A stretch of DNA of 64,000 nt, from positions 226,468 through 290,467 of the forward strand of contig NZ_NEVQ01000017.1 in NCBI RefSeq assembly GCF_002261185.1, given 5' to 3'. The notes beneath the pieces were generated by a model, which saw only the letters and a list, made by a program, of their open reading frames with translations, searched no databases and had not been told where the DNA came from. Shown piece after piece: positions 1-64,000 of this stretch. This DNA comes from Bordetella genomosp. 4 (GTDB taxonomy: Bacteria; Pseudomonadota; Gammaproteobacteria; Burkholderiales; Burkholderiaceae_B). Numbering within the stretch: position 1 is the stretch's first letter; every line of letters begins with the position of its first letter. A program made the position numbers and the translations under genes.

Positions 1-955
1 GGCCGCGTTCTGCGCGGCGGGCGCGTTGTTGGGAGCCGCCGCGGCAGTCCACGCCGAGTACCCCGAACGTCCGGTAACCTGGGTAGTGCCATTCCCGCCC
101 GGGGGAGCAATGGACAATATTGCCCGTACGTTGGGCGAAGCCATGGGCCGGCAGCTGAATACCTCGTTCGTGGTCGAAAACCGCGCAGGCGCGGGCGGAA
201 ATATCGGCGCAGCGATGGTGTCGCGCGCCAAGCCCGATGGCTACACGATCATGATTGCGGCCAATGGCATGGCGGTCAATCCGGCACTCTACGACAACCT
301 CAATTACGATCCGCAAAAGGATTTCGCGCCCATTTCGTTGCTGGCCATCGTGCCCAATGTGCTCGTCACAAACCCGCAGCGCACTGACAGCAAGAGCGTT
401 GCCGATGTCATCGCCAAAGCCAAGGAGCAACCTGGTCACTATACCTTTGCCTCGGCCGGTGTCGGCACCTCGATTCATCTGGCCGGCGAGCTGTTTGTGT
501 CGATGGCGGGAATCGACATGCTGCATGTGCCCTACAAGGGCAGCGGCCCGGCCGTAGCGGACCTGCTTGGCGGCCAGGTGGACTATATGTTCGACAGTGT
601 GACGTCGGCCAAACCGCACATCATGTCCGGCAAATTGAAAGCCTTGGCGGTCACAACTGCCAAGCGCTCGTCGGCACTGCCTGACGTCCCCACGGTGGCG
701 GAAGCCGGACTGCCGGGGTACGAGTTGACGCCTTGGTTCGCGGCTTTCGCGCCGGCCGGCACCCCGCCGGAGATTGTCGCAAAGCTCAACGCCGCGATGC
801 GCCTAGCTCTGAGCGACGCCAAAGTAAAAACCACGCTGGAGACCATCGGAGCCGAGCCTATTGGCGGCACGCCCGAGGAGTTGAAGACCTATTTGGCCAA
901 GGAGACCATCCAGGGCAAAAAGCTCGTGCAAGAACGCAATATCAAGCTGCAATAG
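1..955 (+). CDS. Bug-family periplasmic solute-binding receptor (TctC-like), 5' end outside window
   Basis: This is a periplasmic substrate-binding protein of the Bug/TctC family, the extracytoplasmic receptors of tripartite tricarboxylate-type transporters; the ligand cannot be read from sequence. The open frame runs through base 2 without a stop, and the residues before the first possible TTG (base 26) are a hydrophobic, Ala-rich signal-peptide core. The true start therefore lies upstream of the window. Signal peptidase cleavage is likely after AVHA, before EYPERPVTW. Family hallmarks are VPFPPGGAMDNIAR near the mature N-terminus, VENRAGAGGNIGA, the VPYKGSGPAVADLLGGQVDYMFD segment (here in two parts) and a late LPDVPTVAEAGLPGYE. 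The C-terminus is complete, ending TAG. No transporter membrane subunits lie beside it, as is common for Bug proteins. acnB follows on the same strand, but a promoter-like region separates them. Confidence 0.9.
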   Translation, partial: AAFCAAGALLGAAAAVHAEYPERPVTWVVPFPPGGAMDNIARTLGEAMGRQLNTSFVVENRAGAGGNIGAAMVSRAKPDGYTIMIAANGMAVNPALYDNLNYDPQKDFAPISLLAIVPNVLVTNPQRTDSKSVADVIAKAKEQPGHYTFASAGVGTSIHLAGELFVSMAGIDMLHVPYKGSGPAVADLLGGQVDYMFDSVTSAKPHIMSGKLKALAVTTAKRSSALPDVPTVAEAGLPGYELTPWFAAFAPAGTPPEIVAKLNAAMRLALSDAKVKTTLETIGAEPIGGTPEELKTYLAKETIQGKKLVQERNIKLQ

Positions 956-1060
956 TCCTATTGCGCACGTCGGGCAGCGAACCGAGCACCTTTCACGCGG
1001 CCCGACGTGCAGCATATCCCCTGCGACAACGTGGATTTGAAACAATACCGAATCAATCAA

Positions 1061-1081
1061 GTCTTATATAAGATATAAGAC
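1061..1081. promoter_or_regulatory. Palindromic operator upstream of acnB
   Basis: A 21-bp inverted repeat has perfect 8-bp arms GTCTTATA and TATAAGAC around a TAAGA spacer. It ends 80 bp before the acnB start. The same element, differing by one base, lies upstream of acnA at 10733-10753. This is seen directly. That it binds a shared aconitase/TCA regulator is inference, and no candidate regulator gene is in the window. Confidence 0.7.
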
Positions 1082-1161
1082 ACTTGCTCCCACCCCCCTC
1101 CAGCCTCTACAATCGGCCTCGAAGACCCTTCCCGCAACCCGATTTTTATGCAGGCCTATTC

Positions 1162-3753
1162 ATGCTGGAAACGTACCGTCAACATGTTGCCGAGCGCGCT
1201 GCGCTGGGCATCCCCCCGCTGCCGCTGTCGGCTCAACAAACAGCCGACCTGATCGAGCTCCTGAAAAACCCGCCCGCAGGCGAAGCAGACAATCTGCTGG
1301 ATCTGCTGACTCACCGCGTGCCCGCCGGCGTGGATGATGCCGCCAAGGTCAAAGCGTCCTATCTGGCTGCTGTCGCGCTGGGCAAAGAATCGTGTGCCCT
1401 GATCAGCCGGGCCAAAGCAACCGAATTGTTGGGCACCATGTTGGGCGGCTACAACATCGGCCCGCTGATCGAATTGCTGGACGACGCCGAGGTCGGCGCC
1501 ATCGCTGCCGATGCGCTGAAGAAAACCCTGTTGATGTTTGACGCGTTCCATGACGTCAAAGAAAAAGCCGACAAGGGCAATGCCAACGCCAAGGCCGTGC
1601 TGCAAAGCTGGGCCGATGCGGAATGGTTCACCAGCCGTCCCGCACTGCCCGAGAGCCTGACGATCACGGTATTCAAGGTTCCCGGCGAAACCAACACCGA
1701 CGATCTGTCGCCCGCCCCCGATGCCACGACGCGCCCGGATATCCCGATGCACGCGCTGGCCATGCTGAAGAACAAGCGCGACGGCGCAGCGTTCCAACCC
1801 GAGGAAGACGGCAAGCGCGGCCCGGTGCAATTCATCGAATCGCTGAAAGAGAAAGGCCACCTGGTTGCCTACGTGGGCGACGTGGTCGGTACCGGCTCTT
1901 CGCGTAAATCCGCCACCAACTCGGTGCTGTGGTTCACTGGCGAAGACATCCCGTTCGTGCCGAACAAGCGTTTCGGCGGTGTCTGCCTGGGCAGCAAGAT
2001 TGCTCCGATTTTCTACAACACCATGGAAGACGCGGGCGCCCTGCCGATCGAGCTGGACGTCTCCAAGATGGAAATGGGCGACGTGGTGGAACTGCGCCCC
2101 TACGAAGGCAAGGCCCTGAAAGACGGCCAGGTCATCGCTGAATTCCAAGTCAAATCCGACGTGCTGTTTGACGAAGTGCGCGCCGGCGGCCGCATTCCGC
2201 TGATCATCGGCCGCGGCCTGACGGCCAAGGCGCGCGAAGCGCTGGGCCTGCCTCCCTCGACGCTGTTCCGCCTGCCGAAGAACCCGGCCGATTCGGGCAA
2301 GGGTTTTACGCTGGCCCAGAAAATGGTCGGCCGCGCCTGCGGTCTGCCCGAAGGCCAAGGCGTACGCCCGAACACCTACTGCGAACCCCGCATGACGTCG
2401 GTGGGCAGCCAGGACACGACCGGCCCCATGACCCGCGACGAGTTGAAAGATCTGGCTTGCCTGGGTTTTTCCGCGGATCTGGTCATGCAATCGTTCTGCC
2501 ACACGGCAGCCTATCCGAAACCCGTGGACGTCAAGACGCACCACACGCTGCCGCAGTTCATCAGCACGCGTGGCGGTATTTCGCTGCGTCCCGGCGACGG
2601 TGTGATCCACTCGTGGCTCAACCGCATGCTGCTGCCTGACACGGTGGGCACGGGCGGCGACTCGCACACCCGTTTCCCGATCGGGATTTCTTTCCCGGCC
2701 GGCTCGGGTCTGGTGGCGTTCGCTGCTGCGACGGGCGTGATGCCGTTGGATATGCCGGAATCGGTGCTGGTGCGCTTCAAGGGCAAGATGCAGCCCGGCG
2801 TGACGCTGCGCGATCTGGTGAATGCGATTCCGCTGTATGCGATCAAGCAAGGCCTGTTGACTGTGGCCAAGCAAGGCAAGAAGAACATCTTCTCCGGCCG
2901 CATTCTGGAAATCGAAGGCCTGCCCGACCTGAAGGTGGAACAGGCTTTCGAACTGTCCGACGCCTCGGCAGAACGCTCGGCCGCTGGCTGCACGGTGCGC
3001 TTGAACAAAGAACCGATCATCGAGTACATCAACAGCAACATCGTGATGCTGAAGTGGATGATCGCCAATGGCTACGAAGACGAGCGCTCGCTGGGCCGCC
3101 GTATCAAGGCCATGGAAGCCTGGTTGGCTGATCCCAAGCTGCTGGAACCGGATGCCGACGCCGAGTACGCCGCTGTGATCGAGATCGATCTGGCCGACAT
3201 TCACGAGCCCATCGTGGCTTGCCCGAACGACCCGGATGACGTCAAGACATTGTCCGACGTGGCTGGCGCCAAGATCGACGAAGTGTTCATCGGCAGCTGC
3301 ATGACCAACATCGGCCACTTCCGTGCCGCGTCCAAGCTGCTCGAAGGCAAGCGCGATATTCCGGTCAAGCTGTGGGTGGCTCCGCCGACGAAGATGGATG
3401 CGCAACAGCTCACCGAAGAAGGCCACTACGGCGTCTTCGGTACGGCTGGTGCCCGTACGGAGATGCCGGGATGCTCGCTGTGCATGGGTAACCAAGCTCA
3501 GGTGCGCGAAGGTGCGACCGTGATGTCGACCAGCACGCGTAACTTCCCGAATCGTCTGGGCAAGAACACCAACGTGTATCTGGGCTCGGCTGAGCTGGCT
3601 GCGATCTGCTCGCGCCTGGGTCGCATCCCGACCAAGGACGAGTACATGGCAGATATGGGCGTCATCAACAAGAGCGGCGACCAGATCTATCAGTACCTGA
3701 ACTTCGACAAGATCGATGATTACAAGGATGTGGCTGCGGTGATCGAGGTGTAA
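1162..3753 (+). CDS. acnB: Bifunctional aconitate hydratase 2 / 2-methylisocitrate dehydratase (AcnB)
   Basis: Cytosolic [4Fe-4S] aconitase B converts citrate to isocitrate in the TCA cycle and usually also handles 2-methylaconitate/2-methylisocitrate. The ATG at 1162 gives 863 residues, the usual AcnB size, beginning [20 protein letters not shown] at 1084 in the same frame would add 26 unrelated residues and is rejected. The order is typical of AcnB: helical HEAT-like N-terminal domain, swivel domain (about 160-380), then the catalytic domains. Cluster cysteines are visible at 713 ([10 protein letters not shown]) and at 771 and 774 (PGCSLCMGN), close to E. coli AcnB 710, 769 and 772. The upstream palindrome at 1061-1081 is shared with acnA. 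A strong terminator follows the gene. Confidence 0.97.
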
Positions 3754-3785
3754 CTCGGTCTCTGTTGACTGCACGTTGCAGGTAG

Positions 3786-3822
3786 AACGGCCCTGGGACT
3801 CTTCCCGGGGCCGTTTTGTTTT
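3786..3822 (+). terminator. Rho-independent terminator after acnB
   Basis: A 13-bp GC-rich stem (3786-3798 with 3803-3815, one G:T pair) with a 4-base loop is followed by TTGTTTT. It lies 32 bases after the acnB stop. Confidence 0.85.
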
Positions 3823-3883
3823 ATGAGACGGGTCGGCTTGGGCCGGAAAATGAAAGATTGCTTAACTTCGACATGATCACGAT

Positions 3884-3902
3884 AATAAAAGAGATTCTTA
3901 TT
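3884..3902. promoter_or_regulatory. Fur box upstream of TonB receptor
   Basis: The 19-base segment at 3884-3902 (AATAA... ATTCTTATT) matches a common Fur-box form at about 14 of 19 positions. It sits in AT-rich DNA immediately before a siderophore receptor gene. The TTG at 3901 lies inside it, which argues for the downstream ATG as the translation start. Confidence 0.65.
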
Positions 3903-3924
3903 GCCATTCCCTAAAAAATCTCTC

Positions 3925-6117
3925 ATGCCTATCTTCGCCTTTGGGGCGCGGCCAGCGGGCCGCATCCGTCTAAAACCGCTCAGCGTTGCCTTACATACCG
4001 CATTATCCGCAGGAGTGCTCGCTGGAGCGCCCGCCTGGTCCCAGACCGTGCAAGGCGGCGTAACCACACTAGAGGAAACGACTGTTACGGGCGAATCCAG
4101 TATTTCTGCGCCGACCTCTGTAGAGTACGCGGGCGGACAAGTGGCGCGAGGCGGTCAGTTGGGAGTGTTGGGCAATATCGACAATATGGACGCGCCCTTT
4201 GTCGTCACCAGCTATACCTCGAAGTTGATCGAGGACCAACAGGCGCGGACCTTGGGCGATGTAGTCAAGAATGATTCCTCGGTACAGGTAGGTAACGGCT
4301 TTGGGAATTCGGCCGAAACGTTTTCCATCCGTGGCTTTGCGCTGAACAATGACGATTTGTCATTCAACGGGCTGTACGGCATTTTGCCTCGTCAAGTGTT
4401 GCCGACGCAGATGATAGAACGGGTCGAGATCCTGAAAGGGGCGAATGCGTTCTTGAACGGTGCCGCCCCGGGGGGATCGGGCTTGGGCGGCTCGATCAAC
4501 ATCCAGCCCAAGCGCGCCGGGTTGGACCCTTTGACCCGGGCGACGATCGACTACACCAGTGATTCTCAGGTCGGTGGCAGCGTCGATATCGGGCGACGCT
4601 GGGGCGAAAACCAGGAGTTCGGTATCCGCGTCAATGCCGCGCATCGCGATGGCGATACCCCGGTCGACGATGCGGGGCAACGAATGACTGTGGGAACCAT
4701 CGGCCTGGATTATCTGGGTGAAAAACTACGGGTGTCGTTGGACGCGGGTTATCAAAAGTATCGCTACTCGCACCCCCGTCCCACGCTGCGGCTCAGCGGC
4801 CCCGATGTGCCGTCGCCGCCGTCCAATAGCACGAACTACGGGCAGCCGTGGACGTACAGCGAACTGGAGAGCACGTATGGCGTGGTCCGGGCAGAATATG
4901 ACTTCACCAGCAACTGGATGGGCTATGCGGCCATCGGCACCAGCCACGATCGTGAGAACGGCGATTATGGCCAGCCCCTCGTGGATGGCGACGGCATCGG
5001 GACCGTGGGCCGATTGACGGTGCCGTACACCCGCAGCTCCGTCAGCGGCGAAATCGGGATGCGTGGAAAATTCCAGACGGGCCCGGTCGGCCATTTGGTG
5101 AATATTGGGGTGTCCGGGCTGCAGACGCGTGTCAGGCAGGCGTGGGAAATGAGCGATCGCAGCCCGATCGACATCTATGACCCCGAGTATTTTGACCGTC
5201 CAGCTACGACGTTCGTGGGCGGTGACATGGACGATCCTCACGCCAGCAGCCGTACCCATTTGACCAGTTTTGCCTTGTCGGATCAGCTGTCGTTCCTGGA
5301 TGACCGCGTCTTTCTGACACTAGGGGTACGACGTCAAACGATCAAAGACAAGCTCTACGACACCAATGGTGTCCACACCACCACTTACGATGATTCCGTA
5401 TGGACGCCCGCGTACGGCTTGGTCGTGCGTCCGTGGGAAGAGGTGTCGTTTTATGTGAACCACATCGAAGGGTTGACCAAAGGCGATACCGCACCGACCG
5501 GAGCCGTCAATTTTGGCGAGACACTTGCCCCGTATCGCACTAAGCAGACGGAAGCCGGCGTCAAGTTTGATTTTGGCAATATAGGCGGGAACATCGGTGT
5601 TTTCCAGATTGAAAAGCCCGAGGCCTATACGAACTCGGACCTCGTATTCGGGATCGCTGGCTCGCAGCGCAATCGCGGGCTCGAGATGAATGTCTACGGC
5701 GAGCCGGTGAAAGGCGTGCGGCTGTTGGGCGGGATAACCTTTATGGATCCCGAACTGCGAGGAACCGCGGGCGCTGAGCAAGACGGCAACGACGCGATCG
5801 GTGTACCTCGTTACCAGGCAGTCATGGGCGCGGAATGGGATGTGCCGGCACTTACCGGTTTGACCTTGCAAGCCTATGTGCAACGGCGCGGATCGCAGTA
5901 TGTCAACATCGACAACACCGGCAAAATACCCGCATGGACCCGAATCGATCTGGGGGCTCGTTATGCGACCAAGATCGATGGACACAACGTAGTGTGGCGC
6001 GCTGGCGTGGATAACGTCACCGACAAAAAATACTGGGCCACAGTAGGAAACTCCTTTGGCCAGCTCACCCAGGGCATGGGCCGCGTCTACAAACTATCGA
6101 TGTCAGTCGACTTCTGA
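3925..6117 (+). CDS. TonB-dependent siderophore receptor
   Basis: This outer-membrane TonB-dependent transporter probably takes up a ferric siderophore; the ligand is not identifiable. The ATG at 3925 gives 730 residues starting MPIFAFGARPAG. The TTG at 3901 is possible but lies in the Fur box. A signal peptide ends near AGAPAWSQ, and a TonB-box-like EETTVTGES follows. The plug domain contains VTSYTSKLIEDQQARTLGDV, typical of the siderophore-receptor subfamily, then IERVEILKGANAFLNG and a glycine-rich GGSINIQPKR. The barrel ends in a terminal phenylalanine (SMSVDF), the usual outer-membrane assembly signal. It appears monocistronic: acnB's terminator is upstream and a separate lipoprotein gene follows after 71 bases. 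Iron repression is inferred from the Fur box. Confidence 0.92.
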   Translation: MPIFAFGARPAGRIRLKPLSVALHTALSAGVLAGAPAWSQTVQGGVTTLEETTVTGESSISAPTSVEYAGGQVARGGQLGVLGNIDNMDAPFVVTSYTSKLIEDQQARTLGDVVKNDSSVQVGNGFGNSAETFSIRGFALNNDDLSFNGLYGILPRQVLPTQMIERVEILKGANAFLNGAAPGGSGLGGSINIQPKRAGLDPLTRATIDYTSDSQVGGSVDIGRRWGENQEFGIRVNAAHRDGDTPVDDAGQRMTVGTIGLDYLGEKLRVSLDAGYQKYRYSHPRPTLRLSGPDVPSPPSNSTNYGQPWTYSELESTYGVVRAEYDFTSNWMGYAAIGTSHDRENGDYGQPLVDGDGIGTVGRLTVPYTRSSVSGEIGMRGKFQTGPVGHLVNIGVSGLQTRVRQAWEMSDRSPIDIYDPEYFDRPATTFVGGDMDDPHASSRTHLTSFALSDQLSFLDDRVFLTLGVRRQTIKDKLYDTNGVHTTTYDDSVWTPAYGLVVRPWEEVSFYVNHIEGLTKGDTAPTGAVNFGETLAPYRTKQTEAGVKFDFGNIGGNIGVFQIEKPEAYTNSDLVFGIAGSQRNRGLEMNVYGEPVKGVRLLGGITFMDPELRGTAGAEQDGNDAIGVPRYQAVMGAEWDVPALTGLTLQAYVQRRGSQYVNIDNTGKIPAWTRIDLGARYATKIDGHNVVWRAGVDNVTDKKYWATVGNSFGQLTQGMGRVYKLSMSVDF

Positions 6118-6188
6118 ACGGGTACCAATATCGGCACCGGGGCCCATAACGCTTAGAATGCCGCCATCCCCTGAACAAGGAACCGGCG

Positions 6189-6767
6189 ATGAAACTAGGG
6201 CCACTGGTGCTGACCCTGTTGGTAATCATGTTGGGCGGCTGTGCGACGGCACCGCCGTCCAACCCTGAAAATCTCTGCGAAATTTTTCGTGAGAAACCCA
6301 GTTGGCGGCGTGCTGCGGAAGATATGCGCGAGAAATGGGGTGTGCCGGTACAGGTGCCCTTCGCCATGATGTACCAGGAATCCAGTTTCCGGCACGACGC
6401 CCTGCCCCCTCGTTATTATTTTCTGGGCTTTATCCCCTGGGGCCGTGTCAGCTCGGCCTATGGCTATGCGCAAGCCAAAGACGAAACCTGGGCGGACTAT
6501 AAGCGTGAGGCCGGGGGCTGGACATCAAGCCGGGACGACCTGGCGGACTCCTTGGATTTCATGGGTTGGTACATCAGCAAGTCCCAGCGTCTGAATGGCG
6601 TATCGAAATGGGATGCCTACGGCCAGTATCTGAATTATCACGAAGGTTGGACGGGTTATCGCAACCGCAGTTATGAAAGCAAAGCGTGGCTGAAACGGGT
6701 CGCGCGGCTGGTCCAGGCGAGAGCCGAGCGATTCGGAGCACAGTATCGCAGTTGCGAGAACGGCTGA
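6189..6767 (+). CDS. Lipoprotein with lytic-transglycosylase (SLT)-like domain
   Basis: This 192-residue protein has a lipoprotein signal peptide with lipobox LGGC (Cys18), so it is probably membrane-anchored on the periplasmic side. The region from about residue 45 resembles the SLT lysozyme-like fold. MMYQESSFRHDA places a candidate catalytic glutamate at 64, followed by SSAYGYAQAKDETW, like the GLMQ-type motif of lytic transglycosylases, and then YLNYHEGW. The expected role is cleavage of peptidoglycan glycan strands in remodelling. It is small for the family and has no LysM or other binding domain. The ATG at 6189 follows an AAGGA Shine-Dalgarno-like sequence. Its flanks are unrelated genes, so context gives no partner. 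Confidence 0.8.
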   Translation: MKLGPLVLTLLVIMLGGCATAPPSNPENLCEIFREKPSWRRAAEDMREKWGVPVQVPFAMMYQESSFRHDALPPRYYFLGFIPWGRVSSAYGYAQAKDETWADYKREAGGWTSSRDDLADSLDFMGWYISKSQRLNGVSKWDAYGQYLNYHEGWTGYRNRSYESKAWLKRVARLVQARAERFGAQYRSCENG

Positions 6768-6912
6768 CTGCGAAGCTGCCTAGAATTCTGTCCAGGGCGG
6801 ATGGCCCGCATCCAGCACCGGTCATACCGATGCGCCTGACCCGTCATGCTGCGAAATGTTAGTGTAGAGGATGGCCGCGCCTGCAACGCGCCACCCTACA
6901 TAAGGAAGCAGC

Positions 6913-9900
6913 ATGTATTTCGATTCCACCCTCTGGGCCATGACACGCGGCGTGCGGTTGCGGATGTTGATGTGCGCTGTGCTGGGGCTATTGGGACTGA
7001 CGGCGGGCATTGCGCGCTTTGCATTGTTGGGAAAATTCCTGGCGGAACTGTTTGCCGGTGCTAGCGGCACGGCGCTGTGGTGGCCGCTGGCGGGTGCGGC
7101 GCTGGCAATCGTGTTGCGCGGCGGCTTTGAGCATGCGTTGAATCTGCTGGCCAATCGCAATGCAGCGTTGATTCAAAATAATCTGCGCGCGCAGCTTTAT
7201 GACAAGATCGTCGAATTGGGACCCGCCTGGTTCGGCGGCCAACGCACGGGCGGCGTCATGCTGGCCGTAATCGATGGCGTGGAACAGCTGCAGAGCTTTT
7301 TTGGGCGCTATCTGCCACAGCTGTTCATCGCGGCCTGCGCCCCCATCATGATTTTTGCATTCATCGCATGGTGGGATTGGCCGGTGGCGCTGGTACTGCT
7401 GGTGGCAGCACTGATCACCTTGGTCCTGCCTTTGGCTGCGCACCGCAGCCACAAGGATGCCTCGCGCCAACGGGCCCGGGCATTCAAGGCGTTCGGTGAG
7501 GAGTTCCTGGATGCGATGCAAGGCCTGCCCACGCTCAAGGCGTTCGGCCAGAGCCGTGCGTGGGGCGAGCGCCTGGCACAGCGCGCGCGGGCTTTGTCGG
7601 ACAACACGTTCAGGGTGCTGGGACGCGAAGTCTCGGCGCGTTTTGCGACGGATATCGGGATCACGGTCGGTGCGGCAGCGGCCTTGGCACTGGGCGCGTG
7701 GCGCGTAGCCGACGGACAGATGACACTGGCGGCGCTGCTGGTGGTGTTGATGGCGGGAACAGAAATTTTCCGCCCGCTGCGGGATATGCGCTCGGTGCTG
7801 CATCAAGGGCTGATGGGCCAATCAGCGGCGGCCAGCGTGCGAGCGCTGTTGGACGCGACGACGTCAGCCCCGCAGGGCTCTGCCGCGGCTGCGCAAAAAG
7901 CGACGACCTCATCTGCCGCGGGAGCGAATCAACCCTGGTCTGTCGAGACGCGGGCCGATTACTCTGCGCCAGCGCCACTGCCGCGGCAAGACGGCTTGTC
8001 GGTGGCTTTTAGGCACGTTGCTTTTTCGTATCCCGGTGGCCGGCAGATCACGCATCAGGGCATGGACTTCGAGATTCGCCCCGGCGAACGTGTGGGCATT
8101 GTCGGACCTAGCGGGTCTGGCAAATCGACATTGGTTCGCCTTTTGCTGCGTCTGCATGATCCGCAATCGGGTGTCATCGAAATCGATGGCCGCGATCTGC
8201 GCACGCTGAATCCCGAGGCGGTGCGCGCCAGCATCTCGCTAGTGGCGCAGGACAGCATGCTGTTTCACGGAACAGTGGAGGAAAACCTGCTCATGGCCCG
8301 CCCCGATGCCACGCCGGATCAAATCCTCGCGGCGACGACGGCGGCGAATGCACACGCGTTTATTTCGGCATTGCCGCAGGGCTATCAGACGGTCTTGGGA
8401 GAACGCGGTACGCAGTTGTCCGGCGGACAACGTCAGCGATTAACCATTGCACGCGCCTTGTTGCGCGATACGCCGATTTTGATTCTGGATGAGGCCCTGT
8501 CCTCGGTGGATGCAGAGAATGAAGCCGAGATTCAGCAGGCGCTGGATCGGCTCAGCCGTGGCCGCACCACGCTGGTGCTGGCGCATCGGTTATCCAGCGT
8601 GATTGGCGCAGATCGTATCCTGGTGCTGGACGGCGGGCGTATTGCAGAGACCGGCACTCACGAGACCTTGATGGCGGGCGATACGCTCTATCGCCAATTG
8701 ATGGGCGGACAGCAGGATTCGCTGCATGTGCCGCCGGAAACATCAAACGGGGATGTGGCGAACGTCGTACAAGCGCAGCTCGCGTCAGCACCGGAAACTG
8801 CTGGGGCCCGCAGCACTGCAGACGACAGCATTCCCGCCGGCGACACCGCTTTCACCTCGACTGACGACGATCCCAAGCGCCCTACCCCCACGTCGTTGGA
8901 CACTGAGGCACGGCATATCACCACCCGTCAGGTGCTGCAAACCTTGACGGAGATCATCCGTCCGTGGAAAAAACAATTTGCCATTACTGTCGGCAGCGGC
9001 ATCGGACGGGTGGCAGCCTTTATCGGCGTGTCGGTGCTGGGTGCGCTCATCATTGCCCGGCTGAAAAACGGCGAACCGTTCGACGGCTTGCTGATTGGAC
9101 TGTTTGCCGCCGCCATTGCAGCGGCCGCGCTGCACTGGATCGAGTCCTGGCTTGCCCACTCGATCGCCTATCAACTGTTGGCGGAAATGCGGATATCGCT
9201 GTATCAAAAGCTCGAAGCGCTGGCCCCGGCCTATCTCTTGCGCCGCCGGTCCGGGGATTTGGTGGGATTGGCCACGCAGGATGTTGAAACCGTCGAGTAT
9301 TTCTATGCGCACACCGTGGCGCCCGCGTTTGTTGCAATATTGGTACCTGTCATTGTCCTGGCCATCCTGGGGATCGCCGCCTGGCCGCTGATGTTGGCCT
9401 TGCTGCCCTTTTTGCTATGGGCCGGCCTATCGCCGTGGCTCAATCGCGCACGCGTGGACGCGCAGGGCAGCCGCGCCAGACAGGCGCTGGGGCTGCTGAG
9501 CGCGCATCTTGCAGAGACGATCCAAGGCCTGTCGGATCTGGTGGCTTTTTCCGCGACCGGGCGCCGGCGCGACGCGTTTTTGACGATCTGCCAGGACTAT
9601 CAACGTGTGCGATTGACACTGCTGGCCGATTTGTCGCGGCAAAGCGCCCTGTTGGAGATCGCGACAGGTCTCGGCGGCTTGGCCGTGGCGACGGCGGGCG
9701 CCTGGTGGGTTATGCAAGGCGCGCTGGCCGCGGGCATGTTGCCATTGCTGATATTGCTGTCCGTTGCCGCCTTTCTGCCGGTGTCCGAAATCGCTCAGGT
9801 GAGCCGCCAGCTGGCGGACACGCTGGCCTCCACGCGACGCTTGCGTACGATTCACGATGAGCCTGTGCCCGTCGTGGATGGTCCGCTTGCACCGCCCCTG

Positions 9901-10650
9901 ACCGGGGCGGGCCTGCCGCTGGCGTTTGAGGATGTCACATTCACCTATCCGGGCCGGCTGCAACCGGCCCTGCGCCACGTATCTCTCTCGCTACCGGCGG
10001 GAGCGACCCTGGCGCTGGTCGGCCCGTCGGGCGCGGGGAAAAGCACCTTGGCGAGCCTGTTGCTGCGATTCTGGGACCCGCAGGAAGGCGCCGTCCGTAT
10101 TGGCGAGGAACGCTTGCCGGAACTAACCTTGGACGCACTATATGGCCGTATCGCCTTGGTAGCCCAGGACACTTGGCTGCTCAACGGCACGCTGGAAGAC
10201 AACATTCGCCTGGCCCGCCCCCATGCCAGCCAGGACGAACTGGATCAAGCCGTGGCCCGCGCTGCGCTGGCGGATTTTGTCGCCGGCCTTCCCGAGGGCC
10301 TGCAAACCCCGGTCGGTGAACGCGGCGTGGCCTTGTCCGGCGGCCAACGCCAGCGCATCGCCATTGCACGGGCATTCCTGCGCGATGCTCCCATTTTGAT
10401 TCTGGACGAGGCGACGTCGCATTTGGACGCCATCAGCGAATCCCAGGTACATCAGGCCTTGGCTGAACTGATGCGCCATCGCACCACCCTGATCATTGCG
10501 CACCGTCTATCGACGATACGCCAGGCCGATACCATTGCCGTCGTAGATGGAGGGCAGATTGTGGAATCCGGCAAGCATGATGCGCTGCTACAACAAGGCG
10601 GCGCTTATGCCAATCTGGTCAACCGGCAAATGCAGGCGGCGCGACAATGA
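6913..10650 (+). CDS. Single-chain tandem ABC exporter, CydDC-like (TMD-NBD-TMD-NBD)
   Basis: At 1245 residues this protein carries two complete ABC exporter halves in one chain. Half 1 has a membrane domain at about 15-300 and an ATPase domain with Walker A GPSGSGKST near 398, signature LSGGQRQRL and Walker B ILILDEALSS. Half 2 has a membrane domain at about 690-960, Walker A GPSGAGKST near 1037, signature LSGGQRQRI and ILILDEATSH. Both sites look catalytically intact. The membrane half features (GGQRTGGVMLAVIDGVEQL, FARYLPQ-like GRYLPQLF, FLDAMQGLPTLKAFG) resemble CydD, and the second half resembles CydC. Known CydDC exports glutathione/cysteine for cytochrome bd assembly, but here the halves are fused and no cydAB is nearby, so the substrate is open. 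An AAGGAAG Shine-Dalgarno precedes the ATG. A low-complexity linker at about 590-680 joins the halves. Confidence 0.85.
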   Translation: MYFDSTLWAMTRGVRLRMLMCAVLGLLGLTAGIARFALLGKFLAELFAGASGTALWWPLAGAALAIVLRGGFEHALNLLANRNAALIQNNLRAQLYDKIVELGPAWFGGQRTGGVMLAVIDGVEQLQSFFGRYLPQLFIAACAPIMIFAFIAWWDWPVALVLLVAALITLVLPLAAHRSHKDASRQRARAFKAFGEEFLDAMQGLPTLKAFGQSRAWGERLAQRARALSDNTFRVLGREVSARFATDIGITVGAAAALALGAWRVADGQMTLAALLVVLMAGTEIFRPLRDMRSVLHQGLMGQSAAASVRALLDATTSAPQGSAAAAQKATTSSAAGANQPWSVETRADYSAPAPLPRQDGLSVAFRHVAFSYPGGRQITHQGMDFEIRPGERVGIVGPSGSGKSTLVRLLLRLHDPQSGVIEIDGRDLRTLNPEAVRASISLVAQDSMLFHGTVEENLLMARPDATPDQILAATTAANAHAFISALPQGYQTVLGERGTQLSGGQRQRLTIARALLRDTPILILDEALSSVDAENEAEIQQALDRLSRGRTTLVLAHRLSSVIGADRILVLDGGRIAETGTHETLMAGDTLYRQLMGGQQDSLHVPPETSNGDVANVVQAQLASAPETAGARSTADDSIPAGDTAFTSTDDDPKRPTPTSLDTEARHITTRQVLQTLTEIIRPWKKQFAITVGSGIGRVAAFIGVSVLGALIIARLKNGEPFDGLLIGLFAAAIAAAALHWIESWLAHSIAYQLLAEMRISLYQKLEALAPAYLLRRRSGDLVGLATQDVETVEYFYAHTVAPAFVAILVPVIVLAILGIAAWPLMLALLPFLLWAGLSPWLNRARVDAQGSRARQALGLLSAHLAETIQGLSDLVAFSATGRRRDAFLTICQDYQRVRLTLLADLSRQSALLEIATGLGGLAVATAGAWWVMQGALAAGMLPLLILLSVAAFLPVSEIAQVSRQLADTLASTRRLRTIHDEPVPVVDGPLAPPLTGAGLPLAFEDVTFTYPGRLQPALRHVSLSLPAGATLALVGPSGAGKSTLASLLLRFWDPQEGAVRIGEERLPELTLDALYGRIALVAQDTWLLNGTLEDNIRLARPHASQDELDQAVARAALADFVAGLPEGLQTPVGERGVALSGGQRQRIAIARAFLRDAPILILDEATSHLDAISESQVHQALAELMRHRTTLIIAHRLSTIRQADTIAVVDGGQIVESGKHDALLQQGGAYANLVNRQMQAARQ

Positions 10651-10732
10651 CATTCATCACGCTGCTTGTCTCACTGCTTTGGTCGCATGACAAATTGTCT
10701 GAAAACAGTGAGAACTTTGTGCCACCCCTATA

Positions 10733-10753
10733 GTCTTATATAAGACATAAGAC
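10733..10753. promoter_or_regulatory. Palindromic operator upstream of acnA
   Basis: This 21-bp element has arms GTCTTATA and CATAAGAC around TAAGA. It is identical to the acnB element at 20 of 21 positions and ends 101 bp before the acnA start. A TATAGT hexamer at 10729-10734 overlaps its left edge and could be a -10 element, which would fit repression. That reading is inference. Confidence 0.7.
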
Positions 10754-10854
10754 TAAAATAAGCAACATAGCGATGTCTCTGCATCACATGACAAACGCGC
10801 CAAAAGGCCAGAAAATGGCAGCTTTACGCGGTCCCACACCCACGGAGTCCCATC

Positions 10855-13554
10855 ATGCCGCACAACACGTTTAATACCCTCAAGAATTTCAAGATCGGCG
10901 ACAAATCCTGTCAGTTCTATTCCCTGCCGGCCCTGGGCAAGGCGCTGGGAGTAGACGTGCAGCGGCTGCCGGTCTCGATTCGCATCGTGCTCGAATCAGT
11001 GCTGCGCAACTGCGACGGCCAGAAGGTCACCGAAGAACACATCAAGCAACTGGCCAACTGGCAGGCCAACGCCAAACGCGAAGATGAAATCCCCTTTGTC
11101 GTGGCACGTGTCGTGCTGCAGGACTTCACCGGTGTGCCGCTGTTGGCCGATATCGCCGCCATGCGCTCCGTGGCCGACAAAATGGGCAAAGACCCCAAGC
11201 GCATCGAGCCGCTCGTCCCGGTCGACCTGGTTGTCGATCACTCGGTCATGATCGACTATTTCGGCACGAAAGACGCGCTGGACCTGAACATGAAGCTGGA
11301 ATTCAAGCGCAACCAAGAGCGCTACCAATTCATGAAGTGGGGCATGCAGGCATTCGATACTTTTGGCGTGGTGCCTCCGGGCTTTGGGATCGTTCACCAA
11401 GTCAACCTGGAATATCTGGCCCGCGGCGTCCACAAGAAAGACAACGTGTATTACCCCGACTCGCTGGTGGGCACCGATAGCCACACCACGATGATCAACG
11501 GGATCGGCGTGGTCGGCTGGGGTGTAGGCGGCATCGAAGCCGAGGCTGGGATGCTGGGCCAACCTGTCTATTTCCTGACACCCGACGTGGTGGGCGTCGA
11601 GCTCAAGGGCCAATTGCGCGGCGGCGTGACCGCAACCGACCTGGTGCTGACCATTACCGAAATGCTGCGTCGCGAAAAGGTTGTGGGTAAATTCGTGGAA
11701 TTCTGCGGTCCCGGCACAGCCAGCCTGTCGGTGGCAGAACGCGCCACCATCGGCAACATGGCGCCAGAATATGGCGCGACGATGGGCTTTTTCCCGGTCG
11801 ACGAGCGCACCATCGATTATTTCCGCGGCACGGGCCGCACACCCGAGGAAATCGCGGCATTCGAGGCCTATTTCAAGGCGCAAAAGATGTTCGGCGTGCC
11901 CAAGGCCACGGACGTCGATTACACCAAGCTGCTGACGCTGGACCTGTCCACGGTCGCCCCCTCGCTGGCCGGCCCGAAACGTCCGCAGGACCGTATTGAA
12001 ATCGGCAATGTCAAAACCACATTCAGCGATCTGTTTTCCAAGCCGGTCGCGGAAAACGGCTTTAACCAACCGGCAGAAAAGCTGGATCAGGTCTTCACCA
12101 CCAGCGCAGGCACGCAGATCAAGAACGGCGACATTCTGATCGCGGCCATCACCTCGTGCACCAACACATCCAACCCCAGCGTGCTGCTGGCGGCCGGCCT
12201 GCTGGCGAAAAAGGCCGTCAAGGCCGGCTTGACGGTACCCAAGCACATTAAGACCTCGCTGGCCCCCGGATCCCGGGTCGTCACGGAATACCTGACCAAA
12301 ACAGGCCTGCTGCCCTATCTGGAACAACTGGGCTTTGACATTGCCGCCTACGGGTGCACCACGTGTATCGGTAACGCAGGCGACCTGGCGCCGGATCTGA
12401 ACGAAGCCATTCTCGGCAATGACCTGGTCTGCGCTGCCGTGCTGTCGGGCAACCGCAACTTCGAAGCGCGGATTCACCCGAACATCAAGGCGAACTTCCT
12501 GGCCTCGCCTCCGCTGGTCGTCGCCTATGCCTTGGCAGGCACGATCACGCGCGATCTGATGACCGAGCCCGTGGGCAGGGGCAAAAAAGGCGACGTGTGG
12601 CTGGGCGACATTTGGCCCACCACCGAAGAAGTCAACGCGCTGCTCAAATATGCGCTGAACCCCAAGGCTTTCCGCACCAACTACGGCCAGGTCAAGACCA
12701 ACCCCGGCGATTTGTGGGAAAACATCAAGGGCGTGACCGGCGAAACGTACAACTGGCCTGACTCTACCTATATCGCCGAGCCGCCGTTCTTTGACGGCTT
12801 TGGCATGGAGCCTGGCGCGATCCCGACCGTTCATGGTGCGCGCGCACTGGGGATCTTTGGCGACTCGGTCACGACCGACCACATTTCCCCGGCCGGCTCA
12901 ATCAAAGAAACCTCGCCCGCGGGCAAATGGCTCAAAGAGCACGGCGTGATGAAGGCCGATTTCAACAGCTACGGCTCGCGCCGCGGCAACCATGAAATCA
13001 TGATGCGCGGCACTTTTGCCAACGTGCGGATCAAAAACCTGATGATTCCGGCGCTGCCCGATGGCAGCCGTTTCGAAGGCGGAGAAACCCTGTACCAGCC
13101 CACGGGCGAACAGATGTCCATCTATGATGCCGCGATGAAGTATGTCGCCGAGGGCACCCCCACGGTGGTGTTCGGCGGCGAAGAATACGGCACGGGTTCC
13201 TCACGCGACTGGGCGGCCAAGGGCACGCAGTTGCTGGGCGTCAAGGCTGTGGTGGCCCGCAGCTTCGAACGTATCCACCGCAGCAACCTGGTGGGTATGG
13301 GCGTGCTGCCTCTGCAATTCAAGGGAGATGACAGCGTTGCCTCCCTGGGCATCACGGGCACGGAGGTCTTTGATATCTCGGGCCTGGAAAACGGTATCAA
13401 GCCCATGCAGGACGTCACGCTGACGATCCGCCGCGCCGATGGCTCCAGGCAAGACGTGCAAGTCCTGCTGCGTATTGATACTCCCATCGAGGTCGACTAC
13501 TACCAGCACGGCGGCATTCTGCCGTTCGTGCTGCGTCAGTTGTTGGCCGCCTGA
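10855..13554 (+). CDS. acnA: Aconitate hydratase A (AcnA)
   Basis: AcnA/IRP-type aconitase interconverts citrate and isocitrate in the TCA cycle. It is typically the stress-stable isozyme, while AcnB is the main one. The protein is 899 residues with the family order of three catalytic subdomains, a linker and a C-terminal swivel domain. Cluster cysteines fall at 435 ([11 protein letters not shown]) and at 501 and 504 (GCTTCIGN), the same numbers as E. coli AcnA. The swivel active-site segment [15 protein letters not shown] is present. The ATG at 10855 follows GGAG with good spacing. The upstream palindrome links its control to acnB 9.7 kb away. The gene appears monocistronic, followed by a GC-rich hairpin and an unrelated gene. 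Confidence 0.97.
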
Positions 13555-13568
13555 CGGGCGTTCAAGTC

Positions 13569-13591
13569 TCCCCCGGGTGATCCCCGGGGGA
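13569..13591. terminator. GC-rich hairpin after acnA, without T-tract
   Basis: TCCCCCGGG and CCCGGGGGA form a perfect 9-bp stem around a 5-base loop, beginning 14 bases after the acnA stop. No run of T follows, so classical intrinsic termination is uncertain. A role as a 3' stabilising structure is equally possible. Confidence 0.45.
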
Positions 13592-13696
13592 TCTGGGCTG
13601 ACATGTGATGTTTCCAGCACGGCTTGGCCCAAGCCGACATAGCGGACCGGCGTTAAACTAGGGGGTTCCAATCTCTTTAAGTGCCCCTCATCACAC

Positions 13697-14899
13697 ATGG
13701 CCCGAGTCCGCAGTTCCGCTTCCCCCCGTCTGAATCGCGATGCCTCGCGTTTGGCCTCGTTCGCTCTATCATTGAGCCGCTCCGGCAGCCGTGTGGAGGA
13801 TCTGTACTGGGAAAATCTGCTGTCCGAGGCGATTTCCAAGCTATTGCGCAACAACCAGGACGCCACGCTGGAGGCCGCGCTGGACCACCTGTCCCAACGC
13901 GATGTCGGCGCCTATGAAGTCTTGATCGAACAGGCCGAAACCCTGTCCGAATCCATGCAAATCGACAAAGACGGCCAACGCTACGACGTCTTGCTGATTG
14001 TCATTCCTATCGCCGCCTGGACCCGTTACGCCATCCCGACCGGGGCCATTCCCGCAGCGGCCCAGCAAACGCTGCTGGCCCAATTGCATGGGCATATCCT
14101 GGCCGAGGGAACCCGTGCCGTACTGATGCCGAATCTGGTCAGTATCGACCAGATGCCCCGCACCTTTTCGGAAACGTGGCAATGGATGCAACGCCTGGGC
14201 AATCAGGCATTGGATAACGATGCCCCCAAGCCGGCCCTGAATGCGGAGACCGAGCCAACCAACATGCTGGCTGACACGAGATACGTAGTCGCCGCGGTGA
14301 CGGTCCCCGAACGCGCACCGATCTTCCTCTGGCAGGAGCACGCCGGAGATGACGCCTACAACCGCGAAGCCTGCCTGGCGAATTGGGTGGCGCAAGCGCA
14401 GCCCACCTTGGCAACCCTGATGCCCGGCTGCGGCATCGAATGCCTGTTGCCGGATGCCTATTACATCAGCAACCGCGAAGCCGATCGCCGCGTACGGCCG
14501 TTGTCATTGCGTGCCGCCATCAACTGGCTCGAAGGCGCCGTGAATGTCAGCGCCTCGGATTTGCGGGCGGTGATTGCAGGCTGTGGCGAGGGCCATATCG
14601 ATGAATACCGCATCGGATTCACCTTGCGCAACAGCAACGATGTGTACTATGGATGTGTCTGGCCTATCTATGGGCGTGAGGGCGACCCACAGGACGACGA
14701 AAATCAGCCTGCACTGATCGACGAGATTGCCGCGCTGCTCAAGGAATACGGCGTACACGAAGTACGCCATATCCCTGGCGCTCATCCTGCGGAATATTGC
14801 GAAGACTGCGGTGCGCCGACGTTTCCCAACCCCCTGGGCGAATTCGTACACGCCGAGTTGCCCGAGGACGCCGACACCACTCCTGCCAAGTTCCACTGA
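13697..14899 (+). CDS. DUF2863-family protein of unknown function
   Basis: This soluble 400-residue protein resembles the betaproteobacterial DUF2863 family, recalled from the N-terminal pattern and length; I know of no assigned function. No signal peptide or membrane segment is visible. The N-terminus is basic and Ser/Arg-rich, followed by a helical region (EDLYWENLLSEAISKLLRN). A C-terminal segment contains CEDCGAP, a possible half zinc-ribbon, but a matching second cysteine pair is not obvious. The ATG at 13697 is the natural start. The gene lies 12 bases before earP and on the same strand, so the two may be co-transcribed, although nothing in the sequence links their functions. Confidence 0.6.
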   Translation: MARVRSSASPRLNRDASRLASFALSLSRSGSRVEDLYWENLLSEAISKLLRNNQDATLEAALDHLSQRDVGAYEVLIEQAETLSESMQIDKDGQRYDVLLIVIPIAAWTRYAIPTGAIPAAAQQTLLAQLHGHILAEGTRAVLMPNLVSIDQMPRTFSETWQWMQRLGNQALDNDAPKPALNAETEPTNMLADTRYVVAAVTVPERAPIFLWQEHAGDDAYNREACLANWVAQAQPTLATLMPGCGIECLLPDAYYISNREADRRVRPLSLRAAINWLEGAVNVSASDLRAVIAGCGEGHIDEYRIGFTLRNSNDVYYGCVWPIYGREGDPQDDENQPALIDEIAALLKEYGVHEVRHIPGAHPAEYCEDCGAPTFPNPLGEFVHAELPEDADTTPAKFH

Positions 14900-14911
14900 G
14901 CGGTCCCAGCC

Positions 14912-16102
14912 ATGCAGGCCGATATTTTCTGCCGAGTCGTCGACAACTACGGCGACATCGGGGTCTGCTGGCGGCTGGCGCGGCGGATGGCGCAGGGGCA
15001 CGGTTGGTCGATACGGTTGTGGGTTGACGATCTTCGGGCCTTTGCCCGCATCCAGCCCGGCATCACGGCCGACGCGGCTCGGCAGATGTTTGACGGCATC
15101 GACGTTGTGCATTGGACGCCGGAGCCCCCCGGCCTGGAACCCGGCGATGTGGTCATCGAAGCCTTTGCCTGCGATCCGCCCTCTGCATTCGTACACGCCA
15201 TGCAGCAGCGACTGCACAGCGGCCAAGCACAGCCGCCGATATGGATCAATCTGGAATATCTCAGCGCAGAGCCCTGGATCGAGAGCTGTCATGGCCTGTC
15301 CTCGCAACGTCCCGACGGATTGACCAAATACTTCTTTTTTCCCGGATTCACGCCAGCCACGGGCGGATTGCTGCGCGAACCGGGGCTAAGCGCCGAGCGC
15401 GATTCGTTTCAGGCGTCTCACGATGAGCAAGAACGTTTTCTGCGTGGCCTGGGGTTGGGCGATGACGTGTTGAAGCACTGGCATACCGGCGCGCGGCTGG
15501 TCTCGCTATTCTGCTACCCCGAGGCTCCGGTCGCCGCGCTGGTCAAGGCGCTGACGGACGATACCCGCCCTACCTTGCTGCTGGTGCCAGAAGGCGTGGC
15601 GCCAAGCCTGGAACAGACGCTGGCTGCTGGCGCACACGTGCGGATCGCCCGGGTGCCATTCGTCCCCCAGCCTGATTTCGACCGTCTGCTGTGGTGTGCC
15701 GATCTGAATTTTGTCCGGGGCGAGGATTCGCTCGTACGAGCCGCCTGGGCGGCGCGGCCACTGGTGTGGCAAATTTACCCCCAGGACGAGAACGTGCATC
15801 TCGAAAAACTCGAGGCCTGGCTAACTCGGTATCCCGCGCCGGCCGAGGCACAGGCGGCCATCCGCGCCTGGAACGCGCCTCTGCCTGACGATGGCGGCGT
15901 ACATGGCGATCCGGGCGCTGTCGCGCAGGCACCTGACATGGGCTTGGCCACGACAGTCGCTGCACTCGGGGCCGCCCTGCTCTCCCCCGCCTGGGCAAAC
16001 TGGCAAGACGCCGCCCGTGACTGGGATGCCGCGCAGGCTGCCCGCCCCGATTTAGGGGACAGCTTGGCTGAATTTTGCGCAAAATTATCCAGGAAACGCT
16101 AG
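14912..16102 (+). CDS. earP: EF-P arginine rhamnosyltransferase EarP
   Basis: EarP transfers rhamnose from dTDP-rhamnose to a conserved arginine of elongation factor P, activating EF-P to rescue ribosomes stalled on polyproline. The 396-residue length and family signatures fit: VVDNYGDIGVCWRLAR at the N-terminus holds Asp11 and Asp15, matching the catalytic aspartates known as D13 and D17 in the Pseudomonas enzyme. Downstream are EYLSAEPWIESCHGL, then RGEDSLVRAAWAARP, where Glu271 matches the essential glutamate, and YPQDENVHLEKLEAWL, a nucleotide-sugar binding region in this GT-B family. The partner efp lies 153 bases downstream on the same strand, the usual genomic pairing. Confidence 0.95.
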   Translation: MQADIFCRVVDNYGDIGVCWRLARRMAQGHGWSIRLWVDDLRAFARIQPGITADAARQMFDGIDVVHWTPEPPGLEPGDVVIEAFACDPPSAFVHAMQQRLHSGQAQPPIWINLEYLSAEPWIESCHGLSSQRPDGLTKYFFFPGFTPATGGLLREPGLSAERDSFQASHDEQERFLRGLGLGDDVLKHWHTGARLVSLFCYPEAPVAALVKALTDDTRPTLLLVPEGVAPSLEQTLAAGAHVRIARVPFVPQPDFDRLLWCADLNFVRGEDSLVRAAWAARPLVWQIYPQDENVHLEKLEAWLTRYPAPAEAQAAIRAWNAPLPDDGGVHGDPGAVAQAPDMGLATTVAALGAALLSPAWANWQDAARDWDAAQAARPDLGDSLAEFCAKLSRKR

Positions 16103-16255
16103 AATAGAGAGTTTTCCGAGTTACCTCTGCCCGCGCATGTTGCGTCGAGCCAGGCCTCGACTTTGACTGCCTCCCGGGGCTCGCAGGGCCACCCATATCG
16201 GACCCTCTGCGCGCAAGCACGGCGAGTGCGCTATATCACCCGGAGTTTTTAATCA

Positions 16256-16813
16256 ATGAAAACCGCTCAGGAATTGCGAGTCGGCAACGTGATCATGGTC
16301 GGCAAGGATCCCCTCGTGGTCCAAAAGGCCGAGTACAACAAATCTGGCCGTAACGCCGCCGTCGTCAAGCTGAAGTTCAAGAACCTGCTGACCGGCTCGG
16401 CCAGCGAATCGGTCTACAAGGCCGACGAAAAATTCGACGTCGTCATGCTCGAGCGCAAGGAGTGCACCTACTCGTACTTCGGCGACCCCATGTATGTCTT
16501 CATGGACGAAGAGTACAACCAGTACGAAATCGAAGCCGAAAGCATGGGCGATGCGCTGAATTACCTCGAAGAAGCCATGCCCGTGGAAGTCGTGTTCTAC
16601 GAGGGCCGTGCCATCTCGGTCGAACTGCCCACCATCCTGGTCCGCGAGATCACCTACACCGAGCCCGCCGTCCGTGGCGACACCTCGGGCAAGGTCCTCA
16701 AGCCCGCCAAGATCAACACCGGCTACGAATTGAGCGTGCCGTTGTTCTGCGAAATCGGTGACAAGATCGAAATCGACACGCGGACCAACGAATACCGTAG
16801 CCGCGTCAACTGA
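16256..16813 (+). CDS. efp: Elongation factor P, arginine-32 type
   Basis: EF-P binds the ribosomal E/P region and promotes peptide-bond formation at polyproline stretches. The 185-residue protein has the three-domain EF-P layout. The domain I loop reads NKSGRNAAV with arginine at position 32, the residue glycosylated by EarP; lysine-type EF-P proteins carry lysine there instead. The C-terminus is the conserved [15 protein letters not shown]. The ATG is preceded by CCCGGAGTTTTTAATCA, giving a GGAG Shine-Dalgarno. The 153-base gap after earP could hold its own promoter. A strong terminator follows. Confidence 0.97.
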
Positions 16814-16855
16814 TCGCCTGGGCGGCTCGCCTGCCCTGTCAGCGGCAGTATTTCG

Positions 16856-16880
16856 ACGGCGCCTGCGGGCGCCGTTTTGC
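16856..16880 (+). terminator. Rho-independent terminator after efp
   Basis: ACGGCGCC (16856-16863), loop TGCG and GGCGCCGT (16868-16875) form a perfect 8-bp stem followed by TTTTGC. Confidence 0.85.
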
Positions 16881-16901
16881 TGTCGCGCTATTATCACTCT
16901 C

Positions 16902-17432
16902 ATGGCACTCAAAGTATTCGACCTGCAATGTGATCAAGGCCACCTTTTCGAGGGCTGGTTCAGTTCACACGAAGACTACGACACGCAACAAGCGCGCGGA
17001 TTACTCACCTGTCCGATGTGCGGATCTGCCACGATCACCAAACGGCTGTCAGCCCCAAGGCTGAATGTCTCGCACCTGAGGGCGCCTGAAGCGCCGGCCA
17101 CGGACTCCGCCAAGGCAGAGCCCTCTGCGACTGCCCCGTCTGGCGGCGCGCTAGCGCCTGCGGGGGCCGAGACCTCGCCCGTCGCGAGCGACGACGCCGC
17201 CGCCATGGCTCGCCTGCAAGCAGCCGTGTTGCGGGAAATCCGCAAGGTCATCCGCCATACCGAAAACGTAGGCCCCCGTTTTGCCGAGGAAGCCCGCCGC
17301 ATTCATGCCGGCGATGCCGAAGATCGTCCGATTCGAGGCACTGCCACGCCAGATGAACACCGAGCCCTGAGCGAAGAAGGCATCGACATCATGCCGCTGC
17401 CCGATTTTCTGGATGACGATCGGCTGCAATAG
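16902..17432 (+). CDS. DUF1178-family zinc-ribbon-like protein
   Basis: The start at 16902 (MALKVFDLQCDQGHLFEGW) gives 176 residues and follows the efp terminator; a longer in-frame start would run back into efp. The N-terminal 60 residues have the DUF1178 pattern: CDQGH, then GLLTCPMCGSATITKRLSAP, suggesting a four-ligand metal site (Cys, His, Cys, Cys). The middle is a low-complexity Ala/Pro stretch, followed by a conserved helical C-terminal part (VLREIRKVIRHTENVGPRFA, then EEARRIHAGDAEDRPIRG). I know of no firm function. It converges on the ABC transporter operon on the other strand. Confidence 0.82.
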   Translation: MALKVFDLQCDQGHLFEGWFSSHEDYDTQQARGLLTCPMCGSATITKRLSAPRLNVSHLRAPEAPATDSAKAEPSATAPSGGALAPAGAETSPVASDDAAAMARLQAAVLREIRKVIRHTENVGPRFAEEARRIHAGDAEDRPIRGTATPDEHRALSEEGIDIMPLPDFLDDDRLQ

Positions 17433-17533
17433 CCAGGCCGAGGCCGTTGATCCGATGGGGCTTGGGATCGCGCTGCCTTGAGCGCTGATGGCGGCCGGCC
17501 GCCACCACCTGCCGGCCACAACGTCACGGTCGG

Positions 17534-19210
17534 CTAGACAGTCCCGAAGGTCAGCCTAGGTACTGCCTCCAGCAGTCGGCGCGTCGTTTCATGCTGAGGC
17601 GCATGCAGCACGGTATCGGCCGTGCCGTTTTCAACGATACGCCCGTCATGCATGATTGCAATGCGATCAGCCAAGTATTCAACGACGCCAAAATTATGCG
17701 TGATGAACAGATAGGCGATGCCCAACTCTGCTTGCAGCTCGCGCAATAGATCCAGAATCTGTGCCTGCACTGACACGTCCAGCGCTGAAGTCGGCTCGTC
17801 GCAGATCAATACTTTAGGTTCGACTGCCAAGGCGCGTGCAATGGCGATACGCTGACGTTGCCCCCCCGAGAACTCGTGTGGGTAACGGCTGGAGGTGTCC
17901 CCAGGCAGGCCCACACGCTGCAGCAGATGCTGTATGCGATCTCGTCGCGAGGACGGCGACATATCAGGGCGCAGCGAGGCGATGCCCTCGTCCAGAATAT
18001 CCCCCACACGCATGCGCGGATCGAGCGAAGCAAAGGGATCCTGGAACACGATCTGAATATCCTGCCTCAAACGGCGCAATTCGCGGCGGTCAACGTGCAG
18101 CAGATCCCGGCCGTTAAGCAAGGCGCGGCCCTCGATTTTTGCGCCGTCAATCAAACGCAACAAGGCTTTGCCTGTCGTCGTCTTGCCGCAGCCAGACTCG
18201 CCCAGCAACGCGAGCGTCTCGCCTGCACGCAGGCTAAACGTCACGCTGTTGACCGCCTGCACCCATGAATCGATGCGGCGCAGCAGGCCTTTGCGCACGG
18301 GATAATGCACGAGCAAGTCCTGCACCTCGAGCACGACGTCGTCCGACGGATGTTGACGGGATGGTTCCAGTGCATTCGAGGCAGCCGGCCCCGCCAGCGG
18401 CCGCCCACGCTTTTCAAAGGTAGGAATCGCGTCAAACAGCTGACGCGCATACGGATGTTTCGGCCGGTCAAAAAAAACGTCTGCGGGAGCGCTTTCAACG
18501 ATTTCCCCGCCGCGCATCAAGGCGACGTGTTGGGCCACATTGCGCACCACCGCCAGATCGTGGGTGATCAGCAATATCGCCATACCCATTTCCCGTTGGA
18601 TGTCGGCGAGCAGATCCAACACCTGTGCCTGTACCGTAACGTCCAAGGCCGTCGTAGGCTCATCGGCAATCAGCAGCGTCGGCTCGGCCGCAAGCGCGAT
18701 GGCGATCATGACGCGCTGCTTCTGTCCACCGGAGAACTGGAATGGGTAATCGTCAATCCGGCGCTCAGGTTCGGGAATGCCTACGCGACGCAACCAGTCA
18801 ATGGCCCGCGCGCGCGCGGCCGCACCACGCAAAGGGGTATGCGCCATCAACGTTTCCAGTATCTGGTCGCCTATGCGCATCACTGGGTTCAGGCTGGTAG
18901 ATGGCTCTTGGAAAATGATGCCGATACGGCCGCCACGTACCCCCCGCATCTCGCTTTCGGGCAACTGATTCAGATCCATGCCGTCGAGCACAATCTGTCC
19001 GCCGACGATACGTCCTGCATCGGGCAATAAACGCAGCAAGGCCATCGCAGTCATACTTTTGCCGCAGCCGGACTCGCCTACGAGCGCAAAAGTCTCGCCG
19101 CGCTCGATGGCTAGCTGTAGGCGTTTGACGGCATGGGTCAGCCCCGTCTCGCCGTCAATCGCGACCTCGAGGCCGTCGACGGCCAACAATGTATCAGCGG
19201 TGAGGCTCAT
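17534..19210 (-). CDS. Peptide-type ABC transporter, fused tandem ATPase subunit
   Basis: This 558-residue cytoplasmic protein holds two ATP-binding domains in one chain, like YejF or fused DppD-DppF. Domain 1 has GESGCGKS at 45-52, LSG-type signature FSGGQKQRV, and LLIADEPTTALD. Domain 2 has GESGCGKT near 335-342, FSGGQRQRI and VLICDEPTSALD. Each is followed by the oligopeptide-transporter C-terminal helix region (HPYARQLFDAIP after domain 1). It energises import through the two permeases encoded just upstream in the operon. Its start overlaps the preceding stop by 4 bases, so translation is probably coupled. Confidence 0.93.
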   Translation of the reverse strand: MSLTADTLLAVDGLEVAIDGETGLTHAVKRLQLAIERGETFALVGESGCGKSMTAMALLRLLPDAGRIVGGQIVLDGMDLNQLPESEMRGVRGGRIGIIFQEPSTSLNPVMRIGDQILETLMAHTPLRGAAARARAIDWLRRVGIPEPERRIDDYPFQFSGGQKQRVMIAIALAAEPTLLIADEPTTALDVTVQAQVLDLLADIQREMGMAILLITHDLAVVRNVAQHVALMRGGEIVESAPADVFFDRPKHPYARQLFDAIPTFEKRGRPLAGPAASNALEPSRQHPSDDVVLEVQDLLVHYPVRKGLLRRIDSWVQAVNSVTFSLRAGETLALLGESGCGKTTTGKALLRLIDGAKIEGRALLNGRDLLHVDRRELRRLRQDIQIVFQDPFASLDPRMRVGDILDEGIASLRPDMSPSSRRDRIQHLLQRVGLPGDTSSRYPHEFSGGQRQRIAIARALAVEPKVLICDEPTSALDVSVQAQILDLLRELQAELGIAYLFITHNFGVVEYLADRIAIMHDGRIVENGTADTVLHAPQHETTRRLLEAVPRLTFGTV

Positions 19211-20697
19211 TGTGCGGCCTCCTTTTCTGATTTGGCGGGCACGCCGATTCTCTTTTTCAACCAGCCTCCCGGACGATAGCGCCGTGCTCGGGGATCAAAG
19301 GCTTCGCGTACGGCATCGGCGAACAGATTGGCAGACAAGACCAATGCCAACATGAAAATAAATGCGGTCAATAGATTCCACCACACCATCGGATCACGCG
19401 ACATTTCCAGGCGCGCGCCATCGATCATCGATCCAAACGAATTCATGCCGGGATCCACGCCTATGCCCAGATAAGACAAGACGGCTTCGTATAGCACCAG
19501 GCCGGAAAACTCCAGCACGACCGTGATCAGCACAATGTGCATGACATTGGGCAACAGGTGACGGCGCATGATGCGCCAATGCGACACGCCAAACGCGCGC
19601 GCTGCCTGCACGTATTCCAGCTCTCGCAGTTTCAAGGTTTCCGCGCGCAACAAGCGGCACAAGCCCGACCACCCTGTCAGCCCCAGGATCATGCACAACA
19701 AGAACAAGCGCAGATCTGCACGCGCCGCCGATGTATCGAATAAATCGGGATGCGTGTCGATATATACCTGCATCATCAACGCGCAAGCAGCGACCAACAG
19801 CACACCTGGAATAGACGTCAGCGTCGTATAGATATACTGAATGGCGTCATCGACTTTGCCTTTGAAATAGCCCGCTGCCAGTCCAAAACCAATCGCCGGA
19901 GGCAGCATGGCCAAGGTCGTCAAACTGCCGATCACCAATGCCGTGCGTATGCTTTTGAGCGCCTGCCACAACACATCATTGCCCGTGCGATCCGTGCCGA
20001 ACACGTGATAACCACTGGCCAGGCCGACGATTGCGCCGGTGCAGAGGCACAGCACCGCATATGTCATCCACATCGCACGCCACGGGAGCTCGGTACGGCC
20101 GCAGGCCACGTCGGCAAAGGTTTGCCGCCATCCGCCGTACGATCGAGACAGCACCCCGACGAGCACCAGACCGCCCAACAGTACCGCTACAGCGCCGCCT
20201 GCCAAACCCCATGCCAGGCGCCGCAATACATCGCCCGTCAACTCGGTCTCGGGATTTTCCAGATGCGCGCCGCCACTGCGCAACCGCGGAAAATCACGCA
20301 ACGGACGGCCATCGATCAATTCGGTTTCTTTGGTGAACTGACGCGCGGCGAGCGGCTTTGAATAGGTTTTTTCAGGCCGCGTCAGTACCGTGCCGTGCAG
20401 CAGGCCATCTAACGCCGATTGCACAGCGGGCGCGTAAATCGGCGGCGCACCGGCTGCAGCCCCTGGCGCAGGCGGCAACTGGGGCCGATAGTGAATCGAA
20501 TCCAGCAATCCCACAACGACAAACGCCAACAATACTACCGCCGAACTCATTGCCGGCGCATCACGCGCGACCTTGGCCCATGTCGCCCGCAGCGTCGGGC
20601 TGCGACGCGCGCGCCACACATAAAACAGCACCGCCGCCACCAGCAGAAACAGCGCAATATCCGTCCACAGAAATACGAACTTTGGCATGGCGGTCAC
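19207..20697 (-). CDS. Peptide-type ABC transporter permease (YejE/OppC-like)
   Basis: This 496-residue inner-membrane permease has the binding-protein-dependent transport inner-membrane domain in its C-terminal half, with the EAA-type loop YVQAARAFGVSHWRIMRRHLLPN. It is longer than ordinary OppC/DppC proteins (about 300) because of a large region of roughly 170 residues between the first membrane segments and the core, as in YejE-type subunits. The N-terminal extension includes a Pro/Ala-rich stretch (PPAPGAAAGAPP). It overlaps both neighbours by 4 bases, so the operon order is binding protein, permease, permease, ATPase. Confidence 0.9.
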   Translation of the reverse strand: MTAMPKFVFLWTDIALFLLVAAVLFYVWRARRSPTLRATWAKVARDAPAMSSAVVLLAFVVVGLLDSIHYRPQLPPAPGAAAGAPPIYAPAVQSALDGLLHGTVLTRPEKTYSKPLAARQFTKETELIDGRPLRDFPRLRSGGAHLENPETELTGDVLRRLAWGLAGGAVAVLLGGLVLVGVLSRSYGGWRQTFADVACGRTELPWRAMWMTYAVLCLCTGAIVGLASGYHVFGTDRTGNDVLWQALKSIRTALVIGSLTTLAMLPPAIGFGLAAGYFKGKVDDAIQYIYTTLTSIPGVLLVAACALMMQVYIDTHPDLFDTSAARADLRLFLLCMILGLTGWSGLCRLLRAETLKLRELEYVQAARAFGVSHWRIMRRHLLPNVMHIVLITVVLEFSGLVLYEAVLSYLGIGVDPGMNSFGSMIDGARLEMSRDPMVWWNLLTAFIFMLALVLSANLFADAVREAFDPRARRYRPGGWLKKRIGVPAKSEKEAAQ

Positions 20698-21671
20698 TCG
20701 AAACGTACGCGGGGGTCAGCCAGCGTATAAGAGATATCGGCCAAAATCAGCCCGACGATATACAGCGCAGCGCCCAGAAACACCATGGCCCGCACGATGG
20801 AAAAATCCTGCGCATTGATGGCGTCGATGGTGTAGCTGCCCAATCCGGGGATCCCGAAGAAGGACTCGGCGATCAGACTGCCCATGAACAACAAGGGAAT
20901 AGCTGACACCGTCCCCGTCAAGATCGGCAGCATGGCATTGCGCAACACATGACGGAACAAGACCACGCGCTCGGTCAGGCCTTTGGCGCGCGCAGTGCGT
21001 ACGTAGTCTTTACCGACCTCTTCCAGAAACAAGGCGCGATAAAAGCGCGCCTCGGGCCCCAGGCGCGACACCAGCGCGACGAGCACGGGCAATGCCAGGA
21101 ATTTGATCATGTCCAGCCCACCCGAAAAGCCGGAATATGGCACGAGTCGCAATAGCTTTGCGAACAACCACTGTCCCGCAATGATGTAAAACAAGCTGGA
21201 TATCGACAGCAATATCACGCACAACACCACGCCCCAGAAATCCAGCCGCGTCGCGCGGAAATAGACCAGCAGCAACGAGAACACCACGCTGACGAACAAG
21301 CCCAGGAAAAACGTCGGAATCGCCAGCGCGAGACTGGGGCCCATGCGCATGCGGATCTCTCGACTGATATCGCGCCCCGCATCCGAGGCGCCGAACTCCA
21401 TAGTCAATAACGGTACCGAGCGCTGGTAGAAGACCGTATCGGTCAGTTGCTGCGTCCCGGCGGCTTGCGTATTAAAAAACAGCGGTTTGTCGTAGCCGTG
21501 CTCGGTCTTCCAACGGTCGATCGCCTCCTGGCTCACGCGTTGGCCGCCGATAGCCAGACGCGCCATATCGTCAGGCGTATTCACGGCAAAGAACAACACA
21601 AAGGTCAACAGGTTCACCCCGATCAGGATCAACACGCCGTACAACAGGCGGCGAATGACATAGCCGATCAT
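20694..21671 (-). CDS. Peptide-type ABC transporter permease (YejB/OppB-like)
   Basis: This 325-residue inner-membrane permease starts MIGYVIRRLLYGVLILIGVNLLTF, the usual first helix of OppB/DppB proteins. It carries the EAA-type loop (DYVRTARAKGLTERVVLFRHVLRNAMLPI) that contacts the ATPase, here as two adjacent segments, and ends with the conserved DISYTLADPRVRFE. A large periplasmic loop at about 35-110 is typical of YejB-type subunits. It pairs with the second permease. The start overlaps the stop of the binding-protein gene by 4 bases. Confidence 0.92.
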   Translation of the reverse strand: MIGYVIRRLLYGVLILIGVNLLTFVLFFAVNTPDDMARLAIGGQRVSQEAIDRWKTEHGYDKPLFFNTQAAGTQQLTDTVFYQRSVPLLTMEFGASDAGRDISREIRMRMGPSLALAIPTFFLGLFVSVVFSLLLVYFRATRLDFWGVVLCVILLSISSLFYIIAGQWLFAKLLRLVPYSGFSGGLDMIKFLALPVLVALVSRLGPEARFYRALFLEEVGKDYVRTARAKGLTERVVLFRHVLRNAMLPILTGTVSAIPLLFMGSLIAESFFGIPGLGSYTIDAINAQDFSIVRAMVFLGAALYIVGLILADISYTLADPRVRFE

Positions 21672-23926
21672 GATCGGGACTCCTTCGATGATTGCACCGC
21701 AGGCGTGTGCGTACGCGATCCGAATGCGGTTTGCCGCTCACGGCGTTTCAAGGCAACATAAGACGGCCAGATAGCCAGCACCACAACGATCGCCAACAAC
21801 CACAATGGCCACCAGCGCGGCGTATTCCATTCATCGATTTTGCTCACGCGCAATGCCGGATCGATTTTGATGTACTGCAGGATGTTGCGCACCATCTGCG
21901 TAGGTTTGGCATTACCGACCCATTGTTGATACGCCCCGCCCGACATGGGAAAGTAGCCGAACATCCAGGGCGCATCGCGTTGCACGATGGCTTGCATGCG
22001 ATCGATGACGGCGACTTTTTCGGGACCGTCGTCCAGATATTTCAGTTGCTCGAACAGCCGGTCAAATTCGGCGTTGGTATAGTTGGCCGCGTTCTCGCCG
22101 CCATGCTTGGCCTTGCCATTCGGGCCGTATAGCAAGAACAGGAAATTTTCGGCATCGGGATAATCCGCCAGCCAGCCCCAGAGGAAAATCTGTGCCGCCC
22201 CGCGCTGCATTTTGTCCTGAAAACGGCCATAGTCCGTCGATCGTATATCCAGCTGAATGCCGATCTGCGCCATCTGGCGGCGCATCCAGTCGAACATCGG
22301 ATTGGACCCGCCGCCAGTCATGGCGTCGTAATACAAGATCAAGGGCGCGCCCGTTTTTGCATTGCGGCCATTCGGGTAGCCGGCCTCGGCGAGCAATTGT
22401 TTGGCCACCTCGAGCGATTTGCGTTTCGGCTTGCCGTCGACGACATCATAGACCTCGCGGTTGATACCCTCGGGCGGCTCACGGTAGCCGAGTACGCCCG
22501 GCGGCACAGGCCCATTAGCCGCCACCGCCTGATCGTTTTCAAAGACGGCGATGTACTCTTCCCAGTTGAACGCAATACTGATGGCCTGGCGCAGCTTGCG
22601 GTTTTTTTCTTGTTGCTCCGGGGTATCCCCCTGCCCGACAACGGGATCCAGCCAATTGAATCCCATGTACCAGATCGAAGTCTCGATGGTCGTGGGCAAC
22701 TGGATGCCGTGATCGCGATAGGTCTTGGCCTTGTCGGGCGAGTCGCCCGCGGCCACCAGCATGGCCACGCCGATTTCGCCGCGCTCGACCTGCGGGATAT
22801 CGTAATAGCCTTGCATGAATTTGCCGGTCAAAGGCAATGCCTCTTTTTCGATGTTGAAGACGATATGGTCCAGGAACGGTGTAGGCTTGCCGCAATCGGC
22901 CAGCAGGCCGCGCGCCCGGTCTGTGGGTTCGCCTTCGCAGGGGTATGGTTCACCTCGAAAATTCGGGTTGCGCGCCAGCACATGGCGACGGTTTTGCAGG
23001 GACTCAACCAGCATGTAAGGGCCAGTGCCCGCCGGCCACGTATTCAACGACAAATCGTGCGCGGCCATGCCCGGCTGGCTGTAAAAGCGATCCGCTTCCC
23101 AGGGAATAGGCGCGGTAAATGTCATTGCCAGCCAATACTTGAATTGCGGATATTTGCCCTTGATACGAATGCGCAAGGTGTGGTCGTCGAGCGCCTGTAC
23201 GCCCTCGAACCCGTCATCCTGGCGCAGGTCCAGCCAGGGCAGATCACGTTGCCCAGCCGGCAGCGCCTTGCGCAATTCGGCATCGCGTTGCTGCAGGCGT
23301 TTGCCGTAGTCCTGCATGCCGATGACATAATCGGCCATCAGGGAATAAATCGGCGAAGCCACCCGTGGGCTGGCCAAGCGCCTGAACGCATAGACATAGT
23401 CGTTGGCGGTGAGCTCCCGGGTGCCCGTTTTGGGAAAGTCCGTCAGGTAAAACTTGTCGTCCAACTCCCCTGGCTGCAACGGGAAATAGCTGTCGCGGCC
23501 ATCAGGTTCGCGGGCGAATGCCGGGTGCGGCTGAAACCGAATGCCGGGCCGGATCGGAATGTCGTAGACGCTTTCGGCGATCTGCTCTCCCGGCGCATCC
23601 GCGGGCAGAACGTTCCCCTGTGCATCCAGATAGCGCGGCGGCGTGATCTCTGCCGCTACACGCGGGATCAATTCGTATGGCCGCTTCAGATACTGATATC
23701 CGTAGAGCGGCTCGTAGATGTTGTAGGTAAAGGGAGTTTCGTCGTTGGAATACGAGCGGGCGGGGTCCAGATATTTGGGAGACTGCTTGACGAACGCCGT
23801 GTACAGGGTGTTTTTGGACAACTCACCGGTTTCATAGGGACTGTTAATGGGGTCTCGCGTACATCCCGTCAGGGTAAGTACCGACACCAGTACGACCATC
23901 GACATCCGCTGCAGCCATGCACCCAT
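21668..23926 (-). CDS. Peptide-type ABC transporter substrate-binding lipoprotein with C-terminal membrane helix
   Basis: The ATG at 23926 (MGAWLQRMSMVVLVS) gives 752 residues; an upstream in-frame ATG adds a non-conserved tail and is rejected. The signal peptide ends in lipobox LTGC with Cys22. The body matches the family 5 solute-binding fold used for peptides (KYLDPARSYSNDETPF, ANDYVYAFRRLASP, WPAGTGPYML, WEEYIAVF, LDIRSTDYGRFQDKMQRG). After the fold, a predicted transmembrane helix (WPLWLLAIVVVLAIWPSYVAL) and a basic tail occur near the C-terminus. That is unusual for a binding protein and implies anchoring at both ends. It is the first gene of a four-gene coupled operon. Confidence 0.9.
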   Translation of the reverse strand: MGAWLQRMSMVVLVSVLTLTGCTRDPINSPYETGELSKNTLYTAFVKQSPKYLDPARSYSNDETPFTYNIYEPLYGYQYLKRPYELIPRVAAEITPPRYLDAQGNVLPADAPGEQIAESVYDIPIRPGIRFQPHPAFAREPDGRDSYFPLQPGELDDKFYLTDFPKTGTRELTANDYVYAFRRLASPRVASPIYSLMADYVIGMQDYGKRLQQRDAELRKALPAGQRDLPWLDLRQDDGFEGVQALDDHTLRIRIKGKYPQFKYWLAMTFTAPIPWEADRFYSQPGMAAHDLSLNTWPAGTGPYMLVESLQNRRHVLARNPNFRGEPYPCEGEPTDRARGLLADCGKPTPFLDHIVFNIEKEALPLTGKFMQGYYDIPQVERGEIGVAMLVAAGDSPDKAKTYRDHGIQLPTTIETSIWYMGFNWLDPVVGQGDTPEQQEKNRKLRQAISIAFNWEEYIAVFENDQAVAANGPVPPGVLGYREPPEGINREVYDVVDGKPKRKSLEVAKQLLAEAGYPNGRNAKTGAPLILYYDAMTGGGSNPMFDWMRRQMAQIGIQLDIRSTDYGRFQDKMQRGAAQIFLWGWLADYPDAENFLFLLYGPNGKAKHGGENAANYTNAEFDRLFEQLKYLDDGPEKVAVIDRMQAIVQRDAPWMFGYFPMSGGAYQQWVGNAKPTQMVRNILQYIKIDPALRVSKIDEWNTPRWWPLWLLAIVVVLAIWPSYVALKRRERQTAFGSRTHTPAVQSSKESRS

Positions 23927-23987
23927 AAACCGTTTCCGTGTAATGTCCCGTTCAAGCCTTGGGGCACAGCATAGCAAAGGTGGTGAC

Positions 23988-24707
23988 TCAGGGAGCGTCG
24001 CAGCGCTGATTACGCCAGCATTCGTAGCGCCATTTCCAGGGCTCGGTGGGCCCGCCTTGCGCCCAGAGACCCAGGCCAGCCTCCCGCGCCTGTCGTTGCA
24101 GGCCAGGCATCGCGGCATCATTCAGATAATCGCCGCGGCGCGCGGTATAGGCCCAGGCATAACCTGAGGCAACCATGACGCGATTGGCCGAATTACCATC
24201 GGGCAGCATCAACGCACACACATCGCGGTCGAACTGGTCTTGCCGATAGCACTGCGCGGTCAGGGCCTTGCCCCCGACCAGCTTGTCCAGATACCGCTGC
24301 GCGGCCTCGGCATAGGGTTGACCGGGCTCCTGCGCGCTATGGCCGGCCTCGGGGGCATCGATACTGTCGAGCCGGACACGATGCGATTTACCGTTGACCG
24401 TCAAGGTGACGGTATCGCCGTCGGCGACCTTGCTCACCACGCCGCGCAGGGTATAACGGCCCGCGGGCACCGCGCTGGCGCCTGAGTTCGCCGGCCGAGT
24501 GGTTGCTGGCGTGGGCGCCCGTTGGGCTCCCGCGGAACCGCTGGAGGGTTGCGCCTGCTGGCCGGACGCGGATTGACTGGCAGGCGTGGCGACGGGGGGA
24601 CTGTCTTGCCCGCCCTGAAACCAATGGACCACCAAGGCCGCGATCGCAATGCCGAGAACGCTGCCCAGTTTGCGGCCCATGCCACCAAAGGAAAACTGCC
24701 TACGCAA
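23988..24707 (-). CDS. Membrane-anchored thermonuclease (SNase)-family nuclease
   Basis: The 239-residue protein has an N-terminal hydrophobic helix (about 13-27), then a Pro/Ser/Ala-rich linker to about residue 80, then a staphylococcal nuclease-like OB-fold domain. The domain begins YTLRGVVSKVADGDTVTL and contains VRLDSIDAPE, with metal-site aspartates and a catalytic arginine/glutamate region, then QFDRDVCALM. The C-terminus has a cysteine pair (YECWRNQRCDAP) that may form a disulfide if exported. The expected activity is calcium-dependent nucleic-acid hydrolysis outside the cytoplasm. It ends 61 bases upstream of the transporter operon and may be co-transcribed with it. Confidence 0.85.
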   Translation of the reverse strand: MRRQFSFGGMGRKLGSVLGIAIAALVVHWFQGGQDSPPVATPASQSASGQQAQPSSGSAGAQRAPTPATTRPANSGASAVPAGRYTLRGVVSKVADGDTVTLTVNGKSHRVRLDSIDAPEAGHSAQEPGQPYAEAAQRYLDKLVGGKALTAQCYRQDQFDRDVCALMLPDGNSANRVMVASGYAWAYTARRGDYLNDAAMPGLQRQAREAGLGLWAQGGPTEPWKWRYECWRNQRCDAP

Positions 24708-24821
24708 GATGGAAATATCCTGAAAAAAATAACGCCATGCAGTTTGCCATATTCAGGCCTCGGCGGTCTGCCTGGACAGTGCCAAGTTGAGCGCAGCCGC
24801 CGTGGAAGTGACCCGGCAAAC

Positions 24822-24846
24822 CCGTGCCAGGTAATGTCTGGCACGG
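24822..24846 (-). terminator. Hairpin downstream of corA
   Basis: CCGTGCCAG (24822-24830) and CTGGCACGG (24838-24846) form a perfect 9-bp stem with a 7-base loop, 19 bases past the corA stop on the minus strand. Only a short T-rich stretch (GTTTG) follows, so termination is plausible but not certain. Confidence 0.55.
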
Positions 24847-24864
24847 CGAACCGGCCTATAGCCC

Positions 24865-25869
24865 TTATAGCCAGCCGGACTTACGGAACCGCCAATACAA
24901 CACCGCACATGCAGTAGCGATACCCGACAACGTCAGCGGATATCCCCAATGAGACTTGAGCTCGGGCATGAATTCAAAATTCATCCCGTAAATCCCCGCG
25001 ACGGCGGTCGGGACCGCCAGGATGGCGGCCCAGGCAGCCAAGCGCCGAGTGATGTCGTTCTGCTGGGTCTGCGCAATCATCAGGCTGGCCTCAAAGGCAA
25101 AGGCCAGAGCCTCACGCAATCCGTTGATCAGTTCATCGACACGCAGGACCCGATCCGCCACGACAGCAAAATACGGCCGTGCGTTGACGTCGACGTTGGA
25201 CATATCCATGGTCGCCAAGCGGCGGCAGATTTCCGCCAATGGGGCAATGACCGTATGAATGCGCAATAAATCGCGGCGCTGCCGATAGAGTTTGCGAATA
25301 TCGGAATCCTTGGCGCCACGAATCATCAATTTTTGCTCCGCCCCCTCGACGACGCTCTCGAGTTCGGTCGCGGCAGTGACGTAGCGATCAATCAGCAGAT
25401 CGAGCAATTCCGAAGCCACATAGTCGCTGCCACGCCGCAGCAGGTCCGGGGCGGACTCCAGACGCTCACGCAGCCCGCTATGCGTCGCGAGCGCGCCGCG
25501 CCGCACGGTAACCAAAAACCCACGCCCGATGACGATCTGCGTCTCGCCAAAACTCGGCCGGCCATGCTCGACCTCGACGGTGATGGCCACGATCAGGACA
25601 CATTGGCCAAAATCGATGATCTTCGGCCGGCGATGCACCTCCAGCATCTCGTCGCGGGTCTTGGGGCGGATACCGAGATCGTCCGCAACCTGGCGCAAGA
25701 GCTCGGGATCGGGATTGCGCAATCCGATCCACAGCAGGTTTTCCGGTTGGCAGGTGTATGACTTGATCTCGTCCAGGGGCACGTCATGAGAACGTTCCCC
25801 TTGTACATACGCCACCGATGCCACCACTCCGCTTTGTGGCGATGAGGGAGTGGGTTCTTTGTGCGACAC
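24865..25869 (-). CDS. corA: CorA-family magnesium/divalent cation transporter
   Basis: CorA forms pentameric inner-membrane channels for Mg2+ and some other divalent ions. The C-terminus shows the two-helix architecture with the signature YGMNF, then a second helix and a basic tail (WRFRKSGWL). The large N-terminal part is the cytoplasmic alpha/beta sensor domain. I choose GTG at 25869 because a CGGAGG Shine-Dalgarno sits 5-6 bases upstream, giving 334 residues beginning MSHKEPTPSSPQ. A TTG at 25932 would add 21 residues but lacks a ribosome site. The uvrD-like gene ends 74 bases upstream on the same strand. No Mg2+-sensing leader structure was recognised. Confidence 0.9.
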   Translation of the reverse strand: MSHKEPTPSSPQSGVVASVAYVQGERSHDVPLDEIKSYTCQPENLLWIGLRNPDPELLRQVADDLGIRPKTRDEMLEVHRRPKIIDFGQCVLIVAITVEVEHGRPSFGETQIVIGRGFLVTVRRGALATHSGLRERLESAPDLLRRGSDYVASELLDLLIDRYVTAATELESVVEGAEQKLMIRGAKDSDIRKLYRQRRDLLRIHTVIAPLAEICRRLATMDMSNVDVNARPYFAVVADRVLRVDELINGLREALAFAFEASLMIAQTQQNDITRRLAAWAAILAVPTAVAGIYGMNFEFMPELKSHWGYPLTLSGIATACAVLYWRFRKSGWL

Positions 25870-25943
25870 GCAAACCTCCGCTGTTGCAGGCCCAGACGTC
25901 CGGGGACTCAAGGCGTCCGCCGGGGCAATCAACGCATGATAGC

Positions 25944-28022
25944 TCAGCTGAACAGCTTGCGAACCCGTTGCGCAATGTCGATACGCGGTGCGGAATCGAC
26001 CGGCCGCACCCCTCGCCCGAACGGCAGGTCCTCTAGCGAGGGAGGCTTTGGCAGTGATTCGAACAAGGGCAATAACGATTCGGGAATGAAACGGGTGCGC
26101 GATCCGTACACGTGCCGATCGCCCAAGCCGGTTTGCTGATGCACGTAGAACCGCTGCGGCACGATCAATTGCAATTGTTCTTTTGCGCGCGTCATCGCCA
26201 CATAGAGCAAACGCCGCTCTTCTTCGATTTCATCGCTGGTGCCGGTGCTCATGTCGGAGGGGATACATCCGTCCACCACGTTCAACACGAATACCGATTT
26301 CCATTCCTGGCCCTTGGCCGAATGGATCGTGGACAAGATCATGTAGTCCTCGTCGCGCAACGGCGGGCCGGACTCGGCGCTGGTCGCATCGGGCGGGTCC
26401 AGCGTCAACTCGGTCAGAAAACGCTCGCGGCTGCCGTAGCCGGCGCCGATACGCGCCAACTGATCCAGGTCGGCCTTGCGCACGCGCGCATCGTCATACA
26501 AGCGCTCCAGTTGCGGAGCGTACCAGCGCAGCGCGGTGTCCAGATCCGTCGGCCAGCGCTGCCCAGGCGTCCGTAAGGCGGCGTACGCGTCCACAAAGGC
26601 CTGCCAATCCGCTTTCGCGGCCGCACCGGGTTTGAAGTCCCTGAGCACGGCCATAGGATCGGCGGCGTCTGCCAAGGCATCCATCAACCGGCCCGCGATC
26701 GCCGGCCCGATGCCGGGCAGCAATTGCGCAACCCGAAACCCGGACAAGCGGCTGCGGGGGTTTTCTGCCCAACGCAGCAATGACAGCACGTCCTTGATGT
26801 GGGCGGCTTCGAGAAAACGCAGCCCTCCGAATTTCACGAAGGGGATATTGCGGCGCGTGAGCTCGAGTTCGAGCGCCGCGCTGTGATTCGAAGCCCGAAA
26901 CAAGGCAGCCTGCGATTTGAGTGTGGCGCCCGCCTCGCGATGCGCCAGGACCTGGTCGGCAACCCAACGCGCCTGGCCGGCCTCGTCGCTCACCGTGACC
27001 AGCGCGGGGCGGCTGGTGGACTCGCGATCGGTCCAGAGGTTTTTCGTAAAGCGTTCGCTGGCCAGATCGATCACGGCATTGGACGCATCCAGAATCGTCT
27101 GCGTCGAGCGATAGTTGCGATCCAGTGTGATGACATGCGCGGGCTGCGCGAATTGCGAGGGGAAATCCAGAATATTGCGTACGGTCGCCGCGCGGAAAGA
27201 ATAGATCGACTGCGCGTCGTCGCCGACGACGGTCAGGCCCCGGCCATCCGGTTTCATCGCCAGCAGGATGGCGGATTGCAAACGATTGGTGTCCTGGTAT
27301 TCATCGACCAGCACATGATCGAATCGTGCGCCGACATCCTGGGCCAATACGCTGTCCTGCATCATCTCGGACCAATACAGTAGCAGGTCGTCGTAATCGA
27401 GAACCTGTTGATCTTGTTTGGCCTGCACATAGGCGGCAAATAAACGCTTGAGCTGATCCTCCCATTGGGCGCACCACGGAAAGGCATGTTTCAACACCTC
27501 GGCCACGGAGGCCTGGCTGTTGACGACACGCGAATAGATAGCCAGGCAAGTGCCCTTTAGCGGGAAACGCTCGGCGGTGGCCGATAATCCAAGCTCATGG
27601 CGCACCATGCCCATCAAATCCTCGGCATCGCCCCGATCATGAATCGTGAAGTTTTCCGACAGGCCGATGCGGCCCGCGCAGTCGCGCAGCAGCCGCGCAC
27701 CGATGCTGTGAAACGTGCCGGCCCAGGGCAATGAGGGGGCCTGCTGCGTGTGATGCAGTTTCATCACCCGTTGCAAGACCTGGCCCACGCGGCGTTCCAT
27801 CTCCATGGCTGCGCGACGGGAAAAGGTCAGCAACAGCATGCGCTGGGGATCGGCGCCGTTGACGACCAAATGCGCGACGCGATGCGCCAGGGTGCTGGTT
27901 TTGCCAGAGCCAGCCCCTGCAATCACCAACAAAGCGGGCGCGTCCGGCCGCCCCACGCCGAATTCCGCGGCCTCGCGCTGGGCGGGATTGAGGTCGGATA
28001 GATAATCGGTGTCAGCAGCCAT
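25944..28022 (-). CDS. UvrD/Rep-family ATP-dependent DNA helicase
   Basis: This 692-residue superfamily 1A helicase has the motifs in order: NPAQREAAEF (Q-motif region), Walker A GAGSGKT at 36-42, LTFSRRAAMEMERRV (Ia), LVDEYQDTNRLQ (II), GDDAQSIYSFRAA (III), LDRNYRSTQTILDASN (IV), STIHSAKGQEWKSVFV (V) and EEERRLLYVAMTRAKEQL (VI). It should translocate 3' to 5' on single-stranded DNA and act in repair or replication restart. It is shorter than typical UvrD (about 720) and lacks the distinctive C-terminal region, so it may be a paralogue. A perfect LexA-type box (28036-28051) lies just before its start, so SOS induction is inferred. Confidence 0.92.
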   Translation of the reverse strand: MAADTDYLSDLNPAQREAAEFGVGRPDAPALLVIAGAGSGKTSTLAHRVAHLVVNGADPQRMLLLTFSRRAAMEMERRVGQVLQRVMKLHHTQQAPSLPWAGTFHSIGARLLRDCAGRIGLSENFTIHDRGDAEDLMGMVRHELGLSATAERFPLKGTCLAIYSRVVNSQASVAEVLKHAFPWCAQWEDQLKRLFAAYVQAKQDQQVLDYDDLLLYWSEMMQDSVLAQDVGARFDHVLVDEYQDTNRLQSAILLAMKPDGRGLTVVGDDAQSIYSFRAATVRNILDFPSQFAQPAHVITLDRNYRSTQTILDASNAVIDLASERFTKNLWTDRESTSRPALVTVSDEAGQARWVADQVLAHREAGATLKSQAALFRASNHSAALELELTRRNIPFVKFGGLRFLEAAHIKDVLSLLRWAENPRSRLSGFRVAQLLPGIGPAIAGRLMDALADAADPMAVLRDFKPGAAAKADWQAFVDAYAALRTPGQRWPTDLDTALRWYAPQLERLYDDARVRKADLDQLARIGAGYGSRERFLTELTLDPPDATSAESGPPLRDEDYMILSTIHSAKGQEWKSVFVLNVVDGCIPSDMSTGTSDEIEEERRLLYVAMTRAKEQLQLIVPQRFYVHQQTGLGDRHVYGSRTRFIPESLLPLFESLPKPPSLEDLPFGRGVRPVDSAPRIDIAQRVRKLFS

Positions 28023-28035
28023 GAGGGAAAAATAA

Positions 28036-28051
28036 CTGTATATTCATACAG
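28036..28051. promoter_or_regulatory. LexA (SOS) box
   Basis: CTGTATATTCATACAG fits the LexA consensus CTGT-N8-ACAG perfectly. It is 14 bases upstream of the helicase start, in the 83-base divergent gap before the DUF72 gene, so it could repress either gene. Function is inferred from consensus and neighbour. Confidence 0.8.
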
Positions 28052-28105
28052 ATAATAACGGATCTTTCCTGTTACTGCCCACCGCGACACGTCCCGCGCC
28101 CCAAC

Positions 28106-28999
28106 ATGTCTATCCTCACTGGCACCGCATCCTGGACCGACCCGACGCTATTGGCGTGCGGCCGCTTTTATCCGCCGGACGTGCGCACGCCCGAGGCGCG
28201 TCTGCGCTATTACGCCAGTCAGTTCAAGCTGGTCGAGGTCGACGCCACGTACTATCGTCTGCCCGATGGCCGCACTGCGCACGCATGGGCCACGCGTACG
28301 CCCGACGACTTTGTCTTTCATGCCAAGGCCTTTCGTCTGTTTACCGGACACCCGGCGCCCGTGCGGGACTTGCCGGCCGACATTCAACGCGAACTCGATG
28401 TATCGCCCACGGTGTTCTATCACCAACTGCCTGCCGAGCTGCAGCGCGAGCTGTGGCAACGTTTTCTGGTGGGCCTGGAGCCGCTGCGGATGGCGGGCAA
28501 ACTGCGCGCTATCCATTTTCAATTTGCGCCCTGGGTACAGAGGAATCCTCGCGGGACTGCATTGTTGCGTGAATGCGAAAGGCACATGCAGGAACATCTG
28601 ATGGCCGTTGAATTCCGCCATCGCAGTTGGTTTGAAAATAGCTCGGCGAGCGCGTGGACGCTGGATTTGCTGCGCGATGCAGGAATGGTGCACACCGTCG
28701 TCGATGCGCCGCAGGGGTTCGACAACACGGTCCCAGCGGTGTGGGCCAGCACGCATCCCGAGCTGGCCGTGTTGCGGTTGCATGGGCACAATACGGCTGC
28801 ATGGAACAATAACAGCGGTGCTTCATCAGGCCGTTTTCAATATGAATATTCGCCAGAGGAGCTCGCGGACCTGGCGCAACGGTTAAAGCGTTTGGCAGAG
28901 CAGGTGCGTAGCGCTCATGCTGTGCTGAATACCAACTATCAGGATCAGGGAATGCGTAACGCGGCGGGATTGGCTGCCGCATTGCGTATTCATCAGTGA
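28106..28999 (+). CDS. DUF72 (YecE-like) TIM-barrel protein
   Basis: The 297-residue protein matches the DUF72/YecE family: N-terminal GTASWTDPTLLACGRFYP, then YASQFKLVEVDATYYRLP, FVFHAKAFRLFTGH, a central AVEFRHRSWF and a C-terminal AHAVLNTNYQDQG. The fold is TIM-barrel-like. The biochemical activity is not established to my knowledge; a link to Fe-S or nucleic-acid metabolism has only been suggested for relatives. It is divergent from the helicase gene and shares the short region with the LexA box, raising the possibility of damage-linked expression. The ATG at 28106 is used because it begins the conserved MSILTGTASW. Confidence 0.88.
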   Translation: MSILTGTASWTDPTLLACGRFYPPDVRTPEARLRYYASQFKLVEVDATYYRLPDGRTAHAWATRTPDDFVFHAKAFRLFTGHPAPVRDLPADIQRELDVSPTVFYHQLPAELQRELWQRFLVGLEPLRMAGKLRAIHFQFAPWVQRNPRGTALLRECERHMQEHLMAVEFRHRSWFENSSASAWTLDLLRDAGMVHTVVDAPQGFDNTVPAVWASTHPELAVLRLHGHNTAAWNNNSGASSGRFQYEYSPEELADLAQRLKRLAEQVRSAHAVLNTNYQDQGMRNAAGLAAALRIHQ

Positions 29000-29066
29000 A
29001 TTACCTGGGGTCTTCAGGTCGTCGTGGATATGCGTTTTGTGCTGGAAAGGGACGGAGCATGAGTTC

Positions 29067-29232
29067 TATTGGACGTCGAGGCGGGGCAGTGACCGTGTTG
29101 GCGCTTCACGTGGCCGGTCGGCCGCCTGCGCGGCCGACACCGCTTCCTCAACCTCGTCGCTGCGCTCCTTCGGTTTCCCTCGCTCGGCCACGAGGCGCGC
29201 CAACACGGTCACTGCCCCGCCTCGACTCGCAG
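29067..29232 (+). repeat. Structured palindromic element, copy 1
   Basis: This 166-base element begins TATTGGACGTCGAG and ends CTCGACTCGCAG. It folds as P1, a perfect 30-bp stem (29075-29104 with 29197-29226); a 5x5 internal loop TTCAC/GAGGC; P2, 7 bp (29110-29116 with 29185-29191); and P3, a 9-bp hairpin (29117-29125 with 29130-29138, loop CTGC). A conserved ACCG and a variable arm follow. Copy 2, on the opposite strand at 29691-29868, has the same termini, loop and topology with different but still paired stems. No coding capacity was recognised. Confidence 0.85.
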
Positions 29233-29319
29233 CATCTCGGATCCCCTCGTAGCTGGCACGACTGGTCTTCGTAGGCTTCGTAGCACTGGCGTTTGCAAGG
29301 AGGAAGATCTTGCAGGGCT

Positions 29320-29357
29320 GCTATTCATGGCCGCCTACGGGCGCGGCCATGAATAGC
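29320..29357 (+). repeat. Long hairpin inside inverted composite, copy 1
   Basis: A perfect 15-bp stem (29320-29334 with 29343-29357) starts GCTATTC and ends GAATAGC with an 8-base loop. It is preceded by AAGATCTTGC and followed by a GCATGCG motif. Both flanks recur, inverted, around the hairpin at 29567-29601. No T-tract supports a terminator. Confidence 0.8.
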
Positions 29358-29566
29358 GTTCGGGATCTGCATGCGAAGGGTTTGGCATCGGAGATGAACA
29401 GAAGATCTCTCGAGCTACGATTTCTCATGGACAAGCAGGAATATTTCGAACGACGGCTTCGAGATGTCCAGACAGGGACAATGCATCATCGTCGCAGACA
29501 TCAACTCCAGCCAAGCAGATCTTCCAAATTGGCAACACGCCACCCCGCCGCATGCCCGGACCGATC

Positions 29567-29601
29567 GCTATTCGCGCGTGTGCAGGGCACGCGCGAATAG
29601 C
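29567..29601 (-). repeat. Long hairpin inside inverted composite, copy 2
   Basis: A perfect 14-bp stem (29567-29580 with 29588-29601) shares the outer GCTATTC/GAATAGC with copy 1, but the inner half is different and still fully paired. Read on the minus strand it has the same preceding AAGATCTTGC and following GCATGCG flanks as copy 1. Confidence 0.8.
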
Positions 29602-29690
29602 AGCACCGCAAGATCTTTCTCTTTGCCAATGCGCTCACAAAAAAACGCCAAGCAAGACAACCGTGCCAGCGATGTGATGAGCTTGAATGA

Positions 29691-29868
29691 CTGCGAGTCG
29701 AGCCGAGGCAATCGGGCCGTGCGGGCGCCTCAAAGCCGAGTGGAGCGGATACCGTAGGTAGGCCCGAACGGGCCGGACGAGGTGAGCGAACACGGTGTCC
29801 GGCGCCCGCGCGCCGGACCGGCTTTGTGAAGCCCGCACGGCCCGATTGCCTCGGCTCGACGTCCAATA
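29691..29868 (-). repeat. Structured palindromic element, copy 2 (inverted)
   Basis: This 178-base element is homologous to 29067-29232 but on the opposite strand. On the minus strand it begins TATTGGACGTCGAG and ends CTCGACTCGCAG. P1 is 30 bp (29831-29860 with 29697-29726), P2 is 7 bp (29819-29825 with 29732-29738) and P3 is 9 bp (29797-29805 with 29810-29818, 4-base loop). The internal loop TTCAC/GAGGC and the following ACCG are identical to copy 1. Stem sequences differ from copy 1 at about 17 paired positions, all compensated. Confidence 0.85.
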
Positions 29869-29939
29869 AGCAAACCACCCTCACGCCATCGAAACCTCTG
29901 ACGACATGAGAGAAGCAAGACTATTCAATAGTCGACCAT

Positions 29940-31601
29940 TTACTGCACCACCATCGCCGAAAATGGCCACACGTAGGCCTGCAACGTCACATACAACCCG
30001 ACCAAACAAGCCAACGCAATCGAGTGGAAAAACACATAGCGCAAGATATCGCCTTCGTGATGGAACCAGCGCGTAGCCGTCGACGCCACCACGATCGATT
30101 GGGCATCGATCATCTTGCCCATCACACCGCCCGAACTGTTTGCCGCGCCCATCAAGTTGGCCGACAACCCCAACTGCTCGGCAGCGACTTTTTGCATGCC
30201 ACCGAAAAGCACGTTCGATGCCGTATCGGACCCCGTCAATGCAACACCCAACCATCCCATCAAGGTTCCAAAGAAGGGATACAACAGGCCCGTATTGGCA
30301 AAGGCGAGCCCCAGTGTGGTGTCGGTGCCCGAATAACGCGTCAGCGTGCCCAACGCCAGCATCAGCACAATGGTCAGCAGCGAATACTTGACCAACCATA
30401 TCGTTTTAAAGAACGTGCGCACAATCGCGATCGGGTTGTATTTCATCACGAAGGCGCTAACCACGGCCGCCAGCAAAATCGCCGTCCCTGTCGCGGACAA
30501 CAGATTCAACGAATACACCGCAGTCTCGGCATGCGCTGCCGGCACCACGGGCGGGACTTTGAAAATCAGGTTATGCAGGCCGGGCATCGGAAAGGCCGGT
30601 GCAAAGAGGCTGTTGAGCCAGGCCTTTACCGGAGGCAGGCCCCAGATGAAAACAAAAACAGACAGAATGACCCACGGCGTCCACGCGGCAATCAGTTGCT
30701 CGCGGCTATGACTCACTACCGCCTGCATAGGTTTGGCTTCGGCAGCGCTGATGTCTTTACCTCGCAATGACGCCGAGGTCCAGATGTTTTTGGGCCGCCA
30801 TACGCGCAAAAATGCCACCAGCGTTGCCATCGATACCAGTGCCGCGATGATGTCCACCAACTCGGGGCCCATGAAGTTTGAGACGAGGTACTGCGGCACC
30901 GCGAACGAAACCCCGGTCACCAGAATGGCGGGCCAGATTTCCCACATGCCCTTACGCCCCGCAAAAGCCCAAATCAACCAGAACGGCACCAGCAGGGAAA
31001 AGAACGGCAACTGCCGCCCGATCATGGCCGTGACCTGAGCCAGGTCGTAGCCATGCACCTTGGCCAGCGTGATCACCGGTGTGCCTAGCGCGCCGAATGC
31101 CACCGGCGCCGTATTCGCAATCAACGACAGACCCGAGGCCGCCAGCGGCGAAAAGCCCAGGCCGATCAAGATGGCCGCGGTCACAGCCACGGGCGTACCG
31201 AACCCCGCCGCCCCTTCGAAAAAGGCCCCAAAACTGAACGCAATCAGCAGCAATTGAATGCGGCGGTCCTCAGTGATGCCCGAGAGCGAGTCCTGCAAGA
31301 CCTTGAAACTGCCGTTCTGCTCGGTCAACTGGTGCAGGAAAATAATGTTGAGCACGATCCAGCCGATGGGCAGCAGACCGGTAAAGGCCCCGAACACCGC
31401 CGCACGCCCCGCCATCTCGGCCGGCATGCCATAGGCAAAGATCGCGACGAGCAAGGCGGTGATCAGCCCCATGCCCGCGGCGATGTGCGCCTTGATATGA
31501 AAAACCCCCAACGCCGCCAGCATCACCACTACGGGTAACGCCGCCAGTAGCGTGGAAATGAACATATTTCCAAAGGGGTCATAGATCTGCTGCCAAGTCA
31601 T
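29940..31601 (-). CDS. lldP: L-lactate permease (LctP/LldP family)
   Basis: This 553-residue inner-membrane protein with about 13-14 hydrophobic segments is of the LctP family, which imports lactate (also glycolate) with protons. The start MTWQQIYDPFGNMFISTLLAALPV matches the family's N-terminus. FGAFFEGAAGFGTPVAVTAA (a highly conserved segment), NTAPVAFGALGTPV and GSDTASNVLFG are also hallmarks. The ATG at 31601 is used. No lactate dehydrogenase or lldR-type regulator lies beside it; its upstream neighbour is divergent. The 244 bases before the start presumably hold both promoters. Confidence 0.94.
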   Translation of the reverse strand: MTWQQIYDPFGNMFISTLLAALPVVVMLAALGVFHIKAHIAAGMGLITALLVAIFAYGMPAEMAGRAAVFGAFTGLLPIGWIVLNIIFLHQLTEQNGSFKVLQDSLSGITEDRRIQLLLIAFSFGAFFEGAAGFGTPVAVTAAILIGLGFSPLAASGLSLIANTAPVAFGALGTPVITLAKVHGYDLAQVTAMIGRQLPFFSLLVPFWLIWAFAGRKGMWEIWPAILVTGVSFAVPQYLVSNFMGPELVDIIAALVSMATLVAFLRVWRPKNIWTSASLRGKDISAAEAKPMQAVVSHSREQLIAAWTPWVILSVFVFIWGLPPVKAWLNSLFAPAFPMPGLHNLIFKVPPVVPAAHAETAVYSLNLLSATGTAILLAAVVSAFVMKYNPIAIVRTFFKTIWLVKYSLLTIVLMLALGTLTRYSGTDTTLGLAFANTGLLYPFFGTLMGWLGVALTGSDTASNVLFGGMQKVAAEQLGLSANLMGAANSSGGVMGKMIDAQSIVVASTATRWFHHEGDILRYVFFHSIALACLVGLYVTLQAYVWPFSAMVVQ

Positions 31602-31845
31602 GCTGTCGTCTCCGGTTCAACCTAGTCAGTCGTCGGCGTCCCCCACGGGAACGCACATTTGTTGTTCAGATAACTGCCAATCACAGGTCTAGCCCGCGCA
31701 TGTAACCAGCGAGTTCCTGACATTTGCATGAACGTAAGTTCCCGGTAAGCAAACCGTCTAAGCTGACTAAGAAATCGGCCTGCCGGGCGTAAACACCCTG
31801 CCCTGCAAACGTGCTAGATTTGTGCACCGTTCCCTAGAGCCTCGC

Positions 31846-32694
31846 ATGACCCGCACCTTTACTCGAGACGACACCCGCCGCATTGCGGCTATCCTGGCCG
31901 AAGCCGCACAGGTCGAAGTGATGCCGCGTTTTCGCCGGCTCGCTGCCGACGCGGTGCATACCAAGAGTTCGCCGCGCGACCTGGTCACCGATGCCGACGA
32001 GGCCGCGGAGCGCTTTATCACTACCAAGCTCGCCAAGCTCTATCCCGGCGCGATCATGGTGGGCGAAGAAGCCTCGGCGCGTAATCCCGCCTTGCTGAAT
32101 ATGCTGGTCGATGCTGATCTGGCTTTTTTGATCGATCCGATCGACGGCACGCGCAATTTCGTAGCTGGCCTGCCTTTGTTTGGCATGATGGTCGCCGTGT
32201 GCCATCGCGGCGACGTGCTGGCCGGCGTCATTTACGACCCCGTCGCGCATGACTGGGCCATGGCCGTACGGGGCGACGGCGCCTGGTCCGAAGCGGCCGA
32301 CGGCACGCAGACGCCCCTGAAGGTGGCGCAACCGGGCCCGCCCCACGACATGGATGGCATGATTTCAACCGGTTTTTTGCCTGAGCCGCTGCGCGGCACC
32401 GTCAATGGGAATCTGGCCGCGCTGGGCGCGACCGCGTCGCTACGCTGTGCCGCGCACGAATATCGTCTGGCGGCCAGCGGCCACTGCCACGTCATGCTTT
32501 ACAACAAGCTCGATCCCTGGGATCACGCGGCGGGCTGGTTATTGCATCGCGAGGCCGGCGGATTCTCTGCACACTTTGACGCCAGTCCGTACAAGCCGAC
32601 GCATCGCACGGGCGGTTTGCTTTATGCGCCGGATGTAGGCAGTTGGCATGCGACGCGACGCGCGCTGATGGGCGAGGATTTCCCACCGCTGTAG
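31846..32694 (+). CDS. Inositol-monophosphatase-family phosphatase
   Basis: The ATG at 31846 (MTRTFTRDDTRRIAAILAEA) gives 282 residues; a GTG at 31822 in frame is less likely. The Mg2+/Li+-sensitive phosphatase signatures are present: GEE at 73-75, DPIDGTRNF with Asp97 and Asp100, and the C-terminal WDHAAGWLL. Relatives hydrolyse inositol-1-phosphate, histidinol phosphate or 3'-phosphoadenosine compounds. Nothing nearby decides which, although a serine acetyltransferase gene two genes away leaves a sulfur-related 3'-phosphoadenosine role open. It is divergent from the lactate permease gene. Confidence 0.9.
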   Translation: MTRTFTRDDTRRIAAILAEAAQVEVMPRFRRLAADAVHTKSSPRDLVTDADEAAERFITTKLAKLYPGAIMVGEEASARNPALLNMLVDADLAFLIDPIDGTRNFVAGLPLFGMMVAVCHRGDVLAGVIYDPVAHDWAMAVRGDGAWSEAADGTQTPLKVAQPGPPHDMDGMISTGFLPEPLRGTVNGNLAALGATASLRCAAHEYRLAASGHCHVMLYNKLDPWDHAAGWLLHREAGGFSAHFDASPYKPTHRTGGLLYAPDVGSWHATRRALMGEDFPPL

Positions 32695-33011
32695 AGAGGC
32701 GGATGCTGCGCGACGCATGTGATGTTGGCCGGCGAGCGCCGTGCTCTCTGGAAAATATGACGGCTGCCGTCAGGACTTATCCCCAGATTTTGTGGACAAC
32801 CCTATGGACAGCCTGGGGCCTTTTGCAAAAAAACCAACGGGGCCAAAGACTTAGGAATTCCGTTCAGGACTGAGCAGCGCCATCGCTGCATGCGTCCACA
32901 TCGGGCCCCCTCAGGCGGCCGGGTCAGCTGCCTCAGAACTCGCTGCATCGGCTCCCGCCGCTGAATCCGTCGGTGGAGAAAAAGGCCCCCACGCCGCGCC
33001 TTCGGCTTGCT
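32695..33011. other. 317-base intergenic region after the inositol-phosphatase-type gene
   Basis: No gene was recognised. A pair of facing 9-mers close to DnaA boxes (TTATCCCCA and TGTGGACAA, one mismatch each to the consensus or its complement) lies near 32778-32802. The rest is mixed sequence ending in the terminator at 33012-33032. Confidence 0.5.
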
Positions 33012-33032
33012 GCCCCCTAGGGGGCGTTTTTT
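33012..33032 (+). terminator. Rho-independent terminator overlapping the sirtuin stop codon
   Basis: GCCCCCTAGGGGGC (33012-33025) is a perfect palindrome followed by GTTTTTT on the plus strand. It would end transcription coming from the phosphatase gene. The sirtuin stop codon on the minus strand is inside the stem. Confidence 0.75.
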
Positions 33033-33871
33033 GCCTTGGGGCGGCCCTGCGACAAAAAAGGCCCATATAACGCGTCCAGGGTTTCTGCACAGGAGGCCGA
33101 TACCTTCAAGGTGAACAACTCATCGGCTCGCGTACGCCCGAGGTTCAACGCAGCGATCGGCAGCCCTGCCTCCGAGGCTGCTCGCACGTAGCGATAGCCC
33201 GAGTGCACCATCAATGACGATCCGACGACCAGCACGGCGTCCGCATGCTCGAGCGCATCCCGGGCCTGCACCCCGCGTTCTGGCGGAATGCTTTCACCAA
33301 AAAACACCACATCGGGTTTGACGATACCGCCACAACGGGGACAGGCCGGCACGACAAAACTGTCGAAATCCACGCCTTCCAGATCAGCATCGCCGTCCGG
33401 GGCATCGGCGGCATCCAGCTCAGCCCAATCCGGATTGCGCACGTTCAATTCCGCCTGCCAGACAGCACGCGGACCGCGCCAATCGCACCGCATGCAGCGC
33501 ACCTCGTCCAGACGGCCGTGCAAATCAAGCACCTTGCGGCTGCCGGCTGCCTGATGCAGGCCATCGACATTCTGCGTCACCAGCAGGCGTATGTGGCCTC
33601 GCGCTTCGAGTAATGCGAGCGCGCGATGCGCTGCGTTGGGCTGCACATGGCCAAAACGGCGCCACCCCACGGTACTGCGCGCCCAATAACGCGCCCGCGC
33701 GGCATCGCTACCCATGAAGGCCTGAAAATCGATCGGCGGGCTGCGTTTCCATTGGCCATCGGCATCGCGATAATCAGGAATGCCTGAGCCCGTGCTGCAG
33801 CCTGCGCCGGTCAGCACGAACAGGCTCCTATGCCCATCGATAAACTCGCCCAGCGCCTTGAAGTCTGGCAT
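33017..33871 (-). CDS. NAD-dependent protein deacylase, sirtuin (class II-like)
   Basis: The 284-residue sirtuin has the Rossmann NAD-binding signature TGAGCSTGSGIPDYR (21-35), TQNVDGLH (99-106), catalytic His118 in DLHGRL, and a structural zinc site with Cys126, Cys129, Cys177 and Cys180 (CMRC and CPRC). The late NAD motif VVGSSLMVHSGY is present. The pattern resembles SIRT4-type class II enzymes, which remove acyl groups from lysine using NAD+; the substrate is unknown. It lies 13 bases downstream of the serine acetyltransferase gene on the same strand, so the two are probably one transcript. Confidence 0.93.
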   Translation of the reverse strand: MPDFKALGEFIDGHRSLFVLTGAGCSTGSGIPDYRDADGQWKRSPPIDFQAFMGSDAARARYWARSTVGWRRFGHVQPNAAHRALALLEARGHIRLLVTQNVDGLHQAAGSRKVLDLHGRLDEVRCMRCDWRGPRAVWQAELNVRNPDWAELDAADAPDGDADLEGVDFDSFVVPACPRCGGIVKPDVVFFGESIPPERGVQARDALEHADAVLVVGSSLMVHSGYRYVRAASEAGLPIAALNLGRTRADELFTLKVSASCAETLDALYGPFLSQGRPKAKNAP

Positions 33872-33884
33872 GTGCTGTGATGCC

Positions 33885-34832
33885 CTATAAGCTGTCCAGC
33901 CCGCAATTAGGCATGTTGCTGACCAGACTGGCCTGCGTCACGGTGCTCTGGGCCGGCACACTGCGCGTGAGCCAGACGTTGCCCCCGATGACCGAGCCGC
34001 GGCCGATCGTCACGCGCCCGAGAATCGTCGCGCCGGAATAGATCACCACATCGTCCTCGATGATCGGGTGACGCGGCAGGCCTTTTTTGAGCTCGCCGTT
34101 TTCGCCGGGCGGAAAACGCTTCGCGCCCAAGGTCACCATCTGATAGAGCCTCACACGATCGCCGATGATGGCCGTCTCGCCGATCACGACGCCTGTGCCG
34201 TGGTCGATAAAAAAACTTTTGCCGATGGTGGCGCCAGGATGGATATCGATGCCCGTGTCAGCATGTGCGATTTCTGCCACGATGCGGGCCAGCATCGGCA
34301 CGCCGAGCTTGTAGAGTACGCTGGCCAGGCGATGATGAATCATCGCGGCCACGCCGGGATAGCACAGCAGCACCTCGTCGACGCTATGCGCTGCGGGGTC
34401 GCCTTGATAGGCCGCTGTCACGTCCAGATCCAATGCGCGGCGTACCTGCGGCAACGCAGCACCAAACTGCCGTACGATCTGCACTGCTCGGGCATGTATC
34501 GTATCGTCTGATTCGGCCTCGCCCGTGTTGCGGCCCATGTGGTGCAGTTCCAGACAGACCTGATGCAGCAAAGCGTCCAACGCCGCGCCGATGGTATGCC
34601 CGACGTAAAAGTCCTCGACCTCGGCACGCAAGTCAATGGGCCCCAGGCGCATCGGAAACAACGCGCCGCACAATTGCCGAATAATGGTGCGCAGGCTTTC
34701 CTGCGAGGGAAACTCGCGATCGCCCGAATCCTCGCGCAGGCGCCCGCGCGGGCCGCGCCAGTCGACACGGGCCGATCGCAGCCCCGAAACGATATGGTCC
34801 AGATTCCAGTGAGCTTGAGACGAATCGTTCAT
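33885..34832 (-). CDS. cysE: Serine O-acetyltransferase (EpsC/CysE type)
   Basis: The enzyme makes O-acetylserine from serine and acetyl-CoA, the first step of cysteine synthesis. The ATG at 34832 (MNDSSQAHWNLDHIV) gives 315 residues; an upstream start adds 12 unconserved residues. The N-terminal half is helical. The C-terminal half is a left-handed beta-helix of hexapeptide repeats with the catalytic signature GIDIHPGATIGKSFFIDHGTG, GETAIIGDRVRLYQ and VTLGAKRFP. It lacks the long tail typical of E. coli CysE and instead ends MPNCGLDSL, as in EpsC-type enzymes. The sirtuin gene follows in the probable operon. Confidence 0.93.
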   Translation of the reverse strand: MNDSSQAHWNLDHIVSGLRSARVDWRGPRGRLREDSGDREFPSQESLRTIIRQLCGALFPMRLGPIDLRAEVEDFYVGHTIGAALDALLHQVCLELHHMGRNTGEAESDDTIHARAVQIVRQFGAALPQVRRALDLDVTAAYQGDPAAHSVDEVLLCYPGVAAMIHHRLASVLYKLGVPMLARIVAEIAHADTGIDIHPGATIGKSFFIDHGTGVVIGETAIIGDRVRLYQMVTLGAKRFPPGENGELKKGLPRHPIIEDDVVIYSGATILGRVTIGRGSVIGGNVWLTRSVPAQSTVTQASLVSNMPNCGLDSL

Positions 34833-35096
34833 GACAACAGTCCTGCGGCTGACACAGCCGGCGTGCATTCAAACATGAAAACCTCGGAGAAAAGCCTGCG
34901 TCGCGCATTCTGCAACGCAATATGCATGAACTGTAACCGCTAGCGCGGATTTTGCCTCTCGCGACCCGTTTCACAATGGGGTTTTGGCGCCACATTGCGC
35001 GAGCATCGCCTTTTGGTCAACTCGCAGAGCGCATGCGCCCCCCATACATTCGCCATACGGGTTAATGCTGACTCGATCAGAAACCCGTCCGCCTTT

Positions 35097-35130
35097 ATAT
35101 TTCATTCAAACGAACGTTTGAATGAAATAT
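35097..35130. promoter_or_regulatory. PsrA-type operator, 34-bp palindrome
   Basis: Perfect 15-bp arms (35097-35111 and 35116-35130) flank the spacer GAAC. The core CAAAC-GAAC-GTTTG matches the published Pseudomonas PsrA consensus (G/C)AAAC-N2-4-GTTT(G/C). The palindrome covers the first possible ATG (35122) of the TetR-family gene, which implies tight autoregulation and, through it, control of the downstream fatty-acid operon. Confidence 0.8.
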
Positions 35131-35895
35131 ATGAGCAAGCCGACCATTGACGCTGCAGAAAACAACCGTCCTTCCCATGACGCCTCGAGCTCGCCGACGA
35201 ATGGGCCGGCTGACCTCCAGCCCATAGGTCAGCCGACACGCGACATCATCCTGGACACGGCAGAACGGCTTTTTGCACAGCAAGGGCACGATGGCACCTC
35301 GATGCGGCAGATCACGAGCGAGGCAGGTGTCAATCTGGCTGCCGTGAATTACCACTTCGGCTCCAAGGAATCGCTGGTACAGGCCGTGCTGAAGCGCCGC
35401 TTGGCCGTGCTCAATCAGGAACGGCTGCGTCTGCTGGACGAACTGGAGGCTCAGGCAGAGGGACGGCCGCTCAAGCCCTCGCAAATCGTCGATGCGTTCT
35501 TTGGCACCCTGCTGCGCCTGGCATCGCGGCCCGAACATGTGGGCAAACATTTTCTGCCGCTGCTCGAGCGCACCATGACGGATCCCACCGGCTTTATCCG
35601 CGCCATTGTGGCCGAGGAATACGCCAGTGTCATGGAGCGCTATCAGAACGCCTTTTTCAAGGCGCTGCCCGATGTGCCTCGCACCGAGATCATCTGGCGC
35701 TTTCAATTCATGCTGGGCGCCACCTCGTACGCCATCGTGGGCACCGACGTCTTGCGACTTGCCATGGGCTGGAGCCTGGAAGACAGCGATCCGACCCACG
35801 ATCCCGAGCGCACGCTGCAACGATTGATGAGCTTTTTATTGGGCGGTTTGCGCGCGCCCTTGCCCCCTGCGCCAGCGTCGTCCGCAACATCCTGA
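35122..35895 (+). CDS. TetR-family regulator of fatty-acid degradation, PsrA-like
   Basis: The 257-residue regulator has an N-terminal TetR helix-turn-helix (about 43-90: DTAERLFAQQGHDGTSMRQI, then AGVNLAAVNYHFGSKESL), a pattern close to PsrA of pseudomonads. The C-terminal ligand domain is helical and ends in a Pro/Ala-rich tail. PsrA proteins bind long-chain acyl-CoA or fatty acid and release beta-oxidation genes. The gene is first in a co-directional run of fatty-acid genes, with fadE 86 bases downstream. Either ATG 35122 or ATG 35131 (MSKPTID) could be the start; the second lies just outside the operator. Confidence 0.85.
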   Translation: MKYMSKPTIDAAENNRPSHDASSSPTNGPADLQPIGQPTRDIILDTAERLFAQQGHDGTSMRQITSEAGVNLAAVNYHFGSKESLVQAVLKRRLAVLNQERLRLLDELEAQAEGRPLKPSQIVDAFFGTLLRLASRPEHVGKHFLPLLERTMTDPTGFIRAIVAEEYASVMERYQNAFFKALPDVPRTEIIWRFQFMLGATSYAIVGTDVLRLAMGWSLEDSDPTHDPERTLQRLMSFLLGGLRAPLPPAPASSATS

Positions 35896-35981
35896 CGACG
35901 CGAATAAAACACTCGCCCGCATGCAGCACCCGAGACTCGCAGCAGGCACCGGCAACACAACCATGACGGAGACAACATAAG

Positions 35982-38330
35982 ATGAATGGACTCTTTGCGA
36001 TCGGCGGCATCTTGATAGCCTTGATCGTCATCGTGCTGGCCGTGCCGCCGATCCGGCGCACGCTCTTGTCGCGGCCCTTGTTTCAAGCCTATCGCAAAGT
36101 CCTGCCGCCGATGTCCGACACCGAGCGCGACGCGCTGGAGGCCGGCACCGTCTGGTGGGAAGGAGAACTGTTTCGCGGACGGCCCGATTGGCAACGATTG
36201 CTCGATCTGCCCAAGCCGGCGCTGACTGCAGACGAACAACAATTTCTGGACAATCAGGCCGAACAAGCGTGCCGCATGGTCGATGACTGGCAAGTCACGC
36301 AAAAACAATACGACCTGTCCGCCGATACCTGGGACTATCTCAAGCGCAATGGTTTTCTGGGCATGATCATCCCGCGCGAATACGGCGGCCTGGGTTTCTC
36401 CGCCTACGCGCATTCGCAGATCATCACCAAGCTCTCGACGCGCTCGTCTGCGCTGGCCGTGTCGGTCATGGTGCCTAACTCGCTGGGACCGGCTGAATTA
36501 CTGCTGCATTACGGAACCGACGCGCAAAAAAATCATTACCTGCCCCGCTTGGCACGTGGCGAAGAGATTCCTGCATTCGCACTGACGAGCCCCTGGGCCG
36601 GGTCCGACGCGGCCGCTATTCCTGATTCCGGCATTGTGTGCAAGGGCATGTGGCAGGGCGAGGAAGTGTTGGGCATGCGCGTCACCTGGGACAAGCGCTA
36701 TATCACGCTCGCCCCGGTGTGCACATTGCTGGGACTGGCATTCCGGCTCTATGACCCGGATGGATTATTGGGCGGCCCTGTCGATGTCGGCATTACCTGC
36801 GCACTCGTGCCGCACGATCATCCCGGTGTAGAAACAGGGCGGCGTCATTTCCCGTTAAATGCCATGTTCATGAACGGCCCGACGCGTGGCACCGATGTAT
36901 TCATGCCGCTGGACTTTATCATCGGCGGCCCGGCCAGGGCGGGCCAAGGCTGGCGCATGCTGATGGAATGCCTGGCCGCCGGCCGCTCGATCTCGTTGCC
37001 AGCGTCGAATACCGGAATGTCTCAGCTCGCGGCACGCACAGTGGGCGCCTATGCGCGTGTACGCAGCCAGTTCCGCACCCCGGTCGGCCGCTTTGAAGGC
37101 GTAGAAGAAGCCCTGGCGCGGATCGGCGGACATACCTACTTAATGGACGCCGCGCGCGTGATGACTGCCGGCGCCATCGATCTAGGCGAAAAACCCTCGG
37201 TGGTCTCCGCCATCGTGAAATACCACATCACTGAACGCGCGCGCCAAGTCGTCAACGACGGCATGGACGTGATCGGCGGCAAAGGCATCTGTCTTGGGCC
37301 GTCTAATTTTCTGGGGCGGGCCTATCAGCAGGTCCCGGTAGGCATCACCGTCGAAGGCGCAAACATCCTGACGCGCAGTCTGATTATCTTTGGTCAAGGC
37401 GCGATCCGTTGTCATCCCTACGTCCTGGCAGAAATGCAGGCCGCGGGAAACAGCGATATCCAAGAGGGCTTGAAAGCCTTTGACCGTGCATTCTGGGGTC
37501 ACGTCCGATTTGTGATTCGCAACGGTCTGCGCGCAGTGGGCCACGCAGTGACCGGAGGACGCCTGGCACGTGCGCCAGCCTCCGCAGCACCGGAGATGCA
37601 TGGCTATTACCGCCACCTCACGCGCTATGCGTGCAGCTTTGCGCTGCTCGCCGATTTATCGATGGCGCTGCTGGGCGGCAGCCTCAAACGTCGCGAGCGT
37701 CTGTCGGCGCGGTTAGGCGATATCCTGTCGCAGATGTATCTGGCCTCTGCCGTATTGAAGCGATTCGAGGATGAGGGACGGCAATCGGCGGATGCGCCGC
37801 TGGCTCACTGGGCGCTGCAGGATGCGTTGCAACGTCTGCAGGCTGCATTCGTCGGCGTACTGGACAACCTGCCACAACGTTCGGTAGGCTGGATGCTACG
37901 CCGACTGGTGTTTCCCTGGGGACTCATGCAGCACACACCATCCGACGAGTTAAGCCAACATGTTGCTCGCCTGTTGACTGAGCCTGGCGCTACGCGAGAA
38001 CGATTGACCGCCAACTGCCATGTACCCGACACCGCGCACGAGCCTGTCGGCGCCTTGGAACAAGCCCTCGTTGCCACGCTGAATGCAGAGGCCGCCGATG
38101 CGCGCCTGCGCGCCTATGAAAAAACCGGCGCGCTGACAGGCGATCCGCGCGCCAATGTCCGCGATCTGGCCGAGGCAGCGCACGCCCGCGGAGGACTTGA
38201 CCAGCGCGATTACGAATGCATCAAACGCCGAGATGCGCTGCGCGACCAAGTCATCCGGGTCGACGATTTTCCATTCGACTTCGGTATGACGGGCGCTATT
38301 CGGCACGGTGCTCAACGCCAAGCCGCTTAG
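35982..38330 (+). CDS. fadE: Acyl-CoA dehydrogenase, FadE type
   Basis: This large acyl-CoA dehydrogenase (782 residues; E. coli FadE is 814) catalyses the first, FAD-dependent oxidation of fatty acyl-CoA. The N-terminus is a membrane helix (LFAIGGILIALIVIVLAVPP). The standard catalytic core follows (GFLGMIIPREYGGLGFSAYA, FALTSPWAGSDAAAIPDSG, GITVEGANILTRSLIIFGQG with the candidate catalytic glutamate in VEGAN), and then the extra C-terminal helical region unique to FadE. It is the second gene of the operon and is followed by a thiolase gene after 24 bases. Confidence 0.94.
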   Translation: MNGLFAIGGILIALIVIVLAVPPIRRTLLSRPLFQAYRKVLPPMSDTERDALEAGTVWWEGELFRGRPDWQRLLDLPKPALTADEQQFLDNQAEQACRMVDDWQVTQKQYDLSADTWDYLKRNGFLGMIIPREYGGLGFSAYAHSQIITKLSTRSSALAVSVMVPNSLGPAELLLHYGTDAQKNHYLPRLARGEEIPAFALTSPWAGSDAAAIPDSGIVCKGMWQGEEVLGMRVTWDKRYITLAPVCTLLGLAFRLYDPDGLLGGPVDVGITCALVPHDHPGVETGRRHFPLNAMFMNGPTRGTDVFMPLDFIIGGPARAGQGWRMLMECLAAGRSISLPASNTGMSQLAARTVGAYARVRSQFRTPVGRFEGVEEALARIGGHTYLMDAARVMTAGAIDLGEKPSVVSAIVKYHITERARQVVNDGMDVIGGKGICLGPSNFLGRAYQQVPVGITVEGANILTRSLIIFGQGAIRCHPYVLAEMQAAGNSDIQEGLKAFDRAFWGHVRFVIRNGLRAVGHAVTGGRLARAPASAAPEMHGYYRHLTRYACSFALLADLSMALLGGSLKRRERLSARLGDILSQMYLASAVLKRFEDEGRQSADAPLAHWALQDALQRLQAAFVGVLDNLPQRSVGWMLRRLVFPWGLMQHTPSDELSQHVARLLTEPGATRERLTANCHVPDTAHEPVGALEQALVATLNAEAADARLRAYEKTGALTGDPRANVRDLAEAAHARGGLDQRDYECIKRRDALRDQVIRVDDFPFDFGMTGAIRHGAQRQAA

Positions 38331-38354
38331 GACACATACGCGAAGGAAAACCTT

Positions 38355-39641
38355 ATGCCACACGCCCCTATCTATGTCGTGGACGGCGCGCGCACTCCTT
38401 TCCTGAAGGCGCGCAACGCGCCGGGCCCGTTTTCTGCCGCAGACCTGGCGGTGCAGGCAGGACGCACGCTGTTGCTGCGGCAACCCTTCGCCCCTGCGGA
38501 CTTGGATGAAGTCATCATAGGCTGCGCGGCGCCTTCGGCAGATGAGGTCAACATAGGCCGCGTCATTGCGTTGCGGCTCGGCTGCGGCCATCGCGTGCCC
38601 GGTTGGACCGTCATGCGCAACTGCGCCTCCGGCATGCAGGCGCTCGACAGCGCCATCGCGAACATACACACGGGCCGTTCCTCGCTGGTCCTGGCGGGTG
38701 GCGTCGATGCCCTGTCACGCGCACCGTTGCTGGTCTCCGACGAGATGACGCGCTGGCTGGCACGCTGGGCTGCAGCGCGCGGCGCAGGTGATCGTTTCGC
38801 GGCGCTGCGCCGTTTTCCCTGGCGCAGCATCGCCCCCGTGATCGGCCTGGTGAAGGGACTCACCGATCCCGTGGTGGGGCTATCCATGGGACAAACCGCA
38901 GAAAACCTCGCCACGCGCTTTGGCATCAGCCGCCAGGCGATGGATGAATACGCGGCACGCAGTCATGCCCGCGCTCTGGCGGCTAGAGAGGCCGCCGGTC
39001 GCGAGATCGCGCCGCTGATCGATGCGCGCGGCACACTCTATCCCATCGATGACGGCGTGCGCGACGATTCCACTGTCGAGAAGCTGGGCAAACTACGCCC
39101 GGTATTCGATAAGCCCTGGGGCAACATCACCGCCGGCAATAGCTCGCAAGTCACTGATGGCGCGGCATTGCTGCTATTGGCCTCCGAGGACGCGGTCAAA
39201 CGCTGGAACCTGCAGCCCTTGGGACGTATCGTCGATTCGCAATGGGCGGGCCTGGATCCCGCGCAGATGGGGCTGGGGCCGGTACACGCCGCTACCTCGA
39301 TCCTGCAGCGGCATCATTTAGGTTTGAACGACCTGGACCTGTGGGAAATCAACGAGGCCTTTGCCGCGCAGGTGCTGGCGTGCCTCGCGGCCTGGGACGA
39401 TACCGTCTATTGCCGTGAAGAGCTCGGCACTGAACCGTGGGGTGCGTTGGATCAAACACGCTTGAACGTCGAAGGCGGCGCCATTGCGCTCGGCCATCCC
39501 GTCGGCGCCTCGGGCGCACGTATCGTGCTGCATCTGCTGCAACTGCTGCGGGCGCGTGGTTTGCAGCGCGGCATGGCAGCGATTTGCATTGGTGGCGGAC
39601 AAGGCGGCGCCATGCTGCTCGAAACGGAGGCTGCGCAATGA
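38355..39641 (+). CDS. Acyl-CoA thiolase, FadI-like
   Basis: The 428-residue thiolase performs the CoA-dependent cleavage of 3-ketoacyl-CoA. The active-site cysteine is Cys90 in RNCASGMQA. The other catalytic motifs are NEAFAAQ, GHPVGASGAR and the C-terminal CIGGGQGGAM with its second cysteine. Length and insertions resemble FadI, the partner of FadJ, more than short FadA. The gene's stop overlaps the start of the next by 4 bases (ATGA), so the thiolase and the hydratase/dehydrogenase are probably made at matched levels as subunits of one complex. Confidence 0.92.
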   Translation: MPHAPIYVVDGARTPFLKARNAPGPFSAADLAVQAGRTLLLRQPFAPADLDEVIIGCAAPSADEVNIGRVIALRLGCGHRVPGWTVMRNCASGMQALDSAIANIHTGRSSLVLAGGVDALSRAPLLVSDEMTRWLARWAAARGAGDRFAALRRFPWRSIAPVIGLVKGLTDPVVGLSMGQTAENLATRFGISRQAMDEYAARSHARALAAREAAGREIAPLIDARGTLYPIDDGVRDDSTVEKLGKLRPVFDKPWGNITAGNSSQVTDGAALLLLASEDAVKRWNLQPLGRIVDSQWAGLDPAQMGLGPVHAATSILQRHHLGLNDLDLWEINEAFAAQVLACLAAWDDTVYCREELGTEPWGALDQTRLNVEGGAIALGHPVGASGARIVLHLLQLLRARGLQRGMAAICIGGGQGGAMLLETEAAQ

Positions 39642-41599
39642 CGTCCACGACAGAGATCTCGTCGCCGCAATGGCGGCACTGGCGCCTGGAGCGCGAAGCC
39701 GATGGCTTGGCATGGTTGACGATTGATCGCGCCGATAGCGCTGTCAACGCCTTGTCGGCCGAGGTCATGACCGAGCTTGCCCAGGTCCTGGACTCCTTGC
39801 AGTCGGCGCCGCCGACGGGCCTGATCATTCGTTCCGGAAAGGCCGCGGGCTTTATCGCCGGCGCCGATGTGGAAGAATTCGTCGGGCTCGACACGCCGCA
39901 ACAAGCGCACGCGCTGGTGGAACGCGGTTGGCAATTGTTCAACCGCTTGGCCAGCGTACCCTATCCCACCCTGGCCTTGATCCAGGGACATTGCCTAGGC
40001 GGCGGTCTGGAACTGGCGCTCGCGTGCCGCTATCGATTGGCGGTAGATGTGCCGGGCACCTCGCTGGCGCTGCCGGAAGTCATGCTGGGCATCTTTCCCG
40101 GCTGGGGTGGCATGCGCCGCTTGCCTGCCCTGATCGGCCCCGCCGCCGCCCTGGACATGATGTTGACGGGACGCCCTGCCGATGCGCGCAAGGCCGCCGC
40201 GTTGGGCCTGGTCGACGCACGCGTGCCCCCGAGACTATCGGACACAACTGCGCGCCGTCATGTGCTGTCTGGCAAACCGGCGCATCGAGCGCGCGGGATC
40301 GCCGCGTGGATGAACCATGCGCCGTTCAAATCGCTGGTGGCCAAACGCGCGCAGAAACAGGTCGAGGCCAAAGACCCCCAGGGCCACTATCCTGCTGCCC
40401 CTGCCATCATCACGCTCTGGTCGCAATACGACGGCAACGCCCTCGCGGCGCCACAGGTCATCGATCGCATTCTGACCTCTGATACAGCGCGCAATCTGCT
40501 GCGGGTTTTCCGTTTGCAAGAACGCCTGAAATCCTGCGGCAAAGCACGTGAAGGAATTTCACCTGTGCAACACGTACACGTCGTCGGCGCCGGCACAATG
40601 GGCGGCGATATTGCGGCGTGGTGCGCACTGAAAGGCATGACCGTCACGCTGCAAGACCAGGACGCTGCACGCATCGCGCCGGCTATCGGACGAGCGACCG
40701 CGCTCTACGCACGCAAACTCAAAGACCCCTATGCTGCTCGCGCGGCCGCCGATCGCTTGGTCCCAGATCCGGCAGGCGACGGCGTCACGCGCGCCGACCT
40801 GGTGATCGAAGCCATCACAGAACAGGTCGAGGCCAAACAGGCGCTGTACCGTGCGGTCGAGTCCCGCATGAAACCTGATGCGATCCTGGCCACAAACACG
40901 TCCAGCCTGTCGCTGGCCACCTTGCGTACCGGCTTGACCCAACCGCATCGGCTGATCGGCATTCATTTTTTCAATCCCGTCGCGCAAATGCCATTGGTCG
41001 AGGTCGTTCAGGCAGGCCCTGATGAACAAGGAATACAAGCGCGTGCCTGCGCGTTTGTCGGCCAGCTCGGCAAGCTGCCCCTGCCAGTGAGCGATGCGCC
41101 TGGATTTCTGGTCAATGCGGTGCTGGCTCCCTATATGCTGGCCGCCATGCGGCAGGTCGACGATGGCGTTTCGCCAGAGACCATCGATCGCGCCATGACA
41201 GACTTTGGCATGCCCATGGGGCCACTGGAATTAGCCGATACGGTGGGCCTGGATATTGCGCTGGCGGCTGGCCAGCAGCTCACGCAACAGGCCAAGCCTC
41301 CACGCTGTCTCGCCGATCGTATCTCCCGCGGTGATCTGGGCCGTAAAAGCGGTCAGGGTTTTTACGCCTGGCATGACGGCAAAGCGCGCAAGCAGCAACC
41401 AGCAACCCCGCCCGCGGGCATGGCAGAAAAATTAATCGCCCCTCTTATCGAACGCACGCAACAGCAGGTCGATAAAGGCGTCGTCGCCGATGCCGACCTG
41501 GCTGACGCGGGCGTGATTTTCGGCACTGGCTTTGCCCCATTCACAGGCGGGCCGCTGCACTACCGGAATAACAAGCTGCACAACACAAGTACGACATAA
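39638..41599 (+). CDS. Enoyl-CoA hydratase / 3-hydroxyacyl-CoA dehydrogenase, FadJ/FadB order
   Basis: This 653-residue bifunctional enzyme starts at the overlapping ATG (39638, MTSTTEISSPQ); a longer frame upstream lies inside the thiolase gene. The N-terminal crotonase domain (to about 200) has AGFIAGADVEEF, the oxyanion region GHCLGGGLELALACRYRL and LPEVMLGIFPGWGG, with both catalytic glutamates in place. The dehydrogenase Rossmann motif VHVVGAGTMGG is near 313, followed by ASNTSSLS-type ATNTSSLS, HFFNPVAQMPLVEVV and a C-terminal domain ending FGTGFAPFTGGPLHY. It is 60-70 residues shorter than E. coli FadB/FadJ. Likely partner: the thiolase encoded immediately upstream. Confidence 0.92.
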   Translation: MTSTTEISSPQWRHWRLEREADGLAWLTIDRADSAVNALSAEVMTELAQVLDSLQSAPPTGLIIRSGKAAGFIAGADVEEFVGLDTPQQAHALVERGWQLFNRLASVPYPTLALIQGHCLGGGLELALACRYRLAVDVPGTSLALPEVMLGIFPGWGGMRRLPALIGPAAALDMMLTGRPADARKAAALGLVDARVPPRLSDTTARRHVLSGKPAHRARGIAAWMNHAPFKSLVAKRAQKQVEAKDPQGHYPAAPAIITLWSQYDGNALAAPQVIDRILTSDTARNLLRVFRLQERLKSCGKAREGISPVQHVHVVGAGTMGGDIAAWCALKGMTVTLQDQDAARIAPAIGRATALYARKLKDPYAARAAADRLVPDPAGDGVTRADLVIEAITEQVEAKQALYRAVESRMKPDAILATNTSSLSLATLRTGLTQPHRLIGIHFFNPVAQMPLVEVVQAGPDEQGIQARACAFVGQLGKLPLPVSDAPGFLVNAVLAPYMLAAMRQVDDGVSPETIDRAMTDFGMPMGPLELADTVGLDIALAAGQQLTQQAKPPRCLADRISRGDLGRKSGQGFYAWHDGKARKQQPATPPAGMAEKLIAPLIERTQQQVDKGVVADADLADAGVIFGTGFAPFTGGPLHYRNNKLHNTSTT

Positions 41600-41663
41600 A
41601 AAAGGCGCCAACGCACAGGCCCATGCAATACCCGTATTTACGCCTGACGAGAGGAGACACACC

Positions 41664-42956
41664 ATGCATAAAAAATCGTTGGCCTTGACTGCTTTGTCCG
41701 TCGCCATCACAGCGATCGGCAGTGTCAGCAACGTACACGCCGCCGGCTTTCAATTGATGGAGCAAAACGCCAGCGGCCTCGGCAATGCCTACGCCGGCTC
41801 GGCTGCTATCGCCGAAAATGCCAGCACTATTTATTTCAACCCTGCCGGGATGACCTATCTGCCGGGCTTTAATATTTCCGCCGGCGTGAACGCCATACAG
41901 CCGTCTTTCAAGTTTCGCGACAACGGCAATAGCCGCAATCCCACCGCGCTAGGCGGCGGTGTCCCCATGGGCGGCAATGGCGGCGATGCCGGAAACCTTG
42001 GGGTCGTCCCCAATGCCTATTTCTCGTGGCAGCTGAACGAAAAATGGTTTGTCGGCCTGGGCGTGGGCGCACCGTTTGGATTAATGACCGAATACAACGA
42101 CGATTGGGTCGGTCAATATCACTCCAACAAATTCGACATCAAGACCATCAACATCAACCCGTCGATCGCCTACAAGGTCAATGACCAATTCTCGATGGGC
42201 TTTGGCGTGAACTGGCAACACATCGACGCGCAATACAAAAAGAAAGTCGTAGTTCCCGTGACACCTGCCGGTCCTTTTCTGCCTGGCGATGCCGACTTGA
42301 ATCTGGATGGCGACGCGTGGGGCTGGAACATCGGTTTCATGCTGCAACCTACCGAAGACACCCGCATCGGGTTGTCTTACCGGTCTAAGATCCGCCACAA
42401 CGCCAAAGGCGACACCCAGATCGACGGCTTTGCACCCGGACGGTCCTTGTCCTATGACGCCAGCACACGCGTCGAGCTGCCCGACTCCTTGATATTGAGC
42501 GCCGTGCATCAGTTGAACGAGCAATGGGAATTGCTGGCCGATATTTCGTGGACGGGCTGGAGCAGCCTGCCCCAACTGAAGATCAAAAACGACGGCGGGC
42601 CGACCGACACACTGCCGCTGGACTTCCGCGACACCTGGCGCGTCGCGCTGGGCGCCAATTATCAGTTTGCGCCGAAATGGAAATGGCGTTTTGGCGTCGC
42701 CTGGGATCAGTCCCCCGTGCACAACCCGAGCGATCGCCCCACTTCGCTGCCCGACACGGATCGCTGGTGGTTCTCAACCGGAGTACAGTATGCGGTGAGC
42801 AAAGACACGCAAATCGACGTGGGCTATACCTATCTGTACCTGCGCGACGCCGACATCGATACTACCTCGGGTAACGCTCTGACCAAGGGCCGCGTCGCGG
42901 GCGACTATCGCAGCAAAGGGAACATCCTGGGGATCCAGGTGTCCACCCGGTTCTGA
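41664..42956 (+). CDS. FadL/OmpP1/TodX-family outer-membrane transporter
   Basis: The ATG at 41664, preceded by GAGGAG, gives 430 residues. A signal peptide ends VHA, and the mature protein begins AGFQLMEQNASGLGNAYAG, the plug-forming N-terminus of FadL. It is followed by NASTIYFNPAGMTYL, a family hallmark, and alternating beta-strands ending with a terminal Phe (VSTRF). The family takes up long-chain fatty acids or other hydrophobic compounds across the outer membrane; its place within this operon supports fatty acid. The NPA segment and plug look intact. Confidence 0.93.
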   Translation: MHKKSLALTALSVAITAIGSVSNVHAAGFQLMEQNASGLGNAYAGSAAIAENASTIYFNPAGMTYLPGFNISAGVNAIQPSFKFRDNGNSRNPTALGGGVPMGGNGGDAGNLGVVPNAYFSWQLNEKWFVGLGVGAPFGLMTEYNDDWVGQYHSNKFDIKTININPSIAYKVNDQFSMGFGVNWQHIDAQYKKKVVVPVTPAGPFLPGDADLNLDGDAWGWNIGFMLQPTEDTRIGLSYRSKIRHNAKGDTQIDGFAPGRSLSYDASTRVELPDSLILSAVHQLNEQWELLADISWTGWSSLPQLKIKNDGGPTDTLPLDFRDTWRVALGANYQFAPKWKWRFGVAWDQSPVHNPSDRPTSLPDTDRWWFSTGVQYAVSKDTQIDVGYTYLYLRDADIDTTSGNALTKGRVAGDYRSKGNILGIQVSTRF

Positions 42957-43008
42957 TCGTCATCATGCTATCAGGCAGCGCCTGGCGCTGCCCAAACAGG
43001 AGACCGCT

Positions 43009-45402
43009 TTGAGCAGCAAGTTCATTGTCAAACACGCCGCCGTACTGGGAGCGGGCGTCATGGGCGCGCAAATTGCCGCCCATCTGGCCAACGCCGGTAT
43101 TCCCGTTACGCTGTTCGACCTGACAGCCAAAGAAGGCGATCGCAATGCCATCGCCAGCAAAGCCCTGGCGGGTCTGAAAAAGCTCGAGCCCGCACCGTTG
43201 GCCAGCCCCTCGCGCCTCGCGTTGATTACTCCCGCGAACTACGATGACCATCTCGATCAACTGGCCCATTGCGATCTGGTCATTGAAGCCATCGCGGAGC
43301 GCATGGACTGGAAAACGGCGCTGTACGAGCGTATCGCCCCGCATGTCTCCCCCGATGCGATCCTGGCCTCGAATACATCCGGATTATCGATCGGCGAACT
43401 GGCCGACGCCTTGCCCGAAAATCTGCGCGCCCGCTTCTGCGGCGTGCATTTTTTTAATCCGCCGCGCTACATGCGCCTGGTCGAGATCATTGCCACGCGC
43501 CACACGCAACGCGAGATCGTCGATCATCTGGAAAGCTGGCTGACCAGCCAATTGGGCAAAGGCGTCATCCGCGCATTGGATACGCCCAACTTCATCGCCA
43601 ATCGTATCGGCGTGTTTTCGATTTTGGCCGCACTGCATCACACCGAACGGCTCGGCCTGGGCTTTGACGAAGTCGATGCCTTGACCGGCCCCAAGATCGG
43701 CCGTCCCAAAAGCGCCACCTATCGTACCGCCGACGTCGTGGGCCTGGACACGCTCGCCCACGTCGTGGCCACCATGCGCGACAAGCTGCCCTCGGATCCC
43801 TGGCACCCGCATTTTCAATTGCCTGCATGGCTCAATGCTCTCATCGAACGCGGCGCGTTGGGCCAGAAAAGCGGCATCGGCGTGTATCGCAAAGTCGGCA
43901 AAGAGATCCAGGTACTGGATCCCGCCGCGGGCGACTATCGGCCCTCGGCCGGTGTCATCGCTGACGAAGTCGATGCGATCCTGAAACAACGCGATCCGGC
44001 GCAACGCTTTGCGGCATTGCGCGCGAGCAAACATCCTCAGGCGCAATTTCTGTGGAGCTTATTCCGCGATATTTTTCATTACAGCGCCACACAGCTCGAA
44101 CATATCGCCGACAACGCTCGTGATATCGACTTGGCGATGCGCTGGGGATTCGGCTGGGCGCAAGGTCCCTTTGAAACCTGGCAAGCGGCCGGTTGGGCCG
44201 ACATCGCCGATGCCATCGCGGCCGATATCGCCGCTGGCGCAGCGATGAGCACGGCTCCCCTGCCGGGCTGGGTGCAAGAAAACGGCCGCGAAGGTGTGCA
44301 CAACGCGCAGGGCTCCTATTCCGCGCGCGACGGCAAACAGCAACCGCGCTCTACGCTGCCCGTATATACACGCCAGTTGTTCCCCGAACGCCTGGTCGGC
44401 GAAGCCTCCATTCCCCGGGGCGCCACGCTTTGGGAAAACGCAGGGGTGCGTTTGTGGCATCTGCCCGAATTGGACCCAGGCGTCGGCATCCTGTCGTTCA
44501 CATCGAAGATGCACACCATCGGCGACGAAGTCCTCGACGGCGTACTGCATGCAGTGGCGCACAGCGAACAGCAATTGGACGCGTTGGTCGTCTGGCATGA
44601 TGCCCCGTTTGCCGTTGGCGCGAACCTATCGCAAGTCGTACAGGCCTGCGTCGCCGGTCAATTCGACATGCTGGAGGCGACCGTAGAAAAATTCCAGCGC
44701 GCCTCGCTGTCCTTGCGTTATGCACGTGTGCCGACCGTTGCTGCGGTACAAGGGATGGCGCTGGGCGGAGGATGCGAGTTTCTCATGCATTGCAGCCATC
44801 GGGTCCTGGCGTTGGAAAGCTATATCGGTCTGGTCGAGGCCGGCGTGGGCCTGGTGCCGGCGGGAGGCGGCAGCAAAGCCCTCGCCGCACGCGCCGCTGC
44901 ATTGGCCGCGATGACGGCGACGCCCGCCGAGGTGTTTCCGTATCTGCAGCCGGTATTCCAGAACATTGCCACCGCACAAGTCTCAAAGAGCGCGTTGCAG
45001 GCCATCGACATGGGCTATGCCCAAGCCCACGACCAGATCGTGTTTCATCCTGACGAATTGCTGTGGGTCGCTATCAAGCAAGCACGCGCAGCCGCCGATG
45101 CCGGCCACACCCCGCCATTGCCCGTGACCAACATCCCCGTCGCAGGCCGCACTGGTATCGCGAACTTTGAAATGGTCCTCATCAACATGCGCGAGGGCGG
45201 CATGATCAGCGCCCATGATTATCGGGTCGCCCGCAGCGCCGCTGTCGCCCTGTGCGGCGGCGAAGTCGAAGCCGGCACACGCGTGAACGAAGACTGGCTG
45301 CTGGCCGTCGAACGCCGCGAATTCGTGGCCTTGTTGCGAACCAAGGAAACGCAAGCGCGTATCCAGCACACGCTGGAAACCGGCAAGCCACTGCGCAACT
45401 GA
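43009..45402 (+). CDS. 3-hydroxyacyl-CoA dehydrogenase / enoyl-CoA hydratase, reversed (FadN-like) order
   Basis: This 797-residue enzyme has the two activities in the opposite order to FadB. The NAD-binding dehydrogenase is at the N-terminus (AAVLGAGVMGAQIAAHLANAG at about 10-30, ASNTSGLSIGEL, HFFNPPRYMRLVEII), its C-terminal domains follow, and a crotonase domain sits near 530-700 with VQGMALGGGCEFLMHCSHRV near 580. The start is TTG at 43009, supported by AGGAG six bases upstream; no ATG fits the conserved N-terminus. It is followed 17 bases later by a thiolase gene, forming a second complete hydratase/dehydrogenase/thiolase set in the operon. Confidence 0.92.
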   Translation: MSSKFIVKHAAVLGAGVMGAQIAAHLANAGIPVTLFDLTAKEGDRNAIASKALAGLKKLEPAPLASPSRLALITPANYDDHLDQLAHCDLVIEAIAERMDWKTALYERIAPHVSPDAILASNTSGLSIGELADALPENLRARFCGVHFFNPPRYMRLVEIIATRHTQREIVDHLESWLTSQLGKGVIRALDTPNFIANRIGVFSILAALHHTERLGLGFDEVDALTGPKIGRPKSATYRTADVVGLDTLAHVVATMRDKLPSDPWHPHFQLPAWLNALIERGALGQKSGIGVYRKVGKEIQVLDPAAGDYRPSAGVIADEVDAILKQRDPAQRFAALRASKHPQAQFLWSLFRDIFHYSATQLEHIADNARDIDLAMRWGFGWAQGPFETWQAAGWADIADAIAADIAAGAAMSTAPLPGWVQENGREGVHNAQGSYSARDGKQQPRSTLPVYTRQLFPERLVGEASIPRGATLWENAGVRLWHLPELDPGVGILSFTSKMHTIGDEVLDGVLHAVAHSEQQLDALVVWHDAPFAVGANLSQVVQACVAGQFDMLEATVEKFQRASLSLRYARVPTVAAVQGMALGGGCEFLMHCSHRVLALESYIGLVEAGVGLVPAGGGSKALAARAAALAAMTATPAEVFPYLQPVFQNIATAQVSKSALQAIDMGYAQAHDQIVFHPDELLWVAIKQARAAADAGHTPPLPVTNIPVAGRTGIANFEMVLINMREGGMISAHDYRVARSAAVALCGGEVEAGTRVNEDWLLAVERREFVALLRTKETQARIQHTLETGKPLRN

Positions 45403-45419
45403 CACCCGAAGGATTCCTG

Positions 45420-46616
45420 ATGAGCAAACAAATTCAAGACGCCTATATCGTCGCCGCTACCCGCCTGCCCGTGGGCAAACGCAATGGCATTTATGCCACC
45501 ACCCGCCCCGACGATATGCTGGCGGCCGCCCTGCGCGCCGCGCTGGCACAAGTCCCCGCTTTGGATCCCGCCCGCGTCGAAGACGTCATCGCGGGCTGCG
45601 CCATGCCCGAAGCCGAACAAGGTATGAACGTCGCCCGCATGAGCCTGCTGCTCGCGGGTCTGCCGGACAATGTCCCGGGCGTCACCGTCAATCGCTTTTG
45701 CGCCTCTGGTTTGCAGGCCGTCGCCGATGCTGCCGCGCGCATCCAGTTGGGCATGGCCGACGTCATGATTGCGGCCGGCACGGAATCGATGAGCGCCATG
45801 CCGCAAATCATGGGCAACAAGGTCGCCATCAATCCCGAGATTTTTGCGCGCGACGAAAACCTGGGCATGGCCTATGGCATGGGCCTGACCGGCGAGAAAG
45901 TCGCTGCCCAATGGAAGATCTCGCGCGAGGATCAGGATGCCTTTGCCTTGGCCTCGCATCAAAAAGCCTGCGCGGCCATCGCAGCAGGACACTTCAACGA
46001 TGAGATCACGCCCTATCAGACTGTGACGCATCTGCCCGGCGACGCCGGGTCCGTGCGTACGGTGGAAAAACTGGCCGAGCACGACGAAGGCCCACGCCCC
46101 GACACAAACGCCGAGGCGCTCGCCAAACTGCGTCCTGTCTTTGCCGCACGCGGCTCCGTGACCGCAGGCAACAGCTCACAAATGTCCGATGGCGCCGCCG
46201 CCGTCGTGCTCGTGTCCGAGCGTATTCTGCGTGAACTCAATCTCACGCCGCTGGCGCGTGTGGTGGGTTTCTCGGTCGCGGGAGTTCCTCCCGAGATCAT
46301 GGGCATCGGCCCCAAAATGGCCATCCCCAAAGCCCTCGCCCAGACCGGCATCGCACAGCAGGACCTGGACTGGATCGAGCTCAACGAAGCCTTTGCCGCA
46401 CAATCATTGGCCGTCATGCGCGACTTGCAACTGGACCCGGCCAAGGTCAATCCGTTGGGCGGTGCGATTGCACTGGGCCATCCCTTGGGCGCGACGGGCG
46501 CTATCCGCACCGCCACCGTCGTGCATGGCCTGAGACGTACCGGCGGCAAATACGGCATGGTCACGATGTGTGTTGGCACCGGCATGGGTGCAGCCGGTAT
46601 ATTCGAGGCACTGTAG
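45420..46616 (+). CDS. Acetyl-CoA acyltransferase (thiolase), FadA-like
   Basis: The 398-residue thiolase starts at ATG 45420, preceded by AAGGA; a longer in-frame reading lies inside the upstream gene. The nucleophile is Cys94 in NRFCASGLQAV. The remaining motifs are NEAFAAQSLAV, GHPLGATGA and the C-terminal CVGTGMGAAGIF. It completes the beta-oxidation cycle together with the reversed-order dehydrogenase/hydratase encoded just before it. Size and motifs resemble FadA, in contrast to the FadI-like thiolase at 38355. Confidence 0.94.
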   Translation: MSKQIQDAYIVAATRLPVGKRNGIYATTRPDDMLAAALRAALAQVPALDPARVEDVIAGCAMPEAEQGMNVARMSLLLAGLPDNVPGVTVNRFCASGLQAVADAAARIQLGMADVMIAAGTESMSAMPQIMGNKVAINPEIFARDENLGMAYGMGLTGEKVAAQWKISREDQDAFALASHQKACAAIAAGHFNDEITPYQTVTHLPGDAGSVRTVEKLAEHDEGPRPDTNAEALAKLRPVFAARGSVTAGNSSQMSDGAAAVVLVSERILRELNLTPLARVVGFSVAGVPPEIMGIGPKMAIPKALAQTGIAQQDLDWIELNEAFAAQSLAVMRDLQLDPAKVNPLGGAIALGHPLGATGAIRTATVVHGLRRTGGKYGMVTMCVGTGMGAAGIFEAL

Positions 46617-46634
46617 CTCGCATCGACTCAACAT

Positions 46635-48302
46635 ATGGAACGCATCTGGCTCGATCAATACCCGCCCGGCGTCCCTGCCGACATTGACACTACGCCCTAC
46701 GAATCGCTGCTGACGATACTCGACGATAGCTGCCGGCGTTTTGCCGGCAACCCTGCCTACACGAGTCTTGGCACCACGATCACCTACGCCGAGTTCGATC
46801 GTCTGTCGCGCGATTTTGCCGCATGGCTGCAATCGCGCGGCCTGCGCCAGGGCGACCGTGTCGCGCTGATGCTGCCCAATCTGCTGCAATATCCCATCTG
46901 CCTGTTCGGGGCATTGCGCGCAGGCTGCGTCGTCGTGAACTGCAATCCGCTCTATACCGCCCACGAATTGGCGCACCAATTGGGTGATGCCGGCGCACAA
47001 GCCATCGTCATCGCGGAGAACTTTGCCCACACGCTGCAAAAAGCGCTGCCGCATACCGCCCTGCGCCACATCGTCGTCACCTCCATAGGCGAATTGCTGG
47101 GCCCGATCAAAGGGCGCGCGGTCGATCTGGCCGTGCGCCACATCAAGCGCAAAGTCCCGGCATGGTCGCTGCCCGGTACCGTACGCCTGCGTACCGCGCT
47201 GGCTGCCGGCCGCAGCCTATCGTTGCGTCCGCCCACTCTGACGCGCGCCGACCCCGCATTTCTACAATACACGGGCGGCACGACCGGTGTCGCCAAAGCC
47301 GCCGTGCTCAGTCACGGCAACATGCTGGCCAATCTGTGTCAGGCCCATGCCTGGATACGCGGCCATCTGCGCGAGGGTGAGGAATGCATCGTCACTGCTT
47401 TGCCGCTCTATCACGTGTTTGCCCTCACGGCCAATTGCCTGACCTTCATCAAGCTGGGCGCGCGCAACCTGCTGATTCCAGACCCTCGCGATCTGCCGGC
47501 CTTTATCAAGGCCCTGCGCAAAACACCCTTTAGCGCCCTCACCGGCGTCAACACCTTGTTTTGCGCATTGCTGAATCATCCCGACTTTGCCAAGCTGGAT
47601 TTTTCCCGATTGCGCATCACACTCGGAGGCGGCATGGCCGTACAGCGTGCCGTCGCCCAACGCTGGCGCGAGGTGACCGGCGTCTCGCTGTGCCAGGCTT
47701 ACGGACTCACAGAGACCTCCCCCGCCGTCACCTTGAATCCCCTGGACGTCAGCACCTTTACCGGCTCCATTGGCCTGCCGGTGCCCTCTACCGAGATATC
47801 CATCCGAGACGATGACGGCCGCGAACTGCCGCCAGGCGAAACCGGCGAACTCTGCGTCCGAGGTCCCCAAGTCATGTCGGGCTATTGGAAACAGCCCGCC
47901 GAAACCGCCCAGGTCTTTCATCCCGATGGCTTTCTGCGCACCGGCGACATGGGCTATGTCGACAAACGCGGCTACGTCTATCTGGTCGATCGTAAAAAAG
48001 ACCTGATCCTGGTATCAGGCTTTAACGTCTATCCCAACGAAGTCGAAGATGCCGCCGCCCTGCACCCTGGCGTACGCGAGGTTGCCGCCGTCGGCGTACC
48101 CGATGAACGATCGGGCGAAACCGTCAAACTGTTCGTCATCCGCCGCGATCCATCACTGGATGCCGCCACTCTGATCGCCCATTGCCGCCAGCATTTGACC
48201 GGCTACAAAGTTCCGCGCCACGTTGAATTCCGCGATGAGCTTCCCCGCAGCGCTGTCGGCAAAATCTTGCGCCGCGAACTGAAACCCGGCTCGCGCTCGT
48301 AA
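46635..48302 (+). CDS. fadD: Long-chain acyl-CoA synthetase (FadD)
   Basis: The 555-residue ligase activates fatty acids to acyl-CoA through an acyl-adenylate. Motifs of the adenylate-forming family are present: YTGGTTGVAKAAVLSH near 212-227, YGLTETSPAVT, and the hinge region TGDMGYVDKRGYVYLVDRKK followed by SGFNVYPNEVED. A C-terminal PRSAVGKILRREL contains the catalytic lysine. It resembles FadD in length and in the opening ERIWLDQYPPGVPADID. It is the last gene of the operon, 18 bases after the thiolase. Confidence 0.95.
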   Translation: MERIWLDQYPPGVPADIDTTPYESLLTILDDSCRRFAGNPAYTSLGTTITYAEFDRLSRDFAAWLQSRGLRQGDRVALMLPNLLQYPICLFGALRAGCVVVNCNPLYTAHELAHQLGDAGAQAIVIAENFAHTLQKALPHTALRHIVVTSIGELLGPIKGRAVDLAVRHIKRKVPAWSLPGTVRLRTALAAGRSLSLRPPTLTRADPAFLQYTGGTTGVAKAAVLSHGNMLANLCQAHAWIRGHLREGEECIVTALPLYHVFALTANCLTFIKLGARNLLIPDPRDLPAFIKALRKTPFSALTGVNTLFCALLNHPDFAKLDFSRLRITLGGGMAVQRAVAQRWREVTGVSLCQAYGLTETSPAVTLNPLDVSTFTGSIGLPVPSTEISIRDDDGRELPPGETGELCVRGPQVMSGYWKQPAETAQVFHPDGFLRTGDMGYVDKRGYVYLVDRKKDLILVSGFNVYPNEVEDAAALHPGVREVAAVGVPDERSGETVKLFVIRRDPSLDAATLIAHCRQHLTGYKVPRHVEFRDELPRSAVGKILRRELKPGSRS

Positions 48303-48503
48303 AAAACACGCATCGGCATACCGAAATCGGCCGGGAATACGCGCGCACAGGGTCACAACGGCACCACCGCCGCCGGGCGGCAAGTTGCAGCCGGTCCAAC
48401 ACAGGCAGCCGAACAATCCGGCTCATTACAGCAACAGCCAGATACAACAACCTCGCTAGGCAAGCCTCTGCAGTTTTCCAAAGCCCCACTATAATCCGAC
48501 AAA

Positions 48504-48522
48504 ATTAATACAAATCATTATC
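48504..48522. promoter_or_regulatory. Fur box upstream of second TonB receptor
   Basis: The 19-base segment ending CAAATCATTATC matches the Fur-box consensus GATAATGATAATCATTATC at about 14 of 19 positions. It lies 24-42 bases upstream of the receptor start. Confidence 0.7.
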
Positions 48523-48545
48523 ACTATCGGATACGTTTTTCTAAT

Positions 48546-50666
48546 TTGGGGATTCTGTTGAACCGCTATTTGCCTGCGACACCCGTGCGCAAGACGCCCG
48601 CCTTTACCTTGGCCCTATTGACCGCCAGTCTGGCCCCGTTTTTTGCCCATGCACAAGACACAGACACCGAAGCCGCGACCCTGCCAGCGGTACGCGTCAC
48701 CGGCACCCAAGAAACTGCCACTAGCCCCGTCGAGGGCTATGTAGCGACGCGCAGCGCCACAGGCACAAAAACAGACACACCGCTGCTGGAAACGCCGCAA
48801 GCCATCACGGTGATCACGCGCGAACAATTCGTCGACCAGGGCGCGCAAAATGTCCAGGACGCGCTGAACTACGCCGCCGGCGTGCGCCCCAACGCCTACG
48901 GCGTCGACAATCGCGCTGACTACGTCCGCGTACGCGGCGTCGAGCCGGTGCAGTATCTGGACGGCTTGCGTCAGTTCTTCAGCTACAACAACCCGCGCAC
49001 CGATATTTACGCGCTGGAACGGCTCGAAGTCCTGCGCGGACCATCATCCATGTTGTACGGCCAAGGCAGCACCGGCGGCGTGCTGAACCTGGTCAGCAAA
49101 CGCCCCTTGGCCGAGGCCCAGCACGAAATCGGCGTCATCGTCGGCAATCACAATCGCAAAGAAATCCAGGCTGACCTGACCGGCCCGGTCACCGAAGACG
49201 GCGAATGGCTCTACCGCGTCGTCGCGGTCGCTCGGGACAGTGATACGCAAGTTCAACACGTCGGCGACGATCGGCTGATGCTTGCTCCGTCGCTCACGTG
49301 GCAACCCAGCGCCGCCACCTCGCTGACCCTGCAAGGTTATTTCCAGAAAGACAAAACCGGCACCACGCAATCGTTCCTGCCCTGGAGCGGCAGCGTCAGC
49401 GATAACCCCAACGGTCAAATTCCCACGCGCCGCTTTGCCAGCGAGCCGGGTTTCGATGCCTATGACACCGAGCAATTCAGCGTAGGCTGGCTGTTTGAAC
49501 ACAAGTTCAACGACCGCTGGACCGTGCGGCAGAGTTTCCGCAATACGATCAGCAAAGTCGACTACAAGTCGATGTATCCGGACTCGTATTCGAATCCCGA
49601 AGCTCCCTACATCGACCCCGAGCAAATGACGCTCAATCGCTACTATTACGTGCACAAGCCACGCATGCGTACGCTACTGGTCGATCAAAACGTAGAAGGC
49701 AAAGTGGATTGGGGCGCGACCCAGCATACGCTATTGTTTGGTGCTGATTACAGCCGCTATCGCGAAACGGGACAAGAAGCCACGGGCCTCGGCAGCCCGC
49801 TGAACATCTACCATCCTGTTTACGGCAACATCCCGGAATACGATCTCAGCGATACGCCCAAGACAAAACAACAGCAACTCGGTTTTTACGCGCAAGACCA
49901 GATGCGTTATCAAAACTGGATCTTTGTCGCCGGGATCCGCCACGATCGGGCCCAAACCGATATCGAAGGCAACGACCGCGAAGTCGACAACGCGACGACC
50001 AAACGATTCGGTTTGCTCTACGCTGCAGACAACGGCCTGTCGCCATACATCAGCTACAGCGAGTCATTCACCCCTATCGGTGGCACGGACTTCTATGGCA
50101 ATCGCTGGAAGCCATTGCGCGGCAAGCAATGGGAGCTCGGCTTGAAATACATGCCGCCCGACTCCGGCCTGGAGTTCACCGCGGCAGCTTACGACCTGCG
50201 CGAGAAAAACCGCCAGGCTCCCGATCCGTCCAATCCGAACAATCAAATTCAGGCGGGCAAGACCGAGACACGTGGCATTGAATTAGAGCTGCGCGGCCGC
50301 GTGACCAAGCAACTGGACGTCATCGCCAACTATATCTACACCGACATCGACTCCGATCTGGAGCCCGTGCCGAAACACATGGCGTCGTTGTGGGGTAAAT
50401 ATCGTTTCGCCTTGGCCAGCATGCCTGGTTTTTCGGTCGGTGCGGGCGTGCGCTATCTAGGCTCGTTCACCGACGGCGCGGCGCCGGAAACGCCGTCGGT
50501 CACCCTATTCGATGCAATGGTCGCGTATGACAGCGGAGCGTGGCGTTATGCGCTCAACGTCAACAACATCGCAGACAAAAGCTACGAGGTCACGTGCCTG
50601 AGCCGCGGCGATTGCTTCTATGGGCAACGGCGCACGGTCACGGCAAGCGCGACGTATCGGTTCTGA
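48546..50666 (+). CDS. TonB-dependent siderophore receptor (hydroxamate-type subfamily)
   Basis: This is an outer-membrane receptor of about 706 residues from TTG 48546, or 702 from TTG 48558; no ATG is suitably placed. The signal peptide ends FFAHAQ. The plug domain has ETPQAITVITREQFVDQGAQ, RVRGVEPVQYLDGLRQF and LERLEVLRGPSSMLYGQGST, a pattern shared with ferrichrome/FhuA- and FhuE-like siderophore receptors. The barrel ends with a terminal Phe (TASATYRF). The upstream Fur box predicts iron repression. It follows the fatty-acid operon but has its own regulatory region. Two hairpins lie directly after it. Confidence 0.93.
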   Translation: MGILLNRYLPATPVRKTPAFTLALLTASLAPFFAHAQDTDTEAATLPAVRVTGTQETATSPVEGYVATRSATGTKTDTPLLETPQAITVITREQFVDQGAQNVQDALNYAAGVRPNAYGVDNRADYVRVRGVEPVQYLDGLRQFFSYNNPRTDIYALERLEVLRGPSSMLYGQGSTGGVLNLVSKRPLAEAQHEIGVIVGNHNRKEIQADLTGPVTEDGEWLYRVVAVARDSDTQVQHVGDDRLMLAPSLTWQPSAATSLTLQGYFQKDKTGTTQSFLPWSGSVSDNPNGQIPTRRFASEPGFDAYDTEQFSVGWLFEHKFNDRWTVRQSFRNTISKVDYKSMYPDSYSNPEAPYIDPEQMTLNRYYYVHKPRMRTLLVDQNVEGKVDWGATQHTLLFGADYSRYRETGQEATGLGSPLNIYHPVYGNIPEYDLSDTPKTKQQQLGFYAQDQMRYQNWIFVAGIRHDRAQTDIEGNDREVDNATTKRFGLLYAADNGLSPYISYSESFTPIGGTDFYGNRWKPLRGKQWELGLKYMPPDSGLEFTAAAYDLREKNRQAPDPSNPNNQIQAGKTETRGIELELRGRVTKQLDVIANYIYTDIDSDLEPVPKHMASLWGKYRFALASMPGFSVGAGVRYLGSFTDGAAPETPSVTLFDAMVAYDSGAWRYALNVNNIADKSYEVTCLSRGDCFYGQRRTVTASATYRF

Positions 50667-50672
50667 CAGCGA

Positions 50673-50698
50673 GAAATCCTCACGGCCGTGAGGATTTC
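50673..50698. terminator. 26-bp perfect palindrome after TonB receptor
   Basis: The perfect palindrome GAAATCCTCACGG (and its complement) begins 7 bases past the stop. T residues close the right arm, but no long T-run follows. A related hairpin lies 22 bases downstream. Confidence 0.55.
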
Positions 50699-50719
50699 TG
50701 CCAAAAACGTCGATTTACG

Positions 50720-50753
50720 CACAAGAATCCTTACGTTCGTGAGGATTTTTGTG
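50720..50753 (+). terminator. Second hairpin with T-run after TonB receptor
   Basis: An imperfect inverted repeat from CACAAG to TTTTTGTG shares the ATCCT...AGGAT core with the preceding palindrome. Five T residues fall in the right arm, making this the more terminator-like of the two. Confidence 0.6.
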
Positions 50754-50798
50754 CCAACCCAGCTGACGCGAAAGCTGCGTCAATCAGAATAAAACCAA

Positions 50799-50829
50799 GA
50801 AAAAAGGGTCTCCGCGATGGAGACCCTTT
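50799..50829 (-). terminator. Terminator of tRNA-Arg copy 1
   Basis: An 11-bp stem (50803-50813 with 50819-50829) with loop GCGAT is followed on the minus strand by a run of T. It lies 8 bases after the tRNA 3' end. Confidence 0.85.
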
Positions 50830-50836
50830 CTAAATT

Positions 50837-50913
50837 TGGCGCGCCCGGCAGGATTCGAACCCACGACCCCTTGGTTCGTAGCCAAGTACTCTATCCAACT
50901 GAGCTACGGGCGC
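50837..50913 (-). tRNA. tRNA-Arg, anticodon ACG (copy 1)
   Basis: A 77-base cloverleaf is encoded on the minus strand with acceptor GCGCCCG/CGGGCGC, TTCGAATC in the T-loop and an encoded 3' CCA. The anticodon loop CTACGAA places ACG at 50877-50879 (Arg, CGN). It is identical to the copy at 56240-56316. Confidence 0.98.
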
Positions 50914-50960
50914 TGATAAAGAGGCGAAATTATAACTGATATTTTTAGCTTGTCCAGCCG

Positions 50961-52304
50961 CTATTTAGCGCGCCGCTTTTTACCCTCGATATCCGGCAGC
51001 AAAAACGCCACTATCCCCAGCAACGGCAGATACGCGCAGACCTCATAGACGTAGGTAATGTTGGTCGCATCCGCCAATTTGCCTAATGCGGCGGCACCCA
51101 GCCCGCCCATCCCGAACGCGAATCCGAAAAACAATCCAGCGATCATTCCCACCTTGCCCGGGACCAGTTCCTGGGCATACACCACGATGGCGGAGAACGC
51201 GGAGGCCAGGATCACACCGATGATCACGACGAGCACGCCCGTCCAGAACAGGTTGGCATACGGCAACATCAACGTGAATGGCGCCACGCCCAGGATGGAT
51301 ACCCAGATCACAATCTTGCGGCCGACGCGATCGCCCACTGGCCCGCCAGCCACGGTACCGAATGCCACGGCGGCCAGGAATAAGAACAAATACAACTGCG
51401 CAGTCCGCACGGGCATATCGAACTTGTCCATCAAATAGAACGTGAAATAGCTGTTCAGGCTGGCCATGTAGAAGTATTTGGAAAAAATCAGCAGGCCCAG
51501 CACCCCCAACGCCCCCAGCACCTGATTACGCGTCAACGTCGTGCCGCCACTGGCCGCCTTTGCCTTGGGCTTGAGCAGCGCCCGGTTCGCGCCGTACCAA
51601 CGCCCTATTCCCACCAGCACGATCATGCCGAACAACGCGGCGAGCGAAAACCACGCGACGCTGGTCTGGCCGTGAGGGATGATGACCAGCGCGGCCAATA
51701 AAGGACCCAGCGCCGACCCCACATTGCCGCCGACTTGAAACAAGGACTGCGCCAGACCATGCCGCCCACCCGACGCCATGCGCGCCACGCGGGATGATTC
51801 CGGATGAAATATCGATGAGCCCGTTCCGACCAAGGCTGCGGCGACCAACAGATAGGGTAGCGACGGCGCATAAGCCAACAGCAGCAACCCCACCAGCGTA
51901 AATCCCATACCGATCGGCAGAGAATACGTCGTCGGCCGTTTATCGGTGTACAAGCCAATGCCAGGCTGCAGCAACGACGCCGCGATCTGATAGGTCAGCG
52001 TGATCAAGCCGATTTCCGAAAAACTCAGATTGAATGAGTCTTTCAACATGGGATAGATGGCCAACAGGATCGATTGGATCATGTCGTTCATCATGTGGGC
52101 CACGCTGATCGCACCCAGGACCTTGAACGAAGTCGACGATGGCGCCACCGGCGCAGCGCAGGCCTGGGATGCAGCAGGTCCCGCAGAGGCCTGCTCGGCA
52201 TGGCCCGTCGTGGCTGCATTGAAAGCAGGCTCGACCAAGCCCGCGCCCGCTGGGGCAGACATAACGGAGGCGGAACCAGAATTGGCTGTGGATGAAGAAG
52301 TCAT
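50961..52304 (-). CDS. MFS transporter, fosmidomycin-resistance (Fsr) family
   Basis: This 12-helix major facilitator has 447 residues from ATG 52304; a TTG at 52313 is less likely. The core matches E. coli Fsr closely in pattern: LGAISVAHMMNDMIQSILLA, then YPMLKDSFNLSFSEIGLITL, LQPGIGLYTDKRP, TGSSIFHPESSRVARMASGG. An unusual Ala/Ser/Pro-rich cytoplasmic N-terminal tail of about 60 residues precedes the first helix. Expected function is proton-driven drug or metabolite efflux. It is divergent from an AraC-family gene 185 bases away, a likely regulator. Downstream on the same strand lies tRNA-Arg copy 1. Confidence 0.92.
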   Translation of the reverse strand: MTSSSTANSGSASVMSAPAGAGLVEPAFNAATTGHAEQASAGPAASQACAAPVAPSSTSFKVLGAISVAHMMNDMIQSILLAIYPMLKDSFNLSFSEIGLITLTYQIAASLLQPGIGLYTDKRPTTYSLPIGMGFTLVGLLLLAYAPSLPYLLVAAALVGTGSSIFHPESSRVARMASGGRHGLAQSLFQVGGNVGSALGPLLAALVIIPHGQTSVAWFSLAALFGMIVLVGIGRWYGANRALLKPKAKAASGGTTLTRNQVLGALGVLGLLIFSKYFYMASLNSYFTFYLMDKFDMPVRTAQLYLFLFLAAVAFGTVAGGPVGDRVGRKIVIWVSILGVAPFTLMLPYANLFWTGVLVVIIGVILASAFSAIVVYAQELVPGKVGMIAGLFFGFAFGMGGLGAAALGKLADATNITYVYEVCAYLPLLGIVAFLLPDIEGKKRRAK

Positions 52305-52489
52305 AGATATCAATCAGCAAATCGCGTAAGAAATCAGAGCCCGAACGGCAGTTCGCCGGGAAGTAAGGGCCGGACAACCAATCGTCCCCCACCCGAAACG
52401 CGGGGACGATTACCGCAAACAAACAGTGTATAAAGTCCCTAACACGCAAACATGCCAACTTTCATCGCGAAAGTGACAGAGTCATCATC

Positions 52490-53293
52490 ATGCCCTCACG
52501 CTCCATTCCACCGCTGGACCCGACCCGTAGCCGCAATGCAGACGACTACCAACATGTGCCGCGCCTCATCACCGCCATGGCCAAGTCCTTTATGTCCAAC
52601 GCGACCACCGGACCACACAGCCACCCGCGCGGCCAGCTGGTATATGCGATCGATGGCGCGATGCGCGTGAGCACGCCGGATGGCTTCTGGACTTTGCCGC
52701 CGCTGCGCGCGCTGTGGGTACCCCCGGGCATCATCCACGGCATCGAGATGGTGGGCACGGTACAGATGCGCACCTTGTATGTGCGCGCCGATGCCGCCGA
52801 AGCCCTATCGAAACACTGTCAGGTCATCGAAGTCTCGGGCCTGTTGCGGGAATTGATCCTGGCCTTGGCGGCCGAGCCCATTGAATACGAGCTGGACGGC
52901 CGGGGCGGCCAGATTGCCGCGTTATTGCTGACGGAATTGCAGGCCGCACCGGCGATTCCTATCCAGATCCCCTGGCCTAAAGACCGGCGTCTGCAGACTG
53001 TCTGCCGTGCCATTCTGGCTCAGCCGGCCCTGAACCGCACGATAGACGATTGGGGCGACGAGGTCGGCGCCAGCGGCCGTACCCTCATCCGGCTGTTTCA
53101 GGCGGAACTGGGACTGAATTATCGGCAATGGGTGCAGCAGGTACGGCTGGCCGATGCCTTGCATCGTCTGTCGCTCGGCCAGCCTGTCACGCGCGTGGCC
53201 GCCGAACTCGGCTATCACAGCCCCAGCGCGTTCAGCGCCATGTTCCGACGGGCGCTGGGCGCACCACCGCAAGCCTATCTGCGCGAAGCCTGA
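52490..53293 (+). CDS. AraC-family transcriptional regulator with cupin sensor domain
   Basis: The 267-residue regulator has an N-terminal cupin-like domain (HSHPRGQLVYAIDGAMRV, then LWVPPGIIHGIEM) and a C-terminal double helix-turn-helix of the AraC/XylS type (WGDEVGASGRTLIRLFQAEL, then VTRVAAELGYHSPSAFSAMF). This arrangement resembles NimR-like regulators that sit beside efflux genes. It is divergent from the Fsr-type transporter gene, which it probably controls. The ATG at 52490 begins the conserved part. No operator repeat was identified with confidence in the gap. Confidence 0.9.
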   Translation: MPSRSIPPLDPTRSRNADDYQHVPRLITAMAKSFMSNATTGPHSHPRGQLVYAIDGAMRVSTPDGFWTLPPLRALWVPPGIIHGIEMVGTVQMRTLYVRADAAEALSKHCQVIEVSGLLRELILALAAEPIEYELDGRGGQIAALLLTELQAAPAIPIQIPWPKDRRLQTVCRAILAQPALNRTIDDWGDEVGASGRTLIRLFQAELGLNYRQWVQQVRLADALHRLSLGQPVTRVAAELGYHSPSAFSAMFRRALGAPPQAYLREA

Positions 53294-53349
53294 CCGCACT
53301 ATTCGCGATTGCTAGCTGGGCGGCCTGCGGATCGTCAATTTCCCGCATA

Positions 53350-53379
53350 TTGATATATCTAGATTTACAGATTTATAAT
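53350..53379 (+). promoter_or_regulatory. Sigma-70 promoter and direct repeat before arsR-type gene
   Basis: TTGATA (53350-53355) and TATAAT (53374-53379) are separated by 18 bases. The spacer carries the direct repeat AGATTTA-C-AGATTTA, a possible operator for the autoregulated ArsR protein. Confidence 0.6.
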
Positions 53380-53412
53380 TCGACAAAACCCGATATACTA
53401 AATCCATACGAC

Positions 53413-53706
53413 ATGGACATTGATCTCATCATCAAAGCGCTGGCCAATCCGGTGCGCCGCGAAATTCTGCAGTGGCTCAAAACGCCCGAAAAGCATTTCT
53501 CCACCCAGGAACATCCCCTGGACATCGGGGTATGTGCGGGTCAATTCGAGCGCTGTGGGCTGTCTCAATCCACCATGTCCACGCATCTGGCTGTGTTGCA
53601 GCGCGCCGACCTGGTCACTACGCGCCGCATCGGCCAGTGGATTTTCTACAAACGCAACGAGGACACGATCTCGGCCTTTCTACGTGAACTTGGCCAAGAC
53701 CTTTAG
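53413..53706 (+). CDS. ArsR-family winged-helix regulator
   Basis: The ATG at 53413 gives a 97-residue single-domain repressor; a longer in-frame reading upstream crosses the promoter and is rejected. The winged helix is typical of ArsR (IIKALANPVRREILQWL, then CGLSQSTMSTHLAVLQRADL and TTRRIGQWIFYKRNE). It lacks the classical metal-site cysteine pair of the ELCVCDL type but has Cys41 and Cys48 just before the recognition helix. It is followed 61 bases later by an Old Yellow Enzyme gene. The likely role is repression of that gene and derepression by electrophiles or redox stress, which is inference. Confidence 0.88.
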   Translation: MDIDLIIKALANPVRREILQWLKTPEKHFSTQEHPLDIGVCAGQFERCGLSQSTMSTHLAVLQRADLVTTRRIGQWIFYKRNEDTISAFLRELGQDL

Positions 53707-53767
53707 GGCCCTCGCCCCTATCGACGTACCACTTCCCTCACCCGCCACTCATTACACGACCCGAATC

Positions 53768-54880
53768 ATGCCTACCCTTTTCGACCCCATCGCCGCAGGC
53801 GACCTGCAACTGTCCAACCGCATCGTCATGGCGCCTCTCACCCGCAACCGCGCGCCAGGCGCCGTCCCGACCGCCGACATGGTGACGTATTACACGCAGC
53901 GCGCGACCGCGGGCCTCATCATCACCGAAGCCACTGCGATCACCCATCAGGGCCAGGGCTACGCGCAGGTCCCGGGCCTGTACTCGGCCGAACAGCTTGC
54001 AGGCTGGAAGCGCGTCACGGATTCCGTCCATCAAGCGGGCGGCAAAATCGTTGTGCAGTTGTGGCACGTGGGCCGTATTTCGCACAACGTGCTGCAGCCG
54101 AACCACGGCGCGCCCGTCGCCCCCTCGGCCGTGCAAGCCAAATCCAAGACCTATCTGGTGCACGATGACGGCACGGGCGAATTCGTCCCCACCTCTGAAC
54201 CGCGCGCCCTGGAACTGAGTGAGCTGCCGGGCATTGTCGAAGATTACCGCCGTGCCGCTCGCGCGGCGATCGAGGCAGGCTTTGACGGTGTGGAAATCCA
54301 TGCCGCCAACGGCTATCTGCTGGATCAATTCCTGCGCAGCGGCAGCAACCTGCGTACCGACGAATACGGCGGCAGCATCGAAAACCGCGCTCGCTTGCTG
54401 AGCGAGGTCGTCCAGGCGATCACCGAGGAAATCGGCGCCGGCCGCACCGGCATCCGTATTTCTCCCGTTACGCCCGCCAACGATGCCAGCGATCCCAACC
54501 CGCAGCCCTTGTTCGAGCATGTCGCACGCATCCTGGCAGGCTACAAATTGGCCTACGTGCACGTCATTGAGGGCGCCACGGGCGGCGATCGTCATTTCCA
54601 ACAAGGCGACACTCCGTTCGATTACGCAGCCCTGCGGCAAACGTATGAAAAGGCCGGCGGTCAAGCCGCCTGGATGGCCAATAATGGTTACGACGGCAAG
54701 CTCGCAGAAGACGTTGTCGAATCCGGACAGGCCGACCTGATTGCCTTTGGCAAGCCGTTCATCGCCAATCCCGATCTGGTACGCCGTCTGCGCGAAGGCG
54801 CAGCGTTGAATACGCCGGACAACACGACGTTTTATGGCGGCGGCGTCAAAGGCTATCTCGACTACCCCGTGTTGGCCTGA
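53768..54880 (+). CDS. NADH:flavin oxidoreductase, Old Yellow Enzyme family (alkene/nitro reductase)
   Basis: This 370-residue FMN-dependent TIM-barrel enzyme starts at ATG 53768. The substrate-binding pair His178 and Asn181 is in GVEIHAANGYLLDQF; FMN and catalytic segments include MAPLTRNRAP, VQLWHVGRISH and RTDEYGGSIENRARL. Relatives (NemA, XenB, YqjM) reduce activated alkenes, N-ethylmaleimide or nitro compounds with NAD(P)H, and so detoxify electrophiles. It lies immediately downstream of the ArsR-type regulator, the likely operon partner. Confidence 0.93.
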   Translation: MPTLFDPIAAGDLQLSNRIVMAPLTRNRAPGAVPTADMVTYYTQRATAGLIITEATAITHQGQGYAQVPGLYSAEQLAGWKRVTDSVHQAGGKIVVQLWHVGRISHNVLQPNHGAPVAPSAVQAKSKTYLVHDDGTGEFVPTSEPRALELSELPGIVEDYRRAARAAIEAGFDGVEIHAANGYLLDQFLRSGSNLRTDEYGGSIENRARLLSEVVQAITEEIGAGRTGIRISPVTPANDASDPNPQPLFEHVARILAGYKLAYVHVIEGATGGDRHFQQGDTPFDYAALRQTYEKAGGQAAWMANNGYDGKLAEDVVESGQADLIAFGKPFIANPDLVRRLREGAALNTPDNTTFYGGGVKGYLDYPVLA

Positions 54881-54964
54881 CCCTGACCGGAAAACACAGG
54901 ATCAGTGCGCCATATCGATTTGATGGCCCGGAGCTGGCTGGCACATGGCCAGCTCCGCACTGCG

Positions 54965-55558
54965 CTACCCGAGCGTGTCAAACGACCTGAGTATCCACCA
55001 TACCTGGTACACCAAGGTCAGCACCACCAGACCCGCGTGATAGCGGGGACTCTTCACGACAATTGCCAGCAGGCAGGCAATGACAAAAATCGGCGTACGT
55101 ATCATGTACTCGTTGCCGAACCGGGCAAAATGCGCCTCCCCTTTTAGCAGGGTATCAACCACATCGAATACATAGGTCGCGGCCAGCAATCCAAAAAACC
55201 AGGCCCGGCGCGCATAGAAAAAATCCCTGTAACTCTCGTAGCCGTGCATCGAATCGGGAAACAACAACGCACTCAGCAGAAACAAAGCGATGGCGTAGCC
55301 GATGATGAAGAGGTATTTGTCGAACGTCCAGTGCGACACCTCGTACAGGCCGAACTCCCACCACCAGAAATGAACCAGCATCAGCAGGACTGACGCTACC
55401 CACGCCAGATGAATCGCATACAGCCTGTATTGCGTGGGATGCTGGACAATGCGCGCGACGCCGGACAACAAACGCGTCACACCTAGACCAATCACCATCC
55501 CCATCACAATGCGGATGTGCGGATAGATATCGTGTACCGAATAGACCTGCGTCTCCAC
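54965..55558 (-). CDS. Hypothetical membrane protein, about six transmembrane helices
   Basis: I do not recognise this family. The protein (197 residues from GTG 55558, preceded by AGGAG; or 203 from GTG 55576) has about six hydrophobic segments, starting IRIVMGMVIGLGVTRLLSGV. The remainder includes ASVLLMLVHFWWWEF, YLFIIGYAIALFLLSALLF, FFGLLAATYVFDVVDTLL, IFVIACLLAIVVK and VVLTLVYQVWWIL. Aromatic residues are frequent and there is no signal peptide. It is convergent with the flavin reductase gene and lies alone on the minus strand. Confidence 0.75.
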   Translation of the reverse strand: METQVYSVHDIYPHIRIVMGMVIGLGVTRLLSGVARIVQHPTQYRLYAIHLAWVASVLLMLVHFWWWEFGLYEVSHWTFDKYLFIIGYAIALFLLSALLFPDSMHGYESYRDFFYARRAWFFGLLAATYVFDVVDTLLKGEAHFARFGNEYMIRTPIFVIACLLAIVVKSPRYHAGLVVLTLVYQVWWILRSFDTLG

Positions 55559-55779
55559 CTTTCTGGCGCTCCTCACGAGTGGCGAATCTTGTCCATCACG
55601 TATCGCCGGGGTTAATCAAACCCTCTTTATACATGTAAGAGTTTGTCGAGAGCCGACATGTCGCGAGATCGAGCGTTTACGATATCCACCTCGGTTCGAT
55701 CAGACCGAACACTCGCCTCACAACGACCCTCGCCTCACTCATGACAGGAGCTCGCCCTGTCTCATTCAAGGAGCAGACG

Positions 55780-56133
55780 ATGAAGTACGTGGAAGGTTTT
55801 CTATTGGCAGTCCCCGCCGCCAACAAAGAGTCCTATCTGAAACATGCTGCCGACGCCGCCCCGCTTTTCAAGGAGTTCGGAGTCACGCGTATGGTGGAAT
55901 GTTGGGGAGACGATATCCCTGATGGCAAACTCACCGACTTTCGCAAAGCCGTCATGGCCAAAGACGACGAAGTCGTCGTGTTTTCGTGGTTCGAATATCC
56001 GTCTAAAGAAGTGCGCGATGCGGCCAATGAAAAAATAATGAGCGACCCGCGCATGAAAAACATGGGCGAAACAATGCCGTTCGACGGCAAGCGTATGATT
56101 TTCGGCGGATTTGTCCCCATACTGGATGTCTGA
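55780..56133 (+). CDS. DUF1428 (YbaA-like) protein
   Basis: This small soluble protein of 117 residues starts at ATG 55780 behind an AAGGAG Shine-Dalgarno. It matches the DUF1428 family: MKYVEGFLLAVPAANKESYL, VECWGDDIPDGKLTDFRKAV, VVFSWFEYPSKEVRDAANEK and the end KRMIFGGFVPILDV. The fold is a ferredoxin-like dimeric barrel. I know of no function for the family. It lies upstream of tRNA-Arg copy 2 on the other strand. Confidence 0.9.
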   Translation: MKYVEGFLLAVPAANKESYLKHAADAAPLFKEFGVTRMVECWGDDIPDGKLTDFRKAVMAKDDEVVVFSWFEYPSKEVRDAANEKIMSDPRMKNMGETMPFDGKRMIFGGFVPILDV

Positions 56134-56202
56134 AACGACGGGGCTGACACAAGTAGGGTTGGCGCAACACGGTTGCAACACCAAGCGCAGATTCTGCACA
56201 AT

Positions 56203-56234
56203 GAAAAAAGGGTCTCCGCAATGGAGACCCTTTT
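56203..56234 (-). terminator. Terminator of tRNA-Arg copy 2
   Basis: A 12-bp stem (56206-56217 with 56223-56234) has loop GCAAT and a T-run on the minus strand. It is almost identical to the terminator of copy 1. Confidence 0.85.
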
Positions 56235-56239
56235 AAATT

Positions 56240-56316
56240 TGGCGCGCCCGGCAGGATTCGAACCCACGACCCCTTGGTTCGTAGCCAAGTACTCTATCCA
56301 ACTGAGCTACGGGCGC
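56240..56316 (-). tRNA. tRNA-Arg, anticodon ACG (copy 2)
   Basis: This 77-base tRNA is identical in sequence to the copy at 50837-50913. The anticodon ACG is at 56280-56282 and the 3' CCA is encoded. It lies between the DUF1428 gene and the LysR gene. Confidence 0.98.
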
Positions 56317-56373
56317 TGCAAGAAAAAGACTATAGCACGTTTTTTGATGATTGCGCAACACGCAACACCACGG

Positions 56374-57231
56374 TCACAACGCTGTGCGCAGCCAGTCCAT
56401 GAACACGCTCGCCTCCGGGCTGAGCGCTCGCCCTTGGGCCGGCAAAGCCATCAATGGTTCCGGAAAGGTCACAAACCCGTACGGAGCGACCAGTGCCGCT
56501 TCTTCCAGTTCCTGGCGCACCAACCGCTGCTCGACCAGGGCCACCCCCAAACGCGACACCGCCGCCTCGATACACAGGTGAGTATGGGGAAAGGTGATCT
56601 CGCTCGTCAGTTTCAGGTCTCGTCCAGACAATTGGTGCCACTGAGTCCAGGCGCTGGTGGTGAAATCGTGGGCGATACGGACCGTGGGTTTGCGCGCCCC
56701 CTTGCGGCCTGGCGCGTGTACGGGGCCGAACGCCACCGGCGCCAGTGGTACCGCTGAGGCCAGATCTGCCTGCGAATAGGCCGAGCCGCTGAGATCCCAG
56801 GCAATCAGCAGATCCGCGCCCTCGCTGCGCAGCTCGCGCGCCGAGGTCATGGACAGACGAATGCGTATATCGGGATGCTGACGGTAAAAATCCGCCAGAT
56901 GCGGCACCAACCAGCGCATGGCGAAGGTCGCGCTGCATGCCACATGCAAGCCGGGATGACGGGCACGGCGCAATAGGCTCTCGTAACCCGTTTCCAGTTG
57001 ATCGAACAAAGGGCGAATCAAGGCATATAGCTCAGCACCATGGGCGTTCAGGCGCAGACCATTGCCCTGTTTATCAAATAGCGCGATGCCTGCGTGCTCT
57101 TGCAACATCCGCAATTGGCGGCTCACTGCGCCGTGCGTGCGATGCAGTTCGTCTGCGGCAGCTGTCACTGAGCCGGTGCGGGCAATGGCCTCAAAAACCT
57201 TCAGGGCCGATAAAGGGGGAAGCGATCTCAT
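56374..57231 (-). CDS. LysR-family transcriptional regulator (GcvA-like)
   Basis: The 285-residue LysR-type regulator has an N-terminal winged helix (LSALKVFEAIARTGSVTAAA, then HRTHGAVSRQLRML) and a type 2 periplasmic-binding effector domain. The RSLPPLSALKVFEA opening and FDKQGNGLRLNAHGAELY are typical of GcvA-type members. It is divergent from an O-methyltransferase gene 116 bases away, its probable target. It does not look like BenM/CatM, so it is not an obvious regulator of the catechol genes further on. Confidence 0.9.
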   Translation of the reverse strand: MRSLPPLSALKVFEAIARTGSVTAAADELHRTHGAVSRQLRMLQEHAGIALFDKQGNGLRLNAHGAELYALIRPLFDQLETGYESLLRRARHPGLHVACSATFAMRWLVPHLADFYRQHPDIRIRLSMTSARELRSEGADLLIAWDLSGSAYSQADLASAVPLAPVAFGPVHAPGRKGARKPTVRIAHDFTTSAWTQWHQLSGRDLKLTSEITFPHTHLCIEAAVSRLGVALVEQRLVRQELEEAALVAPYGFVTFPEPLMALPAQGRALSPEASVFMDWLRTAL

Positions 57232-57347
57232 ACGCCCAGTATGTGAGAAAAACTGACGTACCGCAAAGAATAATTCGATATCCTCGCATGCGGTGAATGC
57301 GTACGATTTCAGCCATTCCCACTCATCGCTGACGAAAGCCTATCGCT

Positions 57348-58019
57348 ATGAAGCAAGCACTCTGGAATGATGTAGACGATTATTTTGAAGAGATATTGCA
57401 CCTCAATGACCCAGCCTTGGAGCATGCGCTAAACCGTGCTCGCGACGCCGGACTGCCAGCTCATGATGTGGCGCCAAACCAAGGCCGTTTACTGCAAATT
57501 TTTGCACAGATGGTCCAAGCCAGACGCATCCTGGAAGTCGGCACGCTCGGCGGCTACAGCACGATCTGGCTGGCCCGCGCCTTGCCCGCATCGGGCAAGC
57601 TGATCTCACTGGAGCGCAATGCGGCCTATGCCGACGTGGCGCGCGCCAATCTGGCCGCCACCGGACTCGCAGACTGCACGGAAATCGTCGTGGGCGATGC
57701 ACGCGACATTCTGCAGCAGTGGGCGGTTTCGGATATCGAGCCCTTTGACATGATTTTTCTCGATGCCGACAAGGCCGACAATCCGCGCTATCTGGAGCTG
57801 GCATTGCACCTGGCCCGCGATGGCACCATCATTGTGGGCGACAACATCGTTCGTGGCGGACGTATCGCAGATCCCGAGGCGATAGAACAGGCCGATGTCC
57901 TGGGCGCCCGCCGTTTTCTGGAAACATTGGGCCACGATCTGCGGCTGACATCGACAGCGATCCAGACGGTAGGGATCAAAGGATGGGATGGCTTTTCGCT
58001 GGCGCGCGTATCCCGTTAG
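57348..58019 (+). CDS. SAM-dependent O-methyltransferase (COMT-like, family 3)
   Basis: The 223-residue class I methyltransferase has motif I EVGTLGGYSTIWLA (63-76), then ISLERNAAYADVARANL, a metal/substrate region PFDMIFLDADKADNPRYLEL and GTIIVGDNIVRGGRIADP. The pattern is that of cation-dependent catechol O-methyltransferase-like enzymes, which methylate vicinal hydroxyls. Its substrate is unknown, and proximity to the catechol pathway genes may be coincidental. The ATG at 57348 is used. It is divergent from the LysR gene and convergent with the benD-like gene. Confidence 0.92.
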   Translation: MKQALWNDVDDYFEEILHLNDPALEHALNRARDAGLPAHDVAPNQGRLLQIFAQMVQARRILEVGTLGGYSTIWLARALPASGKLISLERNAAYADVARANLAATGLADCTEIVVGDARDILQQWAVSDIEPFDMIFLDADKADNPRYLELALHLARDGTIIVGDNIVRGGRIADPEAIEQADVLGARRFLETLGHDLRLTSTAIQTVGIKGWDGFSLARVSR

Positions 58020-58024
58020 CAGGC

Positions 58025-58042
58025 GGCGCACTGTCGTGCGCC
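58025..58042. terminator. Hairpin between convergent genes
   Basis: GGCGCAC (58025-58031), loop TGTC and GTGCGCC (58036-58042) form a perfect 7-bp stem between the convergent methyltransferase and benD-like genes. No T-run follows on either strand. Confidence 0.35.
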
Positions 58043-58113
58043 ACCTGCTGGCCCCGCGCGGCACGAATGATGGTTCCTGCTTCGCACGCTCACGAGCGCA
58101 CGAACCCCGCGCA

Positions 58114-58893
58114 TCAGCCCTGATGCCCACCTGCAACGTACATTACTTGACCGGTGATGTAGGACGCCTCTGGCGCGGCCATAAAGCAAATAGCGGCAGC
58201 CACCTCGTCCGCCGTTCCTACGCGATGCATCGGTGTTCCGGCCAGACAGTCTTCGTACATCTCGCGTGTCCACGCCAGATCCTGATCGGAGGGCTGCTCG
58301 GTATTGCGCGGAATGGCCCGCACGCCATTATCCAGGGCTCCCGGTGAAACGCAGTTCACCCGCACGCCGCTGCCGGCCAGCTCCAATGCCATGCATACCG
58401 TCGCAGCATGCACGCCACCTTTAGACGCCGAATACGGCACACGGTAAATACCTCGTGTCGCATTGGACCCTACGTTGACGATCGCGCCGCTGCCTTGTTT
58501 GCGCATGACAGGCACAACCTCCCGGCAAGACCATAGCGTCGGCCACAACGAGCGGTTGATCTCCCGTTGCATCTGTTCCGGTGTGTATTCCCAGAACGGT
58601 TTCATCCAGATGGTGCCGCCGACGTTATGCACTGACACGTCGATACGGCCGTGAGTGTCCAATGCGTACTGCACCATCCGCTGCGCACCCGCATGGGTTT
58701 CCAGATCGGCGTCAATGAATGACGCCTGTCCGCCTTGCGCACGAATCTCCTCCACGACCGAGAGGCCTTGCTCGATCGCGCGATCCACGAGGACCAGGGT
58801 GGCCCCTTCGGCAGCCAGGCGTTTGGCCGTGGCGCGACCCACTCCCTGAGCCGCACCGGTGACCAGAGCAATCTGTTTTTCAAAACGATTCAT
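58114..58893 (-). CDS. benD: Short-chain dehydrogenase, BenD-like (benzoate cis-diol dehydrogenase)
   Basis: The ATG at 58893 (MNRFEKQIALVTGAAQGVGR) gives 259 residues; a GTG upstream overlaps the previous gene. It is a classical SDR with GAAQGVG in the NAD-binding loop and catalytic Ser143, Tyr154 and Lys158 (YSASK). The segments NVGGTIWMKPFWEYTPEQ, RSLWPTLWSCREVVPVM and GSNATRGIYRVPYSASKGG resemble BenD, which oxidises the diol made from benzoate to catechol with loss of CO2. It is last in a catB-catA-MFS-SDR unit, but the dioxygenase genes benABC that make its substrate are not in the window. Confidence 0.75.
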   Translation of the reverse strand: MNRFEKQIALVTGAAQGVGRATAKRLAAEGATLVLVDRAIEQGLSVVEEIRAQGGQASFIDADLETHAGAQRMVQYALDTHGRIDVSVHNVGGTIWMKPFWEYTPEQMQREINRSLWPTLWSCREVVPVMRKQGSGAIVNVGSNATRGIYRVPYSASKGGVHAATVCMALELAGSGVRVNCVSPGALDNGVRAIPRNTEQPSDQDLAWTREMYEDCLAGTPMHRVGTADEVAAAICFMAAPEASYITGQVMYVAGGHQG

Positions 58894-58909
58894 AGCGATA
58901 TTCTCGAAC

Positions 58910-60253
58910 TCAGTGCGCACTCGACAGATTACCGGCGCCAGGCTCGGGCGCTTTGATCTCTACGGCCAGCACTGCCAGCAACGCACCAAGCAGGGGAACT
59001 GCCAGCGCCATGAAAAAGCCTGAGGGGCCGAGCAACGTCAGCACGCTGCCGCCAATCGCCGAGCCAATAATGGCGCCCGCGCGACCAATACCGATCGACC
59101 AGCCTGTCGCCGTCGCACGCAAAGCCGTAGGATAGGCGCCGATGATGAGATAGTTCAGCGCCAGCTGCTGACCGCCGACACCGAGACCGGCTGCACCCAC
59201 CAGGATGAAGACCAGCGTCCAATTCGATCCTGCGTAGCCCAGACCCAAGGCGACCGCGATACCCAGAACGAACAACACGATCAGCAGCGAGCGGGTCGAC
59301 ACACGCGGCATCACCGCCGACAACGGAATCGCGCAAATGATGAACACCAGGTTCACGGCAAAAGTGCCCATGGGCGCCTGGTCTGCTGGCAATCCCGCGG
59401 CCTTCAGTACGGTGGGCAGCCACGACAGCAACATGAACCAGGCCACCCAGTTCAGCAGATACACCGTCCAGATGGACAGCGTCTTGCGTGCATAGCCGTC
59501 CGAGAACAGCGCCTTGACGCTGGCGCGCACCTTGGCGTCCTCCGGCACGGAAAACTTGGTACCGGACGCCACGGGTTGCGTTGTGATTTTCGCCAGGATT
59601 CGGCGCACATAATCCTGCCCGGCAGCGTCGCCACGCATGGCCTTGAACTGCAGCGACTCGGGCAATAGCGCTACCAAGGCCACCAGCAAGATCAGCGGCG
59701 CGACCCCGCCCACAATGAAAATGCCTTCCCAGCCGATGACGGGCAACATGCGCGCAGCCAGCAGGCCACCCAACATGGCCCCTGCGGGCAACCCCAACAG
59801 CACACCGGTAATCACAGTCCCACGCAGCCGGGCCGGCACATACTCGGCCGCCAGCGCCAACACGATAGGTGTACATCCGCCCATACCCAGGCCAGCAATA
59901 AAGCGCAAGACCAGAATGTGCCAGGTTTCCGTCGCCGCGGCCGTCAAGAGCGTTGCAATCGCAAAGACGGCGACACCGAGCATGGCGGCAGGCCGGCGGC
60001 CGATACGATCGCCGATCAACCCCAGCGACATGGCACCAACCGCCATACCGACAATGCCTGCCGTCAGAATGGGAGCGAGTTCTCCGGACTGCAGATTAAA
60101 GGCGGCCAGGATTGCGGGCCCAGTGAATGCCATCGCCTGCGTATCAAACCCATCGAACAAGGCGATGAGAAAACAGAGGATCAGCACGCGCCATTGAAAG
60201 GCGCTGACTCGCTCCTGATCTATCAGGGCGGGAATGGAAAGCGTTGCGGCCAT
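58910..60253 (-). CDS. MFS aromatic acid:H+ symporter (BenK/PcaK-like)
   Basis: This 447-residue 12-helix transporter is of the aromatic acid:proton symporter (AAHS) family. The signature FDGFDTQ is at 33-39 in the first helix, GDRIGRRPA in the loop after helix 2, and LGMGGCTPIVLALAAEYVP in helix 4-5. Relatives import benzoate, 4-hydroxybenzoate, vanillate or muconate. In this operon with catechol genes, benzoate or a related acid is the likely substrate. It is 68 bases downstream of catA and 16 bases before the benD-like start. Confidence 0.9.
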   Translation of the reverse strand: MAATLSIPALIDQERVSAFQWRVLILCFLIALFDGFDTQAMAFTGPAILAAFNLQSGELAPILTAGIVGMAVGAMSLGLIGDRIGRRPAAMLGVAVFAIATLLTAAATETWHILVLRFIAGLGMGGCTPIVLALAAEYVPARLRGTVITGVLLGLPAGAMLGGLLAARMLPVIGWEGIFIVGGVAPLILLVALVALLPESLQFKAMRGDAAGQDYVRRILAKITTQPVASGTKFSVPEDAKVRASVKALFSDGYARKTLSIWTVYLLNWVAWFMLLSWLPTVLKAAGLPADQAPMGTFAVNLVFIICAIPLSAVMPRVSTRSLLIVLFVLGIAVALGLGYAGSNWTLVFILVGAAGLGVGGQQLALNYLIIGAYPTALRATATGWSIGIGRAGAIIGSAIGGSVLTLLGPSGFFMALAVPLLGALLAVLAVEIKAPEPGAGNLSSAH

Positions 60254-60321
60254 GAGTGTCTCCTCGCGCCGTAGGCGCGAGTGTTATGGATGTAATGTGT
60301 TGAGGTTGCCGTCAGAAAGGC

Positions 60322-61257
60322 TTATGCCGTAACGGCTGCGCGCAGGCGATGAACAAGCTGGTTGTCCTTGCCTTGCACGAGGCTGGTCAACGCAAAGTTG
60401 AACTCGATTTCCTTGTAGGCGTTGTCTTTCAAGCCCAACGCTGCGCCACCGGTTTTCTCCACGACAGGAGGAATCAGTTCTTCGCGCGTCGCATAGGCAA
60501 AGTCGTCCCAAATCAAGGGATCGCCCTCGATATTGAACTGCGTGGTGAGCTTGCGATGGCTATCGGCGCTGACAAAAAAGTGCACGTGCGCGGGACGATT
60601 GCCATGCCGGCCGATTTCATCGAGCAGCTGCTGCGTCGCACCTTGCGGCGGACAGCCGTAGCCTACAGGCATCAGAGTGCGGAACTCATACTTGCCGTCG
60701 GCGCCGGTTTTGACTGCGCCGCGCAGGTTGAATTCGGTTTGCGCGCCCGTCGGGTCGAAGTGTGAGTAAAAGCCTTTCGAATTGGCATGCCAGCATTCGA
60801 CGATCGCGCCTGCGAGGGGCTTGCCATCCGTGTCCGTCACCACGCCGCGAATCACAAGCGGACCTGCGTCTTGATCAGGATCGATGTCGATTCTCGACAT
60901 TCCGTCGCGCACCGGCGCGCCTGCCACGTACAAGGGCCCTTCGATGGTGCGAGGCGTGCCGCCCTCGATACCGGCCAGCTTGTCTGCATGATCCATACGG
61001 ATATCGAGATACTTTTCCAGGCCCAGACCGGCTGCCAGCAAAGCGGCTTCGCCATCGCGCCCGAGCTGGTTGATATAGTTCACGCCAGCCCAGACTTCAT
61101 CGGGCGTGATGTCCAGATCATCGATGGCCTTGAACAAATCGCTCAGCAAGCGATGCAGGATCTGCTTGAAACGCGCATTGCCCTCTTGGCCGGCAATATT
61201 CGTGGCCGCGGTCAACAGGTCCTGGACTTCTTTGGTGTCGAATACTTCTGCATTCAT
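60322..61257 (-). CDS. catA: Catechol 1,2-dioxygenase
   Basis: The 311-residue intradiol dioxygenase cleaves catechol to cis,cis-muconate. The ferric ligands are visible as Tyr164 (GFYSHFDP), Tyr200 (PVGYGCPP), His224 and His226 (PAHVHFFVS), the same numbers as the Acinetobacter enzyme. The N-terminal helical dimerisation domain and the GPLYVAGAP segment are present. The ATG at 61257 is used. It sits 47 bases after catB in the same operon, so ring cleavage and cyclisation are co-expressed. Confidence 0.96.
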   Translation of the reverse strand: MNAEVFDTKEVQDLLTAATNIAGQEGNARFKQILHRLLSDLFKAIDDLDITPDEVWAGVNYINQLGRDGEAALLAAGLGLEKYLDIRMDHADKLAGIEGGTPRTIEGPLYVAGAPVRDGMSRIDIDPDQDAGPLVIRGVVTDTDGKPLAGAIVECWHANSKGFYSHFDPTGAQTEFNLRGAVKTGADGKYEFRTLMPVGYGCPPQGATQQLLDEIGRHGNRPAHVHFFVSADSHRKLTTQFNIEGDPLIWDDFAYATREELIPPVVEKTGGAALGLKDNAYKEIEFNFALTSLVQGKDNQLVHRLRAAVTA

Positions 61258-61304
61258 GATTCTGTCTCTCCAATAAATAATCAGTCAGCGTGAACGGATA
61301 TCGC

Positions 61305-62450
61305 TCAGTGCCGAGCGTCAGTGGTCTTGGTCAGCCCCTCACGGGTGAACCGTTTGATCTTCGCTTCATCCAGCTCTATCCCCAAACCAGGACCGCGAGG
61401 AACGGTCAACGCGAAATCGCTATAGTCCAAAGGCTGGGTCAAAATTTCTTCGGTAATGAGCAACGGGCCAAACAGCTCAGTGCCCCATTGCAGATGGGCA
61501 AAGCTGGCAAATAGATGAGCCGAGGCGATCGTGCTGACCGCGCCTTCGAGCATGGTGCCGCCGTACAGCTCGATGCCGGCCGCGTCCGCAATGGCGGCCA
61601 CCCGCTGAGCGGCGAACAAGCCGCCGTTCTGCTCGATCTTGATGGCAAAGACATCCGCGCCATGTTGCTTGGCAATCTCGAATGCGCTTTCGGGTCCTTG
61701 CAAGACTTCGTCGGCCATCAAAGCAACCGGGAAACGGCGCATCAATCGCGTCATGGCCGCAACGCTGGCGACGGGCTGCTCCACCAGTTCGCAGCCCGCA
61801 TCGGCCAGCGCCGGAATGGCCCAGGCGGCCTGCGTTTCGCTCCAGGCCATGTTGACGTCCACGCGTACCGCGCCACGATCGCCCAATACCTTTTTGATCT
61901 CTGCCACGTGCTTGATGTCGACTTCGGGTGACTTGGCGCCGATCTTCAATTTAAAAATTCGATGGCGGCGCCTGTCGAGCATTTCCTCGGCTTCGGCAAT
62001 ATCGCGCGCGGTGTCGCCAGAGGCCAATGTCCACGCGACGGGCAGACGCTCGCGGCGCCGGCCGCCGAGCAGTTCGCTGACGGGCACACCCAGGCGTTTG
62101 CCCTGCGCATCGAGCAAAGCCGTCTCCAATGCGCTCTTGGCAAAGTGATTGACCTTGACCAGCTTGCCCAGATGCGCCATCAACGCCTGAATGGACGAAG
62201 CATCCTGGCCTATCATGGCAGGCGCAAAATAGGTATCGATGGACAGTTTCATGGCTTCCGGACTTTCCGGGCCGTAGGCCATACCGGCAATCGTCGTGCC
62301 TTCGCCAATGCCCACGACACCATCACTGCAGTAGATTTTCACCAGCATCAGCGTCTGGCCATACATCGTGGCCACCGACAGCTTGTGCGGCCTGATGGTA
62401 GGCAGATCCACCAGAGAAGTTTCGACGCGTTCGATTGTTGCTACGGGCAT
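61305..62450 (-). CDS. catB: Muconate cycloisomerase
   Basis: This 381-residue enolase-superfamily enzyme converts cis,cis-muconate to muconolactone. Active-site residues are recognisable: Lys167 and Lys169 (FKLKIGA), Asp198 (VDVN), Glu224 (VEQP), Asp247/Glu248 (ADE) and Lys271 (IKIEQNGG). The N-terminal capping domain (RPHKLSVATMYGQTL) is typical of the family. It is first in the minus-strand operon, and a LysR-type operator lies 82-96 bases upstream. catC, which acts on its product, is not adjacent. Confidence 0.95.
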   Translation of the reverse strand: MPVATIERVETSLVDLPTIRPHKLSVATMYGQTLMLVKIYCSDGVVGIGEGTTIAGMAYGPESPEAMKLSIDTYFAPAMIGQDASSIQALMAHLGKLVKVNHFAKSALETALLDAQGKRLGVPVSELLGGRRRERLPVAWTLASGDTARDIAEAEEMLDRRRHRIFKLKIGAKSPEVDIKHVAEIKKVLGDRGAVRVDVNMAWSETQAAWAIPALADAGCELVEQPVASVAAMTRLMRRFPVALMADEVLQGPESAFEIAKQHGADVFAIKIEQNGGLFAAQRVAAIADAAGIELYGGTMLEGAVSTIASAHLFASFAHLQWGTELFGPLLITEEILTQPLDYSDFALTVPRGPGLGIELDEAKIKRFTREGLTKTTDARH

Positions 62451-62531
62451 TTTTGAGGCTGTGGAGTTGAATCACAGCCTGCTTTATAAGATCGGCGCAG
62501 TTTCAGGTCCAATACTTTATGGATCACTTCC

Positions 62532-62546
62532 ATACCTTAAAGGTAT
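62532..62546. promoter_or_regulatory. BenM/CatM-type LysR operator
   Basis: ATACCTTAAAGGTAT is a palindrome that fits ATAC-N7-GTAT, the published BenM/CatM recognition site. It lies 82-96 bases upstream of catB in the divergent gap. A second partial ATAC is nearby at about 62515. Function is inferred from consensus and position. Confidence 0.7.
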
Positions 62547-62775
62547 GAAACGTTTCTTTCCAATGTCACCCGACAGACCGCGTCGTCGGCACTCAATCTT
62601 CCCCCTGCACGGCGAAGTACTTTGTATGGTGCCCGGCAGGTCCTCCCCCTGCGTCGCATTGAGTAGAATCAATTCACCCGCAGCCCGAGAGCAGAGCAAC
62701 CCCGCAGCCTTGGCACCGAGGAGCTCCGCTCTCCCCCGACATCGCTCGAATGCCGGTGTTTTCTTGGAGCCTCAG

Positions 62776-63729
62776 TTGAATATCTCCACACTCGCCCCTG
62801 CCGATCCGCCATTGGAAATCTTGCCGCGCGATCTGTCCGCGTATCGCCAAGGCAATATCGGAATCCCTTATGTTCATCGGTTTGAGTCCGGACAGCCTGG
62901 CCCTCATGTACTGATCAACGCTATCACCCATGGCAATGAGATCTGTGGCATGGTTGCCGCGACGCATCTGCTGGACAACCATATCCGGCCAAAAATCGGC
63001 ACACTGACGATCAGCTTTGCACATATCGAGGCCTATGAGGCCTTTGATATCGAAGACCCCTATGCCAACCGGCAATTGGTTCACAATTTGAACCGCATCT
63101 GGACGGCCAACATGCTGGATGCCGAGGATGGCAGCCCCGAGGTCCGTCGGGCACGGGAATTGCGGCCCGTCCTGGACGCCGCCGACTTCGTGCTCGATAT
63201 CCATTCGACGAGTACGCCTGTGCAGCCGTTCTGGGTCTATAACGAGGCCGATCGCAATACGGCATTGGCCTCGGCCGTAGGCGCGCCGATCGTGCATCTG
63301 GTGATGTCCCCGGACAAATTCCCCGGGACCCCCGTGATCGGCTACGGTCGCCATGGAGATCCCGCAGCTCAGTATGGCGGTTCGCTGGTGGTCGAATGTG
63401 GTCAGCATTTTTCCAGATCCGCGGCTGAATTGGCGACTGACGTTTCGCTCCGATTCCTGGCGCACCTGGGGTTGATCGACCCGCGCCCGGGTATGGACAA
63501 ACCGCCGATCCCGCAGCGCTATCGATTGCTGGAAACGCATGTCGTGAAGTCGGAGAACTTTAGTTTCACACGCCCAGTCATCGGGTTTGAGACGTTCGAC
63601 AAAGGCGAATTGATCGCCATGAATGGCTCGGAAGAGATTCGCTCGCCCTGCGATCAGTGCACGATATTCATGCCGACGCGATTACCGATTGTGGGACGGG
63701 AGGCGGTCTACCTGACGAAGTCGATTTGA
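62776..63729 (+). CDS. AspA/AstE (M14-like) zinc hydrolase
   Basis: TTG at 62776, six bases after GGAG, gives 317 residues; a longer in-frame reading has no conserved sequence. The zinc-carboxypeptidase-like fold of succinylglutamate desuccinylase/aspartoacylase is indicated by AITHGNEICG (His52 and Glu55), the NLNRIW segment and DIHSTSTPVQ with His143. GSLVVECGQH later supplies the catalytic glutamate region. Substrates in this family are N-acylated amino acids or related amides. It is divergent from catB; a link to the catechol genes is not evident. A possible hydrolase gene follows after 26 bases. Confidence 0.85.
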   Translation: MNISTLAPADPPLEILPRDLSAYRQGNIGIPYVHRFESGQPGPHVLINAITHGNEICGMVAATHLLDNHIRPKIGTLTISFAHIEAYEAFDIEDPYANRQLVHNLNRIWTANMLDAEDGSPEVRRARELRPVLDAADFVLDIHSTSTPVQPFWVYNEADRNTALASAVGAPIVHLVMSPDKFPGTPVIGYGRHGDPAAQYGGSLVVECGQHFSRSAAELATDVSLRFLAHLGLIDPRPGMDKPPIPQRYRLLETHVVKSENFSFTRPVIGFETFDKGELIAMNGSEEIRSPCDQCTIFMPTRLPIVGREAVYLTKSI

Positions 63730-63755
63730 ATGCCGATGCTTCGAAGGAGGATGCA

Positions 63756-63995
63756 ATGGATCAGCGCATCAGACACCATGCGATTCCGATAGCCGGGATC
63801 AACACCTTCTATCGTGAGGCTGGCGCGCCGGACGCGCCGGCCATTCTGTTGCCGCACGGCTATCCTTGCTCTTCCTTCGTACATGGACGCCCCTGGTTTG
63901 CCAAGCCTTCACTTCTTGATGACGCCACGGTAGGGATTGCACCCGTACATTCGGACTTGCTGTGCAACACCCGCTGCACGGTCCCTGATGGGTAA
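63756..63995 (+). pseudogene. Alpha/beta hydrolase, 5' fragment with abrupt loss of homology
   Basis: ATG 63756 has an ideal AGGAGG Shine-Dalgarno. The first 43 or so residues look like a normal alpha/beta hydrolase start (HHAIPIAGINTFYREAG, then ILLPHGYPCSSF with the oxyanion HG motif). After SSFVHG the sequence stops resembling the family: the expected strand and nucleophile elbow never appear, and the frame closes at 79 residues. Either a rearrangement or insertion joined foreign sequence near 63870-63880, or the gene is a remnant. The window ends 5 bases later, so the remainder cannot be seen. Confidence 0.6.
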
Positions 63996-64000
63996 TCCGC

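Follow-up and report, generated by a model that had tools for sequence, protein, structure and literature searches.

The closest described systems are the REP, BIME and REPIN repeats. The available text of two accounts (PMC3116915, PMC3733652) presents them as non-autonomous, dispersed repeats with palindromic ends in inverted pairs, and places REPs mostly downstream of genes, with compensated stem changes and predicted ssDNA or mRNA hairpins. REP stems measure 5-13 bp in that text (PMC3733652), and the GI REPIN has 71 bp between its ends (PMC3116915). For Bordetella, the available part of a 2008 account (PMC2267715) reports two intergenic stem-loop families, Bor-1 and Bor-2, the Bor-2 model being 167 nt long with 17 copies. 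BRE, as presented in the available text of PMC3110155, is a betaproteobacterial, GC-rich, usually intergenic repeat that is conserved across species and said to be mobile-like; it is ~90 bp long and stands in tandem, in varying numbers, at some loci.

The locus analysed here lies in a window of 64,000 nt (the whole stretch of DNA that was analysed) from Bordetella genomosp. 4, referred to below as the host. The first-pass annotation described two inverted copies of a palindromic element, at 29067-29232 and 29691-29868, and we confirmed their coordinates, shared ends and internal loops on the sequence. The differences between the two are all compensated on the opposite arm, as had been claimed (counted by eye, 12 of 30 pairs in P1, 3 of 7 in P2 and 2 of 9 in P3). 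Both copies are present, but describing them as two copies was too narrow in scope: they are the inverted arms of one non-coding element of ~800 bp, and each arm has a further hairpin (Table 1).

Architecture and covariation of the element

An arm consists of a P1 stem of 30-35 bp, a conserved core with a predicted three-way junction and, usually, an inner second hairpin (H2). Among host copies, the P1-P1' core measures 152-164 nt per arm. The sequence of P1 differs among subfamilies, yet 94-98% of its pairing is still Watson-Crick. The two window copies fold with z values of -10.08 and -10.12, and none of 200 dinucleotide shuffles of each folds as well. On the outward strand, the hairpin is followed by some tens of bases that are A/C-rich and G/T-poor, as judged from composition by distance averaged over copies, for elements only.

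Table 1. Positions of the element and its parts in the window
Feature	Position	Strand	Remarks
Whole element, two inverted arms	29061..29880	.	Outer limits approximate, set by the end of alignment among 11 own-genome copies and by the flanks of 16 pairs
Arm A, P1-P2-three-way-junction-P1' fold	29075..29226	(-), presumed folded, outward strand	P1 = 29075-29104 with 29197-29226
Arm B, fold as in arm A, P1 different	29697..29860	+, outward strand	P1 = 29697-29726 with 29831-29860
Arm A, conserved inner domain	29105..29196	-	Loop TTCAC/GAGGC, P2, P3/P4 arm, P5 hairpin
Arm B, conserved inner domain	29727..29830	+	
Second hairpin (H2), arm A	29320..29357	-	Stem varies among copies, still paired
Second hairpin (H2), arm B	29567..29601	+	
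Tail past arm B, A/C-rich, G/T-poor	29861..29910	+ (outward)	Mirrored left of arm A; limits guessed from averages over copies

We assessed the fold in an alignment of 31 distinct copies. Its consensus comprises P1, P2, a three-way junction with a P3/P4 arm, and a P5 hairpin, and 40 of the 53 pairs are changed on both sides. The covariation score was 0.568, against 0.141 (sd 0.009) for shuffled and at most 0.094 for slid alignments, and 0 of 500 shuffles reached it; the copies are related and were picked for distinct paired stems, and such scores show effect and are not probabilities. Standard pairs fill 96.7% of the cells, compared with 74.2% after shuffling and at most 45.6% after sliding. 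Where P1 extends further at its outer end, a few rows are shifted by one position. An alignment of 30 copies from a second genus (g4), itself fitted to the model, has 22 of 42 pairs changed on both sides and a score of 0.408 (0.084 shuffled); all 17 modelled P1 pairs are changed on both sides and the core pairs mostly never vary. The margin over the shuffled and slid controls supports the proposal of the first-pass annotation that a folded RNA or DNA element is conserved here, perhaps as a mobile non-coding repeat.

The family had not been recognised by the first-pass annotation, and Rfam agrees. At the gathering score, Rfam 15 reported only two tRNAs elsewhere in the window and nothing in 30 further loci. 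A permissive scan matched microRNA families (best E 4.9e-5, 39.8 bits against a cut-off of 168 bits), and we take these as generic matches to long hairpins. A simple scan of the element region found no promoter, and no intrinsic terminator (a GC-rich hairpin followed directly by a T run) was found between 28950 and 29990 of the window.

Copies, insertion sites and gene context

The host genome holds dozens of copies of the element, many as inverted pairs. The pattern of shared end and loop, with one mismatch allowed, matched the host genome 36 times on the forward and 34 times on the reverse strand, and the reversed control pattern gave no match there; among the 66 pattern matches listed, at least one (contig C16, 229601) looks unrelated. 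In full-length host searches, the best 40 candidates were scored for each window copy, so the copy count is a lower bound. We aligned 11 host pairs over 1.17 kb each: the A and B arms face each other, the middle is conserved also, and each arm has its second hairpin. Near-identical copies are numerous at unrelated places in the host genome. Contig ends often fall within a few hundred bases of a copy (C1, C2, C3, C5, C7, C9, C10, C11, C14, C15, C17, C18 and C21), and several contigs terminate within a copy or close to one; the host assembly is probably interrupted by the repeat. Six parS-like sites (TGTTTCACGTGAAACA, 0-2 mismatches, 0 expected by chance) surround one arm on host contig C21 (L027:1340-2636, ~103.4-104.7 kb), so that this copy may be part of the chromosome-partition region. 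We looked for an autonomous version, with a gene located between its arms, in the wide pair L026/L027 (~2.2 kb) by reading the 7 ORFs of at least 80 aa in L027 by eye, and recognised none.

A query with the inner domain matched 8 of 9 genomes of the genus, the host included, at E < 1e-20, several of them with inverted pairs; the ninth, G004, has only a weak match. The pattern of shared end and loop has a single one-mismatch match in each of G007 and G008, the one in G007 being a copy with another stem (L092). The host and its relatives thus contain further copies, and in almost all that are intact the stems still pair; these are two points on which the first-pass annotation had staked its reading. 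Most of the copies shown from genus relatives carry a stem of their own that pairs. Imperfect copies include L148, whose right arm is broken, L128, which runs into a contig end, and a small number of others that have bulges (e.g., the + copy of L122). A palindromic repeat resembling GGTGTC...GACACC stands inside or beside several copies of genus relatives (L125, L135, L140, L143) and may be BRE or another family.

A covariance-model search of related genomes, which the first-pass annotation had named as a check, detected the family in 67 of 268 genomes of the taxonomic family, across 11 of 43 genera (E up to 1e-3). Only the best 12 candidates per genome were scored, so copy numbers are minima, and a few of the 67 are single borderline matches. 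In a sample of 300 genomes from the order, three match (E up to 1e-4), the host among them and all from the same taxonomic family; the sample includes an unstated share from that family, and its strict filters may lose weak matches. One scan of a contig collection returned 13 single matches in unrelated bacteria, which we take as chance, given how many there are and how they scatter; the window element matched nothing in collections of plasmids and phages. Inverted pairs also occur in genus relatives, in g4 and in genome G013 of genus g6 (three pairs). In g4 we found 30 pairs, with a median of 598 bp between both matches, and 52 of 82 placements with one detected arm only: either the pair is not universal there, or the partner arm has diverged.

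Comparison of orthologous sites indicates that the element inserts. The convergent neighbours of the element in the window, genes for a DUF72 protein and an L-lactate permease, are 940 bp apart; in G007 they are 62 bp apart, and the site is empty. Seven other loci around the DUF72 gene in the genus also hold no element, but neither do they have the lactate permease neighbour within the stretch. The empty G007 site (L290) contains a small hairpin, GGCGACGGCGATG...CATCGCCGTGTC, which is perhaps a bidirectional terminator. In g4, the flank of L174 matches all 43 genomes, and we read the 17 best (identity of at least 80%) as orthologues: 11 hold the element (E up to 1e-6, 2 of them weak) and 6 do not. 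Among these six, L204 retains what looks by eye like a remnant, and L202 is no more than a short piece at a contig end. Another inverted repeat, whose ends are CCGTAGGATGGGTGTAG-like, occupies a site without the element in L201 (G076, ~1060-1290, reverse strand). No target-site duplication was found at fixed positions up to 60 nt outside P1 in 16 host pairs, the same 3-mer being common to at most 3 pairs and the same 4-mer to at most 2.

The gene context was assessed in 83 g4 stretches. Gaps with the element (n = 75) are convergent in 46 cases, tandem in 28 and divergent in 1, compared with 14, 107 and 28 for gaps without it (Fisher p = 4e-16, convergent versus rest); genes were called by an ad hoc GC3 rule, and the comparison gaps are neighbours from the same stretches, unmatched for length. 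The tandem gaps comprise 9 with a pair and 19 with a single arm. In the set of 82 placements, 19 single arms in tandem gaps show no 3'-end preference, 8 facing the end of the upstream gene and 11 the opposite way. The statement that every copy lies between convergent genes was dropped, L174/L189 being tandem.

Stem turnover, mismatch bias and competing explanations

P1 turns over as a unit. The 5' arms of 42 distinct stems share a median identity of 57%. At one orthologous site in g4, compared by eye, the left-end P1 is identical in L189, L191 and L192 and very different in L194 and L200, where the core is kept; the L194 stem equals that of L175, from another genome. P1 therefore acts like an allele that can be replaced as a block, and on these sequence comparisons it is inherited as a subfamily allele. 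Among host copies, compensated P1 states recur in at least two copies and uncompensated ones are singletons, a pattern expected under selection and under copying between arms alike.

Mismatches within the stems differ between strands. We used 209 distinct elements (122 from g4, 62 from the host and 25 from the genus), which gave 157 distinct P1 stems. Counted on the outward strand and once per context, isolated P1 mismatches comprise 50 G.T, 8 A.C and 33 others, beside 4979 Watson-Crick pairs (binomial p = 1.6e-8). Before this count we removed stems in which under 17 of 24 positions pair, adjacent mismatches, repeated contexts and identical stems; unfiltered, the same 157 stems give 99 G.T, 39 A.C and 197 others. 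An earlier, overlapping stem count, turned to the outward strand, gave 21 G.T and 3 A.C, and g4 arms sorted by type give G.T:A.C ratios of 14:2 and 10:0, with 11:2 for untyped arms. In H2, which was detected in 46 of 56 host arms, 24 of 25 genus arms and 41 of 121 g4 arms, the ratios are 7:1, 4:0 and 9:12, respectively. Base composition cannot make this bias, because each G-C pair of a stem offers G>A and C>T equally. Changes outside the stems of host copies lean the same way in the inward region (79:55) and the outer flank (12:2), with 9:9 in the inner domain; the outer flank is C-rich on the outward strand, which may explain its lean, and a mutational share in the strand bias is possible. 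Summed over four host subfamilies, P1 changes run against the bias (9:10), the cause being 8 C>T changes (with 10 transversions) in subfamily A1. In A1, P1 is free of uncompensated changes in all 17 copies that have both arms (two share one compensated pair), and 6 of 23 copies lack the right arm, so we put the A1 excess down to misaligned cut copies. Given the strand-specific excess of G.T, it is probable that either RNA or ssDNA folds as a single strand at both ends of the element. Statistically, either strand keeps its pairing best in its 3' part.

Our preferred explanation is a dispersed, presumably non-autonomous repeat of ~0.8 kb that works like a large REPIN or BIME and whose fold is recognised in single-stranded form; we regard it as evenly poised between right and wrong. 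Such a life is consistent with the 3'-end fold shared by both strands, the scattering of copies, the failure to find target duplications at fixed positions and the location at gene ends. An enzyme of the cell would recognise the single-stranded fold (ssDNA or RNA) at both ends and would copy or move the element, as RAYT enzymes are proposed to move REPINs, and resident copies would then serve as hairpins at the ends of transcripts that read through from one side or the other. Copies may have spread by recombining with one another. Mobilisation by a RAYT in the host was rejected, as the Y1_Tnp/RAYT domain (PF01797) has no match in the host genome (G000) at E up to 1e-3. PF01797 occurs in 6 of the 9 genus genomes and does not track the element: G003 and G007 have the element but lack PF01797, and G004, where the element match is weak at best, carries the domain. 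A bolder form of the preferred explanation, which we consider unlikely, makes this a new class of mobile element defined by structure over sequence, in which both strands have the same folded 3' end, with a three-way junction borne by a regenerated, near-perfect stem that doubles as subfamily tag, and which multiplies by self-primed hairpin copying or reverse transcription of a folded single strand, by means of a novel enzyme.

The main rival is a purely RNA role, in which resident 3'-end, processing or anti-antisense hairpins, acting on transcripts that read through between genes, are selected as RNA and spread by recombination only. The enrichment in convergent gaps of g4 and near absence from divergent ones, the G.T bias on the outward strand and the A/C-rich, G-poor tail, which presumably resembles a Rho loading region, all speak for it. 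We nevertheless find it doubtful: the empty orthologous sites and the near-identical copies scattered over the host genome require a dispersal process, the window around the element lacks the intrinsic-terminator pattern, and in tandem gaps a single arm does not point preferentially to the end of the upstream gene. Arm-to-arm copying (quasi-palindrome correction by template switching), raised by the first-pass annotation, could keep the arms complementary with no selection on folding. Watson-Crick pairing in 1233 of 1260 pairs of the 42 fixed-length stems (4979 of 5314 with stem ends included, in the 157-stem set) agrees with this, as do paired transversions at pair 5 of subfamily B1 in 21 young host copies (C-G 12, A-T 6, G-C 2, C.T 1), pair 17 of host B1 copies (A-T in 19, C-G in 2) and the three compensated and zero uncompensated changes that separate L193 from L192 at the same orthologous end (by eye). 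Copying alone, however, fails to predict the 50:8 ratio of G.T to A.C or the covariation of core helices with conserved unpaired bases, and within the four host subfamilies P1 is more conserved (97.3-99.3% identity) than the adjacent 200 nt (91.3-94.9%). As the sole cause it is therefore quite improbable, while template copying may help to spread compensated states. A double-stranded DNA site (a cruciform, or a binding site for gyrase or a nucleoid protein) would suit a palindrome that lies between genes and can fold on both strands; such a site should count the strands equally, yet the mismatch bias is strand-specific, and this already disfavoured reading is scarcely credible.

Significance and comparison with known systems

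The element is abundant, structured and strongly covarying, and it has no Rfam entry in a bacterial group with many sequenced genomes. Sequence and structure are unusually cleanly separated in it, a 30-bp stem turning over with the fold kept, and the mismatch bias suggests which strand folds. With it one can test directly whether repeats of this kind are mobile as single-stranded folds where a RAYT is lacking, and whether one stem arm templates the other or selection keeps the two matched. Searches of a library of open-licence publications found no description of this element.

MITEs are non-coding, have inverted terminal repeats and occur in many copies, and the element resembles them in all three respects; it differs from MITEs (DDE transposase) in that no target-site duplication was found at fixed positions and its ends are conserved in structure more than in sequence. 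Parvovirus genomes end on either side in a T-shaped palindrome whose stem arms remain complementary. The analogy is one of shape only, with no replicase, linear molecule or sequence relation shown. Integron attC sites, for their part, are defined by conserved core sites with AAC/GTT triplets and an integrase.

The likeness to a REPIN, as far as the available accounts describe it, lies in two palindromes inverted around a spacer, with 30 pairs and 52 single arms in g4. Against the dimensions given in those accounts, the element is large, with a P1-P1' core of 152-164 nt, a predicted three-way junction, stems of ~30 bp and a unit of ~800 bp. The element is not built of short GTAG/CGTC-tagged REP units of 20-40 bp; CGTC overlaps the start of P1 in the window copies, yet the stems there are ~30 bp. 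The host has no RAYT match and RAYT presence in the genus does not parallel the element; lacking that host match, the element is not filed as a REPIN. From BRE, going by the available description, it is set apart by arms of ~150-190 bp that stand singly or in inverted pairs. Bor-1 and Bor-2 come close as intergenic, structured betaproteobacterial repeats, and the 167 nt of Bor-2 approximate the 152-164 nt of one arm. Compared by description only, the available text on Bor-1 and Bor-2 (PMC2267715) contains no inverted pairs, three-way junction or strand bias. Bor-1 and Bor-2 may be relatives of this element.
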